Source of the DNA: Marinoscillum pacificum
Lineage (GTDB): Bacteria > Bacteroidota > Bacteroidia > Cytophagales > Cyclobacteriaceae
Assembly (NCBI RefSeq): GCF_024714495.1
Contig: NZ_JAMZMJ010000009.1
Location: 62,001 to 126,000 of the forward strand
Direction: 5' to 3'
DNA: 64,000 nt
Every line of letters begins with the position of its first letter. The first letter of the stretch is position 1. The notes below the pieces were generated by a model. The model made no database searches and was not told where the DNA came from. It saw only the letters and a list, made by a program, of their open reading frames with translations. Shown here piece by piece: positions 1-64,000 of this stretch. Made by a program: the position numbers and the translations under genes.

Positions 1-171
1 GAATTGCCTCCATTGGAAGAAATCCTTCCGCTGATGCAGCAAGACAAGAAGAATGTGGGCAGCGAAATCAATTATTCACTGCTCGAGGGCATTGGTAAGT
101 GTGGATATGACCAAAAAATTGGGCTGGAATTGATCGAAGAAGCCTTCGATTATTACGAAAATCTTAAATAA
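1..171 (+). CDS. aroB: 3-dehydroquinate synthase, C-terminal end (partial)
   Basis: This is the last 56 codons of a gene that starts left of the window; frame 1 is open from base 1 to a TAA at 169-171. The peptide has the pattern LMQQDKKNVGSEINYSLL then GIGKCGYDQ. It resembles the C-terminal helical end of dehydroquinate synthase, where a DKK motif is followed by a basic, Gly-Lys-containing segment. The enzyme converts DAHP to 3-dehydroquinate in the shikimate pathway. aroA lies 230 bp downstream on the same strand, which supports the call. Only the tail is visible, so the active site cannot be checked. Confidence 0.72.
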   Translation, partial: ELPPLEEILPLMQQDKKNVGSEINYSLLEGIGKCGYDQKIGLELIEEAFDYYENLK

Positions 172-325
172 ACAGATTTTCCTTATCCTCAATCCCGTTT
201 TGCTCAGTAGTTTTGGCGGCTCTTAACTTGTTTTTAACCAATTTCTTTGGGCTGGTTACCAAAAAAGTAGCCGAACCAACTAGTGCGGTTACTACAATTG
301 TTCCTAGAGTTTTTGAAAATGACAT
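164..325 (-). CDS. small hypothetical protein with one membrane segment (53 aa)
   Basis: An ATG at 325 opens a 53-codon frame ending in TAA at 166-164, so its last codons overlap the end of aroB tail to tail. The peptide starts MSFSKTLGTIVVTALVGSATF, a hydrophobic stretch with small residues. A basic segment (SPKKLVKNKLR) and a charged polar tail follow. That is the layout of a single-pass inner-membrane protein with a basic cytoplasmic side. No family is recognised. The ribosome-binding site is weak (A/T-rich upstream). It fills most of the aroB-aroA gap. It could be a chance ORF, so confidence is moderate. Confidence 0.42.
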   Translation of the reverse strand: MSFSKTLGTIVVTALVGSATFLVTSPKKLVKNKLRAAKTTEQNGIEDKENLFI

Positions 326-401
326 AGTCAATCGATAATTAAATTACGATAACGCAAACAACACCCCTGCTGTTTAACCTTATTTTAAAATTATTTAAAT
401 T

Positions 402-1625
402 TTGAAGTACCTCCTTAAAAAATTCGATCAACCGCTGAAAGGCAGAGTCCAATTGACATCTTCTAAAAGCGAGAGTAATCGTGCCTTGCTGATTAACGCA
501 CTTAGTGGCAATAAATTATCACTGGATAATTTATCCGCCGCTAGAGATACTCAAACTATGACTAGGCTATTACAAGAACTAAGCCAAACTTGGGACGTTC
601 TTGATGCTGGCACAACCATGCGTTTTAGTACGGCCTATTTGGGAGTAAAAGGACAGGGAGAAATCATTACTGGCACGGAAAGAATGTGCCAGCGACCAAT
701 CGGTCTTTTGGTGGATGCACTAAGAAAACTGGGAGCCACTATCGAATATCAAAAAGAGGAAGGCTATCCTCCGCTCAAAATTTGGGGAATCAAAGAACAG
801 AAAGCCAATAGAATAGACATTCCAGGTAATATTAGCAGCCAGTTCATCTCTGCTTTGTTAATGATAGGCCCTTCATTGCCAAATGGCATTGAAATCAACC
901 TGACCACTGAAATTTTTAGCAGGCCCTACATTGAGATGACTCTTGGTCTGATGAAGCGATTTGGAGTAGACGCCGCATGGGAGAGCCAATTAATTAAAAT
1001 AGCTCCACAAGAATATACAGGTGGTGACTATACAATCGAGAGTGACTGGTCTGGCGCCAGCTACTGGTATTCTATGGCGGCTTTGAATGCTGACTCAGAC
1101 ATCATTTTAGGTGGATTGAGAGAAGATAGCTTGCAAGGCGATCAAGAGATAGCAACGATCATGGAAAAACTCGGTGTGAGCACTACTTATGTTGACGGTG
1201 GAGCGCATCTTAAGACCACTGATCGAGTAGAAAAAGAAATTCACATCGACTTTAAAACGTGTCCTGATTTAGCTCAGACCGTATTGGTAGTTGCAGCAAT
1301 TAAAGGAGCTACCCTAAAAATGACTGGTCTGGAAAGTCTGCGAATTAAGGAAACGGATCGTATTGCAGCCATGCAAAACGAACTAGCCAAAATGGGTGCT
1401 ACTTTATCAGAAGAAGGTTCTTCATGGACATTGACGCCAGGTACGCTCCCAGCGCAAATTGAAATGATCGATACTTATGATGACCATCGTATGGCCATGG
1501 CTTTTGGTCCCGTATGCCAGCTGCAAGAGGTATTGATTGACGATCCATCTGTGGTTAACAAATCGTATCCTGCTTATTGGGATGATTTGAAATCTGTAGG
1601 TACCATCATAGAAGAAGTTCAATAA
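402..1625 (+). CDS. aroA: 3-phosphoshikimate 1-carboxyvinyltransferase (EPSP synthase)
   Basis: The enzyme transfers enolpyruvate from PEP to shikimate-3-phosphate, the sixth step of aromatic amino-acid synthesis, in the cytoplasm. Visible motifs are KSESNR at residues 22-27 (substrate-binding Lys/Ser/Arg), DAGTTMRF at 68-75 (the family's N-A-G-T-A-x-R loop in the Bacteroidota variant), RIKETDR near 312, and DHRMAM at 361-366. Length is 407 aa, slightly short of the usual ~430. The start is TTG; no ATG lies near the N-terminus and the reading KYLLKKFDQPLKG fits the first beta-strand. aroB lies upstream on the same strand. Intergenic sequence with inverted repeats follows. Confidence 0.96.
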   Translation: MKYLLKKFDQPLKGRVQLTSSKSESNRALLINALSGNKLSLDNLSAARDTQTMTRLLQELSQTWDVLDAGTTMRFSTAYLGVKGQGEIITGTERMCQRPIGLLVDALRKLGATIEYQKEEGYPPLKIWGIKEQKANRIDIPGNISSQFISALLMIGPSLPNGIEINLTTEIFSRPYIEMTLGLMKRFGVDAAWESQLIKIAPQEYTGGDYTIESDWSGASYWYSMAALNADSDIILGGLREDSLQGDQEIATIMEKLGVSTTYVDGGAHLKTTDRVEKEIHIDFKTCPDLAQTVLVVAAIKGATLKMTGLESLRIKETDRIAAMQNELAKMGATLSEEGSSWTLTPGTLPAQIEMIDTYDDHRMAMAFGPVCQLQEVLIDDPSVVNKSYPAYWDDLKSVGTIIEEVQ

Positions 1626-1714
1626 ACATAATTGAAATTCAATTAGAACTAATCTTCTCGACAACTTTCAGAACTTAAGGAAACACCAAACCAACTTTTT
1701 TAAGAGTTGGACCA

Positions 1715-1810
1715 TACTATTAAGTTAAGTTCTTTTAAAAAAAGTCCTTCTCCTCCCAGGAGAAGGATTTCGGATGAGGAAAGAACGAAACATCACTTAA
1801 CTTAATAGTA
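1715..1810. repeat. nested inverted repeat (16-bp outer arms, 10-bp inner stem)
   Basis: The outer arms TACTATTAAGTTAAGT (1715-1730) and ACTTAACTTAATAGTA (1795-1810) are exact reverse complements. Inside lies a perfect 10-bp stem, TCCTTCTCCT at 1745-1754 and AGGAGAAGGA at 1758-1767, with a CCC loop. The whole could fold as a long hairpin with an inner arm. It may be a small non-coding mobile element (MITE-like), a transcript-end structure for aroA, or an RNA gene. No protein is encoded, and no second copy was noticed in the window. Confidence 0.6.
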
Positions 1811-1941
1811 TTTAAGATCCAAAATAAAAGGTAAAAAGGGTACAAGTGATGTTAATCATCCTTGCGAAAAATCTTATTATCCCTACAATCAATAAAAAAT
1901 CTTTCATTTGAACATCTGACGACATTTAGGCTTCGTAGATA

Positions 1942-2050
1942 GATCGAATTGTTTATTGCAACGTATAAGTTGTAACTTCATCGATCAGCTGGAAAATAAA
2001 TGGAACATTCTTCAGCAACAATCGCTTGTGTAAGGACACAAGATTTTTTG
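1942..2050 (+). promoter_or_regulatory. possible attenuator leader of the arsenosugar operon
   Basis: An outer stem GATCGA (1942-1947) / TCGATC (1981-1986) encloses an inner stem TTGCAAC (1956-1962) / GTTGTAA (1969-1975, one G-U pair). About 38 bases later comes an intrinsic terminator at 2025-2050, and the next gene starts only 26 bases after that. Aptamer-like stems, then a terminator, then a start codon is the layout of a riboswitch or attenuator. It equally fits a small RNA with its own terminator. No known riboswitch class was recognised and no TTG/TAnnTTTG promoter was seen just upstream. Confidence 0.35.
2025..2050 (+). terminator. intrinsic terminator upstream of the arsenosugar operon
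   Basis: CTTGTGT (2025-2031), loop AAGG and ACACAAG (2036-2042) form a perfect 7-bp stem, followed by ATTTTTTG. It lies in the 5' region of the gene starting at 2077, which is unusual for a plain operon end because aroA stops 400 bp earlier. Confidence 0.6.
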
Positions 2051-2076
2051 AATCCTAAACTCAGATTCCATAGAGA

Positions 2077-2412
2077 ATGAAAGACACGTACTACAATCGC
2101 GAAGACTTAGGCAAATTTGGAGACATCACGGAATTCCAAAAGGAACTTGGTGACAAGTTTTTCTCCTATTACAATGACGTATTCAAGCCTGGATCATTGA
2201 CTCCTCGTGAAAAATCATTGATTGCCTTAGCAGTAGCTCACGCTATCCAATGTCCGTATTGCATTGATGCTTATACTTCCACTTCACTGAAAAAAGGTGC
2301 TGACGAAGAGCAAATGATGGAAGCAATTCACGTGGCAGCAGCTATTCGCGGTGGAGCTTCATTGGTGCATGGAGTACAAATGATGAACCAAATCAAAGAC
2401 AAAACGATGTGA
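2077..2412 (+). CDS. arsenosugar biosynthesis-associated peroxidase-like protein (AhpD/CMD fold)
   Basis: A small helical protein of the carboxymuconolactone decarboxylase/AhpD family, 111 aa. The redox motif CPYC is at Cys59-Cys62, on the usual helix (ALAVAHAIQCPYCIDAYT); the His three residues after the second Cys in AhpD is Tyr here. The members found beside radical-SAM ArsS are annotated as arsenosugar biosynthesis-associated. They probably act as a thiol redox partner or in arsenic-intermediate handling, though the chemistry is not settled. arsS follows 132 bp downstream on the same strand. An ATG start follows a purine-rich stretch (AGAGA). Confidence 0.85.
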   Translation: MKDTYYNREDLGKFGDITEFQKELGDKFFSYYNDVFKPGSLTPREKSLIALAVAHAIQCPYCIDAYTSTSLKKGADEEQMMEAIHVAAAIRGGASLVHGVQMMNQIKDKTM

Positions 2413-2544
2413 CGCGTCGCGTCTTTTATTACTTGAGAAATAATATCTCAATTAAGTCATTTCAGAAACAACCCTTAAGCGACAGCACCCTAGATTCCTA
2501 GCTCCTAGACACCTCGAAGATTTTAGAAAGAAACGAATTAATTC

Positions 2545-3591
2545 ATGTCACTAGCAACATTAAATCGACAGCAACACGAATTGGCCAAAGCGGCATCTCA
2601 GGTAGAAATATTGGATGACAATGAATCCATCGGCATTCCTACATTCAAGGAAAAGCTTGAGCCGATCGGATTATTTCCTCTGAAACCTACTGGAGTAGAC
2701 ATATTCCAGATCAATGTAGGCAAGATGTGCAATCAGGTTTGCAAGCACTGTCACGTAGATGCTGGTCCTGATCGTAAAGAGATCATGACTCGCGAAACGA
2801 TGCAGCAAATACTGGACACGATCAGAGGAACAGATGTGCAGACTGTAGATTTAACAGGTGGTGCACCAGAGATGAATCCAGACTTCCGATGGTTCGTAGA
2901 AGAAATCTCAGCAATGGGCAAGTCAGTCATCGTGCGTTGTAACCTGACTATTATTGTTGCGAATCCAAAATACAATGATCTTCCTGAGTTTTATAAAAAA
3001 CATAAGATTCAGGTAGTGTCTTCCCTACCCTACTTTGCAGCTAGAAGAACAGATGCTCAGCGTGGTGAAGGGGTTTTTGAAAAGTCGATCAAGGCCCTAA
3101 AAATGCTCAATGAAGTAGGTTATGGTATGCCGGATACCGGACTAAAACTGGACTTGGTTTACAATCCTTCCGGAGCATTTCTTCCAGGCGATCAAATGGA
3201 GCTTCAAGCTGAATTCAAAAGCAAGCTTCGAGAACTATATGACATTGAGTTCAACGAACTGTATGCCATCACGAACTTACCAATCAGTCGATTCCTGGAT
3301 TATCTGAGAAACACCGACAATTATGAAGACTACATGCATGAATTGGTGAATGCCTTCAATCCGGCCGCTGCAGCTGGTGTGATGTGTAGAAACACGATCA
3401 GTGTGAGCTGGGATGGTTATCTCTACGACTGTGATTTCAACCAGATGCTGGATATGAAATTGGAGAATACCGCTACTCATATCTCTGAGTTTGACTGGAA
3501 CACGGTGAATGATCGCCCAATCAGAATAAGTCAGCATTGCTTTGGCTGTACGGCTGGTGCTGGATCTAGCTGTGGCGGAGCGACTACTTAG
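2545..3591 (+). CDS. arsS: arsenosugar biosynthesis radical SAM protein ArsS
   Basis: A radical-SAM enzyme of 348 aa. The [4Fe-4S]-binding CxxxCxxC motif is at Cys62-Cys66-Cys69 (MCNQVCKHCHVDAGP), followed by the GGAPEMNP segment typical of the SAM-binding core. The C-terminal domain is Cys-rich (CDFNQMLD, then HCFGCTAGAGSSCGG), as in the ArsS group, where it probably binds further clusters. ArsS is thought to attach the 5'-deoxyadenosyl group to dimethylarsenite, leading to arsenosugars. The final motif is encoded with ordinary Cys codons and not as a selenoprotein. The rest of the known pathway (for example arsM) is not in the window. Confidence 0.9.
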   Translation: MSLATLNRQQHELAKAASQVEILDDNESIGIPTFKEKLEPIGLFPLKPTGVDIFQINVGKMCNQVCKHCHVDAGPDRKEIMTRETMQQILDTIRGTDVQTVDLTGGAPEMNPDFRWFVEEISAMGKSVIVRCNLTIIVANPKYNDLPEFYKKHKIQVVSSLPYFAARRTDAQRGEGVFEKSIKALKMLNEVGYGMPDTGLKLDLVYNPSGAFLPGDQMELQAEFKSKLRELYDIEFNELYAITNLPISRFLDYLRNTDNYEDYMHELVNAFNPAAAAGVMCRNTISVSWDGYLYDCDFNQMLDMKLENTATHISEFDWNTVNDRPIRISQHCFGCTAGAGSSCGGATT

Positions 3592-3672
3592 TTAATTGGG
3601 GATGAGGAATTGAGAATTTTGAACTCTTTCACTTTTCTATAGAATATACCATTGAGCAGTGAAAGACTTAAA

Positions 3673-3700
3673 AAAGGCGCAAATCTAGATTTGCGCCTTT
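3673..3700. terminator. bidirectional terminator after arsS
   Basis: A perfect 28-bp palindrome with a GGCGC/GCGCC core, flanked by A-runs on the left and T-runs on the right. It lies between convergent genes (arsS ending at 3591 and the minus-strand gene ending at 3829) and can end transcription from both sides. Confidence 0.85.
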
Positions 3701-3731
3701 CACATTTCAAAACAGCAGGGAAAAATCCGAG

Positions 3732-3758
3732 TTCTTCGGGATTTGCAATCCCGAAGAA
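3732..3758. repeat. REP-like palindrome
   Basis: TTCTTCGGGATT (3732-3743), loop TGC and AATCCCGAAGAA (3747-3758) form a perfect 12-bp stem with no T-run. A related imperfect GGATTAAAAACCC sequence lies near 3797-3812. GGGATTTGCAATCCC-type palindromes resemble the dispersed intergenic repeats of some Bacteroidota. Only one clear copy is seen here. Confidence 0.45.
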
Positions 3759-3828
3759 ACGAGTAACAGGATTTAAAATTCAACACTCTGAAAACCGGAT
3801 TAAAAACCCGAATTAGCCATCCTGGTAA

Positions 3829-5583
3829 TTACTCTACACCAATATTCCAGATCTTGTCATAGCCCATTTCTATTTCCTTAGCTCTCAACGCAGCTATACC
3901 AGACTGCATGGCCATCAGGATCGTTTCATGACTACATACTCTTAGCAATTCTTCTTTGCTAGTTTTAAGCAAGTCTCCGTTGAATGGCTCTCCTGTAGTT
4001 CTTACCACATAGCCATCTACATACTTACCCTGCTTGCTATTGTTGTTTTCATCCCTTCCAGAGATGCTCAATGTGAATTTTGGAATCAGCACCACATTAC
4101 CTTCTTTATTTCCTGCGACTTGAAGCTCGATGTGCATCGACATCAAACCATCCAACTCCCCGGCAGCTTTCATCATGTTGACTTTCGGATTATCAGCTGT
4201 TTGATTACTAGAAATACTTCCAAACACTTCAAAGATTCCCTCTGGATTTACTCTTTGAGTTCCTTTGTAGCTCATCGCCACTTTAGACTTGTTCAATTCT
4301 TCGTTGACAGGGAAAAGCGATGCATATTGCGGAGTGTTGACTACATCTTCCACAGGAACAAAATCGATCTCATAATTCTCTGCAAAGAAAGTTGCTACGT
4401 CTTTATAAATACGATCCATGACATATTCCCAGTGCTCTGCTGGCAACTGAGGGAATTCGTAAGTCGTAGTGGTGGTGGTTGTCTGTGTATACTTTGTATC
4501 ACCTACAGTCCAGGATCTTTCTGAAGTCTCAGATTCTTGCTTGAAAGTGCTCGCACTCATGGTAAAAGACACCAATCCAAATTTAGAAGCTTTGGAGAAC
4601 GGAATTCCTGTGGTAGCATTAGGCTTGTAAAACTCATATCCTAGGGTTTTATCTTCTGTCCTTGCTCTCACTTTAAGAGACGCCATAATTCCTTCGTCTT
4701 GCTTACCTTTTACGATCACAGGAATAGATGTATAAGAAACCGTCTTTAATTCAGATGTTGGGATTTCACCAGGATTTTGATCCGCGCCATATTTGTCTTT
4801 TCCGGTGATCACTTCTCTTTCTATAATCAAGAAATTCTCCCCTTTGTTAAACTGACCTGCATTAAGCTGGCCAGCAATTTCTGGGTTCGCTAAAGATTCC
4901 TTAGGAATAGTTACTTTCTGATTACCTGGTTTGGCCACTACAAACTCTGCAAAGTGGTTCAAAGCTCTTGCCCCCATTACATCGGTAATCAACGAAACGC
5001 GCACTCTTGTTCCTTCAGAACCTTCAGGATTGTAATACTCCAATTCGATATCCTCCGCCAAATCTAAGATTGGCAAGAACTGCTCACCGTTTACTGTTAA
5101 AATCTCTATTTCGGGAGTTGGATGTAGTGTAAACGATGCTTCATCACCTGTTGTCGTTTTGATTTTCACCTCCACAGGTTCAACCGGTGGAATAGCAAAC
5201 CTGGTCAAATAAGACCCCATTCCCACATATTCCATTGGCTTACCTTCGCAAGTCACTTCTCCTTGAATTTCATAAAGTCCCATCCCTTCTTGTTTGAAGA
5301 AAGTGATAGATGCCATGTAATCACCCTCATAGGTTCCTTTAGGAAAATACTTTGCCTCGGATGTGGCAATCTCTGGAGGATAAACACTGCAGATATAGCC
5401 AGCTTTTACAGATACTTCGGCCAGATCATCAGACTTGCCTGTCATCAGGTTACCAGTCAAATTCCCGATTTTTTCCCCAATATTCATTTTGGGCATTTTG
5501 AACTTCTTCTTTTCTTTTTCATCCTGAGCAGAAAGGCTAAACAGGCAAAAGAAAAACAGTGTGATTGCGGCTATCTTCTTCAT
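3829..5583 (-). CDS. secreted protein of unknown function (584 aa)
   Basis: The N-terminus MKKIAAITLFFFCLFSLSAQ is a clear signal peptide ending at SAQ-D, so the protein is exported to the periplasm or beyond. A short Lys-rich segment (KEKKKFKMPKMN) follows. The rest is predicted mixed beta-structure without a motif I recognise. A run of seven Thr lies in the middle (KYTQTTTTTTTYEF), and the last third ends near MQSGIAALRAKEIEMGYDKIW. No lipobox and no further membrane segment are seen. It is monocistronic, with a promoter region shared with nothing else; its upstream neighbour on the same strand ends about 100 bp away. Confidence 0.8.
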   Translation of the reverse strand: MKKIAAITLFFFCLFSLSAQDEKEKKKFKMPKMNIGEKIGNLTGNLMTGKSDDLAEVSVKAGYICSVYPPEIATSEAKYFPKGTYEGDYMASITFFKQEGMGLYEIQGEVTCEGKPMEYVGMGSYLTRFAIPPVEPVEVKIKTTTGDEASFTLHPTPEIEILTVNGEQFLPILDLAEDIELEYYNPEGSEGTRVRVSLITDVMGARALNHFAEFVVAKPGNQKVTIPKESLANPEIAGQLNAGQFNKGENFLIIEREVITGKDKYGADQNPGEIPTSELKTVSYTSIPVIVKGKQDEGIMASLKVRARTEDKTLGYEFYKPNATTGIPFSKASKFGLVSFTMSASTFKQESETSERSWTVGDTKYTQTTTTTTTYEFPQLPAEHWEYVMDRIYKDVATFFAENYEIDFVPVEDVVNTPQYASLFPVNEELNKSKVAMSYKGTQRVNPEGIFEVFGSISSNQTADNPKVNMMKAAGELDGLMSMHIELQVAGNKEGNVVLIPKFTLSISGRDENNNSKQGKYVDGYVVRTTGEPFNGDLLKTSKEELLRVCSHETILMAMQSGIAALRAKEIEMGYDKIWNIGVE

Positions 5584-5679
5584 GGTTTCTTTTTTATTAG
5601 CAATTTAGAAGTAGCCTTTCAGAGGTTCAATCACGTCCAACACGTGATTCGCATACCGTCTTCAGGGTATATTTAGAAA

Positions 5680-6636
5680 TCACTTATGCCCCCAGCGGGC
5701 TACATATCCTCTGGAGTCAATATGCACAAAGGCCGGATGTCTTGAATTGCGACCATAGAGACCAAGTCCTCCAATAAATGGCTTGTACCAACTTTCTTTC
5801 TGCAACCCATTCACCAAATTGAAGAGCACTCTGGCATCGCTCTTGTTACTTTTACCATCACCATTTAGATCATCCATCTGACCATCGCCATCTTCATCAA
5901 TGTAGACATCACATGAATCCCCAAACACATGCCGGCTGAATTGCACATTGCCAATAGCTTTATTGTATTGAGGAGTTCTGTATCCGCTCATGATCTCCAA
6001 ACCAGTACATTCATAGCCGGCCAGGTTTATTTGCTCGATGACCATTTCGAGTTTCAATAGCTGTCGCTGACTCATTACTACATACTTTGGATAGCCACCT
6101 ACCTGCTTACATTTAAAATCTTGTAGGACAAAATGAGGCGACACCATAGTATTCTTGTTTTTATCAGTGATCTCCACAAACCCTTTAGGCTTGGCATATA
6201 TCGGGTTATCACTATTTGGATACTGTCCAATGTAATAATCATTCAGTTTTCCGCCCTTCATGTCGCTGTATGGATACATTACGAAGCAATTGACGATAAT
6301 GCTGTCCATCACATTCTTATTCTTGACCACCAGTACGTCGATGGCACCTTTCTTTTCCGGGGCTCGATATTTCCATTCATCAGCGGAAACAGTTTTTATA
6401 CCACCAATAGAAACATAGGCTTCGTAAGCAGCCGGTTCAATATCCATCAAAGCTTCAACCTCAATTTCCTGACCCGGCAGTAAGAAAACTGAAAAATATG
6501 CATGCGGAGACACCTCATCTCCTAGTTTCAAACTAAAAGAAGGAACGGGCTCCTGAGCATAAACCAGAAAGCCTGTCAATATAAATACATTAGTCAGCCA
6601 AAGTCGTATATTTTTCAAAGTTCGATTCACTATCAT
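5680..6636 (-). CDS. M15-type D,D-peptidase, periplasmic
   Basis: The C-terminal domain carries the zinc motifs of peptidase M15A: SRHVFGDSCD (His and Asp ligands) and HID (FVHIDSRGYVARW), plus MSGYRTPQYN upstream. Such enzymes cleave D-Ala-containing peptide bonds in peptidoglycan. A Ca-binding-like DEDGDGQMDDLNGDGKSNKSD loop is inserted after the first motif. The chosen ATG at 6636 gives MIVNRTLKNIRLWLTNVFILTGFLVYAQ, a good signal peptide. A GTG at 6681 would add 15 residues, and a TTG at 6618 (KNIRLW) is also possible. The start overlaps the end of the L,D-transpeptidase gene by 47 bp or less, so the two are co-transcribed and probably translationally coupled. Confidence 0.82.
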   Translation of the reverse strand: MIVNRTLKNIRLWLTNVFILTGFLVYAQEPVPSFSLKLGDEVSPHAYFSVFLLPGQEIEVEALMDIEPAAYEAYVSIGGIKTVSADEWKYRAPEKKGAIDVLVVKNKNVMDSIIVNCFVMYPYSDMKGGKLNDYYIGQYPNSDNPIYAKPKGFVEITDKNKNTMVSPHFVLQDFKCKQVGGYPKYVVMSQRQLLKLEMVIEQINLAGYECTGLEIMSGYRTPQYNKAIGNVQFSRHVFGDSCDVYIDEDGDGQMDDLNGDGKSNKSDARVLFNLVNGLQKESWYKPFIGGLGLYGRNSRHPAFVHIDSRGYVARWGHK

Positions 6637-8314
6637 ATTCATAAATATCTTTTCTAAACTGCACCAGACCAGTTTCATCACCCCATGCAGACCGATACAC
6701 CAGATATACAGGTAGCTTTTCTGACAACAGTACCGTTTTTGGTTCTTTCTGATTCATGGCTTCAGCAATAGCCTCTTCATCCCATCCTTTCAAATCTTTG
6801 AGTAAGTAAGCAGCAAGCTTGTCTGGATACTCTAATCTTATACACCCATGACTAAAGGCTCGTTCACTTCTGTTAAATAAATAATCAGATGGAGTGTCAT
6901 GCAGGTAAATATTGACCGAATTCGGCATGATGAATTTCACCAAACCCAATGCGTTAGATGGTCCCGGATCCTGCACCACACGGTAAGTAATTGTTTCTGG
7001 ATTGACACTGTTCCAATCTATTTTGTCCGACTCCAGTGGCTCGGAATCCTCCTGCCAGTCTGGATACAATTTATAACCTCTCTTGATCAAATATTGGTTA
7101 TCTGCACGAAGCTTAGGTAGGATTTCATCACGTACAATCCCAGGCGGAACAGTCCAAGTAGGACTAAAAACAATGTATTCCAAATCTTCTCTAAAAATTG
7201 GTGTTTGCGACGCTTCCTTACCCACGATCGTACGCATGGAAAGAGTGTTTTTTCCTTTCTCAAAGATGTTGAGGTAATAATCAGGAATATTGACAATTAT
7301 GTACTTGTCTCCTAAGTCTTCGGGCAACCAGCGCATTCGTTCCAGATTTAGCTTCAGCATGTCTATTTTACGTGAAATTGGGATATTGTAAGCAGCAATT
7401 GTTGCCTTACCAATAACTCCATCTGGCTCCAAACCATGTCGTCTCTGAAAATTTACAACTCCGGCCACAAAAACAGAATCAAAATCCTTGGTGACCAAAG
7501 CATCTTTAGCAAGATCTCCTGTCTGCATAAACCGGTTGGCCATCTTCAGTACATAGACGCTGGTGTCACCCATTTCCAGACTCAAGTCCTCTGGAAGGGG
7601 ATCCCAATCAATGATTTCCTTCTCTAGTGTTTTGTATTTGGATAATGCAGCTACAGTCTGATAGTAAGCTGGCTCCTGAGGAGTCAACAAATCAATCGCT
7701 TTAGAAACGCTGTTATTCGCACAAATAGGAGCAACAGCAATCTGTGGCCCCACTTCCAAACCGGACAAAGTTCTAGGAGGAACAGACCCGTTTGCCATAT
7801 GATAGGCATATGTCATGTAAGCAATGGTCATTCGCACATCAAGTACAGCCAGTGCCAAATTATTTGGATTTCGTTTTTCATAAACCTGCTTTCGAAGGTT
7901 GATTAACTTAAACACATCGTACGACTGAGGATTCAATCCATGCGAGCGGGCATTCAGAAACAAGTTGAGTAATTCATCAAATTCCTTAGTCGTTGATTTT
8001 TCACCTACCCAAACAACCGAAGTATTTTTTAATTGATAAAAATGAAGCACTTCCTCCTTTATCTGATAAGCATTGTACAAATCGCGAACGTGCCGGGCAG
8101 TTTCTATTGTATCTAAAACCGTAGCCAGATAATCAGACACATCAGCTGTAGCTGTTTTGTCAATTGGAACTGGAGTAAAATCCTGATCAAAAGTATCTGT
8201 TTCATAAGTTGCTAAATCAATGGAGGAAATCTCCAAAGTACCCAAAGTAGGTTTACATGCCACCATCAACACATAAATGAGTGGTATATATAAAGTTTGT
8301 CTAAGTTTTTTCAT
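6590..8314 (-). CDS. L,D-transpeptidase (YkuD family) lipoprotein
   Basis: A 574-aa murein L,D-transpeptidase of the YcbB/LdtD type, which makes 3-3 cross-links between meso-DAP residues or attaches proteins to the wall. The N-terminus KKLRQTLYIPLIYVLMVAC has a lipobox-like end, predicting a lipoprotein. Next comes an L,D-transpeptidase scaffold domain, then a peptidoglycan-binding repeat (VNFQRRHGLEPDGVIGKATI), then the YkuD catalytic domain with SHGCIRL and catalytic Cys491. The gene starts an operon with the M15 peptidase downstream, so one enzyme makes cross-links and the other cuts peptide stems. The upstream neighbour is divergent (8524). Confidence 0.93.
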   Translation of the reverse strand: MKKLRQTLYIPLIYVLMVACKPTLGTLEISSIDLATYETDTFDQDFTPVPIDKTATADVSDYLATVLDTIETARHVRDLYNAYQIKEEVLHFYQLKNTSVVWVGEKSTTKEFDELLNLFLNARSHGLNPQSYDVFKLINLRKQVYEKRNPNNLALAVLDVRMTIAYMTYAYHMANGSVPPRTLSGLEVGPQIAVAPICANNSVSKAIDLLTPQEPAYYQTVAALSKYKTLEKEIIDWDPLPEDLSLEMGDTSVYVLKMANRFMQTGDLAKDALVTKDFDSVFVAGVVNFQRRHGLEPDGVIGKATIAAYNIPISRKIDMLKLNLERMRWLPEDLGDKYIIVNIPDYYLNIFEKGKNTLSMRTIVGKEASQTPIFREDLEYIVFSPTWTVPPGIVRDEILPKLRADNQYLIKRGYKLYPDWQEDSEPLESDKIDWNSVNPETITYRVVQDPGPSNALGLVKFIMPNSVNIYLHDTPSDYLFNRSERAFSHGCIRLEYPDKLAAYLLKDLKGWDEEAIAEAMNQKEPKTVLLSEKLPVYLVYRSAWGDETGLVQFRKDIYEYDSESNFEKYTTLAD

Positions 8315-8523
8315 ACGTGATTATTTAAGCTGTGGTACCATTCAGAACCGCACAACCCACCAGTTGTTTGAAATGAATTGAAGCTTTCATCACTATATCC
8401 ATCCAGAAAGTACCACTAACAGCAAATTTTTACCTCCTGTGTTTTAGGCGTGTCTCTTACCTATCCAACACACCAATGACTCAATCTAAAACCCTATTTT
8501 TGGAGTAGCACAAACTATATATC

Positions 8524-9885
8524 ATGAGAAAAGCACTTTTCCTGCTAATGCTAATTCCAGCACTTAGCTATGCTCAAGACCATACAGAAATGGTCAAAAA
8601 AATCTATGATCATCAACTCACACAAAGCCCAGTTTATGAAAACTTACGCTACTTGTGTAAAGAGATAGGACCAAGACTAAGTGGCTCTCCACAAGCAGCC
8701 GCTGCAGTAGAATACACTCGCCAATTGATGATGGACTATGGATTCGACACTGTATACCTTCAGCCAGTAATGGTTCCTCATTGGGTACGAGGACAAAAGG
8801 AAATCACCAGAGTGACTAATTCTGACATAAAAGGTGCTTTTGAATTGAATTCTATTGCGCTTGGAAACTCCGTTGGAACAGGAGCTGAAGGCGTGCATGC
8901 TGAGGTAATCGAAGTAAAAAGCATAGAAGAAGTGAACAAGCTAGGCAAAGCTGTAGCTGGTAAAATTGTCTTCTACAATGGCGAGATGGACCCAACGAAG
9001 GTAAATACTTTCGCTGCTTATGGATCTGCTGTAGTGCAAAGAGCTTATGGAGCATCAGAAGCAGCTAAGAACGGTGCCAAAGCCGTTGTGATCAGATCTA
9101 TGACCAACAGAAGAGATGATATTCCACATACAGGATCATTGGTTTATAAACCTTTGATGCCAAAGATTCCAGCGGTAGCCATCAGCACCAATGATGCGGA
9201 CGAGCTAAGCAAATTATTGGCTAAGCAAAAAGGATTGAAAATCTACATGGAAACACATTGTGAGATGAAGGAAGACATTCTTTCCTATAATGTGATTGGA
9301 GAAATCAAAGGATCTCAATATCCTGAAGAGATCATCACAGTTGGTGGACACCTGGACTCATGGGATGTGGGAGAAGGTGCTCATGATGATGGAGGCGGAT
9401 GTATGATGTCTATCGAAGTAGGACGCACATTCATCGAGATGGGAATCCAACCCAAAAGAACGCTACGTGTAGTAATGTTTATGAATGAAGAAAACGGTCT
9501 TCGCGGAGGAACCGAATATGCACGTGTAGCTGAAGAAAAAGGCGAAAAGCATATTGCAGCCTTGGAATCTGATTCAGGTTCTTTCGGTCCAATGGGATTC
9601 TCGAGCATGGGCAAAGAAGAGCAGCGCAAAAAAGTACAAGGTTGGGCGAAGTACTTCACTCCATATCATGTGTGGAGTTTTGAGCGTGTAGGAAGTGGTG
9701 CAGATATTAGCCCACTAGAAAGTCAGGGAGTTTTCCTAATGGAAATGGAGCCAAATCCACAGAAATATTTCAACTATCACCACACCAATGCGGATACTTT
9801 TGAAGCAGTGGACAAGAGAGAGTTGGAGCTTGGAGCTGCTACCATGACGAGTATGATCTACTTGATCGATCAGGAAGGAATATAA
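8524..9885 (+). CDS. secreted M28 family metallopeptidase (carboxypeptidase Q-like)
   Basis: MRKALFLLMLIPALSYAQ is a signal peptide. The 453-aa protein has the M28 core with a PA-type insertion. Zinc ligands are visible in GGHLDSWDVGEGAHDDGGG (His and bridging Asp), FMNEENG (Glu-Glu), ESDSGS (Asp) and the C-terminal HHTNADTFEAVD (His). It should be a dizinc exopeptidase acting on peptides in the periplasm. A -7-like TATTTTTG lies at 8495-8502 but has no TTG box at the right spacing. The gene is monocistronic and ends at a bidirectional terminator. Confidence 0.92.
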   Translation: MRKALFLLMLIPALSYAQDHTEMVKKIYDHQLTQSPVYENLRYLCKEIGPRLSGSPQAAAAVEYTRQLMMDYGFDTVYLQPVMVPHWVRGQKEITRVTNSDIKGAFELNSIALGNSVGTGAEGVHAEVIEVKSIEEVNKLGKAVAGKIVFYNGEMDPTKVNTFAAYGSAVVQRAYGASEAAKNGAKAVVIRSMTNRRDDIPHTGSLVYKPLMPKIPAVAISTNDADELSKLLAKQKGLKIYMETHCEMKEDILSYNVIGEIKGSQYPEEIITVGGHLDSWDVGEGAHDDGGGCMMSIEVGRTFIEMGIQPKRTLRVVMFMNEENGLRGGTEYARVAEEKGEKHIAALESDSGSFGPMGFSSMGKEEQRKKVQGWAKYFTPYHVWSFERVGSGADISPLESQGVFLMEMEPNPQKYFNYHHTNADTFEAVDKRELELGAATMTSMIYLIDQEGI

Positions 9886-9909
9886 TTCAATTGGTTTAAG
9901 ATAAATGTG

Positions 9910-9932
9910 AAAGCCGGGTGATGCCCGGCTTT
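9910..9932. terminator. bidirectional terminator between M28 peptidase and M56 genes
   Basis: AAAGCCGGG (9910-9918), loop TGATG, CCCGGCTTT (9924-9932): a perfect 9-bp stem with A/T flanks between two convergent genes. Confidence 0.85.
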
Positions 9933-9937
9933 CTTGC

Positions 9938-11344
9938 TTATTCAACTACCAAAAACTCTATATCAACAAACCACTCTTCCCCATCTTTATAAGGAGTAGG
10001 TGTTGGTACGATATTAATTCCTTCATTTTTAAGATTAAGTGTAGCCGCTATAAGTTTACTCCTGTTGAACAAGTCACCTGGCTTTACATCAATAAATGAT
10101 TGCACATAATTCAAATCCGACAACCCTTGATCATCAACAGTGCAAACGCGGTTGATATAAACATCTTGTCCCTCATAAACATCAAAAGTCAGAGCCACCA
10201 TACCATTATCCAATTCTTTTATTTCTGGTTCTACTCTGAAGAATAAATACCCCAGATCCATGTATAATGATGCAACATCCTTATCATCTAGTGATACAAA
10301 AGCTAAACGTTTATTTAAATCTTCCTCCATATAAACATCACCAGGCTTCAAACCAAGTTGTGCAGTCAATTCAGCATCCGAGTAAAGCTCATTACCTTCC
10401 CACTTAATGCTATTAATAACAGGCCCTGAAAGACTTACCTCTTCTGCATGCATGGTTTCAACTTCTTGAGTACAGGAGGAGAATATAAGACCTGCTAATA
10501 GTAAAACAGGCAACGCAAGAGCATATCTCCATAAGCTCTGTGCATTTGATTTTTGTGTGTTAATCATCATGATACGTTTTTTTAAATTTTGTTTAGAAAA
10601 TGAATGGGTAATGCCTTGACTGGACGAACTACAAGCAAGAGAAAGCATCAACCGAGAGTATTGATCCACATCATGGCTTATAGCCATAGTCGCTTCATCA
10701 GCTTGATACTCATGAATCAGCCGTAAGTCTGACTTGATAAAATAAATGAATGGATTGAACCAACAAACAGCTGAAACCAGCTCCATTAGGATCAGGTCAT
10801 AAGTATGTTTATGATCCACATGTGCCTTTTCATGAGATAAGATTAATGCTTGTGATTGTTCATCAATGGCCTGAAGACATGAAACAAAGATCCATTTCCC
10901 AAAGGAGAAAAAACGGGTACTTTGGGGAATGTAAATCAATTGAACTCCTGACTTCATATCCACTTCATTGTTACGAACCAATCTCAACACCTTACTAATT
11001 GAAAGAATTATTCGAATAATGAAATAGAGAACACCAATAAGATAGATCGAAAATATCACCACTGGAATTAATGAGAACCAATTGTAGGAAGACTCAACGC
11101 TCTCCGATGAGTGAGAGACCTCATTAGTTGATTCCGACCAATCCCAAGTGTATAATTCAGCCGGAGCAGCGGCATTATAAATCGGAATCTCCAATACAGG
11201 AATGAGGAATGAAACCAAGACAGTGGCAACCAGATACACTCTACTCCATTGAAAAGATGACAGCTTTTGAAAGAATAATCGATATACCAACCAAAACAAG
11301 AAATGGCAACATGCCACCTCTAACAAATAGATAAACCAACTCAT
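9938..11344 (-). CDS. M56 (BlaR1-type) membrane metalloprotease with C-terminal BamA-like POTRA repeats
   Basis: Residues 1-290 form a BlaR1/MecR1-like protease: membrane segments near 5-25, 36-52 and 92-116, the zinc motif HEKAH at 171-175, the HEYQADEA segment at 211-218, and a fourth membrane segment near 272-290. In place of the TonB-C or penicillin-sensor domain usual for the family, residues 308-468 read as two POTRA repeats. The first contains WEGNELYSDAELTAQLGLKPGD and YMDLGYLFFRVEP; the second contains VYINRV, VKPGDLFNRSKLIAA and the ending VDIEFLVVE. These closely resemble the POTRA repeats of Bacteroidota BamA. The blaI gene upstream overlaps by 4 bp. Family knowledge says the protease inactivates BlaI on a signal. 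The POTRA domain as signal receiver is inference. Confidence 0.88.
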   Translation of the reverse strand: MSWFIYLLEVACCHFLFWLVYRLFFQKLSSFQWSRVYLVATVLVSFLIPVLEIPIYNAAAPAELYTWDWSESTNEVSHSSESVESSYNWFSLIPVVIFSIYLIGVLYFIIRIILSISKVLRLVRNNEVDMKSGVQLIYIPQSTRFFSFGKWIFVSCLQAIDEQSQALILSHEKAHVDHKHTYDLILMELVSAVCWFNPFIYFIKSDLRLIHEYQADEATMAISHDVDQYSRLMLSLACSSSSQGITHSFSKQNLKKRIMMINTQKSNAQSLWRYALALPVLLLAGLIFSSCTQEVETMHAEEVSLSGPVINSIKWEGNELYSDAELTAQLGLKPGDVYMEEDLNKRLAFVSLDDKDVASLYMDLGYLFFRVEPEIKELDNGMVALTFDVYEGQDVYINRVCTVDDQGLSDLNYVQSFIDVKPGDLFNRSKLIAATLNLKNEGINIVPTPTPYKDGEEWFVDIEFLVVE

Positions 11345-11712
11345 GATTGATCCTTTTTGTATTGATCAATCAATTCTGAAATCTCTTTGATATCCTTTTC
11401 AGAGAGTTCATCCTCCTCTGCCATAAAGGAAACGACATTGTTCAAAGACCCACCAAAGAAATTCTTCACAAGGTCTTTAACTACATGTTTTTTGTACTTG
11501 ATGCGAGAGACTATAGGAAAGTATTCATGAGTCTTCCCATAAGCCTTATGACTCACATAACCTTTGGTTTCAAGAATTCTAATGATAGATGAGATGGTCG
11601 TGTAAGGTGGCTTTGGCTCCGGATACATCTCCAAAACATCATTCACAAAGCCTTTTTCAATCTCCCAAAGAATCTCCAGAGTGGTTAATTCTCGTTGTGT
11701 AAGTTCTTTCAT
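11341..11712 (-). CDS. BlaI/MecI/CopY family transcriptional repressor
   Basis: A 123-aa winged-helix repressor with the family N-terminus (LTQRELTTLEILWEIEKGFVNDVLEMYP, then PPYTTISSIIRILETKGYVSH for the recognition helix) and a helical dimerisation tail. Such repressors are cleaved or released by the M56 protease encoded next door. The two genes overlap (ATGA-type junction at 11341-11344). A cluster of dyads sits directly upstream and is the probable operator, so the pair is likely autorepressed. Confidence 0.94.
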   Translation of the reverse strand: MKELTQRELTTLEILWEIEKGFVNDVLEMYPEPKPPYTTISSIIRILETKGYVSHKAYGKTHEYFPIVSRIKYKKHVVKDLVKNFFGGSLNNVVSFMAEEDELSEKDIKEISELIDQYKKDQS

Positions 11713-11723
11713 AGATTAAAGAT

Positions 11724-11782
11724 ATAACGCAACATTGAGTTAATCAACTTAACTATGCGTTATTTAACGTTAACTTACGTTA
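11724..11782. promoter_or_regulatory. dyad cluster, probable BlaI operator and promoter
   Basis: Three symmetric elements lie upstream of the repressor gene: ATAACGCA (11724-11731) with TGCGTTAT (11756-11763), TAACGT (11765-11770) with ACGTTA (11777-11782), and an imperfect GTTAAT/CTTAAC pair between them. On the minus strand a TATCTTTA box lies close to the ATG, with a TTG about 20 bp further upstream. This fits a -33/-7 promoter overlapped by repressor sites. Confidence 0.5.
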
Positions 11783-11804
11783 AAACCAGAAGTTAGACCA
11801 TAAA

Positions 11805-11832
11805 AATGCCCTCAGAAACATCAGAGGGCATT
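11805..11832 (-). terminator. terminator of the metal efflux operon
   Basis: AATGCCCTC (11805-11813) and GAGGGCATT (11824-11832) pair. Read on the minus strand, the stem is followed by ATTTTTATGG. It lies just after the last gene of the efflux operon (ending at 11883) and before the blaI promoter. Confidence 0.8.
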
Positions 11833-11882
11833 CTAAAATCTTCAGGATAACCTGATACAAATTTTATATTGTAAAATATTCT

Positions 11883-13010
11883 TTAATGACTATGTGAACT
11901 CTCAACGTTTCCACCATTTAGGTTATAGTTTCCTCGCAAAACCACTTCCCTCCCATTGATTAGCTCCAGAGGTCCGAATATCGCCACATTTTTGCCATCA
12001 TCATGTCCCACTTCTAATTGAACCTTCTTAAACCCCTCATTGGAATTGGTAAAAGCAAAGGAGTTTTCACCTTCTTTCAAAATTTCCGTTGATGGTAGCA
12101 CCAAAGAAGAATCAACCTGATAGATGATTTTCCCAAAAACCACTGAATTAATCGCTACATCTGGAAAATCCTCAGCTGGATGCACGTGAATATTGGCAGA
12201 TAGAGTCTCTCTATTAAGTTGTGAATTCACCAAAAACACTTCTCCACCATACTCCTGTGTTTCTCCAGGAAGTCTCAAGAATACTTTCATCCCCTTTTTT
12301 ACTTTTCTTAAGTCTTGTTGGTATACCTGGAGTTCTACATGCTCATGTTCATGATTTAGAATACTCAAAATAGGCTCAGACGTATTGACATGTTCACCAG
12401 TTTTTAAAAACAAATCTGTGATCATTCCCTCAATTGGCGCTCTTAATGGTAAAGTCTGACTTACTGACTCAGAAGTAATCGAATAGGCGTTGATTCCCAA
12501 TCGGTTCAAGTCAGCTTCAATAGCCCTAAGTTCAGCTTCAGCAGCTATTTGGTCACTCACTAGTTGCTCATAATTTCTCTGAGAAACCGTTTTACCATCC
12601 AGCAACTCTGATTTTCGAACTACATCCTTCTGTACAAACTCAAGATGTGATCTGGCTGACAAATAGTTCTTCTGCAATTCAGCTACCGACGGGTGCGTCA
12701 GATAACCAAGGACTTGCCCTTTCTTCACCTTGTCGCCTGGCAACACCAATACTCGAGACAGGTAAGCCTCTATTGGAGCCGATAATTTAATGGAATGATT
12801 CGGTGGAACATCCACATTTCCTGTTGAAGAAATGGTATGATAAACAACTCCCTTCGGAAGTTTACCCACCTCTATATGGTTGTACGCCAATTGCTCTTTA
12901 GTGAGCTTTAGCGCTGCATTCTCCTCATGTACCTCCTCAGTTGGAGCCTCTGATTGGCCACATCTCAGGACCAGGAGTCCTGCAATGATGATATATATGA
13001 AATTTTTCAT
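11883..13010 (-). CDS. RND efflux periplasmic adaptor (CusB/CzcB family)
   Basis: A 375-aa membrane-fusion protein that links an inner-membrane RND pump to an outer-membrane channel. It begins MKNFIYIIIAGLLVLRCGQSE; the Cys suggests a lipoprotein although Arg at -1 is not a standard lipobox. A barrel-sandwich half (LSAPIEAYLSRVLVLPGDKVKKGQVLGYLTHP) is followed by an alpha-hairpin (about 105-165) and the second half (PLRAPIEGMITDLFLKTGEHVN). It ends with a His-containing tail (NVESSHSH), which fits metal handling. The RND gene lies 26 bp upstream in the same operon. Confidence 0.9.
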   Translation of the reverse strand: MKNFIYIIIAGLLVLRCGQSEAPTEEVHEENAALKLTKEQLAYNHIEVGKLPKGVVYHTISSTGNVDVPPNHSIKLSAPIEAYLSRVLVLPGDKVKKGQVLGYLTHPSVAELQKNYLSARSHLEFVQKDVVRKSELLDGKTVSQRNYEQLVSDQIAAEAELRAIEADLNRLGINAYSITSESVSQTLPLRAPIEGMITDLFLKTGEHVNTSEPILSILNHEHEHVELQVYQQDLRKVKKGMKVFLRLPGETQEYGGEVFLVNSQLNRETLSANIHVHPAEDFPDVAINSVVFGKIIYQVDSSLVLPSTEILKEGENSFAFTNSNEGFKKVQLEVGHDDGKNVAIFGPLELINGREVVLRGNYNLNGGNVESSHSH

Positions 13011-13036
13011 GTCTTTAATTTCTATAATGGAATAGC

Positions 13037-16000
13037 TTATTCCGTGTAGTAGTTAAGTTCAATAAGTGTTTTGAGGTACAGGCTTTGAGTTGCTAATGCA
13101 CTTCTTAGTCCTTCGTAGCTCTGATTGACCACATTGATAAAATCGAATGCATCTAACTCTCCAGCATCTAAAGCGACCTGCGCTTGTTGTACCAATACAT
13201 CTAGCTGATCTGCGGAACTCTCTTGTGCCAATACAAAATCGTCCTGAATCAAACTTAGAGCTGCCAGGCATTTACTAAGCGATTGCTGAAGCTGTCGCAT
13301 CTGCATATCATTTTGTACTTCCACCTGATCCAAAGCCACTTTTCGCTCCTGCACTCTGGCACTTTGTGGACGGAACCACAATGGAACTGATGCTCCAAAC
13401 TGGACGCCTTGAAAACCAGAAACACCCTCGAGCTGCTGATTAAAGTAACCGACACTTAATCCCGGGAAATAGCCAAGTTTTTCTGTTTTCAATTGCTTAG
13501 ATGCCAGAGTTTCGTGCTGATCCAACAGCTGATAGAAAACCGCGCTCAAAACCGTATCGCCACTCGTAAGAAGTGCTGGCAATTCTTGAGGCAATGAAAG
13601 TTCTTGCCTTCCCATTGTTGTCATCTCTACTAAGTATTGACTTGTGAGCTCAAAATCAACTTTAGCCTGAGCTACCTGATTCCGCAAATTGCTGTATTGC
13701 TGACTTAGGTAAGAAACCTCTAGCAAACTTTTATCCCCAGCTTCCACAGCCTTTTCACTACTTCCTACCACTTCTTTGTAAAGCTCAAGCTGTGATTGAA
13801 GTGATTGAAAAGCAAGTCCAGCCTTTACCCAATCGACATACGCCGAAGAAACTTCCATTTTCACCCAGCGCTTGTTCATTTCCTGATTCATCTCAGCGAG
13901 CTCAACAGCCATGCTTGCCGTTTTGCCACTAGAAATAGCCTTTGGAATATTACCCAGAGACTGAGTAATGGAAATATTGTAATCATTCACTCCAGCATTG
14001 ATCTCGCCATACTGGACATTCACACCAAGATTACCCGGATCATATGATTGTTTTTTCAAAGCTGATTGCTTCTGTACTTCCAGGTCAGCCATTTTCACGG
14101 CACCATAGTTGGATAGTGCTTTTTGCTGAACTTCTTCCAGACTCGTTGGAGTTTGAGCATTCGTTGTAAAACCTAGTCCACATAACAATACAATGATCAT
14201 TGCAGCTTTATTCATTCCGAACTTCTTATGATACACCATATTGTAAACCACTGGCAGCACAATCAAAGTCAGTAAGGTAGAAGTAACTAATCCGCCAATA
14301 ACCACAGTTGCCAAAGGACGTTGCACTTCAGCTCCTGCAGTTGTAGAAATCGCCATTGGCAGGAATCCAAGTGCCGCAACTGATGCAGTCATTACAACCG
14401 GACGCATACGTACCATTCCTCCTTTTACAACCAGCTCTTTCAAAGTAATTTCTCCTTCTTCCTGAAGCTGATGATAGTATTGAATCAATACAATTCCATT
14501 GAGTACCGAGACACCAAACAAAGCAATGAATCCAACTCCCGCGGAAATACTAAATGGCATGTCTCGAATCCAAAGCGCCAAAACCCCTCCAATTGCTGAG
14601 AATGGAACTGCTAGGAAAATTATTAATGAATCGATGATGTTGTGGAATGTGAAATACAACAAAACCACAATGGACAACAACGCCAATGGAACCGCTAGCT
14701 GAAGTCTTGCCGTTGCTTTCTCAAGATTTTCAAACTGACCTCCAAACTCCATCACATATCCAGCAGGCATCTTTAGTTCAGCACCAAGTTTTTGTTTCAA
14801 CTCTTCTACCAAACTAGCTACGTCTCTATTTCTCACATTAACTCCTACACTTATTCGTCTTTTTGCCTGATCTCTCGATATCTGAAGTGGACTTTGAGTT
14901 GAAATAACCGAAGCTACCTGTGACATAGGAATCAACTTTCCATGCATGGTCTCTACCCAAAGACCTCCAAGATTGAAATCATTTCTGAAATTTTCATTGT
15001 ATCGAACCACGAGATCAAACTGGCGTTCATTCTCAAAAATCTGACCAACGGCATAACCCGCATAGGCTGCTTCCACCGTTCTGTTAAGATCTGCAACATT
15101 CACTCCATATTGCGCCATCATTTGACGATCATAGGTGATCTTGTATTGGGGAAGTCCTTCTGTTTGATCCACTTTTACATCCCCCACACCGTTCACATCT
15201 TGAATGATTTGACCGGTTTTATTAGCCAAGCCGGCCAATGTTTCCAGATTCTCACCAAATATCTGAATGGCGACATCTGTCTTTGCCCCGGTAACCAATT
15301 CATTGAACCGTAACTGAATCGGCTGAGTGAAGTCAAAGGAAGCACCAACAATGATTGATAACTTCTCTTTCATCAATGCCACCAGATCTTCACGATTGTC
15401 AGCCATAATCCACTCATCTTTTTCTTTCATGATGAGCATGATATCGGCATTCTCAACCGACATTGGATCTGTAGGAACCTCTGCCGTACCAATTTTGGAC
15501 ACAACATGCTCAACCTCTGGGAAGTTCTCTTTCAGTATCTTCTCCGCTGCAGTGGTGGTCTTTATACTTTGAGTCAATGAACTACCTGACTGGATGGTCA
15601 TCTGCATGGCCATGTCTCCTTCTTCCAGATTAGGAATGAACTCTCCTCCCATTCTTGAAAAAAGAATTACAGATGCCAATAAGGCTGCAACAGCAAAGGC
15701 AATGACCAAACCAGGCACTCTCATTGCAAAGTTGAGAGTTGGTCTATACATATTTCGAAGGCCATCAACTATTTTATCGGAGAACGTTTTGTGTTCCTTG
15801 ATATCCTTTTTCAGGAAAATAGAAGCCATCACCGGCACATAAGTCAATGAAAGGATCATTGCTCCCAGAATCGCAAAACTCACAGTGAACGCCATTGGGC
15901 GGAACATCTTTCCTTCGGTACCTACTAAAGTCATGATTGGCACAAAAACCACTAGAATAATCAACACCCCAAATGCTGCCGAGTTATAGATTTTACCTGA

Positions 16001-17314
16001 AGTCTTGATTACGGCATCATCCATTTCATCTTGAGTGAGCTTCCTACCTACATAGTTGGTATACAAAACATGCAGCACTGATTCTACAATAATCACCGCT
16101 CCATCCACTACAATTCCGAAATCCAGCGCTCCCAAAGACATCAAGTTGGCTGAAACACCGAAATAGCGCATTAGCATAAACGCAAACAGCATAGAAAGTG
16201 GGATCACAGAAGCTACGATCAATCCTCCACGGATATTACCCAGAAGCAACACCAACACGAAGATTACGATGATTCCTCCTTCAATAAGATTTTTCTCTAC
16301 GGTACTAATTGCTCGACTAATCAAAGAAGATCGATCAAGATATGGTTCTATTTTCACTCCTTGAGGAAGAGATGACTGAATTTCAGCCACACGGTCCTGC
16401 ACATTGGCTATAGCCGCCGAAGAATTACTCTCTTTCAACATGAGTGTGATACCTCCTACCACTTCACCTTTTCCATCCATGGTCATGGCTCCATAGCGTT
16501 TTGGGCTTCCCAATTTCACTACAGCAATATCACGAACGTATACAGGCAACTCACCATTCTGGGTAACCAAAACCTGCTCTATATCCTCTTTTGTTTGAAG
16601 TCTTCCAAATGTTCGGATATAGAATGAATTGGTTCCTTTTTCCTGATAGCTACCTCCGGAGTTTTCATTATTCACTTCCAGCGCACTAATCAACTGTGAC
16701 ATGGAAACACCTAATGAAAACATTCTTTCTGAGTTGATAGAAACTTCGTATTGTTTGACCAACCCTCCGAAGCTACTCACTTCAATAATTCCGGGGATAC
16801 CTGCTAATTGACGCTTCACGATCCAATCCTGAATGGTTCGAAGATCCATGATATTGTATAGATCTTCATATTCTGGATCAACTGTCAGCGTATACTGGTA
16901 AATCTCTCCCAATCCGGTGGTAATTGGCATCAACTCCGGTTTTCCAAGTCCATCAGGGATACTAACTACCGACAGCTGTTCACGCACATACTGTCGTGAA
17001 TCCAATGTCGGCATATCCTCTTCAAAAACTACGGTAATAACGGACAAGCCATATCTGGAAATCGAACGAATCTCCTCTACACCGGGTAGGTTAGAAATAC
17101 TCGACTCTATGGGAAAGGTAATAAGCTGCTCTACCTCTTCAGCAGCCAGTGTAGGTGATACGGTCACCACCTGCACTTGATTGTTGGTAATATCTGGAAC
17201 GGCATCCAATGGTATTCCACGCATGGAATAAACTCCACCGATGACAATCAGTAGTACCAACAAAAAAACAACGAGCTTATTCTCAACGGAATAAGCGATG
17301 ATTTTTTGAAACAT
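13037..17314 (-). CDS. CusA/CzcA heavy-metal RND pump fused to an outer-membrane factor domain
   Basis: Residues 1-1033 are an HME-type RND transporter with the family motif LDFGIVVDGAVIIVESV in TM4, carrying the charged residues used for proton coupling. Porter loops and twelve membrane segments are present. At about residue 1034 a second signal-like segment (NKAAMIIVLLCGLGFTTNAQ) begins, followed by about 370 residues of a TolC/CzcC-like domain with long helices (EEVQQKALSNYGAVKMADL and others). Such RND-OMF fusions are known in Bacteroidota. The start ATG at 17314 is preferred over the TTG one codon upstream. Adaptor gene downstream, His-containing small protein upstream. Likely substrates are divalent or monovalent metal ions. 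Confidence 0.93.
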   Translation of the reverse strand: MFQKIIAYSVENKLVVFLLVLLIVIGGVYSMRGIPLDAVPDITNNQVQVVTVSPTLAAEEVEQLITFPIESSISNLPGVEEIRSISRYGLSVITVVFEEDMPTLDSRQYVREQLSVVSIPDGLGKPELMPITTGLGEIYQYTLTVDPEYEDLYNIMDLRTIQDWIVKRQLAGIPGIIEVSSFGGLVKQYEVSINSERMFSLGVSMSQLISALEVNNENSGGSYQEKGTNSFYIRTFGRLQTKEDIEQVLVTQNGELPVYVRDIAVVKLGSPKRYGAMTMDGKGEVVGGITLMLKESNSSAAIANVQDRVAEIQSSLPQGVKIEPYLDRSSLISRAISTVEKNLIEGGIIVIFVLVLLLGNIRGGLIVASVIPLSMLFAFMLMRYFGVSANLMSLGALDFGIVVDGAVIIVESVLHVLYTNYVGRKLTQDEMDDAVIKTSGKIYNSAAFGVLIILVVFVPIMTLVGTEGKMFRPMAFTVSFAILGAMILSLTYVPVMASIFLKKDIKEHKTFSDKIVDGLRNMYRPTLNFAMRVPGLVIAFAVAALLASVILFSRMGGEFIPNLEEGDMAMQMTIQSGSSLTQSIKTTTAAEKILKENFPEVEHVVSKIGTAEVPTDPMSVENADIMLIMKEKDEWIMADNREDLVALMKEKLSIIVGASFDFTQPIQLRFNELVTGAKTDVAIQIFGENLETLAGLANKTGQIIQDVNGVGDVKVDQTEGLPQYKITYDRQMMAQYGVNVADLNRTVEAAYAGYAVGQIFENERQFDLVVRYNENFRNDFNLGGLWVETMHGKLIPMSQVASVISTQSPLQISRDQAKRRISVGVNVRNRDVASLVEELKQKLGAELKMPAGYVMEFGGQFENLEKATARLQLAVPLALLSIVVLLYFTFHNIIDSLIIFLAVPFSAIGGVLALWIRDMPFSISAGVGFIALFGVSVLNGIVLIQYYHQLQEEGEITLKELVVKGGMVRMRPVVMTASVAALGFLPMAISTTAGAEVQRPLATVVIGGLVTSTLLTLIVLPVVYNMVYHKKFGMNKAAMIIVLLCGLGFTTNAQTPTSLEEVQQKALSNYGAVKMADLEVQKQSALKKQSYDPGNLGVNVQYGEINAGVNDYNISITQSLGNIPKAISSGKTASMAVELAEMNQEMNKRWVKMEVSSAYVDWVKAGLAFQSLQSQLELYKEVVGSSEKAVEAGDKSLLEVSYLSQQYSNLRNQVAQAKVDFELTSQYLVEMTTMGRQELSLPQELPALLTSGDTVLSAVFYQLLDQHETLASKQLKTEKLGYFPGLSVGYFNQQLEGVSGFQGVQFGASVPLWFRPQSARVQERKVALDQVEVQNDMQMRQLQQSLSKCLAALSLIQDDFVLAQESSADQLDVLVQQAQVALDAGELDAFDFINVVNQSYEGLRSALATQSLYLKTLIELNYYTE

Positions 17315-17320
17315 CAATTT

Positions 17321-17746
17321 TCACTTTAATAATTCGATACTTGTACATGGTGCCAGAGGCACGCGATAAATCAAACTAAAAAGTGAAGGGGGAGCCCGTA
17401 AAGTATGGGTAGTAGATAAGTATTGGTGATTGATTGGTAAAGAAACCTCATAGGATTCGGGTTTCTCAGATTGAATCTCAACAAACTCAAAGTCTAGCTC
17501 AATAATAGAAAGGACAATCAGATCTGTATTCAAATCTGGCTGAAAATCGGCTATTTCAAATTCTTCCAGGTGATTAAACCCTAGATCGAATTGAAAAACA
17601 TCACTCAGCAAATTGCTAGGACATTGATGCTGTTGAGCAACAGATAGGCGTTCCCTCGCGCTCTCGTGATGGTGCGGAGTTACAGAATGCAACAGCAACA
17701 TCAAGAGCGGTATCCACAGAAAGATATGTACACCTTTTTTACTCAT
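17321..17746 (-). CDS. small His-containing membrane-anchored protein, first gene of the metal efflux operon
   Basis: A 141-aa protein with an N-terminal hydrophobic segment (GVHIFLWIPLLMLLLHSV) followed at once by a PHHHE cluster. The rest is an acidic, hydrophobic stretch (FQFDLGFNHLEEFEIADFQPDL and others) ending LRAPPSLFSLIYRV. No family is recognised with certainty. The stop lies 6 bp before the RND pump start, so it is part of that operon. The position and the His cluster suggest a metal-sensing or metal-delivery role, comparable in layout to small periplasmic proteins in other efflux operons; this is inference. Confidence 0.78.
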   Translation of the reverse strand: MSKKGVHIFLWIPLLMLLLHSVTPHHHESARERLSVAQQHQCPSNLLSDVFQFDLGFNHLEEFEIADFQPDLNTDLIVLSIIELDFEFVEIQSEKPESYEVSLPINHQYLSTTHTLRAPPSLFSLIYRVPLAPCTSIELLK

Positions 17747-17800
17747 GATCTCACAAATTTACGAAGAACATGAGAAATGGTTGGTAACGAGTGTTACAGC

Positions 17801-17956
17801 TTAGATAAATAAATAGACTAGAAATAAAATAATCAAAAGTATTGCCACCCATTTATAGCCAGGACTAAAGTCGGTAAACTCATAGCCACAGATGGGACAC
17901 TCCTTGCTTTTAGCATCCACTTCCATTGCACAGGATGGGCATTCTTTCTTTTTCAT
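17801..17956 (-). CDS. small zinc-ribbon membrane protein (51 aa)
   Basis: ATG at 17956 to TAA at 17803-17801. The peptide begins MKKKECPSCAMEVDAKSKECP and continues ICGYEF, so it holds two CPxC knuckles (ECPSC and ECPIC) that make a zinc ribbon. A single hydrophobic segment (WVAILLIILFLVYLFI) follows and runs to the end. Short zinc-ribbon plus C-tail anchor proteins occur in many Bacteroidota; function unknown. It lies between ettA and the metal operon on the same strand, after the ettA terminator. Confidence 0.78.
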   Translation of the reverse strand: MKKKECPSCAMEVDAKSKECPICGYEFTDFSPGYKWVAILLIILFLVYLFI

Positions 17957-17971
17957 TCTACAATATTCTCC

Positions 17972-18009
17972 TAAAAAAATTCACCCTCCCGAGTACTCGA
18001 AAGGGTGAA
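17972..18009 (-). terminator. terminator of ettA
   Basis: TTCACCCT (17980-17987) pairs with AGGGTGAA (18002-18009) around a CGAGTACTCG loop-stem. On the minus strand it is followed by a run of seven T. It lies directly after the ettA stop at 18026. Confidence 0.85.
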
Positions 18010-18025
18010 AATTGATCCTTATAAT

Positions 18026-19705
18026 TTATTTTAATTTTCTGTATTTGATACGCGTTGGACCGGTATCTCCCAGTCGCTTCTTACGGTTTTCTTCATATTC
18101 AGTGAAGTTTCCTTCAAACCAATACACTTGAGAATCTCCTTCGTAAGCCAATATGTGTGTACAAATTCTATCCAGGAACCATCTGTCGTGACTGATTACC
18201 ACAGCACATCCACCAAAGTTTTCCAATGCTTCCTCTAGCGCTCTTAGCGTGTTTACATCCAGGTCGTTGGTAGGCTCATCCAATAAAATCAGGTTAGCTC
18301 CCTCTTTCAATGTAATTGCCAAATGAACTCTGTTTCGCTCACCACCTGATAGTACTCCTACTTTTTTGGTTTGATCGGATCCTGAGAAATTGAACTTACT
18401 CACATAAGCACGAGCATTCATTTCTTTTTCTCCAAGCTTAATGTTCTCGTTTCCTCCAGTAATTGCCTGGAAAACAGAATCATCAGCTTTCAGGTCATTA
18501 TGCTCTTGATCTACATAGGCCATTTTCACTGTTGGTCCTACTTCGAAGGTTCCTGTGTCAGGTTTTTCCTTCCCTGTAATCAAGTTGAATAAAGTGGTTT
18601 TACCAGCACCATTTGGACCGATCACCCCTACGATACCACCTTGAGGAAGATTAAAAGACAAGTTTTCAAATAAGAGCTTATCACCATATGATTTAGAAAC
18701 ATTCTCTACCTCGATCACTTTGGCACCAAGTCTTGGCCCAGCAGGAATGTAAAGCTCAAGTTGGTTCTCTTTCTCCTTACCTTCTTCTCCTACAAGCTTA
18801 TCATAAGCAGAAAGTCTAGCTTTACTCTTCGCATGACGACCTTTTGGTGTCATCTTCACCCACTCCAACTCTCTTTCGAGTGTTTTCTGACGCTTAGACT
18901 CAGTCTTTTCTTCTTGCTTTAGTCTTTTCTGCTTTTGATCCAACCAGCTAGAGTAGTTTCCTTTCCATGGAATACCTTCACCTCTATCTAGTTCCAAAAT
19001 CCATCCAGCTACATTATCAAGGAAGTATCTATCGTGAGTTACGGCGATTACTGTACCTTGATATTGCTGCAAGTGTTGCTCCAACCAATGTACTGACTCA
19101 GCATCAAGGTGGTTAGTAGGCTCATCCAGAAGCAATACATCTGGCTCTTGCAACAATAAACGACAAAGCGCCACACGTCTTTTCTCACCACCCGACAGGT
19201 TTTTGATCACTGCATCTTCTGGTGGCGTACGCAAAGCATCCATTGCACGCTCCAACTTGTTATCTAGATCCCAGGCACCTACCTGATCTAGTTTTTCCTG
19301 AACTTCTCCTTGCTTCTCGATAAGCTTATTCATCTTATCTGGATCCTCAAGAATCTCTGGCTCAGAAAATTTCAGATTGATTTCATCGTATTGTTTTAGC
19401 AAATCGGTAATCTCCGATACAGCTTCACTAATTACTTCTTTTACGGTTTTATCAGGATCTAATTGTGGCTCTTGCTCCAATAATCCAACACTATATCCAG
19501 GCGAAAAAACCACTTCTCCCTGATATTCCTGATCGATTCCGGCAATAATCCTCAATAAAGAAGACTTTCCTGAACCATTTAAACCCAACACTCCTATCTT
19601 CGCACCGTAGAAGAAGGAGAGATAGATATTTTTAAGTACTTGTTTCTGTGGCGGGTATATCTTGTTTACCCCTGCCATTGAAAAGATTATTTTTTCGTCT
19701 GACAT
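18026..19705 (-). CDS. ettA: ABC-F translation factor EttA
   Basis: A 559-aa soluble protein with two ABC ATPase domains and no membrane part. Walker A motifs are GLNGSGKSS (about 40) and GPNGAGKTT (about 360). Signatures are LSGGEKRRVALCRLL and LSGGERNRVHLAITL, and Walker B segments are LLLDEPTNHLDAES and ILLDEPTNDLDVNT. The interdomain linker is Lys/Arg-rich (DQKQKRLKQEEKTESKRQK). Length and the C-terminal ending RIKYRKLK match EttA, which binds the ribosomal E site and gates translation according to ATP/ADP. It is divergent from the DUF349 gene. Confidence 0.93.
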   Translation of the reverse strand: MSDEKIIFSMAGVNKIYPPQKQVLKNIYLSFFYGAKIGVLGLNGSGKSSLLRIIAGIDQEYQGEVVFSPGYSVGLLEQEPQLDPDKTVKEVISEAVSEITDLLKQYDEINLKFSEPEILEDPDKMNKLIEKQGEVQEKLDQVGAWDLDNKLERAMDALRTPPEDAVIKNLSGGEKRRVALCRLLLQEPDVLLLDEPTNHLDAESVHWLEQHLQQYQGTVIAVTHDRYFLDNVAGWILELDRGEGIPWKGNYSSWLDQKQKRLKQEEKTESKRQKTLERELEWVKMTPKGRHAKSKARLSAYDKLVGEEGKEKENQLELYIPAGPRLGAKVIEVENVSKSYGDKLLFENLSFNLPQGGIVGVIGPNGAGKTTLFNLITGKEKPDTGTFEVGPTVKMAYVDQEHNDLKADDSVFQAITGGNENIKLGEKEMNARAYVSKFNFSGSDQTKKVGVLSGGERNRVHLAITLKEGANLILLDEPTNDLDVNTLRALEEALENFGGCAVVISHDRWFLDRICTHILAYEGDSQVYWFEGNFTEYEENRKKRLGDTGPTRIKYRKLK

Positions 19706-19785
19706 TTTTGGTTAATTTCAAAATCGGAAGTCGAAGTTAACTTATTTATCTCATCGATCGGAATATAAGACTAATAGAATAAGTT

Positions 19786-21009
19786 GTGAGCGAAAAGGAA
19801 ATACCTTTCGGTAATATTAAGGATGACAAAATTTTTCTAAATGCCTGGGGAGAACACCCTGAACGGCAAATTGGAGAGGTTAGAGAAGACGAAGAATCTT
19901 CGGTAGCCTACTTCGTAGAAAAATATGAAGAGCTGGTTAAAAAGATCAATGACCTGGAAAAGGAAATTGAGGAATCCGTTAACAAAGGTTCTTTTTTAAT
20001 GAAATTGAAGCATTTGAAATCTCAACTATCAGAACATGATGGATTAGGAGATTACATTGTTTTAGAAGAACGACTTACCAAGCAGGAAGCACTTCTTGAG
20101 GACATCATTCTAAAGAACAGAGAGCGAAACTCTGAGATCAAAAAGAGTCTTCTAGAGGAAATAAGAACTGCGGCTGACAAAATTAACTGGAAAGAGGCCA
20201 CTCTCGAAATTCACGATATCAAGGCTCGTTGGATCAAAACGGGTAACCCAAAAGAAGATGAGCAAGAACAGCTAGAAGAAGACTTTTGGGGAGTTATTGA
20301 AGCCTTTTTTGAAAAGAAAAAAGAGTTTTACGAAGACAAGAAGCGTCTTGGGGAACTTCGCAAAAAGGAATATGAAGAAATCATTGAGCGTACTAAAACG
20401 CTAGAGAATCTTCATGGCAAAGCGAAGTTTGACAAGATTGGAGAACTGAAAGAGGCTTGGAAAGAAGTTGGTAACATTCCTAAGGAAGAATACACTGAGC
20501 TTTTGAAAATCTTCAACAATCGATTGAAGCCTAAGAGACCGAGAGTATCATCTCACAGTCAGCCTGCAATGGACATCAAGCCAGTCCTTGCTGACTTAGA
20601 CAAGTTCATAGATGGTTCTGAGAACTACAATTTCAAAAAATTGGATGAGATCAAAAATTCATTGAAGAATTACAGACCTCATGACTTTGATGGCAAAAAC
20701 GCAAAAAAAGAAGCGTTCACCAAAGTCCAGTTATTGATGGAACGTGACTTTATAGACAAGCTTGCCAATAAGCGTTTCAACAATTTCAGAGAACTTGAAA
20801 AAGCAAAAAAACGTCAAATCAGAATCGGAATTCTAGAAGAATTGATCAGTCGTGATCAAACTGATTTGGAAAAATATCAAGAAAATTCAGCCAACTTCTC
20901 TTCATCAGGGAATGGCGGGTTAGGTTTCATTGAAAAAAAATTAGCTCAGCAAGAGGCCAAAATCAGAACGAAAAGGCAGCTTTTGAAGCTCATGAAAGAA
21001 GAAAAGTGA
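19786..21009 (+). CDS. DUF349 domain protein, coiled-coil
   Basis: A 407-aa highly charged, helical cytoplasmic protein. At least two DUF349 repeats are visible: INWKEATLEIHDIKARWIKTG with FWGVIEAFFEKKKEF, and FDKIGELKEAWKEVGNIPKEE with LLKIFNNRLKP. They show the W..G.P....(L)W..F spacing. The N-terminus contains a coiled coil (KYEELVKKINDLEKEIEESV). The start is GTG. The family function is unknown; it is widespread in Bacteroidota. The gene is divergent from ettA with an 80-bp shared promoter region. Confidence 0.88.
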   Translation: MSEKEIPFGNIKDDKIFLNAWGEHPERQIGEVREDEESSVAYFVEKYEELVKKINDLEKEIEESVNKGSFLMKLKHLKSQLSEHDGLGDYIVLEERLTKQEALLEDIILKNRERNSEIKKSLLEEIRTAADKINWKEATLEIHDIKARWIKTGNPKEDEQEQLEEDFWGVIEAFFEKKKEFYEDKKRLGELRKKEYEEIIERTKTLENLHGKAKFDKIGELKEAWKEVGNIPKEEYTELLKIFNNRLKPKRPRVSSHSQPAMDIKPVLADLDKFIDGSENYNFKKLDEIKNSLKNYRPHDFDGKNAKKEAFTKVQLLMERDFIDKLANKRFNNFRELEKAKKRQIRIGILEELISRDQTDLEKYQENSANFSSSGNGGLGFIEKKLAQQEAKIRTKRQLLKLMKEEK

Positions 21010-21092
21010 AATTTTTTCTTAAAAATGAAACAAAAAAATTGTGTTTTACATTAAAGTGTAATATCTAATAGTGACGTGAGCAAAATAAAAGT

Positions 21093-21121
21093 TTGATTTC
21101 TCACTAGAAAAACTATTTTTG
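21093..21121 (+). promoter_or_regulatory. Bacteroidota-type promoter for the DUF2795 gene
   Basis: TTG at 21093-21095, 18-bp spacer, then TATTTTTG (TAnnTTTG) at 21114-21121. The -7 box covers the upstream TTG codon at 21119, so translation must begin further down, at ATG 21149. Confidence 0.65.
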
Positions 21122-21148
21122 CACGAAATTTTTAAAAGGCAGAAGAAT

Positions 21149-21370
21149 ATGTATTGGACATTAGAATTGGCTTCTTATTTAGAAGACGCACCATGGCCAG
21201 CCACCAAAGATGAGTTAATTGATTTCTCAATCCGTTCTGGAGCACCGCTAGAGGTGGTAGAAAATCTTCAGGAACTAGAAGACGATGGGCAGCCTTATGA
21301 AAACATAGAAGAAATCTGGCCGGATTATCCAACAAAGGAGGACTTCTTTTTCAACGAGGACGAATATTAA
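21149..21370 (+). CDS. DUF2795-like small acidic protein (73 aa)
   Basis: Starts MYWTLELASYLEDAPWPATK and continues ELIDFSIRSGAPLEVVENLQ, ending in a very acidic tail (ENIEEIWPDYPTKEDFFFNEDEY). The pattern of a short helix, APWPATK, then ELIDxxxRxGAPxxVxxNL matches small Bacteroidota proteins of the DUF2795 kind. Function unknown. ATG at 21149 is chosen because a purine-rich ribosome site (AAGGCAGAAGAAT) precedes it and the promoter -7 box overlaps the alternative TTG. Monocistronic, with its own terminator. Confidence 0.85.
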   Translation: MYWTLELASYLEDAPWPATKDELIDFSIRSGAPLEVVENLQELEDDGQPYENIEEIWPDYPTKEDFFFNEDEY

Positions 21371-21402
21371 TTTCGCCACCCGTATTATAAGAAACTGACA
21401 CT

Positions 21403-21432
21403 AACCCTGATCTTCTGCATCAGGGTTTTTTA
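21403..21432 (+). terminator. terminator of the DUF2795 gene
   Basis: AACCCTGA (21403-21410) pairs with TCAGGGTT (21420-21427), followed by a T-run. It separates this gene from convergent ispD. Confidence 0.88.
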
Positions 21433-22092
21433 TTTTTTCAATAATGCTTCAGCTAGAATCAGATCTTCAGGAGTAGTAATCTTGATATTGCGGTAGTCAC
21501 CTGACACCACTTCTACTTGTTTACCACTTGCTTCATAGACAGAAGCATCATCGGTAAACAGTGGTGACTCTTCCTGCGCAAATGCCTGTTTAATCAATTC
21601 GACTCGAAATGTCTGTGGCGTCTGTACAGCATAGTACAAGGACCGATCTCTTGCTACAGTACCGCCATCACCTTTCTCACGTATAGAATCCTTTAGCGGG
21701 ACCATTACCACTCCACTACCTTTAGCCTCTGCCAGCTCAAAAGAAGATCTTATTACTTCCTTAGAGATCATTGGTCGAACCGCATCATGTATGGCCACCA
21801 AGCCATTATCCACCTGATTCAGACCTGATTTCACACTCTGAAAACGTGTAGCTCCACCAAAAGCGATTGAAACGTCTTGACTAGATAAGTACTTAGCCTT
21901 TAACTCCGTCCAGGTAGGAAGATGAGCTTCAGGAAGAACCAGTACAATATGGATGGAAGGGTCATAAGCAAGAAAAGCCTCAATGGTGTGTACCATTATA
22001 GGCTTTCCTAAAATTTCTATGAATTGTTTTGGGAGGGCTTGTTTCATTCTAGACCCACTACCTCCCGCTACTATGATTACATGCTTTCGCAT
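21430..22092 (-). CDS. ispD: 2-C-methyl-D-erythritol 4-phosphate cytidylyltransferase
   Basis: A 220-aa nucleotidyltransferase of the MEP isoprenoid pathway, which makes CDP-methylerythritol from MEP and CTP. The N-terminal loop GGSGSRMKQALPKQFIEILGKP is the family's CTP-binding signature. IHDAVRPMIS, PLKDSIREK and TDDASVYEASGKQVEVV with GDYRNIKITTPEDL follow in the usual order. The ATG overlaps the queA stop by one base (TAATG), so it is translationally coupled to queA. Confidence 0.95.
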   Translation of the reverse strand: MRKHVIIVAGGSGSRMKQALPKQFIEILGKPIMVHTIEAFLAYDPSIHIVLVLPEAHLPTWTELKAKYLSSQDVSIAFGGATRFQSVKSGLNQVDNGLVAIHDAVRPMISKEVIRSSFELAEAKGSGVVMVPLKDSIREKGDGGTVARDRSLYYAVQTPQTFRVELIKQAFAQEESPLFTDDASVYEASGKQVEVVSGDYRNIKITTPEDLILAEALLKK

Positions 22093-23138
22093 TAAATAAT
22101 CAACATTGCATCACCATAAGTGAAGAATCTATATTTTTCTTTGATAGCAGTCTGGTAAGCCTCCATGATCAAATCATATCCTCCAAATGCAGCAGCCATC
22201 ATTAACAATGTAGACTCTGGCAAGTGGAAGTTAGTCACCAATGCATTACAGATTTTGAACTCGTATTGAGGGAAGATGAATTTATCAGTCCAACCTTCGT
22301 TTGGCTTCAATCTTCCACCAGCAGATACAGAAGACTCTAAAGTTCTCATTACCGTAGTACCTACAGAGATAACTTTTTTCTTCTCATCCAATGCCTGATT
22401 TACTCTATTAGAAGTTGATTCTGGCACGAAGTAGTTCTCAGAATCCATTTTATGCTTTGTCAAATCCTCAACATCTACAGGTCTGAAAGTTCCAAGACCA
22501 ACGTGTAGTGTAATCGGATCGATATCTACACCTTTAATCTCTAAACGCTTCATTACCGCTTGAGTAAAGTGAAGACCTGCAGTTGGAGCAGCTACAGCAC
22601 CTACATTTTGAGCATAGATCGTTTGGAAACGCTCTCTGTCTTCTGGCTCAGCCGCTCTCTTAATATTTTTTGGAAGTGGAGTTTCTCCTAAACGATCAAT
22701 CATTTTGTAGAAATCCTCCTCATCACCATCAAATAAGAATCTGATGGTTCTTCCTCTAGATGTCGTATTGTCAATTACTTCAGCAACTAGTTCGCCTTCG
22801 CCGAAGTAAAGCTTATTTCCTACACGGATTTTACGAGCTGGATCTACCAAAACATCCCAAAGTTTCATCTCCTTGTTGAGCTCTCTCAAAAGAAAAACTT
22901 CAATTTTGGCACCCGTTTTCTCTTTGTTACCGTATAACCTCGCAGGGAATACTTTGGTATCATTGATTACCATCACATCCCCTTCATCAAAATAATCTAC
23001 AATGTCTTTAAATATCTTGTGCTCTATTTCACCTGTATCTTTATGGATAACCATGAGACGCGATTCGTCCCGGTTTTCCGTTGGGTGTAGAGCAACATGA
23101 CTAGATGGTAGATCAAATTTGAACGCAGATAATTTCAT
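22092..23138 (-). CDS. queA: S-adenosylmethionine:tRNA ribosyltransferase-isomerase
   Basis: QueA transfers the ribosyl part of SAM to preQ1 in tRNA during queuosine synthesis. The 348-aa protein has the characteristic opening ([14 protein letters not shown] with [11 protein letters not shown]), [34 protein letters not shown] and the [18 protein letters not shown] ending. It leads a two-gene operon with ispD. A TAATTTTG box lies upstream on the minus strand, overlapping a TACTTTTG box read on the plus strand. Confidence 0.96.
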
Positions 23139-23266
23139 ATCGTATGCTTGGATTAACCGATGGTATGTTATTTAAACAAGTCGGCAAAATTAGCAAATAC
23201 TTTTGTTTTTATCGCATAAAAACCATATTTACCTTGCAGACTCACTAACCTAACGAACAAAACACA

Positions 23267-24520
23267 TTGCTAGTTCTCAGATTAATCATAGAAAGTTTTC
23301 GATTTGCGTGGAACGCGCTTAGGATGAACCTACTTCGCACCACCCTTTCCTTACTTGGTGTTACCATTGGGATTTTTGCCATCATCGCAGTATTTACTCT
23401 GGTGGATTCGCTCGAAAAAAGCATTAAAGATTCTCTAAGCTTCCTCGGCACCAACAACATCAATGTTGAAAAATGGCCCTATGGGTTTGGTGGAGGTCCT
23501 TATCCCTGGTGGAAATACCTCCAAAGACCTTACCCTACTTATGACGAGTTTGAATTTCTCTCAGAAAATGTAAAACATGCGCAGGCCATAACCATTGCTG
23601 CCAGCAGAGGAGGAATTATCGCTAAGCAAGGAAGCTCCAGCTCTGTAGACCTTTCATTAGTTGGCACAGTGTACGAGCACCAAAATGTCTATGAAATCCC
23701 AATAAGCACAGGGCGTTATTTCACACCACAAGAAGCCGAAGCAGGCAGGAATGTAGTTGTATTAGGTAGCAGGCCAGCTAAAGAACTTTTCCCTACTGGG
23801 GAACCAATAGGACAGGACATTAAAATCAAAGGACTAAAATACCATGTTATAGGAGTCATCAAAGAAGAAGGAGAAAGTTTCATGGGCACTCCAAGTAATG
23901 ACGACAACATTTATATGCCGTTCAAGTCCTTTACCAAAATATTTTATAGTGGAGCTCGTGGCGGTGTAGAACCATCCATTACGGTAAAGGGACTTGAATC
24001 AGACATTGGATTGGTAGAATTAGAATCCGAACTAAGAGGATTGATGCGAAAGAAACGATCACTCAAACCTAAAGAAGAAGACGACTTTGCGCTGAATAGA
24101 CCGGAAGCAATTGCTAATTTCATAGGATCAACTTTTGATGTAATTGGATTCGCTGGAGGAATTATTGGAGGGTTCTCTATCCTGGTCGGTGGATTTGGTA
24201 TTGCTAATATTATGTTCGTGTCTGTACGAGAACGAACCAATATTATCGGAATCCAGAAATCACTCGGAGCAAAGAATTACTTTATTCTTTTCCAGTTCTT
24301 GTTTGAGTCAGTTTTCTTAAGTGTGATCGGAGGTGGTTTCGGGATTATCCTCGTCTGGCTCCTCTCTTTCATCAATCTCGGGTCACTGGACTTAGTTCTA
24401 ACCTTCTCCAATATTGCCTTGGGGTTAGGAGTATCAGCAGCCATCGGAATGGCATCAGGAATCATCCCGGCAGCAATGGCAGCTAGACTTGATCCCGTAA
24501 TCGCCATCAGAACTCAGTAG
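23267..24520 (+). CDS. ABC transporter permease, MacB/FtsX type
   Basis: A 417-aa permease with one N-terminal membrane segment (LLRTTLSLLGVTIGIFAIIAVF), a periplasmic MacB-like domain (about 45-270), and three C-terminal membrane segments. The FtsX motif lies between them (GFGIANIMFVSVRERTNIIGIQKSLGAK). The ending is AARLDPVIAIRTQ. The start is TTG. Such proteins work mechanically with a separate ATPase, but no ATPase gene lies next to it here. It differs from the large permeases at the right end: it is half their size and has no prefix domain. Confidence 0.9.
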   Translation: MLVLRLIIESFRFAWNALRMNLLRTTLSLLGVTIGIFAIIAVFTLVDSLEKSIKDSLSFLGTNNINVEKWPYGFGGGPYPWWKYLQRPYPTYDEFEFLSENVKHAQAITIAASRGGIIAKQGSSSSVDLSLVGTVYEHQNVYEIPISTGRYFTPQEAEAGRNVVVLGSRPAKELFPTGEPIGQDIKIKGLKYHVIGVIKEEGESFMGTPSNDDNIYMPFKSFTKIFYSGARGGVEPSITVKGLESDIGLVELESELRGLMRKKRSLKPKEEDDFALNRPEAIANFIGSTFDVIGFAGGIIGGFSILVGGFGIANIMFVSVRERTNIIGIQKSLGAKNYFILFQFLFESVFLSVIGGGFGIILVWLLSFINLGSLDLVLTFSNIALGLGVSAAIGMASGIIPAAMAARLDPVIAIRTQ

Positions 24521-24531
24521 AGAAAAGAAAT

Positions 24532-24568
24532 TGGCAATATTAGGATTTTGATAATCCTAATATTGCCA
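24532..24568. terminator. bidirectional terminator between the permease and recA units
   Basis: TGGCAATATTAGGATT (24532-24547) and AATCCTAATATTGCCA (24553-24568) form a perfect 16-bp stem with a 5-base loop between convergent genes. Confidence 0.85.
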
Positions 24569-24580
24569 TCAAATAAAATA

Positions 24581-24847
24581 CTATTTAGAGAATGGAGTGC
24601 GATACGAGAAATTCACTCTTACAGTATTTTTGGTTATTGTATTATAACAATGCAAGTCAGCAAAAGGGCCAATATCAACTTTATACCCACCTATACCTGA
24701 AGCTTTTACATCTGAAATCCCCATTTCTCTTTCTAAATAACAGGCAAAACTATTATTCATGAAAATCTTGCAATCCTCCCTTGGAAATTCTTCTGATCGA
24801 GTGTTAATCTGATCAAAAAGTAACTTTAGGTTTTCTTGAGCTGTCAA
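24581..24847 (-). CDS. small hypothetical protein downstream of recA (88 aa)
   Basis: An 88-aa ORF starting with TTG (TAQENLKLLFDQINTRSEEF) that begins 11 bp after recA stops, so it is probably in the recA transcript. It has three Cys and no obvious signal peptide; the middle contains EREMGISDVKASGIGGYKVDIG. No family is recognised. A role linked to recA or the SOS response is possible but rests on position only. Confidence 0.6.
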   Translation of the reverse strand: MTAQENLKLLFDQINTRSEEFPREDCKIFMNNSFACYLEREMGISDVKASGIGGYKVDIGPFADLHCYNTITKNTVRVNFSYRTPFSK

Positions 24848-24858
24848 TCTGAATCTTT

Positions 24859-25890
24859 TTATTTCTCAACGCCTAACTCATCAGGCACTTCTTCAGCTCC
24901 AGCGATTTTAGCCTTAATCTTCGCTTCCAGCTCTTCCATTAGCTCCGGATTGTCTTCAATCAACTGTTTCACGGCATCACGACCCTGACCAAGTTTACTA
25001 TCATTGTAAGAGAACCAAGAACCTGATTTCTTAATTACATCGAGCTCTACTCCAATATCCAATACTTCTCCAGATTTGCTGATACCTTTTCCATACATGA
25101 TGTCAAACTCAACTACTTTGAAAGGAGGAGCTACTTTGTTTTTCACCACTTTCACACGTGTACGGTTACCCAATACGTTATCGGCGCTCTCTTTGATCTG
25201 ACCGATTCTTCTGATATCCAAACGAACCGAAGCGTAGAACTTCAAAGCATTACCACCAGTGGTTGTTTCAGGATTACCGAACATCACACCGATCTTCTCA
25301 CGAAGCTGGTTAATGAAAATACATGCACATCCAGTTTTGTTAATTGCTCCAGTCAACTTTCTAAGAGCCTGAGACATCAAACGAGCCTGAAGACCCATTT
25401 TACTATCTCCCATCTCTCCTTCCAGTTCGCCTCTTGGAACCAATGCCGCCACAGAGTCAATTACTACAATATCCAAAGCTCCAGAACGAATCAAATGCTC
25501 TGCAATCTCCAAAGCTTGTTCACCATTATCTGGCTGAGAGATCAATAAGTTCTCCGTATCAATACCAAGCTTTTCAGCATAGCTCTTATCAAATGCATGT
25601 TCCGCATCAATAATCGCGGCAAGCCCACCTTTTTTCTGTGCTTCAGCAATACAGTGCATTGCCAGAGTAGTCTTACCAGAAGATTCCGGACCGTAAACTT
25701 CAATGATCCTACCTCTTGGTATTCCGCCTACTCCCAAGGCCATATCCAAACTCAAAGAACCGGTAGAAATGATCGGCACATCCAAAACTTTGTTGTCAGA
25801 AAGTTTCATGATGGTACCTTTACCATATGTTTTTTCCAGTTTATCTATGGTTATCTGGAGAGCCTTTAGTTTTTCACTCTTTTCAGCCAT
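24859..25890 (-). CDS. recA: recombinase A
   Basis: A 343-aa RecA, which forms filaments on single-stranded DNA and drives strand exchange and LexA-type self-cleavage. Visible are Walker [10 protein letters not shown] (about 67-75), the Walker B region [12 protein letters not shown], loop L1 ([15 protein letters not shown]), loop L2 with [21 protein letters not shown], and an acidic C-terminus. A TAACTTTG -7-like box lies upstream at 25944-25937 on the minus strand, without a clear TTG partner. No LexA box was seen by eye. Confidence 0.98.
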
Positions 25891-25994
25891 GCTTTATCTG
25901 TATTGTAATGTGAATTTCTGATTTTTAAACAAGTAACAAAGTTATCTTGATTAATACAATATAACCTTGAAAAGCTAAATATATTAGCAAATAT

Positions 25995-27014
25995 ATGTTG
26001 AAAAAAATTATTTTAGGGTGTTTGCTCATAATAATAGCATTATCTATCTGGAATTGGAAATGGCTAGAATATGGCTATATGCAGGCAAAAGGCCAGATAC
26101 GTGTCATAGTTGAGGCTAAACCGATAGAAGAGTTTCTGGCAGACCCTAATTACCCTGATTCGCTCAAGCAAAAACTGTTACTTACTAAAGAGGTGAGAAA
26201 GTATGCCATAGACAGTCTTGGTTTGTATCAATCAGACAACTACACCAAGCTGTTCGATCAGGGAGGAAAAACATTGCTTTGGAATGTATCTGCTTCAGAA
26301 CCATACGAATTAAAAGCATATCAATGGAATTATCCATTTCTGGGAAGCATGCCATACAAAGGATTCTTTGGTTTAGAAGAAGCCAAAAAGGAAGCCAAAA
26401 AACTTCAAGACGAAGGATATGACGTAAGAATCCGAACTGTTGGTGGATGGTCTACTCTTGGAATCCTTGAAGACCCACTATTGTCAAACATGCTGGAAAG
26501 AGGAGATGGCGAATTAGTTGAGGTAATTATCCATGAGCTCACGCATGCCACTATTTTCATCAAAGGAGAAATTGAATTCAATGAAAATCTCGCGAGCTTC
26601 ATCGGAGAACGAGGCACCGAATTATTCCTGACCAGCCACTTTGGAGATAGTTCAGCACAACTAATGGAGTACATCCACTCAGAATCTGATTCTCGTGCGT
26701 TGACTCAAATTATTTTGAAAGGAGCACAATCATTAGACAGTCTTTATGGAACCTTTAGCGAAGATGATCCAACAGCTTTTAAAGATTCACTCAAGGCTCA
26801 GAGCATTTTGAATATAACTCGTCAACTAGATTCTGCGGATTTCTACAATCCCCGATATCACCAGATCTTTGAAAAAACTCAACCGAACAATGCATACTTC
26901 ATGGCTTTTAGAAGGTATCACAACCAGGAAGATTCTATTCGATCCATTTATGAATCCTATAATTCCAATTTCAAAACCATGATTCAGGACTTAAAATCAA
27001 AGTATGGAAAGTGA
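25995..27014 (+). CDS. PF10023-type membrane-anchored aminopeptidase
   Basis: A 339-aa protein with an N-terminal anchor (LKKIILGCLLIIIALSIWNW). The gluzincin-like motif is HELTHATIFIKGEIEFNENLASFIGERG, in which HELTH holds the zinc His pair and Glu, and NENLASF supplies the downstream Glu. This sequence context is typical of the putative aminopeptidase family PF10023. The catalytic part faces the periplasm if the anchor is N-in. The gene is divergent from recA, and a 170-bp gap separates it from the response-regulator gene. Confidence 0.85.
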   Translation: MLKKIILGCLLIIIALSIWNWKWLEYGYMQAKGQIRVIVEAKPIEEFLADPNYPDSLKQKLLLTKEVRKYAIDSLGLYQSDNYTKLFDQGGKTLLWNVSASEPYELKAYQWNYPFLGSMPYKGFFGLEEAKKEAKKLQDEGYDVRIRTVGGWSTLGILEDPLLSNMLERGDGELVEVIIHELTHATIFIKGEIEFNENLASFIGERGTELFLTSHFGDSSAQLMEYIHSESDSRALTQIILKGAQSLDSLYGTFSEDDPTAFKDSLKAQSILNITRQLDSADFYNPRYHQIFEKTQPNNAYFMAFRRYHNQEDSIRSIYESYNSNFKTMIQDLKSKYGK

Positions 27015-27185
27015 GGGTTAGTTAACAAATTGTTACCTTTTATAAAGAAAATTGATTTCTATTTAATTTTGAATAATATCGAATGTCTTTGCTTGCTTTG
27101 GGCAGTACTGTGATGAACAGGCTTAGATGAATTAATTTTTGATAAAAAATCGGTTAACCTAATATTATCTCAAACCAAAAACCAC

Positions 27186-27872
27186 ATGGCGAAGCATAAC
27201 CAAAAAATACTGGTTGTAGATGACGAAGCGGACATTCTTGAATTACTAAAGTATAACCTGGCAAAGGAAGGTTACGATGTAAAAACGGCACAAGACGGAA
27301 TCAAAGGGGTGGATACTGCCAGAACTTTCATTCCTGATTTGATCATTTTGGATATCATGATGCCCAAGCAAGATGGTGTAGAGACTTGTCGTCAAATACG
27401 TGAGATTCCAGAATTAGCCAATGCGTTCGTTATTTTCTTAACAGCTCGTTCAGAGGAGTATTCTGAAGTAGCAGCTTTTGACATGGGTGCCGATGACTAC
27501 ATCACCAAGCCTATCAAGCCAAGAGCACTTGTAAGCCGAATCAACGCGCTCTTTAGAAGAGAGTCTAAAAAGAAGAAGGAGTCTAACAAAATTGCAGTTG
27601 GTGATTTGATCGTTGACAGAACGAGTTACACCGTTTATGTAGGCGATGACAAGATTAACTTGCCGAAAAAAGAATTTGAATTACTTTACTTCCTGGCACA
27701 AAACCCTGGCAAAGTATTTAGCAGAGACGAATTGCTACAAAACATCTGGGGGACAGATGTATATGTTCTTGCCAGAACGGTTGATGTGCACATTAGAAAA
27801 GTGAGAGAGAAAATAGGTGAAGGCTATATCTCCACAGTAAAAGGTGTGGGCTATAAGTTCGATACCAATTAA
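27186..27872 (+). CDS. OmpR/PhoB-type response regulator
   Basis: A 228-aa regulator. The receiver domain has DDEADI, the phospho-acceptor Asp in PDLIILDIMMPKQDG (about residue 55), Thr in FLTAR and Lys in YITKPIKP. It is joined to a winged-helix DNA-binding domain (KKEFELLYFLAQNPGKVFSR, VDVHIRKVREKIG, ending TVKGVGYKF). The histidine kinase gene follows 9 bp later. Similar to PhoB, but the regulon cannot be read from the sequence. Confidence 0.95.
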   Translation: MAKHNQKILVVDDEADILELLKYNLAKEGYDVKTAQDGIKGVDTARTFIPDLIILDIMMPKQDGVETCRQIREIPELANAFVIFLTARSEEYSEVAAFDMGADDYITKPIKPRALVSRINALFRRESKKKKESNKIAVGDLIVDRTSYTVYVGDDKINLPKKEFELLYFLAQNPGKVFSRDELLQNIWGTDVYVLARTVDVHIRKVREKIGEGYISTVKGVGYKFDTN

Positions 27873-27881
27873 TAACAACCC

Positions 27882-28970
27882 ATGATAATCAACTCCCGAG
27901 GACTGTCATTGCTTTTGGCATCAGTAATTGCTGCCATTACCACTGCTTTCCTCACATTGGTACCATCTGTATTACCGGCAGCGTTAGCCATTGGTTTTGG
28001 CATAGCATTCTGTTCATCGTATATCTTGATCAGGCTGGTGCTAGAGTTTTTGTTTTTCCGACATATCAACTCTATCCATGAAGTCCTGAATCACATGAAA
28101 GATCAGGAGTTGTCTAATCTGACCAAACCTACGAACAAAGTCTCTCTGAATCCACTGAAAAAGATCAACAGAGACATCTACCACTACGCCGAACGCAAGC
28201 AACAGGAGATTTTAGAGCTGAAGCGAATGGAAACCTTCCGTAGAGAGTTCATAGCCGATGTATCTCATGAGTTAAAGACACCAATCTTTGCAGCGCAAGG
28301 ATTCGTCCACACGTTGTTGGATGGTGCTGTAGAAGACAAGAAGGTTCGGATCAAGTTTCTAAAGAAAGCCGCAAAGAGTCTTGACGGACTTGACATTCTG
28401 GTTCATGATCTTTTGACTATTTCTCAAATGGAAACTGGTGAGATCAAAATGCACTTTGAAAGCTTTGACATCATGCGTCTAACCAAAGAAGTAATGGATC
28501 AGCTAGATGGCAAAGCCGAAAAACGAGACATTGATGTGCAAATTGAAAACGCTGATCAGAAGTACTTTGTAAAAGGTGACTATCAAAGAATCTATCAGGT
28601 TATGATGAATCTGGTTTCCAATGCCATCAAATACACCAAAAAAGGCGGGGCAGTGAAAATTAGGTTTGAAGAAAAGGGCAATACCGTATCGACATTCATA
28701 ATTGATAATGGGCGAGGTATCCCTGAAGAAGATTTGAGTAGAATTTTCGAACGATTCTATCGAGTAGAAAAGAGCAGGTCCAAAGAAAAAGGAGGTACTG
28801 GTCTCGGACTCTCCATCGTCAAACACATCATGGAAGGCCATGACTCCACCGTAGAAGTGGAGAGTGAAGTAAAAAAAGGATCCACTTTTAGTTTTAAATT
28901 GAAAAAAGGTAAGCCCGTAGCGCATAGATTTGTAGACGAAGAAGAAGACGAAGAGGACGACTATGCATAA
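27882..28970 (+). CDS. sensor histidine kinase, PhoR-like, without extracellular sensor
   Basis: A 362-aa kinase with two adjacent membrane segments (about 8-58) and almost no periplasmic loop. The HisKA domain has the phospho-acceptor His in FIADVSHELKTPIF, and the HATPase domain shows NLVSNAIKYTKKGG, DNGRGIPEEDLSRIFERFYR and GGTGLGLSIVKHIM. The C-terminus is a run of Glu/Asp. It is the partner of the regulator just upstream. It may sense membrane state or use a partner protein for input, as in the Pho system. Confidence 0.94.
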   Translation: MIINSRGLSLLLASVIAAITTAFLTLVPSVLPAALAIGFGIAFCSSYILIRLVLEFLFFRHINSIHEVLNHMKDQELSNLTKPTNKVSLNPLKKINRDIYHYAERKQQEILELKRMETFRREFIADVSHELKTPIFAAQGFVHTLLDGAVEDKKVRIKFLKKAAKSLDGLDILVHDLLTISQMETGEIKMHFESFDIMRLTKEVMDQLDGKAEKRDIDVQIENADQKYFVKGDYQRIYQVMMNLVSNAIKYTKKGGAVKIRFEEKGNTVSTFIIDNGRGIPEEDLSRIFERFYRVEKSRSKEKGGTGLGLSIVKHIMEGHDSTVEVESEVKKGSTFSFKLKKGKPVAHRFVDEEEDEEDDYA

Positions 28971-29697
28971 GTATGTTAAAGGCTTAAAGTTTGAAGACAT
29001 TATTTTATTTGAGAATGAGCACTATATCGTGGTAAACAAACCACCTTATATCTCCACTCTTGAAGACCGTAATGACCCTATCGACTTATTAAAACTTGCC
29101 AAAGAATATTATGCTGATGCACAGGTTTGTCATCGCCTGGACAAAGAAACCTCGGGAGTAATAGTCATAGCAAAACACCAGGAAGCTTATCGCCACTTCG
29201 CTATTTTATTAGAGAAGAGACAAGTAAAGAAAGTTTATCACGCCGTAGTTAATGGAATTCATGAGTTTGAAAACCTGGAGTGTGATCAACCTATCTACTC
29301 TACAAATAGCAAATCGCGTGTTGATTTTAGAGAAGGCAAGCCATCGCTTACTTTGGTGAGCACTTTGGAGTCATTTAAACTACACACTTTGCTGAAATGC
29401 TTCCCTGTATCGGGAAGATTGCACCAAATCAGAGTGCACCTTGCTTTCCATGGCGCCAATATCGGTTGTGATCCAATCTATGGAGGCGATTACATCTATT
29501 TATCCCAGTTAAAGAAGAATTTCAATCTGGGTAAATCAAAAGATGAAGAAAAACCGCTTATTGAAAGAGTGGCACTTCATGCGCACAATATTGCTTTCCA
29601 CAATTTTGAAGGTGGAGAGAATGATGTTATTGAAGTTGTAGCAGAGTATCCAAAGGATTTTGCGGTGTTGGTGAAGCAGCTTCGCAAGTATCTTTGA
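28963..29697 (+). CDS. RluA family pseudouridine synthase
   Basis: A 244-aa RNA pseudouridine synthase. The catalytic Asp lies in VCHRLDKETSGVIVIAK, and the family's GRLHQIRVHLAFHG with PIYGGDY is present. There is no S4 domain at the N-terminus. The start ATG overlaps the end of the kinase gene by 8 bp, so it is co-transcribed. The exact target uridine (rRNA or tRNA) cannot be told from the sequence. Confidence 0.92.
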   Translation: MHKYVKGLKFEDIILFENEHYIVVNKPPYISTLEDRNDPIDLLKLAKEYYADAQVCHRLDKETSGVIVIAKHQEAYRHFAILLEKRQVKKVYHAVVNGIHEFENLECDQPIYSTNSKSRVDFREGKPSLTLVSTLESFKLHTLLKCFPVSGRLHQIRVHLAFHGANIGCDPIYGGDYIYLSQLKKNFNLGKSKDEEKPLIERVALHAHNIAFHNFEGGENDVIEVVAEYPKDFAVLVKQLRKYL

Positions 29698-29747
29698 GAC
29701 ATCTCAGACTCAGGCATTTAGCCCCTCAACATAAATCACTGCTAATC

Positions 29748-29778
29748 TTGGTTTTACCAAATAATACTTCTATTTTTG
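29748..29778 (+). promoter_or_regulatory. promoter of the rplM-rpsI-rpsB operon
   Basis: TTG at 29748-29750, 20-bp spacer, TATTTTTG at 29771-29778: the Bacteroidota -33/-7 pattern. The leader of about 45 bases contains a small CCC...GGGG hairpin (about 29782-29797), a candidate site for ribosomal-protein feedback. Confidence 0.7.
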
Positions 29779-29829
29779 TGTCCCTTTTCTGAGGGGGAAC
29801 CATTAAGTTCATTATAAACAATTAAAAAA

Positions 29830-30273
29830 TTGGATACTTTAAGCTATAAAACAGTATCGTTAAACAGTGCTACAGTAGAAAAGAACTGGGTCATAGTAGA
29901 CGCAGAATCTCAAGTGTTGGGGAGAGTGTCCAGCGAAGTAGCAAAAATAATCAGAGGCAAGCACAAGGCGGGTTACACTCCAAATGTAGATTGTGGTGAC
30001 AATGTTATCGTAATCAACGCAGATAAAATTCGCCTGACCGGTAAAAAATGGACAGAGAAGCAGTATGTTCGTCACACAGGATACCCTGGTGGACAGCGTT
30101 TCGAAACTCCAGCGGAAGCTAAAGCAAAAACCTCTAGATTATTAGTTGAAAGAGCGGTTAAAGGCATGTTACCTAAGACTAAATTAGGAAACAAGTTGAT
30201 CAAAAATCTTTACGTGTATGAAGGTGCAGAGCATCCTCATGAAGCACAAAAACCAAAAGAAGTAAAACTTTAA
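29830..30273 (+). CDS. rplM: 50S ribosomal protein L13
   Basis: A 147-aa L13 with the usual WVIVDAESQVLGRVSSEVAKI, CGDNVIVINADKIRLTGKKW and the RAVKGMLPK segment. The start codon is TTG, preceded by an A/T-rich stretch as is common in this group. First gene of the rplM-rpsI-rpsB unit; rpsI follows after 7 bp. Confidence 0.97.
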   Translation: MDTLSYKTVSLNSATVEKNWVIVDAESQVLGRVSSEVAKIIRGKHKAGYTPNVDCGDNVIVINADKIRLTGKKWTEKQYVRHTGYPGGQRFETPAEAKAKTSRLLVERAVKGMLPKTKLGNKLIKNLYVYEGAEHPHEAQKPKEVKL

Positions 30274-30280
30274 AACCTAA

Positions 30281-30667
30281 ATGGAAATTACTAACACCAT
30301 TGGAAGAAGGAAAACTTCTGTAGCTAGAATTTACCTACAGAGCGGTAAAGGCGAAATCATTGTTAACAACAAAGAATTGGCCAAATACTTTCCTTCTGAG
30401 ATTTTACAGACCATCGTAAAGCAGCCTCTAGTGAAGCTGGAATTGGATGGCAATTATGATATCAACGTTAATGTTGATGGCGGCGGACCAAAAGGTCAGG
30501 CGGAAGCAGTAAGACTTGCTATTTCCCGTGCCCTTGTAGAACTAGACGAGGAAAACAAACCTCCTTTGAAGCACGAAGGATTCCTTACAAGAGACCCTAG
30601 AATGGTAGAGCGTAAGAAATACGGACGTAGAAAAGCGAGAAGAAGATTCCAATTCAGTAAACGTTAA
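30281..30667 (+). CDS. rpsI: 30S ribosomal protein S9
   Basis: A 128-aa S9 with [14 protein letters not shown] at the start, [18 protein letters not shown] in the middle and the basic tail [12 protein letters not shown], whose last residues contact P-site tRNA. The L13-S9 pairing is conserved in bacteria. Confidence 0.98.
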
Positions 30668-30674
30668 TATCATA

Positions 30675-31433
30675 ATGGAAAAACTAGAATACAAAGACTT
30701 ATTGGATGCTGGTGTACACTTTGGTCACCTTACTCGTAAGTGGAATCCACAGATGGCACCATACATCTTCATGGAGAAGAATGGCATCCACATCATAGAT
30801 CTAAATAAGACGCTTACTTCATTGGATGATGCAGCACACGCTATTCAGTCTGTCGTGAGATCAGGCCGAAAAGTAATGTTCGTTGCAACTAAGAAGCAAG
30901 CTAAAGAAGTAGTAGAAACTGCTGCTCAGAAGCTAAACATGCCTTACGTAACTGAAAGATGGTTAGGTGGTATGTTGACAAACTTCACTACTATTCGTAA
31001 GTCATTGAAGAAAATGGCTGGTATCGATAAGATGATGAAAGATGAATCTTACACGAACCTTGCGAAAAGAGAGCGTTTGATGATCAGCCGTGAAAAAGAA
31101 AAGCTAGAAAGAGTATTGGGCGGTATTGCTGACCTAAACAGACTTCCAGCAGCACTTTTCGTGATCGACATCAAAAGAGAGCACATTGCTATTGCTGAAG
31201 CTCAGAAATTGAACATTCCTGTATTTGCATTGGTAGATACTAACTCTGACCCTACTCAGGTTGATTATCCAATCCCTGGTAACGATGATGCTTGGAAATC
31301 TATCAACTTGATCACTAGCTACATTGCGAAAGCAATCGAAGAAGGTCTAGCAGAGCGTAAGAAAGACAAAGAAGACGCTAAGCTTCAGGAAGAAGAAGAA
31401 GAAAAAAGAAAAGCTGACGAGCAAAACGCTTAA
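30675..31433 (+). CDS. rpsB: 30S ribosomal protein S2
   Basis: A 252-aa S2 with [29 protein letters not shown] and [21 protein letters not shown] charged C-terminal extension ([17 protein letters not shown]) follows the fold. It lies 7 bp after rpsI. A hairpin follows before tsf. Confidence 0.98.
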
Positions 31434-31464
31434 TCTCAGCCTTACTTCATGAAATAATAATGTG

Positions 31465-31500
31465 AAAATTGAACATTGTCTCTGATGATGTTCAATTTTT
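31465..31500 (+). terminator. terminator or attenuator between rpsB and tsf
   Basis: AAAATTGAACAT (31465-31476) pairs with ATGTTCAATTTT (31488-31499) as a 12-bp stem with an A/U-rich base and a T-run. It can reduce read-through from rpsB into tsf. Confidence 0.65.
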
Positions 31501-31535
31501 GTTATAAGCATTGCTAAAAATTAAAAGATAAAATA

Positions 31536-32366
31536 ATGGCTATTACTGCAAAAGACGTAAACAAACTTAGACAAATGACCGGTGCTGGTATGATGGACTG
31601 TAAAAAGGCATTGGTTGAGGCAGATGGTGATTTCGAAAAAGCAATTGAGCTTCTAAGAAAAAAAGGACAGAAAGTTTCTGCTAGTAGAGCTGACAGAGAA
31701 ACCACTGAAGGTGTAGTTGTTACAAGAACTAACGCTGACAACACTAAAGGTTTGGTTATCGCTCTTACTTGTGAGACTGACTTTGTTGCTAAAAACGAAG
31801 ATTTCGTAGGTCTAGCTAACAAAGCTGCTGATCTAGCATTCGAAAATTCTCCTGCTGACGTTGATGCGCTTTTAGCTCTTAGCGCTGGAGACATCACTCT
31901 AGGTGAGAAAATCACAGAAACTACTGGTAAAATCGGTGAGAAAATCGAAATCAGTGCTTTCGAAACTATGGAAGGCGAAGCAGTAGTTCCTTACATCCAC
32001 TCTAATGGTAAATTAGGCGTGATGGTAGTATTGAAAAACGTAAACGGTGCTTCTGTAGAGGACGCTGGTAAAGACGTAGCTATGCAAATTGCAGCTATGA
32101 ACCCAGTTGCTGTTGACAAAGACGGTGTAGATCCAACTGTTATCGAGAAAGAAATCGAAATCGGAAAAGAGCAAGCAAGACAAGAAGGTAAGCCTGAGAA
32201 CATCATTGACAAAATCGCTCAAGGTAAACTTCAAAAGTTCTTCAAAGAGAACACGTTGCTTAGCCAGCAATTCGTAAAAGACAACTCGCTTTCAATTCAG
32301 CAGTACCTGGATACAGTAAGCAAAGGTCTTACAGTAACTGAATTCAAGAGAGTCTCTATCGGATAA
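31536..32366 (+). CDS. tsf: translation elongation factor Ts
   Basis: A 276-aa EF-Ts, the nucleotide-exchange factor of EF-Tu. The N-terminal UBA-like domain is clear (TAKDVNKLRQMTGAGMMDCK). The exchange motif is CETDFVAKNEDF, and two core domains and the short C-terminal module follow. It stands after rpsB as in most bacteria, with a 100-bp gap. Confidence 0.97.
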   Translation: MAITAKDVNKLRQMTGAGMMDCKKALVEADGDFEKAIELLRKKGQKVSASRADRETTEGVVVTRTNADNTKGLVIALTCETDFVAKNEDFVGLANKAADLAFENSPADVDALLALSAGDITLGEKITETTGKIGEKIEISAFETMEGEAVVPYIHSNGKLGVMVVLKNVNGASVEDAGKDVAMQIAAMNPVAVDKDGVDPTVIEKEIEIGKEQARQEGKPENIIDKIAQGKLQKFFKENTLLSQQFVKDNSLSIQQYLDTVSKGLTVTEFKRVSIG

Positions 32367-32393
32367 TCAACATCCGAATTCAGAATAAAAAAC

Positions 32394-32421
32394 AAAGCCC
32401 AGACGATATCGTCTGGGCTTT
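32394..32421. terminator. bidirectional terminator after tsf
   Basis: A perfect 28-bp palindrome centred at 32407/32408 with AAAGCCC and GGGCTTT arms, between convergent tsf and the minus-strand gene ending at 32451. Confidence 0.88.
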
Positions 32422-32450
32422 CATCATTTTTGAGGGGTTATTTTATTGAT

Positions 32451-32921
32451 CTAGTCGATCGAACTTATCAGTGCAAAATCCACTGGTATTAAGTGCTCAT
32501 CAAAACTCAGCGTCTCCTCCCCTTTATCTTTCGTCTTCACGGACATTGAGTAGTAAATCTGTTCGTCTTTAAAAACGCTTATCTTTTTAAAGTATTGAAC
32601 TTTGTACTTGTCATATTTCTCATCGAGGTAGTATTCAATCGATAACGGAACCTCTCTAGTCATATCTACTTCTTCGCTCAAGCGAATACCGTCTGACAAG
32701 TAAATAGTTTTGTATTCTTTCTCATTAAAAGTAAACTCTGCCTGTATCGCTTGATCTCCAAGCTTTTGCCACTGTTTACTCACGCTTTGGGGATAATGAT
32801 GGAAATGCCATTTTAAAATCTCAAACCCAATATCATCCTCAGCTAGTACTTGAGCATTACAAAACGATGCCACACCAAACAAAAATGCAGCCATTACAAG
32901 TTTAACAAAATTAGGTTTCAT
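32451..32921 (-). CDS. small secreted protein, PepSY-like (156 aa)
   Basis: The N-terminus KPNFVKLVMAAFLFGVASFCNAQ is a signal peptide. The mature part (about 132 aa) has the pattern of a short helix followed by a beta-sheet (KQWQKLGDQAIQAEFTFNEKEYKTIYLSDG). It resembles PepSY-like periplasmic proteins of Bacteroidota (PF11396-type). That family is not certain by eye. It stands alone. Confidence 0.7.
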   Translation of the reverse strand: MKPNFVKLVMAAFLFGVASFCNAQVLAEDDIGFEILKWHFHHYPQSVSKQWQKLGDQAIQAEFTFNEKEYKTIYLSDGIRLSEEVDMTREVPLSIEYYLDEKYDKYKVQYFKKISVFKDEQIYYSMSVKTKDKGEETLSFDEHLIPVDFALISSID

Positions 32922-33121
32922 GATGGTGATTATTTTGAGATTATTATTAAATCTAAAGAGAATAAATAAAAATATCCTAACATCATCGACGAAAAGTCCA
33001 ATTATATTGACCTACCTCTTAGATTTTATCACCAAACGCTAAATTCAAGCCTAAACAGACCCCTGTTTTTAACTATTTTGAATTATTTCAAGGTAATTTG
33101 AAAGAATGCTAAAAAGACAGT

Positions 33122-34084
33122 TCACTTACTCCCAACCGACTCACCACTCTCGTGATTCCTAATATTATCTGGTTGTTCGTTTGTATTCAATTGTTCCTCT
33201 GCGGGTGAGAAACTTAAAAGTTCATTCAAATCGGGTTGTCCAGCATCTACCCAGGCGGTAAACCAAAAGTCACCCACCATCTTGATAGCTCTGCGCATGT
33301 GACGCTCCACCATCCCATTGAGCATCTCATGATATTCTTCTGAAAACTCATAAGAATACACCCGTACAGTCATAGCTCCGCGTTCTTCAAAACTATATTT
33401 CTTATCCTGACTAAACTTTGCACTCAGTTCTTTCTCAAATTGCAAAACCGAATCCAGAGCCAAATGCGCATACTCAACCGCTTTCCAGGCTTCTTGCTGC
33501 GTATTGTCTATATATTCGGCTTTGCCCACAAATAAGTCATAGTCCTCAAAAAACAACTCCGGCAATCTGGACTCCCAAAAACCATGAATACCATACTGAT
33601 TGGAAAGTTGGCCATTGTAATTCTCCGTAGTATGAAGTGGTACATTCGCATCACCTATATAATGCCCTATATCTGCAGAGTACTTTAAGATGCGATCAAT
33701 GTCTCTACTTAACATTGCCTGTGTCAGCTGATACTTCATTAAATTGATGTGCCATGGAACTATACCATACGCCTGGAGCGTATCTTCCGTATACATCTCC
33801 ACCGCATCCCTCCAATTTCTTGGCATCTTATATAGCGCACTATCTCCGTAAACATCTAAATCGATATAATGACGAGCAGCTTCTTCTTTCATGATGTATC
33901 TACGCTTGTCTGGATTGACAGCCTTTTCCTCAAGAAATTGAATATTCTGTTTATAGAACTTAATCATTTCCGGTGGGAGGGTAAAAACAGCCATCCGATT
34001 AATGCGCTCATGGGCATAAAAACCCCATCCGGAGCACACCGTAAACACAGTCATTACCAAGAGGATAGACACAGTTTTCTTCAT
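33122..34084 (-). CDS. zinc-dependent phospholipase C / S1-P1 nuclease-like secreted enzyme
   Basis: A 320-aa protein with signal peptide KKTVSILLVMTVFTVCSG, predicted to be cut just before WGFYAHERIN. In the S1/P1 nuclease-phospholipase C superfamily the mature N-terminal Trp is itself a zinc ligand, and Trp is exactly the first residue here. Further candidate ligands are His in FYAHERIN, HYIDLDVYGD, the SADIGHYIGDANVPLHTTENYNG segment (H-x3-D pattern) and HGFWESRLPEL. The ATG at 34084 is chosen; a TTG three codons upstream would only lengthen the signal peptide. Substrate (phospholipid or nucleic acid) is not resolved. Confidence 0.82.
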   Translation of the reverse strand: MKKTVSILLVMTVFTVCSGWGFYAHERINRMAVFTLPPEMIKFYKQNIQFLEEKAVNPDKRRYIMKEEAARHYIDLDVYGDSALYKMPRNWRDAVEMYTEDTLQAYGIVPWHINLMKYQLTQAMLSRDIDRILKYSADIGHYIGDANVPLHTTENYNGQLSNQYGIHGFWESRLPELFFEDYDLFVGKAEYIDNTQQEAWKAVEYAHLALDSVLQFEKELSAKFSQDKKYSFEERGAMTVRVYSYEFSEEYHEMLNGMVERHMRRAIKMVGDFWFTAWVDAGQPDLNELLSFSPAEEQLNTNEQPDNIRNHESGESVGSK

Positions 34085-34141
34085 AAGTCCCAAAATACTG
34101 ATTTTTTCCTTTAATTTTATCAGAGAGTTTCTTTCAAGTGT

Positions 34142-34171
34142 TTGTTTTATTTATCAATTACTTTATCTTTG
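34142..34171 (+). promoter_or_regulatory. promoter of rpsT
   Basis: TTG at 34142-34144, 19-bp spacer, TATCTTTG at 34164-34171, a good match to the Bacteroidota -33/-7 consensus. The ribosome-binding region includes AGGAGAAT before the ATG at 34207. Confidence 0.75.
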
Positions 34172-34206
34172 CATCCCTTAATCAAGGATAGGAGAATAAA
34201 AAGCTT

Positions 34207-34458
34207 ATGGCAAATCATAAATCCGCATTAAAGAGAATAAGATCTAACGAGGCGAAGAAACTTAGAAATCGTTATCAGCATAAGACTGCACGTACTTTCA
34301 TCAAGAGATTGAGAGAGACTACAGACAAGACTGAGGCGCAAGAATTGTTGAAACAAGTAACTGGTATGGTTGATAAACTTGCTAAGAAGAATATCATCCA
34401 TTCTAACAAAGCTTCAAACCTTAAGTCTAGCTTAACTAAGAAAGTTAACGCACTTTAA
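34207..34458 (+). CDS. rpsT: 30S ribosomal protein S20
   Basis: An 83-aa basic helical protein starting ANHKSALKRIRSNEAKKLRN and ending SNKASNLKSSLTKKVNAL, typical S20. It has its own promoter and terminator. Confidence 0.97.
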   Translation: MANHKSALKRIRSNEAKKLRNRYQHKTARTFIKRLRETTDKTEAQELLKQVTGMVDKLAKKNIIHSNKASNLKSSLTKKVNAL

Positions 34459-34480
34459 GACTCGTTATTAAGATATACGT

Positions 34481-34511
34481 ACCCTACTTGATGCGTCAAG
34501 TAGGGTTTTTT
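34481..34511 (+). terminator. terminator of rpsT
   Basis: ACCCTACTTGA (34481-34491), loop TGCG, TCAAGTAGGGT (34496-34506), then a T-run: a strong intrinsic terminator. Confidence 0.92.
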
Positions 34512-34543
34512 GTTATCTTCAATCTTCTAATGATTGACCGATA

Positions 34544-35245
34544 ATGGAAAAAGCATCAAATTCTTACCTTTCTATCACTCAGTGGGCTGAAGAAGATCGT
34601 CCTAGAGAGAAGCTTCTATTAAAAGGTAAATCCAGTCTTTCTGACGCAGAGCTGATCGGCATACTTTTAGGCTCCGGCACCAAAACATTAAGTGCCGTAG
34701 ATCTTGCGAAGCAAATTCTTAACTCAGTAAACAATGATCTGCATACACTCGCTAAAATGAGTGTCAAGGATCTTTGTAAATTCAAAGGCATTGGAGAAGC
34801 AAAGGCCATATCCATCGTCAGTGCTTTAGAACTAGGCAGAAGGAGAAAAGATGCTGAACCCGTGAAGCAGCCACGCATTACCTGTTCAGATGATGCCTAT
34901 CAACTTCTAAAGCCAGAGCTTACTGATTTACCACATGAAGAATTCTGGATCATTCTTCTTAAAAGAAACAATCAGGTCATCCGAAAAGAGCAGGTCAGTT
35001 TTGGCGGAGTATCAGGAACAATCGTAGACCCCAAAATCATTTTTAAGAAAGCGCTGGACAACCTGGCAAGTGGAATGATTTTAGTCCACAATCACCCTTC
35101 TGGCAACTTAAAGCCCAGTCAAGCCGACATTCAACTCACCAAAAAATTAAAAACCAGTGGTGAATTGCTAGAAATCCCCATTTATGATCACATCATTTTC
35201 ACCGATCATGGATACTATAGTTTCTCTGACCAATCGATGATTTAA
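34544..35245 (+). CDS. radC: RadC family JAB-domain protein
   Basis: A 233-aa protein with a helix-hairpin-helix region (CKFKGIGEAKAISIVSALELGRR) and a JAMM metallo-domain. The zinc motif is HNHPSGNLKPSQAD (H-x-H...D), with Glu upstream in HEEFWI. RadC was once linked to DNA repair, but its role is unclear. The gene stands alone. Confidence 0.94.
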   Translation: MEKASNSYLSITQWAEEDRPREKLLLKGKSSLSDAELIGILLGSGTKTLSAVDLAKQILNSVNNDLHTLAKMSVKDLCKFKGIGEAKAISIVSALELGRRRKDAEPVKQPRITCSDDAYQLLKPELTDLPHEEFWIILLKRNNQVIRKEQVSFGGVSGTIVDPKIIFKKALDNLASGMILVHNHPSGNLKPSQADIQLTKKLKTSGELLEIPIYDHIIFTDHGYYSFSDQSMI

Positions 35246-35324
35246 GCCAGAAACTATAAAACATCACCTCCTGCAAAAGGCATATCGCTTAATTTAGCAG
35301 CAACAACCTGTAAAGATTTAGCGC

Positions 35325-35936
35325 ATGAAGAAAATTGCCTATTTAGCCGGAATCATCATATTATTCGTCATTATTTACTACTCTCTTGGCGGAAGTGATA
35401 ACAATCAAGCTTATAGAGAAAAAGTGGCTGATGTAAGAGCCGAAAGAGTTCGCTTTCTAAAATCATCTGAGCAATCACCTTTCCAACAGTTTGACAAGAA
35501 ATATCAACCAGTTAGCTACTTCGAAATAGATCCTAAATATAAAGTACGAGCAAATCTGGAACGAATCAGTTCACCAGTAAGAATGGCTGTTCAAAACAGT
35601 GATGGCACTACCACCACCTACAGCAAGTTCGCTTATGCCAATTTTAAGATAGATGACCAACCGTTTAAACTACTTATACTTAAACCAGCTGGATTTGGAG
35701 CATTACCCAACACCTATTTCACTGCGTTTGCGGATGAAACCAGTGGCTCGCTGACTTATGGAGGCGGACGTTACCTGGATTTAGAAATTGGAAAATCCGA
35801 CAATATAGAGATTGATTTTAACCTGGCTTACAATCCGTACTGCGCCTATGTATCCGAATATTCATGCCCTTTACCGCCTGCAGAGAACGTTTTACCGCTC
35901 AAAATAGAGGCTGGCGAAAAGGCATTTAAGTATTAA
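35325..35936 (+). CDS. DUF1684 domain protein, membrane-anchored
   Basis: A 203-aa protein with an N-terminal anchor or uncleaved signal (AYLAGIIILFVIIYYSLGG) and a C-terminal beta-rich domain. That domain ends with the DUF1684 signature NLAYNPYCAYVSEYSCPLPPAENVLPLKIEAGEK. TYGGGRYLDLEIG upstream also belongs to the family. Function unknown. The Cys pair in YCAYVSEYSCPLP is conserved in the family. Confidence 0.88.
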   Translation: MKKIAYLAGIIILFVIIYYSLGGSDNNQAYREKVADVRAERVRFLKSSEQSPFQQFDKKYQPVSYFEIDPKYKVRANLERISSPVRMAVQNSDGTTTTYSKFAYANFKIDDQPFKLLILKPAGFGALPNTYFTAFADETSGSLTYGGGRYLDLEIGKSDNIEIDFNLAYNPYCAYVSEYSCPLPPAENVLPLKIEAGEKAFKY

Positions 35937-36003
35937 TTACAGTCATTAAAATCTTAACACAATTTTTGCACCGATTTACAACGGTGATTCGCCCTCACTT
36001 CCC

Positions 36004-36131
36004 TATTTTTGTCGATTGCTCGCAAAGCGTAGAACTTGTTGAGAATTTGGGAGTTGGGTAGCGAGATTGTAACCAACAATAGAATACGAGCAAAAGCATA
36101 ATTAGAATATAAATAACGACGGAGAAGCAGG
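36004..36131 (+). promoter_or_regulatory. possible -7 box and structured leader of pheT
   Basis: TATTTTTG at 36004-36011 fits the -7 consensus, but no TTG stands at the -33 position. The roughly 115-base leader contains CTCGC/GCGAG arms and ATTGT/ACAAT arms, and the ribosome site GGAGAAGCAGG precedes the ATG. No T-box elements are visible. A synthetase leader of this length could hold regulation. Confidence 0.35.
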
Positions 36132-38540
36132 ATGAAGATTTCCTACAATTGGCTGAAGGATTATATAGATATTAATGAGTCCCCTGAAGAGATTGGTGAT
36201 GCACTAACGCAGACTGGTCTTGAAATGGAAGGAATAGAACATGTAGAGAAAATCAAAGGCGGGTTAGCTAATCTGGTAGTAGGTGAGATCAAAGAATGTG
36301 TACCTCACCCGAATGCAGATAAGCTGAAATTGACGAAAGTTGATGCCGGTATTGGAGAATTATTACCAATTGTTTGTGGTGCTCCAAATGTTGCTCTAGG
36401 ACAAAAGGTAATTGTAGCGCCAGTTGGAACAATGATCTACCCAACTGAAGGTGATCCATTCCAAATTAAAAAAGCAAAAATCCGAGGTGAAGCTTCTGAA
36501 GGGATGCTTTGTGCTGAAGACGAAATTGGCCTAGGACAAAGCCACGCTGGACTGTTGATCCTGGATAATAACCTAGCAATTGGAACACCTGTCAAAGATC
36601 TTTTCGAAACAGGAACTGACAGTGTATTCGAAATTGGATTAACTCCAAACAGAGGAGATGCTACCGGACACTTAGGTGTAGCAAGAGATCTAAAAGCTTT
36701 CTACAAGAGAGCTATGAAACTTCCTGCAGCACAAGCTAAAGAAGCTAAAATTGATAATCCAATTGAAGTAGTGGTAGAAAACACTGCTTCTTGTCCAAGA
36801 TATTCTGGAGCCACTATTCGTGGTATAAAAGTGGGTCCATCTCCTGATTGGTTACAGTGGAGACTGAGAGCAATTGGCCTCTCTCCTATCAATAATATTG
36901 TAGATATCACCAACTACGTGATGATGAGCCTTGGTCAGCCAATGCACGCATTTGATGCTGATCAAATCAAAGGAGGAAAAGTCATCGTAAAGAATTTACC
37001 TGCTGGCACTAAGTTCACTACGCTCGACGAAGAAGAAAGAACACTTCATCATGATGATCTAATGATCTGTGATGAAGCTGAAGGAATGTGCATTGCTGGT
37101 GTTTTTGGAGGAATCAACTCAGGCATCAAAGACGGAACAACTAGTGTATTCCTGGAAAGTGCTTATTTCTCAGCAGACTCAGTCCGTGCTACAGCGATGA
37201 GACATACGCTATCGACAGATGCGTCATTCAGATATGAGCGAGGAACAGATCCTGAAATGACTATTCCTGCCCTCCATATGGCGATTGATTTAATTTTGGA
37301 GATCGCTGGAGGATATTTGGCGTCCGAATACACGGATTTATATCCGACTAAAATAGAGCCCGTCCAAATTGAAACATCATTTGCTAATTTTCATCGATTA
37401 ATCGGTATAGAAATACCAAATGAGCGAATCATCGAGATTCTGAACAATCTAGATATTGAAACTTCCAATATTACTGACAGCACTTTCACAGCAACTGTAC
37501 CTCCTTACAGAAGTGAGGTAACACGTGAGGCTGACTTAGTGGAAGAAGTGCTTCGAATCTATGGGTTCAATAATATTCCATTGGAGGAGTCATTCTCTGC
37601 TGGCTATCTAGCTTCTTTTGATGAAAAAGAGCCTTATAAAGTACAAGAAAGCTTATCACTATTCTTGTCAGGAACAGGAATGTCTGAGATTCAAACAAAC
37701 TCTCTGACCAATCCAAAGTACTATCAGGACTTGAAATTAGGTGGTGAACCAATTGAGATATTAAACAAATCAAGTGAAGAACTAGGCTACATGAAAACCA
37801 GCCCAGTTTACACAGCACTTGAATCTGTGAGACACAATATCAACCGTAGAATGAGTAATTTGTCATTCTTCGAGTTTGGCAAAGTGTATCATTTGAAAAA
37901 TGAGAAATACCAGGAAGATGAAATCCTAGGATTGTACCTAACTGGCAACAAGCATGAAGAATCATGGCTGGCTGAATCAAAACCCAGGGACTTCTATGAT
38001 CTTTCAAGAGCTGGATTTGCAGTATTGCATCACTTGAGAATTGAAAATTACACAACAGAACCAGCAGCTGATGATGAGCTATTTGATTATGGCTTGCACA
38101 TCAAATTCAACAATAAAGTCGTTGGGAAGTTAGGTAAGTTAAAATCGAAGATCGCTAAGTATTTTGATATCAAGCAAGAGGTATTCTATGCAGAATTCCT
38201 TTGGAAGGACTTATTGAAGGCGACAAGACTTGAATCACAGTTCTCAGAAATCTCCAAGTACCCTGAAGTACGAAGAGATTTGTCTCTTGTGTTAGATAAA
38301 CACGTGAGTTACAATGAGATTCGTGATTTAGCTTTTAAGTCTGAGAAAAAATTATTAACTAGAATAAATGTCTTTAGTGTGTATGAAGGAGACAAACTGG
38401 AAGCGGGCAAAAAGTCCTACGCGCTCAGCTTCTATCTTCAGGATACTACCAAGACGCTTACTGACAAAGTCATTGATAAAGTAATGAATGGCTTGATCAG
38501 AACATTTGAAAATGAGGTAGGGGCAATCATCAGAAAGTAA
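36132..38540 (+). CDS. pheT: phenylalanine--tRNA ligase beta subunit
   Basis: An 802-aa beta subunit of the (alpha-beta)2 PheRS. It has an N-terminal tRNA-binding OB domain (about 40-150, KECVPHPNADKLKLTKVD), the B3/B4 editing region (GVARDLKAFY, QPMHAFDAD), the B5 domain, a core catalytic-like domain and the C-terminal anticodon-binding FDX-ACB domain (YPEVRRDLSLVLDK). The subunit charges tRNA-Phe together with PheS, which is not in the window. The stop overlaps the next gene's ATG by one base (TAATG), so the genes form an operon through rny. Confidence 0.97.
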   Translation: MKISYNWLKDYIDINESPEEIGDALTQTGLEMEGIEHVEKIKGGLANLVVGEIKECVPHPNADKLKLTKVDAGIGELLPIVCGAPNVALGQKVIVAPVGTMIYPTEGDPFQIKKAKIRGEASEGMLCAEDEIGLGQSHAGLLILDNNLAIGTPVKDLFETGTDSVFEIGLTPNRGDATGHLGVARDLKAFYKRAMKLPAAQAKEAKIDNPIEVVVENTASCPRYSGATIRGIKVGPSPDWLQWRLRAIGLSPINNIVDITNYVMMSLGQPMHAFDADQIKGGKVIVKNLPAGTKFTTLDEEERTLHHDDLMICDEAEGMCIAGVFGGINSGIKDGTTSVFLESAYFSADSVRATAMRHTLSTDASFRYERGTDPEMTIPALHMAIDLILEIAGGYLASEYTDLYPTKIEPVQIETSFANFHRLIGIEIPNERIIEILNNLDIETSNITDSTFTATVPPYRSEVTREADLVEEVLRIYGFNNIPLEESFSAGYLASFDEKEPYKVQESLSLFLSGTGMSEIQTNSLTNPKYYQDLKLGGEPIEILNKSSEELGYMKTSPVYTALESVRHNINRRMSNLSFFEFGKVYHLKNEKYQEDEILGLYLTGNKHEESWLAESKPRDFYDLSRAGFAVLHHLRIENYTTEPAADDELFDYGLHIKFNNKVVGKLGKLKSKIAKYFDIKQEVFYAEFLWKDLLKATRLESQFSEISKYPEVRRDLSLVLDKHVSYNEIRDLAFKSEKKLLTRINVFSVYEGDKLEAGKKSYALSFYLQDTTKTLTDKVIDKVMNGLIRTFENEVGAIIRK

Positions 38541-38839
38541 TGAAAAACGAGACACTAAGAGCGGAATTGAACAATCTTGAAAGAAAAGTAAAACTTCTTC
38601 TTAGTGACTATGCCCAGCTCAAAACAGATTTTGACAAATGCCAGACGGAAAATCAGCATTTAAAAGCACAGATTAACGATCAACAGTCGAAAATCTCGAG
38701 CTTTCAAAATCAATCGAAAATTAGTAAAATTGTAGAAAGCATGGTAGTCGGCGAAAACGATTCGGAAGAGTTGAAGGATGTGATTGACGGCTATATTAAG
38801 GAGATAAATAAATGCATTGCTCATTTGGGTGAAGCTTAA
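38540..38839 (+). CDS. coiled-coil protein between pheT and zapA (99 aa)
   Basis: A 99-aa helical protein with a clear heptad coiled coil (LRAELNNLERKVKLLLSDYAQLKTD and onwards) and a helical C-terminus (GYIKEINKCIAHLGEA). This gene is commonly found just before zapA in Bacteroidota. Its size and coiled coil recall ZapB-like partners of ZapA, but homology to ZapB cannot be claimed by eye. It overlaps pheT by one base and ends 9 bp before zapA. Confidence 0.8.
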   Translation: MKNETLRAELNNLERKVKLLLSDYAQLKTDFDKCQTENQHLKAQINDQQSKISSFQNQSKISKIVESMVVGENDSEELKDVIDGYIKEINKCIAHLGEA

Positions 38840-38848
38840 CAAACCGAA

Positions 38849-39133
38849 ATGACAGAATTATCAATAAAGCTAAAATTAGCAAACCGGGAGTACCCCATGA
38901 AGGTGAAAGCGGAAGACGAAGAAGGCATCAGAAAAGCTGGTAAAATGCTCAATGAGAAGATCAAAGCATACAGAGACCAGTTTGGAATTGATGACAATCA
39001 GGATCTTCTAGCTATGGTTGCCTTCGATTGCCTGGTGGAGAAAATGAAAAAAGAGGAAACTACGGATTCTAAGGATGAAATAGCTCTCGATCAAATACGA
39101 AACATTAGCCAATTGATATCTGGTGCTATTTAA
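38849..39133 (+). CDS. zapA: cell division protein ZapA
   Basis: A 94-aa ZapA, which cross-links FtsZ filaments at midcell. The typical beginning is visible (TELSIKLKLANREYPMKVKAEDEE), followed by GKMLNEKIKAYRDQFG and DLLAMVAFDCL in the dimerisation helix. Same operon as pheT and rny. Confidence 0.92.
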   Translation: MTELSIKLKLANREYPMKVKAEDEEGIRKAGKMLNEKIKAYRDQFGIDDNQDLLAMVAFDCLVEKMKKEETTDSKDEIALDQIRNISQLISGAI

Positions 39134-39204
39134 ATAGCTCATTAATAGCCTACCAAATCCTAGCCTGGTACCGTGTATGTTAAATATACATATACACAAC
39201 ACCA

Positions 39205-40764
39205 ATGGATATTATATATATAGTCATCGCAATAGCTGGTATTGCTGTCGGTTTTGCGGTTGATCGAGTGCTCCTGAAAAGGTCAGTCGATAAAAAGCTG
39301 CAGGAAGCAGAGGAGCAGAAGAAGCTCATCCTGAAAGAAGCTGAAGTAACAGGCGAAAGCATTAAAAAAGACCGAATTCTCGAGGCAAAAGAGAAGTTCT
39401 TCAAAATGAAGCAGGAGTTTGACGAAGAGTCTAACCGCAAGAAGAACCAAATCATCTCTAACGAGAATAAGCTTAAACAGCGCGAAGCAAACCTATCCAA
39501 ACAGATAGAGCAAAATAAACGATCTGAAGCAGAACTAGAATCTCAAAAAGAGAACCTAACTGCTCAATTGGAGATCGTGAAAAAGCGCAAGGAGGAATTT
39601 GAGAAGCTAAAAGCTCAGGAAGTAACCATCCTGGAAAAAGCATCCAACCTTTCTGCGGAAGAAGCTAAAGCTCAATTAGTAGAAACTCTTAAAGATGAGG
39701 CTAGAACCGATGCGTCTGCTCATATCAAGCAGATTATGGAAGAGGCCAATATGACTGCCACTAAGGAGGCTAAGAAGATTGTGCTTCAAACAATCCAGAG
39801 AACTGCTACTGAGCACGCCATAGAAAACTGTGTCTCTATTTTCAACATTGAAAGTGATGATATCAAAGGAAAGATCATCGGTCGTGAAGGAAGAAACATC
39901 AGAGCTCTGGAAGCATCTACTGGAGTAGAAATCATCGTGGATGATACGCCAGAAGCGATCATTATTTCTGGATTTGATCCAGTAAGAAGAGAAATCGCAA
40001 GGCTATCACTTCACCGTCTAGTTCAGGATGGTAGAATCCACCCAGCTAGAATTGAAGAGATCGTAGCTAAGACGACTAAAAACATTGAAGAGGAGATTGT
40101 GGAGATTGGTGAAAGAACTGTCATCGATCTTGGAATCCATGGCTTGCACCCTGAACTGATCAAGTTGGTGGGCAGAATGCGATTCCGTTCTTCTTACGGA
40201 CAAAACTTGTTACAGCACTCAAGAGAAGTAGCTAAGCTGTGTTCTACTTTGGCATCTGAGCTTGGATTGAATCCTAAGCTGGCTAAGAGAGCTGGATTGC
40301 TACACGATATTGGTAAGGTATGGCCGGATGAGCCAGAGAAACCTCACGCTATCATCGGTATGGAGCTTGCTCAAAAATACAAAGAGAATGCAGAGGTATG
40401 CAATGCCATTGGAGCCCACCACGACGAAATAGAGATGACTTCAATGATCTCTCCGATTGTGCAGGCATGTGATGCAATCTCAGGTAGTAGACCTGGAGCT
40501 CGTCGTGAAATCATGGAGCAGTACTTGAAGCGTCTGAAAGAGCTAGAAAGTGTAGCGCTTAGCTTTGAAGGAGTAAACAAGTGCTATGCTATTCAGGCTG
40601 GTCGTGAACTTCGTGTGATGGTAGACGCAGAAAATGTAACCGATCAAAAAGCTGGAGAGCTGTCGTTCGGTATCTCTCAGAAGATTGAGAAGGACATGCA
40701 ATACCCTGGACAAATAAAAGTTACCGTTATTCGAGAGACAAGAGCCGTGGCTTTCGCGAAGTAA
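39205..40764 (+). CDS. rny: ribonuclease Y
   Basis: A 519-aa membrane-anchored endoribonuclease that starts mRNA decay. An N-terminal transmembrane segment ([21 protein letters not shown]) is followed by a long coiled coil (about 25-180), a KH domain ([28 protein letters not shown]) and an HD domain ([12 protein letters not shown] with GLLHDIGKV). The ending ETRAVAFAK is typical. The gene closes the pheT operon and has a strong terminator. Confidence 0.97.
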
Positions 40765-40795
40765 GATGTAACTGAATTCGTTATAAAAAACCTTT

Positions 40796-40829
40796 AAAAG
40801 AAGTTCTGTATTTCGCAGAACTTCTTTTT
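40796..40829 (+). terminator. terminator of rny
   Basis: AAAAGAAGTTCTG (40796-40808) pairs with CAGAACTTCTTTT (40816-40828), a 13-bp stem followed by T-rich sequence. Confidence 0.9.
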
Positions 40830-40858
40830 ATTTATAGCGACTTAACTTAACTAACCAA

Positions 40859-42850
40859 ATGATTAACAAGCTGACCCTTGCTTCCATATTTCTTATGGTT
40901 GCTTTCAATCTATTTGCTCAATTTGATGCGAGATTTGGAAAAGTCTCAAAGGAAGAATTAGAGTTAAAAGAATGTTCCTTCGATTCAGACGCCAATTCCA
41001 TGATCCTTAGTCAAACGGGATACTTGCGTTTCATCTATAATGACTCCAAAAGTCGATGGCAATACAGGATAGACATTACCAAAAGAATCAAAGTTTTCAA
41101 CAAACTTGATAAAGACGTTGCTAATATCTCAATCGTTCTATATGATCCTGAAAATAGTTCTGATGACGAAAGTGTCTCAAGTTTAAAAGGATTTACTTAC
41201 AACCTGGTACAAGGCAAAGTAGAGAAAAGCAAACTCACAAACGCTGAAGAGTATAGGACTAGAATAAGTGACTATAGAACGGAAGTAAGTTTTGCCATGC
41301 CGGATGTAAACGACGGATCAGTTCTTGAATACAAATACACCATTACATCTGATTATATCAGCAACCTCTATACTTGGCACTTCCAATCCTACTTACCAAT
41401 TTACTATTCTGAATTTGAAACAATAATTCCTGAATGGTTTAACTACTCCAGCAATCAAGTAGGCACCTATATACCCTTAGAAATTAAAGAATCAAAAATG
41501 GATGAGTCATTTACTTATTCATGGGAATCTCAAGGAGCACTTGGACAAACTAGAAAAGGAACGAGCAGTTTGAATTCAATTAGTACTAAAATGTCTCACA
41601 TTGCCAGAAACACTCCAAAAATTGAGAATGAACCATTTATGAATAACAAACCAGATATTCCCGCTAGATTGGAATATCAGTTGATGTCTTATCAAATGCC
41701 TGGTTCTACACTTAAAAAAATTGCTGGCAATTATGATGAATACACTAAAAACATCATGGGTTGGGACTCATTTGGCCATGTACTTAACAAAGGAGGGTTT
41801 TCAAAGGACATTATAGCGTCCTTTTATTCAAGTGGTGACTCTCTAGCACATTCAATATATTCTCATGTCCAAAATCATTTCACATGGAATGATGTCAATG
41901 GGTTCACCAGTTCTGATGCCGGAAGAAAAGCATACAATGATGCCACAGGCAATGTAGGAGCCATTAATCTCACATTGATAGCTATGCTTAGAGAAGCTGG
42001 AATTGAAGCCCATCCTGTCATCTTGAGTACACGAGGACACGGCGTCCCTCATCCTATTTACCCAAACACAGAAGATTTTAATTATGTAATAGCATCCGTT
42101 CAACTGTCAGATAAAGTAGTCTTACTAGATGCTACATCTGATTACCCTTTTGGAACCCTTCCCGTAAGGTGTCTTAATGGCAATGGATGGATGGCTACAG
42201 AAAACGGTGGTAAATGGGTTGACTTAAAGCAAGGGGCTGAACATGGAATTTCAACTATGATTTCTATAACTATTGAAGATGATGAATTAATCAAAAATCA
42301 TCAAATGAAATTTACTGGCCACGCTGCATTGGATGAAATTGAAGACTATGATGAAGAAAATGAATCCAAATATATAGAAGCCTTCGAAACATATTTTACA
42401 GATTCAGAGGTAGATGAATTTAAGTATGAATCTGATATTGACCAGGTTGTTGTGGCTTTTAATGCCACAAAAGATACTGATATGGAAGATATCATGTATA
42501 TCCAGCCTATGAACATAGGACTCATACAATCAAATCCATTTAAAAGAGAAGTAAGACAATCTTTAGTAGATTTTTCATATCCAATTTCGCGTTCTGTTAT
42601 TGTTCAAATAAACATTCCAGAAGGGTATACAGCTGAACTTCCAGAATCAACCATTATAGCCCTACCAAATAATGGTGGTAGATTCACCTATAGCGTTAAT
42701 CAAGTTGGAAATAAGATCAGTTTGCTTTCCAGATACAACCTGAATCAAACCATGTTTACTACTCAGGAATATCCAGCTCTAAAGCAATTTTATGACTTAA
42801 TGGTGAAGAAAAACACCGAGATGATTGTACTTAAACCTGTTGGGCCATGA
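40859..42850 (+). CDS. DUF3857/transglutaminase-like secreted protein, probably inactive
   Basis: A 663-aa protein with signal peptide (NKLTLASIFLMVAFNLFAQ), a DUF3857 beta-rich N-terminal domain and a transglutaminase-like core. Where active relatives have GDC, this one reads ATGNVGAINLTLIAMLREAG, with no Cys, so it is probably a pseudo-enzyme. The His/Asp region is STRGHGVPHPIYPNTEDFNYVIASV and LLDATSDYPFG. It overlaps the next gene by 4 bp (ATGA), so the two are made together. Confidence 0.86.
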   Translation: MINKLTLASIFLMVAFNLFAQFDARFGKVSKEELELKECSFDSDANSMILSQTGYLRFIYNDSKSRWQYRIDITKRIKVFNKLDKDVANISIVLYDPENSSDDESVSSLKGFTYNLVQGKVEKSKLTNAEEYRTRISDYRTEVSFAMPDVNDGSVLEYKYTITSDYISNLYTWHFQSYLPIYYSEFETIIPEWFNYSSNQVGTYIPLEIKESKMDESFTYSWESQGALGQTRKGTSSLNSISTKMSHIARNTPKIENEPFMNNKPDIPARLEYQLMSYQMPGSTLKKIAGNYDEYTKNIMGWDSFGHVLNKGGFSKDIIASFYSSGDSLAHSIYSHVQNHFTWNDVNGFTSSDAGRKAYNDATGNVGAINLTLIAMLREAGIEAHPVILSTRGHGVPHPIYPNTEDFNYVIASVQLSDKVVLLDATSDYPFGTLPVRCLNGNGWMATENGGKWVDLKQGAEHGISTMISITIEDDELIKNHQMKFTGHAALDEIEDYDEENESKYIEAFETYFTDSEVDEFKYESDIDQVVVAFNATKDTDMEDIMYIQPMNIGLIQSNPFKREVRQSLVDFSYPISRSVIVQINIPEGYTAELPESTIIALPNNGGRFTYSVNQVGNKISLLSRYNLNQTMFTTQEYPALKQFYDLMVKKNTEMIVLKPVGP

Positions 42851-44727
42851 GATTGAGCATTTTAATATTTTGCCTAATTTCATTTTCAAAAAGCTTTTCA
42901 CAAGGAATTCTGAACAACATCCCTGATTCCCTTCAGAAAAACGCAAATGAAATCATACTGTATGATCACACTAAATTTGAGATCATCGATATTGCTAATT
43001 CTAAAGAATCACAGGAATATAAAGTCATCATTGTCAATGATGATACAGATGATCGCACAAGTATACAAATAGGATATGACCAGTTTACCTCCATAACGGA
43101 TGCATCTGTTGTCGTTACGAACTTAGAGGGAGAAGAACTTGAAAGCTACAAACTGAAAGATTTCGAAGACTATAGTCAAAAGGGAGGAAGCCTGGCTTCT
43201 GATAATCGATCAAAATATCTTGAACCAAAATTCGCAACTCCTTATGTATTGGAAGTGAAGTATGAACTGGCTCATATAGGTTCTCTATTCTACCCTACCT
43301 GGATACCATTATCGGCAGAAAACCAAAGCCTCTTATCATCAACTTTGAGTATTACTAGCAGCAGAGACAATTATCGGTACAAGAGCTTTGGTGTTAAAGC
43401 CCCAATACAGCAAGCAGACAATACTTTGGTTTGGGAAGTATCAAATTTAAAAGCAATTGAAAGTGAATCTTATGCTCCGCAGTATTACAATTTTCTTCCT
43501 GTAGTTTATACTGCACCCAACCAGTTTATGATGGATGGATATGAAGGAAACATGTCCACCTGGAAAGGCTTTGGTGAGTGGCAAAACAAACTAATGCTAG
43601 GGCTAAATAACTTATCTGAAGAGGACCTCAGGGATTTGAAAGGCAAGATACCTCAAGATGCTTCTGATTTGGATAAAATTAGAATCGTTTATGAATATGT
43701 GCAAGCCAATACGCGCTACGTCAGCATTCAATTAGGCATAGGTGGGTGGAAGCCTTTTGAATCTCAATTTGTTCATGAGAAAAAATATGGGGATTGTAAA
43801 GCACTTTCATTTTACACCAGATCTCTGCTAGAAGCTGTTGGAATTAAATCTTACTATACATTGATTAATGCAGGTTACTCCAAAAGACAACCATTTGAAG
43901 ACTTCCCAGCCAGCTATTTCAATCACGCTATTGTAACAGTGCCAATGCAAAAAGACACTATTTGGCTAGAATGCACTTCACAAACGAACCCTTTTGGTTA
44001 CTTAGGGACTTTCACGAGTGATCGCAATGCATTGATGATTACTGAAGATGGTGGAAAATTAATTCACACCAAATCCTATACCTCTGAAGAAAATATTCAA
44101 AGCACATCAACCGTAGTTGAAATTAATGAAGAAGGTACCGCAAGTGTTAATTTGAGCAGATCATATTACGGACTCGAAATAGGAAATGATAAGTTCTCAG
44201 GTGCTGTATTAAAATCAGAAGATGATCAAAAAAAATGGTTCTACGATTACCATAGTTGGGGATCAACAAAGCTCTCTAAACTTGAATTAACTAAACCTAG
44301 CTTGGATCCTGTCCCAAAAGGCACAATGGTTTTAGAAGCCACTATTGAGCACTTTGCTTCTAACAATGCGAATCGCCTATTTCATAATCCATTCACATTT
44401 ACCAATATCAAATGGATGGATATGAAAAGTAAAGAACGTGAACTGGATCTGGAAATCAAATATGCCTATACACAACTCGATACGACTTTAATAAAACTTC
44501 CAGCGAAGTATGCACCTGAAAACCTACCTAAGGAGGCAGCCATTTCGAATAAATTTGGATCATTTAGTTTGAAAGTGAATCCTTCTGCTGATGGAATACA
44601 ACTAATTCGAGAGTTTAAAATCAATGAAGGTATTTACACAACAGAAGAGTATGGCGAGTTTAGAGACTTTATAAGAAGTGTGCAGAAAAGTGATCGTCAG
44701 AAAATAGTGATGGTAGATAAGACATAA
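42847..44727 (+). CDS. DUF3857 transglutaminase-like secreted protein, with catalytic Cys
   Basis: A 626-aa secreted paralogue of the gene before it. The signal segment is RLSILIFCLISFSKSFSQ. The transglutaminase core shows HEKKYGDCKALSFYTRSLLEAVGI (catalytic Cys), YFNHAIVTVP (His) and WLECTSQTNPFG (acidic position). Members may cleave or cross-link peptides in the periplasm; the substrate is unknown. It is translationally coupled to an upstream paralogue lacking the Cys. A strong terminator follows. Confidence 0.9.
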   Translation: MRLSILIFCLISFSKSFSQGILNNIPDSLQKNANEIILYDHTKFEIIDIANSKESQEYKVIIVNDDTDDRTSIQIGYDQFTSITDASVVVTNLEGEELESYKLKDFEDYSQKGGSLASDNRSKYLEPKFATPYVLEVKYELAHIGSLFYPTWIPLSAENQSLLSSTLSITSSRDNYRYKSFGVKAPIQQADNTLVWEVSNLKAIESESYAPQYYNFLPVVYTAPNQFMMDGYEGNMSTWKGFGEWQNKLMLGLNNLSEEDLRDLKGKIPQDASDLDKIRIVYEYVQANTRYVSIQLGIGGWKPFESQFVHEKKYGDCKALSFYTRSLLEAVGIKSYYTLINAGYSKRQPFEDFPASYFNHAIVTVPMQKDTIWLECTSQTNPFGYLGTFTSDRNALMITEDGGKLIHTKSYTSEENIQSTSTVVEINEEGTASVNLSRSYYGLEIGNDKFSGAVLKSEDDQKKWFYDYHSWGSTKLSKLELTKPSLDPVPKGTMVLEATIEHFASNNANRLFHNPFTFTNIKWMDMKSKERELDLEIKYAYTQLDTTLIKLPAKYAPENLPKEAAISNKFGSFSLKVNPSADGIQLIREFKINEGIYTTEEYGEFRDFIRSVQKSDRQKIVMVDKT

Positions 44728-44751
44728 CACCAAAATTATTAATGTAATCTT

Positions 44752-44790
44752 AAGCCCTACTCGGTTTCCTGAGTAGGGCTTATTTATTTT
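44752..44790 (+). terminator. terminator of the DUF3857 pair
   Basis: AAGCCCTACTC (44752-44762) pairs with GAGTAGGGCTT (44771-44781), followed by ATTTATTTT. Confidence 0.88.
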
Positions 44791-44818
44791 ATTATTGTCC
44801 CATCAAAATATCCATCTC

Positions 44819-45277
44819 ATGGAAGAAGAAGATTTTAGAAAGCATGAAAAGCTGCCGATTTACCAAAAGGCTCTTGAAATTTATGATCTGGTTCATCAAA
44901 TAGCGGATCTCATCCCTGAGGACAATGAGCGCTTGATGAATATCAAACAATTTATGCTCGCTGACGCTGGAATGCTGAGCGCAAAAATAGCCGGAGCCGA
45001 AGCGGGTGGGCTATACGATCTCAAAATGGAAGCTGCAGCTATTATCAGAAAATCCGCCAAAGACTTAATGCTCCACAACCACTCACTGGAAGCTTTCGGA
45101 TTTAAAGAGTCCTCCTATTATCAACTAGTCAGAGACCAAATCGAAGAATTTCGGCTGCTATTCATAGACTGGGTAGCTGGTTTCGATCAGTGGGATTACG
45201 TGATTGACAATTGGGGACTATTCAATCCTCCAGGAGTTGGGCCATATGATGTCGATCCGGATGATTTGATTGAGTAA
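44819..45277 (+). CDS. predicted four-helix protein (152 aa)
   Basis: Starts MEEEDFRKHEKLPIYQKALE and is almost entirely helical, with DLVHQIADLIP, LADAGMLSAKIAGAEAGGLY, AAAIIRKSAKDLMLH and YYQLVRDQIEEFRLLFIDWV forming four helices. The acidic tail is PYDVDPDDLIE. The opening resembles small four-helix-bundle proteins of the S23/avd type, but no firm homology is claimed. The ATG at 44819 is preferred to the upstream TTG, which would add eight residues and start inside the A/T-rich region after the terminator. Confidence 0.75.
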   Translation: MEEEDFRKHEKLPIYQKALEIYDLVHQIADLIPEDNERLMNIKQFMLADAGMLSAKIAGAEAGGLYDLKMEAAAIIRKSAKDLMLHNHSLEAFGFKESSYYQLVRDQIEEFRLLFIDWVAGFDQWDYVIDNWGLFNPPGVGPYDVDPDDLIE

Positions 45278-45324
45278 TCAAACTTTCAATCATAAAATGA
45301 GTTTAACATTCAAAACCAACAACT

Positions 45325-46071
45325 ATGAAAACCATACTCACCCTTTTATCCCTAGTATCTATCCTGTCAGTATCAGCCCAAATCGAGCCAGACATGATTC
45401 CAGCAAAACATACTGATATCAAGATTCAGCCAATCGGACATGGATCAGTTATCCTGGAGTGGAATGGTGAAGTGATTTATGTCGATCCATTTGGGGCCGA
45501 GAAGTATGAAGGACAAAAAGATCCTACAATGATTCTGATCACGGATATTCATGGAGATCACCTAAATGTGAAGACATTGGAAGCTATCAATACCTCCAAT
45601 GCAAAGTTTGTAGTTCCGCAAGCTGTGAAAGATCAATTACCGGAAGCATATCACAAGAACTTATTTACATTAGCTAATGGAGAAGCGATAAAAGTCAATG
45701 ATATTTCCATCTCAGCGATACCTATGTATAACCTTCCAGAAACTGATGACTCCAGACATCCTAAAGGCCGCGGTAATGGATACATCCTTAACCTTGGTGG
45801 CAAGAAAGTGTACTTATCCGGTGATACCGAGGACATTGAGGAAATGCGTGCGTTAGAAGGTATCGATGTGGCTTTTGTATGCATGAACTTACCTTACACC
45901 ATGGATATTGATCAGGCAGCGAGTGGTGTACTGGCATTTAAGCCAGCCATTGTCTATTCATACCATTACAGAGGACAAGGAGGATTGAGTGACGTAGAGC
46001 AATTCAAAAAAATAGTCAATGAAGGCGATGCCTCCATTGAAGTAAGATTAAAGAATTGGTATCCAGAATGA
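45325..46071 (+). CDS. secreted metallo-beta-lactamase-fold hydrolase (UlaG-like)
   Basis: A 248-aa protein with signal peptide KTILTLLSLVSILSVSAQ. Metal motifs are ITDIHGDHL (H-x-D-H form of the HxHxDH motif), YLSGDTED and the C-terminal YSYHYRGQ. UlaG-like members hydrolyse lactones or phosphodiesters; the substrate here is unknown. The last 45 bp recur at 48957-48994 (imperfect) and 56115-56159, which marks this gene end as a boundary of the duplicated region. The gene ends one base before the FtsX 3' fragment on the other strand. Confidence 0.88.
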   Translation: MKTILTLLSLVSILSVSAQIEPDMIPAKHTDIKIQPIGHGSVILEWNGEVIYVDPFGAEKYEGQKDPTMILITDIHGDHLNVKTLEAINTSNAKFVVPQAVKDQLPEAYHKNLFTLANGEAIKVNDISISAIPMYNLPETDDSRHPKGRGNGYILNLGGKKVYLSGDTEDIEEMRALEGIDVAFVCMNLPYTMDIDQAASGVLAFKPAIVYSYHYRGQGGLSDVEQFKKIVNEGDASIEVRLKNWYPE

Positions 46072-46287
46072 TCACTCATATTGGAGTGACTCCACTGGAT
46101 TGGTTCTGGATACTTTAAATACTTGAGAGAGAATTGTTACTGCAGCTAGTATTAGCATCATGGCCGTGCCCAACAATACCGTTCCCCACCCAAAACTCAC
46201 CTGGTTCGGGATATTATCAATCCACAGACGATTGACAAAGAAACTCATTGGAGCAGCTATGATAATCGCCACGCCAATCATGACCAA
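46072..46287 (-). pseudogene. 3' fragment of an FtsX permease gene
   Basis: The last 69 codons (IGVAIIIAAPMSFFVNRL to SNPVESLQYE-type end) are identical in protein sequence to the C-terminus of the permease at 56160-58829. At the DNA level about 18 of 210 bases differ, all at synonymous positions. The gene is cut at about 46281, where the sequence continues into a remnant of the macroglobulin-like gene. The fragment lacks a start and nearly the whole permease, so it is a truncated copy and not a functional small gene. Confidence 0.9.
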
Positions 46288-46532
46288 TTCCTATCTTTTC
46301 TTGAAATACAGACCCTTTCTCTCCTACAAGCTCTACATACAGCACTTACTCAAATCAGACAACGGTCCTGTACTCTCACTTCTACAATATGCCGAAAAAA
46401 CGATGGACTTTCCAACAATCAAATAGTCACTATTGAGATGACGTTTACTTCATCACGAAAATTTGAACTCTAAACCAAACAGTTTGAAACAAGAATGAAG
46501 AAAATCGAAATACTAAAAACTACACTCATCAT
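46282..46532 (-). pseudogene. 5' remnant of the macroglobulin/plug-like gene (left copy)
   Basis: About 250 bp align with the start of the gene at 49009-51258 (counterpart 51003-51258). The reading frame begins at ATG 46532 but stops at a TAG after about 20 codons (a CAG codon in the intact copy), and further stops and frame changes follow. Everything after about codon 84 is deleted and replaced by the FtsX fragment. It is dead. Confidence 0.88.
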
Positions 46533-47686
46533 TATTCTATCCAATATTCGGGTCTTTGAGTAGAACCAAAACTCGTACAATCTGTGCATGTTCCTGGCTC
46601 TAAAACCACAAACTGTTGTTCCTCATTATACTCCACCAAATCTACTTTAGGCAAATAAAATTCGAAGAAATCTTCAAACGTCACCTCTGTAGGAAAACAA
46701 AGTGTTCTGTATCCAGGTCTTGGAAAATTTGGATCTAAATCATTATAATTAAAAAAAACTCGTTTTTCTGACACACCGGCTACATCGAAGTATCCAAGTA
46801 CTATTTCATCTGGATCTGTAAAAGAAGTTACGTTGCTTACCAGGGTTCCGCGCTGTTGATCAAAAAGTGACCCACCCGATTCATTTAATTCCTTGAACTG
46901 GCGATAATAACCGTATGAGCTAGCAGAAATAGCATATTGTTTCACACTAATTGAATATCTATTTCGAAGAAAATCATCCAGTCCAGAAATGAATCTAATT
47001 GGAAATTCTACAACTCGATTTCCAGATTTCACAGCCTGTGTTATTAAAATACTAGATGACTGTCCATATCCATAGCAGACACTAGTAGAATCTATAGTTA
47101 CCTCCACTACTCCCTGCTGAAGATACTTATAAAATGCAACCTTAGGCGTTACGATCTTATAATCTTCTGTCCATTCATACAGGTAATTCTGTGCTTGATT
47201 CGTATCGTCATGTGTATCCAAAAAGAACTGAATCCCACCTTCATATTGATCACTTCCTTCTACTGATAATTCCGCATATCGATCATAAATACTATCAATA
47301 GGTGGCGAAGCAATCAATTCTATTTCATTGGAATTGTACCTCCTATCCGAACCTATCGTGAATTGGAGCTGATAAGTCTCACCAGGAATACCAGCGAATT
47401 CTTCTACTGAACTATAATAGCCATCAAATCCCAATTGAAAAAAATACTCCTGACCACTTCCTGCCACTACCTTTACATCTGCATCAGATATTGCTTCATA
47501 GAACCCATTATTTACTTCACTTGTGTAGCTCAACCTAATTTTATGAATTTTATACTCATCAGTGATCATTCCATCCACCACTACAGATTTTCTATATCCA
47601 AATGATTCTGAATCAATAGGAATAGAACAATACGAGAGTATACCTCCCAGTAACATCACGAAAAGTAGATTCTTAAGTACTTTCAT
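46532..47686 (-). CDS. DUF4249 lipoprotein, left copy
   Basis: A 384-aa protein with lipoprotein signal (KVLKNLLFVMLLGGILSYC, Cys20). The DUF4249 domain opens VVVDGMITDEYKIHKIRLSYT, an Ig-like beta-sandwich followed by a beta-rich body. DUF4249 proteins accompany TonB-dependent receptors in Bacteroidota and may act as a surface-exposed partner similar to SusD. This copy stays open although its receptor neighbour is destroyed. It matches the right copy (51258-52412) almost exactly at residues 200-327 but differs strongly at residues 328-378 and at 190-199. Confidence 0.88.
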   Translation of the reverse strand: MKVLKNLLFVMLLGGILSYCSIPIDSESFGYRKSVVVDGMITDEYKIHKIRLSYTSEVNNGFYEAISDADVKVVAGSGQEYFFQLGFDGYYSSVEEFAGIPGETYQLQFTIGSDRRYNSNEIELIASPPIDSIYDRYAELSVEGSDQYEGGIQFFLDTHDDTNQAQNYLYEWTEDYKIVTPKVAFYKYLQQGVVEVTIDSTSVCYGYGQSSSILITQAVKSGNRVVEFPIRFISGLDDFLRNRYSISVKQYAISASSYGYYRQFKELNESGGSLFDQQRGTLVSNVTSFTDPDEIVLGYFDVAGVSEKRVFFNYNDLDPNFPRPGYRTLCFPTEVTFEDFFEFYLPKVDLVEYNEEQQFVVLEPGTCTDCTSFGSTQRPEYWIE

Positions 47687-47687
47687 T

Positions 47688-48030
47688 TTAGAACTTAAAG
47701 TTATAACTCACAGTAAGGATTGGCTTTCCAAAAACGACCAGCTTATAGCCTCGTACTTCTCCATTTACCAAATCGAAATAGACTGAACACAGATTGTCCC
47801 TACCCAACACATTATAGACAGAGCATGTGACGTCTGAATGTGCCAGTCGAGACAGTTTATGACCCGCCTCTAAACTGATAGTAAAATGGATACCTGGTTT
47901 CTTGCTAAAATTCATCGATTATGCTTTTTAGTGATTTCTGTGAATATTCCTTTCTGCTTACAGAAGCTGTCTCTTGAGCTCTACGGGCTAGACTCAAACT
48001 ACAAAAAATAATAAAATAGAGTTGATTCAT
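47688..48030 (-). pseudogene. TonB-dependent receptor remnant (left copy)
   Basis: About 120 bp of the 5' end and 190 bp of the 3' end of the receptor gene are joined at AACTGATA (47873-47880). In the intact copy the same 7-8 bases occur at 52599-52605 and 55031-55038, so the 2.4 kb between them were lost through a short direct repeat. The 5' part also carries an in-frame TAG (near 47918, a CAT codon in the intact copy), and the join is out of frame. Only the C-terminal strand YKLVVFGKPILTVSYNFKF remains readable. It cannot make a receptor. Confidence 0.92.
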
Positions 48031-48767
48031 TGGGCAATAAGTGATTCACAATAGTTAACTACCTGAACAAAATCTTCATCATGGTCAGGACGAGCTATTT
48101 TAAGATGATTCTTTCTGGCATATAGCCTGATCTGCTTTTTGTATACCGGAAATAACTTGAGCAAATCTGACTTACGTTTGATACGATGGTACCCATTGTA
48201 GTCTATGAAATACCAATTTTGATTTCGATACTCACTTTCGCCTTTGCTTCCTCCTACGAGTACATACTTTCGTCTTTTAGCGATTAGTTTAATTTGTTCA
48301 CCATCGTGTAGAAACTGGAAGAAGCCCTCACCTAATAAGTCAACAGAATTTGGTACATATTTAAAAACGGCATCCTTTAACCTAAACCATTCCACCTGAT
48401 TTTGAATTAATAAAACTGGATGAGAGATAGCCTGATCTGAATTTTGAACTTTTAAGTATAACAGATCCTTTTCCAAATCATACATTAACGGAATCTCACC
48501 AAAAGTCTCATCACGATAAGACATACTACCATCAACCCAAATATTGGTACGAAAGAAAGGGTGAGAAACAACCGCCTTTACTTCTGGTATAGCTCGAGTT
48601 CCGATGATTAAAGAAGTAGATTCTGGTCCAACTTGACCGTCATACCATGCCTGAAGGTCACCATCCAAATTCAAACTATCTACATTGATAGCCTTTTGCG
48701 AATAACTGAAAAATGAAGACAATAAAAGTGCGGTGATAAAAATTAGCTGGTATAGTCTTGATCTCAT
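48027..48767 (-). CDS. secreted protein of unknown function, left copy (246 aa)
   Basis: Signal peptide RLYQLIFITALLLSSFFSYSQ, then a 220-aa beta-rich domain ending in a basic helical part (KKQIRLYARKNHLKIARPDHDEDFVQVVNYCESLIAQ). Nine residues differ from the right copy (55185-55925) by my count. No family is recognised. It is the first gene of the cassette and overlaps the receptor gene by 4 bp (ATGA). In this copy only it and DUF4249 remain open. Confidence 0.82.
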   Translation of the reverse strand: MRSRLYQLIFITALLLSSFFSYSQKAINVDSLNLDGDLQAWYDGQVGPESTSLIIGTRAIPEVKAVVSHPFFRTNIWVDGSMSYRDETFGEIPLMYDLEKDLLYLKVQNSDQAISHPVLLIQNQVEWFRLKDAVFKYVPNSVDLLGEGFFQFLHDGEQIKLIAKRRKYVLVGGSKGESEYRNQNWYFIDYNGYHRIKRKSDLLKLFPVYKKQIRLYARKNHLKIARPDHDEDFVQVVNYCESLIAQ

Positions 48768-49008
48768 TAGGCTAGAATGAACATTGTTAAAACTGTAAGT
48801 GTCTTCAAAAATGTGATTTCCCTATTCAGACACTCATAGCTAACTTACGCGAATAATATCATTTATCTCAATAAAGAACGTGATTCATTAAGTTCATTAC
48901 ATCCACTGTATAACAATGGTGATTAACTACTATTTTAATTATACCTCAATAAACGTGATGCCTCCATTGACGTAAGATTATAAAATTGGTATCCCAACTA
49001 ACCAGAAA
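48768..49008. other. upstream region of the left cassette and boundary remnant
   Basis: 241 bp without a gene. It matches 55926-56159 closely and so probably includes the cassette promoter on the minus strand. The right end (48957-48994) is a mutated piece of the metallo-beta-lactamase-fold gene 3' end. The next gene (49009-51258) stops 14 bp further on. Confidence 0.75.
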
Positions 49009-51258
49009 TCAATTTACCGGTTGTACTACATTAAAGAATTCTATTATTGAATAGGGCTTTCCTTCTTCAGTAAAACCTTCAATCACCATTTCGTATTTCC
49101 CAGGCACATCAGAGGAAGTAAAAGATATCTCAGTGCTTTCTTCGCTGGACACAGTCAAGTCCGACGCCCAATACAACTGATCTCTCTGATCAGGGAGGTT
49201 TAGAGTATTGGTCACATTCTGGTTTATTTCTCCAATTGTTGAGCGTAGCTCCTTGATTTTGACCACTTCATAATTGTCTGGAAAATCAAAATCCTTAAAA
49301 CTTCCAGGCTTTGTAGTCAAACTGACTACACCATCTGCAATATATGGCCCTAAAAAGTATCGATCTTTTAACACTTCAATTTTCTCAATGTTGTATGGAG
49401 AAAACTCCAATAACTGATCATGCGGAACTGGCACTCCATCCAACAAAACCAATGGAGGCTTCTGATCACTCTTTAAATTAAAGTCAGTCCAGGTTCTGAT
49501 TTTGTAAGGTCTATTTTCCCTAACATTTACAGCCAAAATGTATTCTACAAATGTCTCTTTCAACGTTTTGAAACGTGTATACTCATCTAATATATATGAC
49601 TGGTCAAAAGGGATCTGAGGTAACCACTTAGAGCTATCTAAAGATTCAGGTAGCTCAACAAAAAATGTATTTTGAATTTGGGACCTGATACTGCGAGCTA
49701 TGATATCAGCTACCTGATCTTTCTCCAATGCTTTTAACTTATAATCAAGCTTTGGATAGCTACTCATAAACATGTCATCTAAGACAACATAATTACTCGA
49801 ACTGGTATCCAATGCTACTATATATCCATTTATTTCAGACAATTGACTTTTGAATGGAAGCGTAAATGCCCCGTTGTTATCTGTTTGAGCTATTCTCAAT
49901 TGAAATACTTCACCAGGAATGGTCAATGCCACAAATTGATTTGGCAGTGGAGTTTTATTAGCGTCAAACAATTTACCACTGATCAGTTCTTCACGAAATT
50001 CAGGAAGAAGATGAATACTTTCTGTTGTTTTGATTTTGGATGAACCTACTTCTTGGCTTGCGACCAATAGTAATGACTCCAAATCAATTTGATCAAGATT
50101 CTTAGTATTAAAATATGTTGACAAATCCACATAATCGCTAAATCTGGACAAGTCAGATTGATCAAGAATCACAGAAGACTTGGTTGCACTCTTCCCTTCA
50201 GCACATTTTCTCACAGAAACAGAATATTGTCCCTCTGGGATATTTTTAGTCAAATTTAAAGCAGTCCTTGTAGGATAATTGACATCTGATTCAGAGACTG
50301 TAACTGACGGCACATCAAAGTACCAAACTCGTGAGGCAAACAATTCGTCATTCTCACTATATAACTCTACGACAACCTCATCATTGTCAATCTGATCTCT
50401 TTTAATACGATTTTGTGAATTAAGGTTGACACTTCTGTCGTAATACGTCATACTTCTATCCAGAGAAGTAATTACCAACCTTCCAAACTCATTCATGTCC
50501 GGATACGAGCTGACTTGCACGTCAAGGTTGTATCGAGAATGCTCCAGTAATATGGTACTTCCTCCACCTGCTGACAATTCCATATCCTGAAAATGAAAAT
50601 TCCCTTTATTATCCTCCAATATCACTTGATAACTCTCCTTAAGTGATGGCGTGAAAAGAAACTTGCCTAAGCCAAATTGATCAAAAGTAAAATCCAGAAT
50701 TTTATCGCCATTAGCGTTTACTACTTTGCCTTTCCACAATTCTTGTTGATCTCCTCCTGTCAGCTGGTAACCAACCACATTTTCTACTTCAGAGACATAC
50801 TTACCCGTAGCTGGACGAAGATCCAGCTTAAACGACTTTTTGCTCGAATCAACAGGTACTTTATAATCCTCATATGGATTGATAATAACTACTTCACTTT
50901 GATGATAATCTCCAAAGTTCTTCATCCATCGAGTGTAAGCAAACAAGTAGTATTTACCTGTTGGAATCAAAGAGTTCAAAAACAACTCACCACTGCCAAC
51001 GCCATGATCAAGTCTTATCTTTTCTTGAAAAACAGCCCCTTTCTCACCTACAAGCTCTACATAAAGCACTTTACTCAAATCGGACAACTGTCCTGTACTC
51101 TCACCTCTACAATATGCCGAAAAAAGGATGGACTCACCAACAATCAAATAGTCACTATTGAGGTGAACGTATACTTCTTCTCGAATATTTGAACCCTGAG
51201 CCAAACTGTTTGAAACAAGAGCAAAGAAAATCGAAATACTAAAAACTATTCTCATCAT
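49009..51258 (-). CDS. secreted macroglobulin-like protein with C-terminal plug-like domain
   Basis: A 749-aa protein with signal peptide (RIVFSISIFFALVSNSLAQ). The N-terminal MG-type domain reads REEVYVHLNSDYLIVGESILF and FAYTRWMKNFGDYHQSEVVIINPYEDY. A carboxypeptidase-regulatory-like segment near 430-490 (LISGKLFDANKTPLPNQFVAL) follows. A TonB-plug-like strand (LVLLDGVPVPHDQLLEFSPYNIEKIEVLKDRYFLGP) lies at about 625-670. The family is common beside TonB receptors in Bacteroidota. The ATG at 51258 overlaps the DUF4249 stop (TAATG) and is preferred to the TTG at 51270. Confidence 0.85.
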   Translation of the reverse strand: MMRIVFSISIFFALVSNSLAQGSNIREEVYVHLNSDYLIVGESILFSAYCRGESTGQLSDLSKVLYVELVGEKGAVFQEKIRLDHGVGSGELFLNSLIPTGKYYLFAYTRWMKNFGDYHQSEVVIINPYEDYKVPVDSSKKSFKLDLRPATGKYVSEVENVVGYQLTGGDQQELWKGKVVNANGDKILDFTFDQFGLGKFLFTPSLKESYQVILEDNKGNFHFQDMELSAGGGSTILLEHSRYNLDVQVSSYPDMNEFGRLVITSLDRSMTYYDRSVNLNSQNRIKRDQIDNDEVVVELYSENDELFASRVWYFDVPSVTVSESDVNYPTRTALNLTKNIPEGQYSVSVRKCAEGKSATKSSVILDQSDLSRFSDYVDLSTYFNTKNLDQIDLESLLLVASQEVGSSKIKTTESIHLLPEFREELISGKLFDANKTPLPNQFVALTIPGEVFQLRIAQTDNNGAFTLPFKSQLSEINGYIVALDTSSSNYVVLDDMFMSSYPKLDYKLKALEKDQVADIIARSIRSQIQNTFFVELPESLDSSKWLPQIPFDQSYILDEYTRFKTLKETFVEYILAVNVRENRPYKIRTWTDFNLKSDQKPPLVLLDGVPVPHDQLLEFSPYNIEKIEVLKDRYFLGPYIADGVVSLTTKPGSFKDFDFPDNYEVVKIKELRSTIGEINQNVTNTLNLPDQRDQLYWASDLTVSSEESTEISFTSSDVPGKYEMVIEGFTEEGKPYSIIEFFNVVQPVN

Positions 51259-52412
51259 TATTCTATCCAATATTCAGGTGCTTCAGTAGGGCCAAAACTG
51301 GTACAATCAGTACACGGTGGCGGTTGAAATCTCACTAACTGTTGATCCTCTTCATAATATGTCAAATCCATGGTAGGAGTAAAAAACATAAAGAAATCTT
51401 CAAATGACAATTCTGTTGAATAACATTGAGCACGATAACCAGGCCGAGGGAAATTTGGATCTAAATCATCATAATTAAAAAAAACTCGTTTTTCTGACAC
51501 ACCGGCTACATCGAAGTATCCAAGTACTATTTCATCTGGATCTGTAAAAGAAGTTACGTTGCTTACCAGGGTTCCGCGCTGTTGATCAAAAAGTGACCCA
51601 CCCGATTCGTTCAATTCCTTGAACTGGCGATAATAACCATATGAGCTGGCAGAAATAGCATATTGTTTCACACTAATTGAATATCTATTTCGAAGAAAAT
51701 CATCTAGTCCAGAAATGAATCTAATTGGAAATTCTACAACTCGATTTCCCGATTTCAAAGCCTGTGTTATTAAAATACTTGATGACTGTCCATATCCGTA
51801 ACAAACACTTGTAGAATCTTGCAGAACAGGCACTACTCCTTGAGAAAGATACTTATAAAATGCAACCTTAGGTGTTACGATCTTATAATCTTCTGTCCAT
51901 TCATACAGGTAATTCTGTGCTTGATTCGTATCGTCATGTGTATCCAAAAAGAATTGAATCCCACCTTCATATTGATCACTTCCTTCTACAGATAATTCTG
52001 CATAGCGATCATAAATACTATCAATAGGTGGCGAAGCAATCAATTCTATTTCATTGGAACTGTACCCCCTATCCGAACCTATCGTGAACTGGAGCTGATA
52101 CGTCTCACCAGGAATACCCGCAAACTCCTCCTCGGAGCCATAATAGCCATCAAATCCCAATTGAAAAAAATACTCCTGACCGCTTCCAGTCACAACCTTT
52201 ACATCAGCATCAGATATTGCTTCATAGAATCCATTATTTACTTCACTTGTGTAGCTCAATCTAATTTTATGAGTTTTATACTCATCGGTAATCATTCCAT
52301 CCACCACTACAGACCGTCTATAACCAAATGATTCTGAGTCAATAGGAATAGAACAATACGAGAGTATACCTCCCAATAACATCACGAAAAGTAGATTCTT
52401 AAGTACTTTCAT
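51258..52412 (-). CDS. DUF4249 lipoprotein, right copy
   Basis: Paralogue of 46532-47686, 384 aa, with the same lipoprotein signal and DUF4249 body. By my count about 24 of 51 residues at 328-378 differ from the left copy, against 2 of 128 at 200-327. The C-terminal CTDCTSFG motif is kept in both. It is the natural partner of the receptor whose gene ends 2 bp upstream. Confidence 0.9.
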   Translation of the reverse strand: MKVLKNLLFVMLLGGILSYCSIPIDSESFGYRRSVVVDGMITDEYKTHKIRLSYTSEVNNGFYEAISDADVKVVTGSGQEYFFQLGFDGYYGSEEEFAGIPGETYQLQFTIGSDRGYSSNEIELIASPPIDSIYDRYAELSVEGSDQYEGGIQFFLDTHDDTNQAQNYLYEWTEDYKIVTPKVAFYKYLSQGVVPVLQDSTSVCYGYGQSSSILITQALKSGNRVVEFPIRFISGLDDFLRNRYSISVKQYAISASSYGYYRQFKELNESGGSLFDQQRGTLVSNVTSFTDPDEIVLGYFDVAGVSEKRVFFNYDDLDPNFPRPGYRAQCYSTELSFEDFFMFFTPTMDLTYYEEDQQLVRFQPPPCTDCTSFGPTEAPEYWIE

Positions 52413-52413
52413 T

Positions 52414-55188
52414 TTAGAACTTAAAGTTATAACTCACTGTAGGGATTGGTTTTCCAAAAACGACCAGCTTATAGCCTCGTACTTCTCCATTTACCAAATC
52501 GAAATAGACCGAATACGGATTGTCCCTACCCAACACATTATAGACAGAGAATGTGACGTCTGAATGTGCCAATCGAGACAGTTTATGACCTGCCTCTAAA
52601 CTGATTCCTATATCCATTCTTAAGTAATCTGGAATTCGATAGCCGTTTCTATCTGAATAATCAACTACTTCTATCCCTTTTAAATTATATCTGGCTATCG
52701 GGTAGGTAACTGGTTTACCTGAATTATATACCAAATTATAAGACACACTCAGTCTCTTGGTCAGTTTGTAGTTAGAAACAATATTGATCGTATGCGGCAT
52801 GTCATAGCTGGCAGGATAATAGGCTCCATTGTTAATCGTTTCCTCTTTAAAAGCACCTTCCAATTGTATCAAGGTTCGTGCGTATGAATAATTGAACCAA
52901 CCATTCAACCTTCCAGATTTTTTAACGGAAAACTCTACTCCATATGACTTACCAGGACCTTGAAGAATTGCAGTTTCCACATTACTATTCAGTAGAAAAT
53001 CTGCCCCTGTTTTAAAGTCCACCAGATTCTGCAGATGCTTATAATAACCCTCTAAAGATGTTTCTACCTTATTAGCCCAAAAATTCCTAAACACCCCTAC
53101 TGAATATTGATCTGCTATTTGCGGCAAAAGGTGCTCATTGGAGATACGCCAGGTGTCCGTTGGCGACAAAGACGCACTATTGCTTAATGTATGAATGTAT
53201 TGCCTCGTACGTCCGTAACTTGCTTTGATGGAAGTGACTTTATCAAGAAGATATCGTCCAGAAACACGAAACTCAGGACCGCTATAAAAACTAGAAGTTT
53301 CTCCATCACCATAATAAGTTGAATCGATTATGGATTCTAAAGATTTTGGTTTGTCTGGATCGTAAGCATAAATGGTGCTTTCACCCAGTGATGCAAACAT
53401 AGAATAGCGCACTCCTCCTGAAAGAGACAATTTATCATTTACTATATATTCATCATTTAGATATACCGCCATTTCCCGTCCGTACTCATGATCAATGAAT
53501 TGCTCTTCAATTAATGACAGTTCACCTTCTCGAGACTTGGATCCTGGATTGATCTCGTAATTTTTAACTTCCAAACCTGCAGTAAAAGTGTTGATATCAT
53601 CTAAATAATATCCTGCCTCCGCTTTGACTGAGGTCTCACCAATTTCAAAATCCTGTACAAACGCATTCGGTAATGACTCGGTATACTCTACTTCATACGA
53701 ATAATTGGAATATACAGCACTTATATTCATATCCACTTTCTCAGAAAATGTATGCTTCCACTGGCCACTCAAGTTCTTATTGGTGTAAGAAAAGTTCGAA
53801 AATGAGAAAAGTGTATCTGCAGCCAATCTAAAATTGTCTTCACTGAAATACATGCTCAAGCTAAGCTCATCTTTGGCTGAGATATCGTGATCATATCTTG
53901 CTAGAATATCATAGAATGAAACTTTATTATCCTTATAGTCGGCATTCCCTACGTTGTTCAGTACCCAGTTCGAATAGGTTGTTCTTCCTGAAACCATCAA
54001 CCCTGATTTCTCCTTGAAAATCGGCACTTCCAATGTCAATTTTGATGTGACTGGAGATATTCCTCCGACGCCATGAAATTCTGTTTTGGATGCTTTTTTG
54101 GAGGTAATATCAAATACAGACGATAACCTTCCTCCAAATTTTGCAGGAATTCCACTTTTATATATCTCCATATTGTCAATAGCGTCAGCATTGAAAACGG
54201 AGAAAAATCCAAGAAAATGCGATGTATTATAGATCGGTGATCCATTCAAAAGAAATAGGTTCTGATCTGATTTACCCCCTCTTACATTGAAACCTGAAGC
54301 ACCTTCTCCAGAGCTCTGAATACCCGCAAAAGTGGTCGCAATTTTTACAATATCACGCTCACCTAATACTGCCGGAACATTTTTAGCAGACTCAACATCT
54401 AATCGATTGACACCCATCTGCACACTTGCAATGTTTGCATCCCGCTCCGATTCGATAGTCACTTCCTGCAGGGCGATCACGTCAGTTTCCATTGCTATAT
54501 CTAGTCTTCCATCTGCAAACAACACCACATTCCTTCGTGTATTCTTCATTCCTGAATACTGGACTAACAATGTGTGCTTCCCATTTGGCAGTTTCAAGGA
54601 AAAAAACCCATCTGCATCTGTTGAACTTGCAATCATAGGGTCCATCATATAAACCAAAGCACCAATTAGAGGTTCACCGGTTTCCTTCACTGTCACATAT
54701 CCAGCAACGGTAGAACTACCACCTGGCACCAAATCCGTTCTATTACCGATTTCAAAAACAAAATCCTCTTCACTAGAAGAACTATTCTCGATCATATATT
54801 CTTGAGAAAAAAGCAATCCCTTCTCCACTTCTTCTATCTCTCCTCCAGAAAGTGACTTGAATGATTGACCAATTTTAGGATATTGAATGATTCTCAAATC
54901 TTTTGCGACATAAACAGCAGAATCATAAATGAATGAATTAATATCAGTACCAGAAAGAACCTCCTTTAGGGCTGATTCCAAAGATCCAGCTTCAACTTTT
55001 CCAGAAAACGTCTGACCTTCAATATGATCTAACTGATAGAAAAATGGATACTTGGTTTCTTGATGAAAATCATCAAATATACTTTTTAGTGATTTTTGTG
55101 AATATTCCTTACTGCTTACAGAAGGTGATTCTTGAGCACTAAGGGCTAGACTCAAACTACAAAAAATGATAAAATAGAGCTGTTTCAT
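52414..55188 (-). CDS. TonB-dependent receptor with N-terminal STN domain
   Basis: A 924-aa outer-membrane receptor. It has signal peptide KQLYFIIFCSLSLALSAQ, an STN (secretin/TonB N-terminal) domain at about 25-95 (SLKSIFDDFHQETKYPFFYQL), a CarboxypepD_reg-like domain at about 160-230 (VAGYVTVKETGEPLIGALVYM), a plug domain (PAVLGERDIVKIATTFAGIQS with FNVRGGKSDQNLFLLNGSPI) and a 22-strand barrel ending with FGKPIPTVSYNFKF. STN domains usually signal to a FecR-type anti-sigma factor, but no fecR/fecI pair is in the window. It overlaps the 246-residue gene by 4 bp. Confidence 0.92.
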   Translation of the reverse strand: MKQLYFIIFCSLSLALSAQESPSVSSKEYSQKSLKSIFDDFHQETKYPFFYQLDHIEGQTFSGKVEAGSLESALKEVLSGTDINSFIYDSAVYVAKDLRIIQYPKIGQSFKSLSGGEIEEVEKGLLFSQEYMIENSSSSEEDFVFEIGNRTDLVPGGSSTVAGYVTVKETGEPLIGALVYMMDPMIASSTDADGFFSLKLPNGKHTLLVQYSGMKNTRRNVVLFADGRLDIAMETDVIALQEVTIESERDANIASVQMGVNRLDVESAKNVPAVLGERDIVKIATTFAGIQSSGEGASGFNVRGGKSDQNLFLLNGSPIYNTSHFLGFFSVFNADAIDNMEIYKSGIPAKFGGRLSSVFDITSKKASKTEFHGVGGISPVTSKLTLEVPIFKEKSGLMVSGRTTYSNWVLNNVGNADYKDNKVSFYDILARYDHDISAKDELSLSMYFSEDNFRLAADTLFSFSNFSYTNKNLSGQWKHTFSEKVDMNISAVYSNYSYEVEYTESLPNAFVQDFEIGETSVKAEAGYYLDDINTFTAGLEVKNYEINPGSKSREGELSLIEEQFIDHEYGREMAVYLNDEYIVNDKLSLSGGVRYSMFASLGESTIYAYDPDKPKSLESIIDSTYYGDGETSSFYSGPEFRVSGRYLLDKVTSIKASYGRTRQYIHTLSNSASLSPTDTWRISNEHLLPQIADQYSVGVFRNFWANKVETSLEGYYKHLQNLVDFKTGADFLLNSNVETAILQGPGKSYGVEFSVKKSGRLNGWFNYSYARTLIQLEGAFKEETINNGAYYPASYDMPHTINIVSNYKLTKRLSVSYNLVYNSGKPVTYPIARYNLKGIEVVDYSDRNGYRIPDYLRMDIGISLEAGHKLSRLAHSDVTFSVYNVLGRDNPYSVYFDLVNGEVRGYKLVVFGKPIPTVSYNFKF

Positions 55189-55925
55189 TGGGCAATAAGT
55201 GATTCACAATAGTTAACTACCTGAACAAAATCTTCATCATGGTCAGGACGAGCTATTTTAAGATGATTCTTTCTGGCATATAGCCTGATCTGCTTTTTAT
55301 ATTCTGGGAATAACTTGAGCAAATCTGACTTACGTTTGATACGATGGTACCCATTGTAGTCTATGAAATACCAATTTTGATTTCGATACTCACTTTCGCC
55401 TTTGCTTCCTCCTACGAGTACATACTTTCGTCTTTTAGCGATCAGTTTAATTTGTTCACCATCGTGTAGAAACTGGAAGAAACCCGCACCTAATAAGTCA
55501 ACAGAATTTGGTACATATTTAAAAACGGCATCTTTTAACCTAAACCATTCTACCTGATTTTGAATTAATAAAACTGGATGAGAGATCGTCTGATCTGAAT
55601 TTTGAACTTTTAAGTATAACAAGTCCTTTTCCAAATCATACATCAACGGAATCTTAGCAAAATTCTCATCACGATAAGATATACTACCATCAACCCAAAT
55701 ATTGGTACGAAAGAATGGATGAGAAACAACCGCCTTTACTTCTGGTATAGCTCGAGTTCCAATGATTAAAGAAGTAGATTCTGGTCCAACTTGAGCGTCA
55801 TACCACGCCTGAAGGTCACCATCCAAATTCAAACTATCTACATTGATCGCCTTTTGCGAATAACTGAAAAATGAAGACAATAAAAGTGCGGTGATAAAAA
55901 TTAGCTGGTATAGTCTTGATATCAT
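55185..55925 (-). CDS. secreted protein of unknown function, right copy (246 aa)
   Basis: First gene of the intact cassette, with the same signal peptide and domain as the left copy. Substitutions from left to right copy include R2I, G44A, M82I, T88N, G90A, E91K, A112T, E147A and V208E. It contains AIPEVKAVVSHPFFRTNIWVDG and GFFQFLHDGEQIKLIAKRRKYVL. Its role is unknown; conservation with the receptor suggests a linked function. Co-transcribed with the receptor (ATGA overlap). Confidence 0.85.
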   Translation of the reverse strand: MISRLYQLIFITALLLSSFFSYSQKAINVDSLNLDGDLQAWYDAQVGPESTSLIIGTRAIPEVKAVVSHPFFRTNIWVDGSISYRDENFAKIPLMYDLEKDLLYLKVQNSDQTISHPVLLIQNQVEWFRLKDAVFKYVPNSVDLLGAGFFQFLHDGEQIKLIAKRRKYVLVGGSKGESEYRNQNWYFIDYNGYHRIKRKSDLLKLFPEYKKQIRLYARKNHLKIARPDHDEDFVQVVNYCESLIAQ

Positions 55926-56159
55926 TAGGCTAGAATGAACAATGTTAATGCTTTAAGTGTCTTCAAAAATGTGATTTCCCTATTCAGACACTCATAGCGA
56001 ACTTACATGAATAATATCATTTATCTCAATAAAGAACGTGATTCATTAAAATAATTACATCAACGGTATAACAATGATGATAAACTACTATTTTACTTAT
56101 ACTTCAATGGAAGCGACGCCTCCATTAACGTAAGATTAAAGAATTGGTATCCAGAATGA
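55926..56159. other. upstream region of the right cassette with metallo-beta-lactamase gene-end remnant
   Basis: 234 bp without a gene, separating the permease genes from the cassette. 56115-56159 repeats the last 45 bp of the metallo-beta-lactamase-fold gene, including its TGA stop, with a few substitutions. No clear TAnnTTTG promoter on the minus strand was found by eye. Confidence 0.78.
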
Positions 56160-58829
56160 TCACTCATACTGTAGTGACTCCACTGGATTGGTTCTGGATA
56201 CTTTGAATACTTGAGAGAGAATTGTTACTGCAGCTAGTATTAGCATCATAGCCGTACCCAACAATACTGTCCCCCAACCAAAACTCACCTGATTTGGGAT
56301 ATTGTCAATCCAAAGTCTATTGACGAAGAAACTCATTGGAGCAGCTATGATGATCGCCACACCGATCATTATCAAAAAGGATTTTCCTAGAATTAAAATC
56401 AATTGACCTGAGCTAGCACCTAATACTTTTCTGATGCCAATTTCTTTGACTCTTCGTTCAGTACTGTAGACGGTCATTCCTAGTAACCCTAAACACGAGA
56501 TGATAATCGCCAATACAGCAATAAAACCAATTACGGATGCAACATCGCCTAACCATTGATTGGACTTAGCCAGCGATTCATCAAAACAATAATACTGCAT
56601 CTGATGCACAGGATCTACAGATGCCCACTTTTCTTCAAGTCCTACCAGAATATCTTCATTATCCGTAGAAGCTACTTTGACATTAAGATAGTTGAAATAA
56701 GCAGGGTCATATCGCATGAGCAATGACTTATCTCCTGCCCCACTTATTAAGGCCTGGAATTTAAAATCTTCCACAACTCCAATGATTTGCCATTGCCCTT
56801 CATGACCTCCTACATATATGGTTTGGTTTAGAGCTTCTTGAGGTGACTCATAGCCCATTAGCTGACTGGCAAAATCATTTATCACCAGCTGATTTGTTTG
56901 CCTGGAGTTATTATCCAGATTTCTTCCTGCTATCAATGGTAAGTCCAGAGTAGACAAGGTATTCGGATGCACACTCATCAACTCTGCCTGAAGCCAATCT
57001 CCTTCTGAGTCTCCATCTAAAGAATAGTAGGTTCCAAAATTATTAGGCATTGCTGGTATCAGGTGACATGCAGAAACCATTTCAACACCCGGTACGGATT
57101 TGAGCTCAGTCATCATTACTTCATAGTCGTTGCCTTGAAGAGGTAGATTGATGATATTCTGAGTATTCATACCATAATCAAAACTCAAGTAATGTTCGAA
57201 TTGCTTAGCGATGGCGATTGAAGTCACAATTAAGAATAAAGAGAAAACGAACTGAGTCACATTAATAAAGGTCTTCAGTTTACCACTCCCTGAGGCATTT
57301 GCTCTAGCTAAAATTCTCGTAGGCGCAAATCGTGAAAGTACACTTGCGGGATAGATTCCTGCAAATACTCCTACAACCAAAGTAAAAACCACAAAAGCGA
57401 TGAATACGGTCAAATTCAACGACAAATTCATCTGCAATTGCTGAATCACCCACATGGACTGAAACATGGGTTTTAATAAAAGTAGTATTCCATTTGCTAC
57501 AAACAATGAAATGAAAGCGATCAACACGGACTCCACCATAAACTGGGAAAAGATGTCATTTTTAGTAGCACCATTCACTTTGCGAACCCCAATTTCCTTA
57601 GTACGTGTTAGAGACCTGGCGATAGATAGATTGGTATAATTCAATATCGCCGATATCAAAATCACCAGAGCGAGAATACTTAGCACATAATATGCTTCAA
57701 TTGGCAGCCTCAGTGAAATAGGAGTTCCCATGAATTCACCAAGGTTGATCTCTGAAAATGATTGCACTTCAAAAGACTTTTCTCCAATCAAGTCTTTCTT
57801 ATCAGCCATAATTCTTTGGAGGGATGCTGCTAGTTCTTCCTGGGAAGTTGATTCTTTCTGCAAAACATACGTATAGGCTCCAGAGTGAAGTCCCCAACTT
57901 CTCACATTGTTTTGTAAGTTCTCATCTAGTTGATTGGCTTTCACCAAAGGCTCAATACTAGCCACTGAAATGAGTACATCGAATTGGATATGTGATTTGA
58001 CTGAAGCCACATCTACTACACCTGAAATAATAAATCCACCCCAGTCTCTGGCTTCTTTTCCATTGCTCATCCCCAGATCTATCTGAATGGGATCTAATCC
58101 ACGATCCGTGAAGGTTACAGACTTGCCCAATGCATCTCCATCAAACAGTCGTTCTGCAACCCGCTGACTAATGACAATACTTCGAGGGTTAGATAAAGCA
58201 CTATTAGCGTTTCCCTGAACCAATTCGAATCCAAAGACTTTGAAGAACTGGTCATCTGCAAAAAATCCACGAATTTCCGTACTGCTTTGCCCATATGGAA
58301 ACACCAAATCTCCTCCAACACCTTTGACTAACTGAGTTACGTACTCCACTGATGGCTCTTCTTGTAGCGCTTCTGCTAAAGGTATTGGTGTAGAAGCATT
58401 TCTAGGTCCATCATCAGCACGAGTTACCACACGAGACATCCTTTCTGTATGTTCATGAAATCGGTCTGCTTGCTCCTGGTCTACAATCATCAAGATGATC
58501 AGCATGGCAATTGACATTGCCACGGCCAATCCGAATACATTGATAAATGAAAAAGTCTTGTACTTGAGGATATTCCTAATCCCCACTTTGAGATAGTTTT
58601 TAAACATGGTCCATTGATTTATTTGAGTAATTGATCTATTGAGTCTGATAATATCTGGTCTGAAAAGTTTCAAAACTTCCCATGTAAAGAGCAATCGAGC
58701 TTTATTGAGTCCTTTGGTCTCGACCTGTTCTTCAAAAAGTTCGAAAAGATCTCCTTCAATGTATTTTTGAAGATCTTTTCTGCAGAACCACCGAAAAAAT
58801 TTGAGTGCTATTTTCGGAGGATTATTCAT
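56160..58829 (-). CDS. large FtsX/MacB permease with permease-prefix domain (third of three)
   Basis: An 889-aa permease. Residues 1-65 are a cytoplasmic prefix (ALKFFRWFCRKDLQKYIEGDL, FEEQVETKGLNKARLLFTWE). Two MacB-like halves follow, each with a periplasmic domain and FtsX segments (RSLTRTKEIGVRKVNGATKND and STERRVKEIGIRKVLGASSGQ). No ATPase gene is near; the ATP-binding partner is probably elsewhere. The gene overlaps the upstream permease by 8 bp (ATGAATAA). A 3' fragment copy lies at 46072-46287. Confidence 0.92.
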   Translation of the reverse strand: MNNPPKIALKFFRWFCRKDLQKYIEGDLFELFEEQVETKGLNKARLLFTWEVLKLFRPDIIRLNRSITQINQWTMFKNYLKVGIRNILKYKTFSFINVFGLAVAMSIAMLIILMIVDQEQADRFHEHTERMSRVVTRADDGPRNASTPIPLAEALQEEPSVEYVTQLVKGVGGDLVFPYGQSSTEIRGFFADDQFFKVFGFELVQGNANSALSNPRSIVISQRVAERLFDGDALGKSVTFTDRGLDPIQIDLGMSNGKEARDWGGFIISGVVDVASVKSHIQFDVLISVASIEPLVKANQLDENLQNNVRSWGLHSGAYTYVLQKESTSQEELAASLQRIMADKKDLIGEKSFEVQSFSEINLGEFMGTPISLRLPIEAYYVLSILALVILISAILNYTNLSIARSLTRTKEIGVRKVNGATKNDIFSQFMVESVLIAFISLFVANGILLLLKPMFQSMWVIQQLQMNLSLNLTVFIAFVVFTLVVGVFAGIYPASVLSRFAPTRILARANASGSGKLKTFINVTQFVFSLFLIVTSIAIAKQFEHYLSFDYGMNTQNIINLPLQGNDYEVMMTELKSVPGVEMVSACHLIPAMPNNFGTYYSLDGDSEGDWLQAELMSVHPNTLSTLDLPLIAGRNLDNNSRQTNQLVINDFASQLMGYESPQEALNQTIYVGGHEGQWQIIGVVEDFKFQALISGAGDKSLLMRYDPAYFNYLNVKVASTDNEDILVGLEEKWASVDPVHQMQYYCFDESLAKSNQWLGDVASVIGFIAVLAIIISCLGLLGMTVYSTERRVKEIGIRKVLGASSGQLILILGKSFLIMIGVAIIIAAPMSFFVNRLWIDNIPNQVSFGWGTVLLGTAMMLILAAVTILSQVFKVSRTNPVESLQYE

Positions 58830-61485
58830 CTTTGAGCGACTTTACTGGATTGGTTCTGGATACTGTTACTATTTGAGTAATAATCGTTATAGATCCGATA
58901 AGCAACAAGCATAAGGAGCCAATTGCAACAGTACCAAGCCCAAAATCCACTCGATTTGGAAAGCTCTCCAACCATAGATTGCTAATTAAATAACTCAGTG
59001 GCCCTCCTATGACAATAGCAATCAGCAGGAGTATTAAAAACGATCTACCTAAGGCGAGTAGGAGTTGACTGGTATTGGCTCCTAGCACTTTTCTTATACT
59101 GACTTCCTTTATTCTCCTTTCTGTTGTATAAATGGCCATGCCCAAAAGTCCAAGACAAGAAATAATCACTGCCAAAGCAGCAATACCTATTACAATAGAC
59201 ACCAGATCCCCAAACCATCTGGTAGATTTGGCGAGCTGGTCCTGATAAATGAAATAATTGAAAGGATGAGTCTGATCGATCGCAGCCCACTTCTCCTCGA
59301 GTTGATGAACCACTTCATACGGATCTCCATTTACTTTTACATTCACAAAACTGAATAGCTCTGGCTTATTGACGAGGATCAAAGGAAGTTTGCCATCTCC
59401 CATGATTGGATTTTGAAATTTCACATCATTGATTACTCCAGCGATTTGCACTGCCTTTTGACCTTCCAAATAGATGGTTTGACCAAGTGCCTCATTTGGA
59501 TTGTCCCACTTAAGTTTATCAATACAGGACATATTAACCACAACTGAATTTTCCAGATGAGCAGGCAAGTTCTTACCGGCAACTAATTCAAAACTCATCG
59601 TCTTGATGAAGTCAGGACTGACACTGATCATTTCTGCATTAAATAAATCTTCACTTGAAAATGCTCTACTAACGGATGCTCCATTGGTATGTAACAGTGC
59701 AGGTACAAATTCGCAAGCAGAAATATCAGATACTCCCGCAATTGATTCGAATTCTCTTTGAATCAGCTTGTAATCATTTCCCTGGATGGGAATGTTAATG
59801 ATGTTTTCCGTACTGAATCCATATTCGAAATTGACAATGTGATGAAATTGTCTTGCGATCAGAATGGCGGTCACAATGAAAAGAAGCGAAAAAGCGAATT
59901 GTGCAATGTTTAGAATCCGCTTAAAACCAAACCGACTACTATGACTATCTGTAAGATTCTTAAGCGCTTTTAATGGAGTGAATCGTGATAGCACTAAAGC
60001 AGGATAAGCACCAGCCAGTAATCCTACCATCAGTGAAACTCCAAAAAAACCGACAAAAACCCACCCATTTATTGTCAAATCAAAATTTAAGACCTGGTTA
60101 ATCCATAAGGCATTCAAAACCGGTTTTAAAAGGAGTAGCATCACCACCGCCATTGTTGACGCACAAAAGGAAGTCAGAACTGATTCCGTCAAAAACTGAA
60201 AGATCAAGCTTCCTCTATGAGCTCCATTTACCTTTCTCACCCCTATTTCTCTAGTACGAGTCAATGCTCTGGCAATCGACAGGTTAGTATAGTTAAATCC
60301 CGCGGATAACAAAATCACAATGGCCAAGCCAAACAGAACAAAGTAAGCTTCAATCGGTAAACGCAACGTAATAGGATTTCCGACAAAAGCACCTGGAGTT
60401 ATTTGATTCAAACTTCTAGGTAGGAATTCAATACCCGATAAATCTGCAATATCCTTGTACTTCAAGTCAACCAATTCTTGCAAACTAGCCAGTAACTGCG
60501 CCTCCGATACATCAGGATAAACCATTAAATAAGAATAGCCTACGGAGTAATTTTCCCATGATTCAGAACGATCTTGAACCTTACCTTCCTGATAAAGCCT
60601 TGGAAGAGTTGAAGCAGAGACCAGCATATCAAAATCAATATGTGATTTGTAGTCATTTAAATTCACCACACCTGTAATAGTGAATGTTCCCCAGTCCTCA
60701 GCCACTTCTTCTTTACCTGTTCCAATATCAATCTTCATCAAGCCGAGCCCTCTATCTAAAAAGCGAACTTGCTGACCTACTGCAGGATCATCATGAAATA
60801 ATTTCTGTGCAACTTCAGAGGTGATAACCATAGAATTCGGTTGAGCTAAAGCAGTGCGCTCATTACCTTCCTTTAACTGGAAGCTAAACACCTTGAAAAA
60901 TTGATCATCAGCAAAGAATCCTCTGATCTCGGTATTAGTTGCTGAGTTAAAAATCACATCTCCACCAACTCCGGGAATCAGGTTCGTGCCTGATTCTATA
61001 ATAGCAAAGTCGTTTTGCATGGTTTCCACCAGTGGCACAGGACTGGAAGCATTGGCTATAATCGAGTTATCAAGTTTGGAATGTATCCGATAAATCCGAT
61101 CACTATGTGTATGAAACTGATCGTACTGGTGCTGGTCTACCAATAAAAGAATCAGCAACAATGTAACAACCATTGCCACCGCCAGACCAAAGATATTGAT
61201 GAATGAAAAGGCTTTATACCTGAGGAGATTCCTTATCCCCACTTTGAGATAGTTTTTAAACATGGTCCATTGATTTATTTGAGTAATTGATCTATTGAGT
61301 CTGATAATATCTGGCCTGAAAAGTTTTAAAACTTCCCAGGTAAAGAGCAGTCGAGCCTTATTTAGTCCTTTGGTCTCGACCTGTTCTTCAAAAAGTTCTA
61401 TGAGGTCTCCCTCGATGTATTTGAGTAGATCTTTTCTGCAGAACCACCGAAAAAATTTGAGTGCTATTTTCGGAGGATTATTCAT
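58822..61485 (-). CDS. large FtsX/MacB permease with permease-prefix domain (second of three)
   Basis: An 887-aa paralogue. Its first 86 or so residues are almost identical to those of the third gene (two substitutions by my count), while the rest is much more divergent. It contains the prefix, two periplasmic domains and FtsX motifs (ARALTRTREIGVRKVNGAHRGS and TTERRIKEVSIRKVLGANTSQ). It overlaps genes on both sides by 8 bp, so the three form one transcription unit. Confidence 0.92.
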   Translation of the reverse strand: MNNPPKIALKFFRWFCRKDLLKYIEGDLIELFEEQVETKGLNKARLLFTWEVLKLFRPDIIRLNRSITQINQWTMFKNYLKVGIRNLLRYKAFSFINIFGLAVAMVVTLLLILLLVDQHQYDQFHTHSDRIYRIHSKLDNSIIANASSPVPLVETMQNDFAIIESGTNLIPGVGGDVIFNSATNTEIRGFFADDQFFKVFSFQLKEGNERTALAQPNSMVITSEVAQKLFHDDPAVGQQVRFLDRGLGLMKIDIGTGKEEVAEDWGTFTITGVVNLNDYKSHIDFDMLVSASTLPRLYQEGKVQDRSESWENYSVGYSYLMVYPDVSEAQLLASLQELVDLKYKDIADLSGIEFLPRSLNQITPGAFVGNPITLRLPIEAYFVLFGLAIVILLSAGFNYTNLSIARALTRTREIGVRKVNGAHRGSLIFQFLTESVLTSFCASTMAVVMLLLLKPVLNALWINQVLNFDLTINGWVFVGFFGVSLMVGLLAGAYPALVLSRFTPLKALKNLTDSHSSRFGFKRILNIAQFAFSLLFIVTAILIARQFHHIVNFEYGFSTENIINIPIQGNDYKLIQREFESIAGVSDISACEFVPALLHTNGASVSRAFSSEDLFNAEMISVSPDFIKTMSFELVAGKNLPAHLENSVVVNMSCIDKLKWDNPNEALGQTIYLEGQKAVQIAGVINDVKFQNPIMGDGKLPLILVNKPELFSFVNVKVNGDPYEVVHQLEEKWAAIDQTHPFNYFIYQDQLAKSTRWFGDLVSIVIGIAALAVIISCLGLLGMAIYTTERRIKEVSIRKVLGANTSQLLLALGRSFLILLLIAIVIGGPLSYLISNLWLESFPNRVDFGLGTVAIGSLCLLLIGSITIITQIVTVSRTNPVKSLKDE

Positions 61486-64000
61486 CTCGAAGCAGGTTTA
61501 CTGGATTTACTTCTGTGGCTTTAATAAGATGAATGACAATAGTGCCTCCGATTAGCAAAATACTTCCTAAGAAAGCAAGGGCGAAATGCACAACAGAAAC
61601 ATCAATATGGTACGCATAGCCATTCAACCATTTTCGCATAATGAAACTAACAAATGGCACTGCCAATGTAAATGCAACAGCAAAGAGCCAGGCAAACTTT
61701 CCAGAAAGGAGTCTGATCAATACAGACCGAGATGCTCCCAAAACTTTTCTAATACCTATTTCCTTAATTCGCCTATTGACTGTGTAGGCAGTCAACCCAA
61801 TTATGCCAAGACTGGAAATGAGAATAGAAAGAGTCATGAACAAACTAAAAATCCACTTTATCTTTTGTTCTGATTGATACTGTCTTTCAATGTCTTTGTC
61901 AACAAACCTTAGATCTAGCTGTGCATTAGTGTCTAGATCTTTCAATGTAGCCTCCAACAATTCGACTGTCTGAGTAATTTGGCCAGAAGCGATTTTTATT
62001 GTAACAAAATCCTGAGATGATACTTGAGTAAGAATAATCGGCTCCACTGCATGATGTAACGATTTGAAATGAAAATTTTCAAAAACACCGACAATCTTCC
62101 CTTTCCCTACATTGTCCAGCCACTTACCTACTGCCTCATCCACCGTGAATCCCATTAGCTCCGCAGCTGCTCGATTGATCATATAGACAGGTTCCTCGCT
62201 AAATTTATCTTCAAAAAATCTTCCATTAAGCAACTGTAATCCAAAAACCTTAGCAAAACGACAATCAACTTCCATTTCAGGTATTACTGATTGTAGTTCA
62301 GAATCTTTCCCTTCCCAATCAACACCATGTGTTGCTTCTTTTAGATCAACCGGTATAGAAGATGAATATGCGAATGTTTGCAAAAGTGAGTGCCCAAAAA
62401 GGTGAGATTCAAGAGATTCAGGTTTCACCGCATGAGGCACCTTGAAGTAAGCCAACTGATCTTGATCAAAGCCCAAGTCCTTATCCAAAATCATGTTTAT
62501 CTGACCTTGCATAATTATACCCGAGGAAATAAGGCAAACACTAACTAAAAACTGAAAGCCTACCAAAACATTTTTCACATCTAAAATACGCTCTCGACCA
62601 TAGAGAGAACTCTCAGGTCTTTGTACGGTATTGACTCTAGTGAGCGTTATAGCAGGGTAAATCCCTCCTCCAATTCCAACAAAAAACAAAAGTCCAAGAA
62701 TACACCAAACAACAACTGGTGAAGTAAAATCCAGGGCAAGATTCGTTTCCAAAATAGAATTGAAATAAGGTAAGAATAAGAAAGTCCCTAAAAGAGCTAT
62801 AAGCATGCTTAAAGTGGCGTACATTAATGATTCTAAAATAAAATAAGCTTTCAGCTGTCTTGTTGATGCACCAATTGTTTTTCTTAATTTTATACCTTTC
62901 CACCTGCTGAGATAATGAGCAATACTCAGATTGTTATAATTAATACCAGCGATGAGTAAGATCAGAATGGCTATCACAGATAGGGCTCTTAAGTAAACAA
63001 TGCTTCCACCGGAGTCTGTATCAAACTGTAGATTTTTGTATAAATGAATATCTCGGATCGGTTCTATATTAAAATCAACTTTAAGAGAGCTGACATTAGC
63101 TTCAAAAACTTCAATCATACGTTCATTGATGCTGGCTAATTCATCCTCAGATAGTTGCCTTGGATAGACTTTGAAGTAAGTCATAAAGCCAAACATATCC
63201 CAGCCATCATAGTCGTATGGAGAACTTTCCTCTTCGTAATACAACGGCATCACCACATCGAATCTCAAATGAGAGTTGGACGGTATATCTTCAAAAACTC
63301 CACTTACCACCAGGTCATGATCACTTTCGCGAATCACCTTACCAATTACATCTTCTGAACCAAAAAATTTCACGGCAGTAGAGCTGGAAATTGCTATTTG
63401 ATTGAGACCCATCAGCAAGGTGTTTTCATTTCCCTTAAGAAGATTAAAAGAAAATTCCTGAAAGAAATTTTGATCCGCATGAATTACTCTTGATTCTTCA
63501 AACCTTCTGTTTTCAATTTCAAAAGTGTAATCAAACATCCCTCGAACCCTCACTGTACTTTCTATGAAGCTAAAATTATCATGAAGAGCACCTGCAAGTG
63601 ATCCTGGACCAACCGCAGTGTGAAAGTCCTCTGCATTACAAGAAAGCCGATACATACGATCAGAATCTTCATGAAATGAATCATAACTGAACTCTTGCTC
63701 TACCCACAGCATAATCACAAGACATGTCATCAGGCCAGCTACTATACCAATCAGGTTGATAGATGCAAAAAACTTATTGCGTCTCAGGTGTCTTACTGAA
63801 GTAATCACATTATGTCTCACAAGACTAAGCTGACTCATCCTGTGAGTACCACTGAAAGACCTGATGATTCCAGGCCTAAACAACTTCAACACCTCCCAAA
63901 CAAATAGCAACCGAGCTCTTATCAAACTCTTTTCCTCCACGTTTTCTTCAAACAACTCTATCAGGTCTCCCTCAATGTATTTGAGCAACTCAGGTCGGCA
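61478..64000 (-). CDS. large FtsX/MacB permease with permease-prefix domain (first of three, 5' end cut)
   Basis: At least 840 aa are visible; the frame is open to base 64000 (CRPELLKYIEGDLIELFEENV), so the true start lies beyond the window and the TTG at 63988 is only an internal codon. The prefix domain, two MacB/FtsX halves and motifs RWKGIKLRKTIGASTRQLKAY and VNRRIKEIGIRKVLGASRS are present. It is more distant from the other two. The stop overlaps the next start by 8 bp. Confidence 0.92.
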   Translation of the reverse strand, partial: CRPELLKYIEGDLIELFEENVEEKSLIRARLLFVWEVLKLFRPGIIRSFSGTHRMSQLSLVRHNVITSVRHLRRNKFFASINLIGIVAGLMTCLVIMLWVEQEFSYDSFHEDSDRMYRLSCNAEDFHTAVGPGSLAGALHDNFSFIESTVRVRGMFDYTFEIENRRFEESRVIHADQNFFQEFSFNLLKGNENTLLMGLNQIAISSSTAVKFFGSEDVIGKVIRESDHDLVVSGVFEDIPSNSHLRFDVVMPLYYEEESSPYDYDGWDMFGFMTYFKVYPRQLSEDELASINERMIEVFEANVSSLKVDFNIEPIRDIHLYKNLQFDTDSGGSIVYLRALSVIAILILLIAGINYNNLSIAHYLSRWKGIKLRKTIGASTRQLKAYFILESLMYATLSMLIALLGTFLFLPYFNSILETNLALDFTSPVVVWCILGLLFFVGIGGGIYPAITLTRVNTVQRPESSLYGRERILDVKNVLVGFQFLVSVCLISSGIIMQGQINMILDKDLGFDQDQLAYFKVPHAVKPESLESHLFGHSLLQTFAYSSSIPVDLKEATHGVDWEGKDSELQSVIPEMEVDCRFAKVFGLQLLNGRFFEDKFSEEPVYMINRAAAELMGFTVDEAVGKWLDNVGKGKIVGVFENFHFKSLHHAVEPIILTQVSSQDFVTIKIASGQITQTVELLEATLKDLDTNAQLDLRFVDKDIERQYQSEQKIKWIFSLFMTLSILISSLGIIGLTAYTVNRRIKEIGIRKVLGASRSVLIRLLSGKFAWLFAVAFTLAVPFVSFIMRKWLNGYAYHIDVSVVHFALAFLGSILLIGGTIVIHLIKATEVNPVNLLRDE

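Follow-up and report, generated by a model that had tools for sequence, protein, structure and literature searches.

What a BlaR1-type protease carrying two BamA-like POTRA repeats might sense, and what it might control, is the question raised by this locus of Marinoscillum pacificum. To our knowledge, it is unclear by what means Bacteroidota detect faults in the assembly of outer-membrane proteins (OMPs). The window (the whole 64,000-nucleotide stretch analysed) contains a receptor gene with the following features:

9938..11344, minus strand: M56-POTRA receptor gene, 468 aa (open reading frame and two-domain homologues)
10562..11317, minus strand: Peptidase_M56 (BlaR1-type) domain, residues 10–261 (Pfam, VIA)
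10820..10834, minus strand: HEKAH zinc motif, residues 171–175 (H171, E172, and H175 invariant in 17 members)
10697..10714, minus strand: HEYQAD, with the third zinc ligand E212 and with D216 (the EXXXD of BlaR1; invariant in 17 members)
10472..10540, minus strand: fourth transmembrane helix, residues 269–291 (AlphaFold2 model)
10169..10423, minus strand: first POTRA, of the BamA POTRA4 type, residues 308–392 (Pfam; fusion HMM, 93.3 bits)
9941..10165, minus strand: second POTRA, of the BamA POTRA5 type, residues 394–468 (fusion HMM, 75.2 bits; fold matches)

The protein matches Peptidase_M56 with an E value of 4.1e-16 and 59.5 bits (curated Pfam cut-off 31), has a weak M48 similarity (E 8e-4), and over residues 3–255 resembles BlaR1 in VIA-align, with 8exs at Z 17.0 and a BlaR1 range of Z 15.5–17.0. 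All 17 own-family homologues share the zinc ligands H171, H175, and E212 along with E172 and D216, and the protease active site is, as read from the sequence, intact. The AlphaFold2 model has membrane helices at residues 2–25, 31–47, the start of 89–125, and 269–291, with the protease between TM3 and TM4 and the C-terminal sensor after TM4. Both POTRA folds have a pLDDT of ~85, the TM2–TM3 loop (53–87) and the linker (292–305) are ill-defined, and values for the whole protein (pLDDT 75.9, pTM 0.51) make the placement of the POTRAs relative to the protease unreliable. The first-pass annotation had described a HEKAH M56 protease with four membrane segments, and the Pfam match, the invariant zinc site, and the modelled helices bear this out. 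A lipobox after TM4 (LIFSSC), which would have allowed release as a lipoprotein, was considered and ruled out, as its cysteine is not conserved (SFTEKS or similar in most homologues).

The two C-terminal repeats could be traced to particular domains of BamA. Pfam POTRA (PF07244) matches two stretches, the better at residues 308–392 (E 5.5e-18, 65.9 bits, cut-off 21.3). Profile HMMs built from the fusions and run on the host BamA pick out POTRA4 (residues 342–422, 93.3 bits) and POTRA5 (424–499, 75.2 bits); the remaining POTRAs of the host BamA score <1 bit, and those of the four BamAs inspected at most 14 bits. Residues 307–468 match BamA POTRA4–5 in Foldseek (3og5, TMt 0.81), and the top BamA structures for residues 304–468 in VIA-align are 5efr (Z 16.5), 9n2d (Z 16.1), and 3og5 (Z 13.8), the solved structures matched including BamA of F. 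johnsoniae and B. thetaiotaomicron. POTRA4 and POTRA5 directly precede the barrel in BamA, so the fusion has kept the last two BamA POTRAs in their native order. A tree built from 23 fusion pairs together with 73 BamA pairs of Bacteroidota places all fusions on one side of a branch with an SH-aLRT support of 99.8; this was a quick tree with some long branches, and it is consistent with the POTRA pair having been captured from BamA a single time. The fusion POTRAs derive specifically from BamA POTRA4 and POTRA5. What had been read from the sequence as two BamA-like repeats is thus narrowed to these two domains, with Pfam, HMM, AlphaFold/Foldseek, and tree in agreement. The family status and structure of the protein we regard as virtually certain.

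The two POTRAs have fared differently at the residue level. The POTRA4 signature (W-GN...LG..GD...SLYMDxGYLFF...EG) is kept in the fusions at nearly BamA levels, including W315, G317, N318, L326, G335, D356, S359, M362, D363, G365, Y366, F369, E391, and G392. Lost from the fusion POTRA5 are, among others, T438, V442, R445, P451, R462, R465, and F473 (host-BamA numbering), residues that are 96%–100% conserved across 73 BamAs. R445 falls in an RRExR helix, near a BamD contact; in E. coli, BamA R366 contacts BamD Y184, and R366E impairs growth (PMC11592675). By alignment, the R445 helix would correspond to the E. coli R366 segment, with the exact residue match presumptive, and the loss of POTRA5 invariants argues against BamA-like docking on BamD. 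BamAs have an identity to one another of 0.56 for POTRA4 and 0.62 for POTRA5; between fusions and BamAs the values are 0.40 and 0.35. Because the signature is kept, the invariants are lost, and identities fall in this way, the sensor looks like a module that stayed BamA-like in POTRA4 and was freed from BAM-core constraints in POTRA5.

Both POTRAs are under purifying selection, with dN/dS of ~0.05–0.19 in six pairs (dS near saturation in two), equal to or stronger than that on the M56 part in most pairs. Recurrence in 34 sampled genomes and these dN/dS values indicate that the fusion is not a chance product. When the window and L009, both members of the genus, are compared, third-codon-position identity drops sharply at about residue 281 (9938–10500 region): the M56 part has values of 0.65–0.93 and blaI one of 0.79, compared to 0.45–0.64 for the POTRA part and 0.54 for cusB next to it. 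This suggests that blaI and the M56 part may have recombined or been gene-converted separately from the sensor.

A search for other M56-POTRA fusions and their gene neighbours found a two-domain match in at least 34 sampled genomes, all from one order, the Cytophagales, with blaI as the sole conserved neighbour. One match is interrupted (G912); it and a second interrupted copy (G673) have one TGA each. Since the best 4–5 candidates were scored per genome, all genome counts are lower bounds. The full protein occurs in at least 17 of 295 genomes of the own family (2 of 6 in the genus) and in at least 18 of the 390 genomes of the order sample, which span five families but come mostly from one genus of family f2; in the 395 genomes of the phylum sample, the candidates scored yielded just the copies of the host genome and of a single f2 genome, plus an interrupted one. 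Carriers include Hymenobacter citatus, H. setariae, Larkinella knui, Cesiribacter andamanensis, a Cyclobacterium sp., and a Catalimonadaceae strain. Patchy spread and two broken copies indicate that this is not an essential stress system. Two members (L227:1111-3033 and L236:1501-3342) have ~110–150 extra residues after the second POTRA, an unnamed further domain.

Upstream of the receptor lie a repressor gene and its predicted control region:

11341..11712, minus strand: blaI, Penicillinase_R repressor, 123 aa (Pfam E 2.7e-28), sharing its last 4 bp with the start of the receptor gene
11717..11724, minus strand: probable -7 element of the promoter, TATCTTTA, directly downstream of dyad 3
11726..11781, minus strand: predicted operator array, in which a 16-bp dyad AAC-N10-GTT occurs three times at a period of exactly 20 bp (upstream scan, shuffles)

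BlaI scores 99 bits with Penicillinase_R (cut-off 22.6), and blaI adjoins the fusion in 17/17 own-family loci and in further loci with enough flank, although five own-family loci have the order m56-blaI rather than blaI-m56. The three imperfect dyads (11726-11741, 11746-11761, and 11766-11781) lie upstream of the operon, and the last reaches a promoter-like TAnnTTTG box; the array overlaps the predicted promoter. We take TATCTTTA to be a -7 element of the Bacteroidota TAnnTTTG type, and an exact TACATTTG is found at the corresponding place in L057 and L058. The triple-dyad array is present in 16/17 own-family loci (a variant in L053) and in most loci outside the family, whichever gene order they have. 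No array turned up in 100 rounds of dinucleotide shuffling of the upstream regions, compared to 13/17 real regions, a count by an automatic test that overlooks arrays extending past a misassigned start codon. BlaI thus very likely regulates its own operon through the predicted array. Lineages differ in their half-sites (AACTGA, AACKCA). In the host genome, a paralogous blaI-M56 operon near L003 has a triple array of its own (G000:C2:16265-16320) with AACTTA half-sites and the same 20-bp period, which hints that operators and half-site code may be paralogue-specific. The coupling to BlaI proposed in the first-pass annotation is upheld by this adjacency and by the conserved predicted array, and we hold it with high confidence.

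Beyond blaI, the neighbourhood offers little. A terminator-like hairpin at ~11805-11832 parts the upstream RND efflux operon from blaI-m56, which is therefore a separate unit. The family loci have no conserved bam, OMP, chaperone, or protease gene nearby, and the only shared neighbours that might hint at function are those of close relatives. In the window, a 1426-aa ORF at 13037-17317 (minus strand) reads in translation as a single polypeptide in which a heavy-metal RND pump precedes a TolC-like outer-membrane efflux part. A sister genome has a TPR-histidine kinase gene (L046:9428-11341) between blaI and the efflux operon, which is absent from this place in the window. Three Cesiribacter loci (L054–L056) have as divergent neighbours an HTH-DUF4870 gene and a gene for a beta-lactamase-family serine hydrolase (Pfam in L054), and L048, L050, and L051 have a neighbouring peroxidase gene in common.

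Operators were also sought genome-wide (17 genomes scanned for the triple array with at most 2 mismatches, 10 for single dyads). In the host genome, the triple array occurs nowhere beyond the fusion operon and the paralogous blaI-M56 operon in a scan that would miss weak sites, and single-dyad matches are at background (10, compared to 14 for a reversed control). The search gave no support for a wider regulon; most of the candidate sites inspected fell within coding regions, and they lacked conservation between G000 and G003. A broad stress regulon for M56-POTRA/BlaI is unsupported. The earlier idea of an envelope-stress switch therefore stands in part: the M56 and POTRA domains and the BlaI coupling hold, while no stress regulon was found and, in the host genome, strong operators are seen only at blaI-M56 operons.

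The locus is best compared to known systems part by part. Staphylococcus BlaR1/BlaI and MecR1/MecI likewise combine an M56 gluzincin (HEXXH and EXXXD) that has four membrane helices and a C-terminal extracytoplasmic sensor with an adjacent BlaI-family repressor gene. Unlike BlaR1 and MecR1, the sensor is a POTRA4–5 pair, with no penicillin-binding (class D-like) domain and no transpeptidase profile match, and the protein falls far under the NCBIfam BlaR1 cut-off (24.9 vs 400 bits). It resembles Bacteroidota BamA (Omp85) POTRA4–POTRA5 in identity (35%–41%), order, fold, and POTRA4 signature, but differs in having an inner-membrane anchor, in lacking POTRA1–3 and (in sequence and model) the C-terminal 16-strand beta-barrel, and in the lost POTRA5 invariants. 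Other Bacteroidota M56-BlaI pairs have a like M56 domain, a linked blaI (host-genome paralogues and L040/L041), and, before the paralogous operon near L003, the 20-bp triple array; they differ in the C-terminal reader domain and the operator half-sites. With the DegS/RseP sigma-E system, only the idea is shared that OMP assembly is read from the inner membrane and answered by proteolysis, an analogy, since M56-POTRA has no PDZ domain, M50 or S1 protease, or anti-sigma factor.

M56 tails had been expected to be TonB-C, penicillin-binding, or carboxypeptidase-like domains. Among M56 proteins sampled in the phylum they are TonB_C (25/45), M23 (7/45), CarboxypepD_reg (7/45), and amidase (1/45), which confirms the TonB_C and carboxypeptidase-like types and adds M23 and amidase to the list. 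The amidase tail is an N-acetylmuramoyl-L-alanine amidase, and at L040:1489-2892 an M56 protein encoded beside a BlaI gene carries a peptidase-like domain of the M23 (LytM) type. With the POTRA pair, a receptor frame that was already known gains a new reader domain; the fusion is not a new kind of system. No description of an M56/BlaR1 protein with POTRA domains was found in the open-access full-text literature, a survey of Omp85 proteins mentions neither M56 nor BlaR (PMC4104836), and NCBIfam has no model covering the combination (partial BamA match, 45.6 bits vs a cut-off of 297).

Our main reading, to which we give a rough probability of 0.42 as a whole, is a stand-alone, autoregulated receptor-repressor pair whose BamA POTRA4–5-like sensor reads a BAM-related ligand. 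In BlaR1, for which the EXXXD motif was defined, beta-lactams are sensed via the C-terminal domain and BlaI is cleaved by a protease that faces the cytosol (PMC9834060). Topology, signalling, and BlaI cleavage in M56-POTRA are drawn by analogy from BlaR1, and this homology supports the periplasmic side proposed earlier for the POTRAs. Bound to the three tandem dyads that cover its promoter, BlaI would keep blaI-m56POTRA low, and the M56 protein would span the inner membrane, the zinc protease on the cytoplasmic side and the copy of BamA POTRA4–POTRA5 in the periplasm. There the sensor would meet a soluble ligand that BamA POTRA4–5 would bind but cannot. A signal through TM4, as in BlaR1, would then lead the protease to cleave BlaI and derepress the operon. 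The ligand, and any targets switched on besides the own operon, are guesses; for the ligand, the most likely candidates are an OMP, unfolded or bound by a chaperone, and a POTRA4–5 binder free in the periplasm, such as BamP. In F. johnsoniae, the N-terminal domain of BamP, a protein of restricted distribution, binds BamA POTRA4 and POTRA5 (PMC12611786). A POTRA4–5 ligand therefore exists in Bacteroidota, and BamP-like proteins are candidates besides unfolded OMPs. With a short tether (~15–40 residues) at the inner membrane, reaching OM-bound BAM would be awkward. That M56-POTRA is an outer-membrane assembly sensor we hold as a tentative view, and that the captured mimic competes for what BamA itself binds in the periplasm (unfolded OMPs, or lateral-gate regulators like BamP) we consider rather unlikely.

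The POTRA pair could instead be a BamA-derived binding or oligomerisation module in a BlaR1-like circuit that reads something other than OMP folding, such as peptidoglycan state, a toxin or antibiotic, or a lipoprotein. The loss of BamA-specific POTRA5 residues, the very different C-terminal domains of other M56 proteins (TonB_C, M23, CarboxypepD_reg, amidase), and the patchy spread with varying neighbours (the RND efflux operon here, the beta-lactamase-family gene near the Cesiribacter copies) all fit such an input, but the near-BamA level of the POTRA4 signature and the retained POTRA4–POTRA5 order do not, and we see it as possible though doubtful.

The protein might also be an inner-membrane quality-control protease that catches clients by the POTRA pair, with BlaI merely providing feedback on its amount, as the own operon being the only predicted strong operator target of its type and the weak M48 similarity would allow. 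This is improbable given that blaI linkage is universal and that, with the BlaR1 active site cytosolic (PMC9834060) and the POTRAs periplasmic, clients would need another step. Functionless decay of an accessory domain, for which the interrupted copies in G673 and G912 might speak, is largely refuted by the dN/dS of 0.05–0.19 in both POTRAs across six pairs and by a single ancient origin retained across five families of one order, and it is given very little credence.

With a sensor that reads a BAM-related ligand, as in our main reading, a BamA POTRA4–5 copy tied to a BlaI-cleaving protease offers a genetic handle on the sensing of OMP assembly in Bacteroidota, with the blaI promoter as a ready reporter. 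The BlaR1 family would broaden from antibiotic receptors to a general inner-membrane frame with exchangeable periplasmic readers (TonB_C, M23, amidase, POTRA). If the POTRA4–5 mimic does compete for BamA ligands, it would be a one-step proteolytic sensor of BAM occupancy, the first one known from Bacteroidota.
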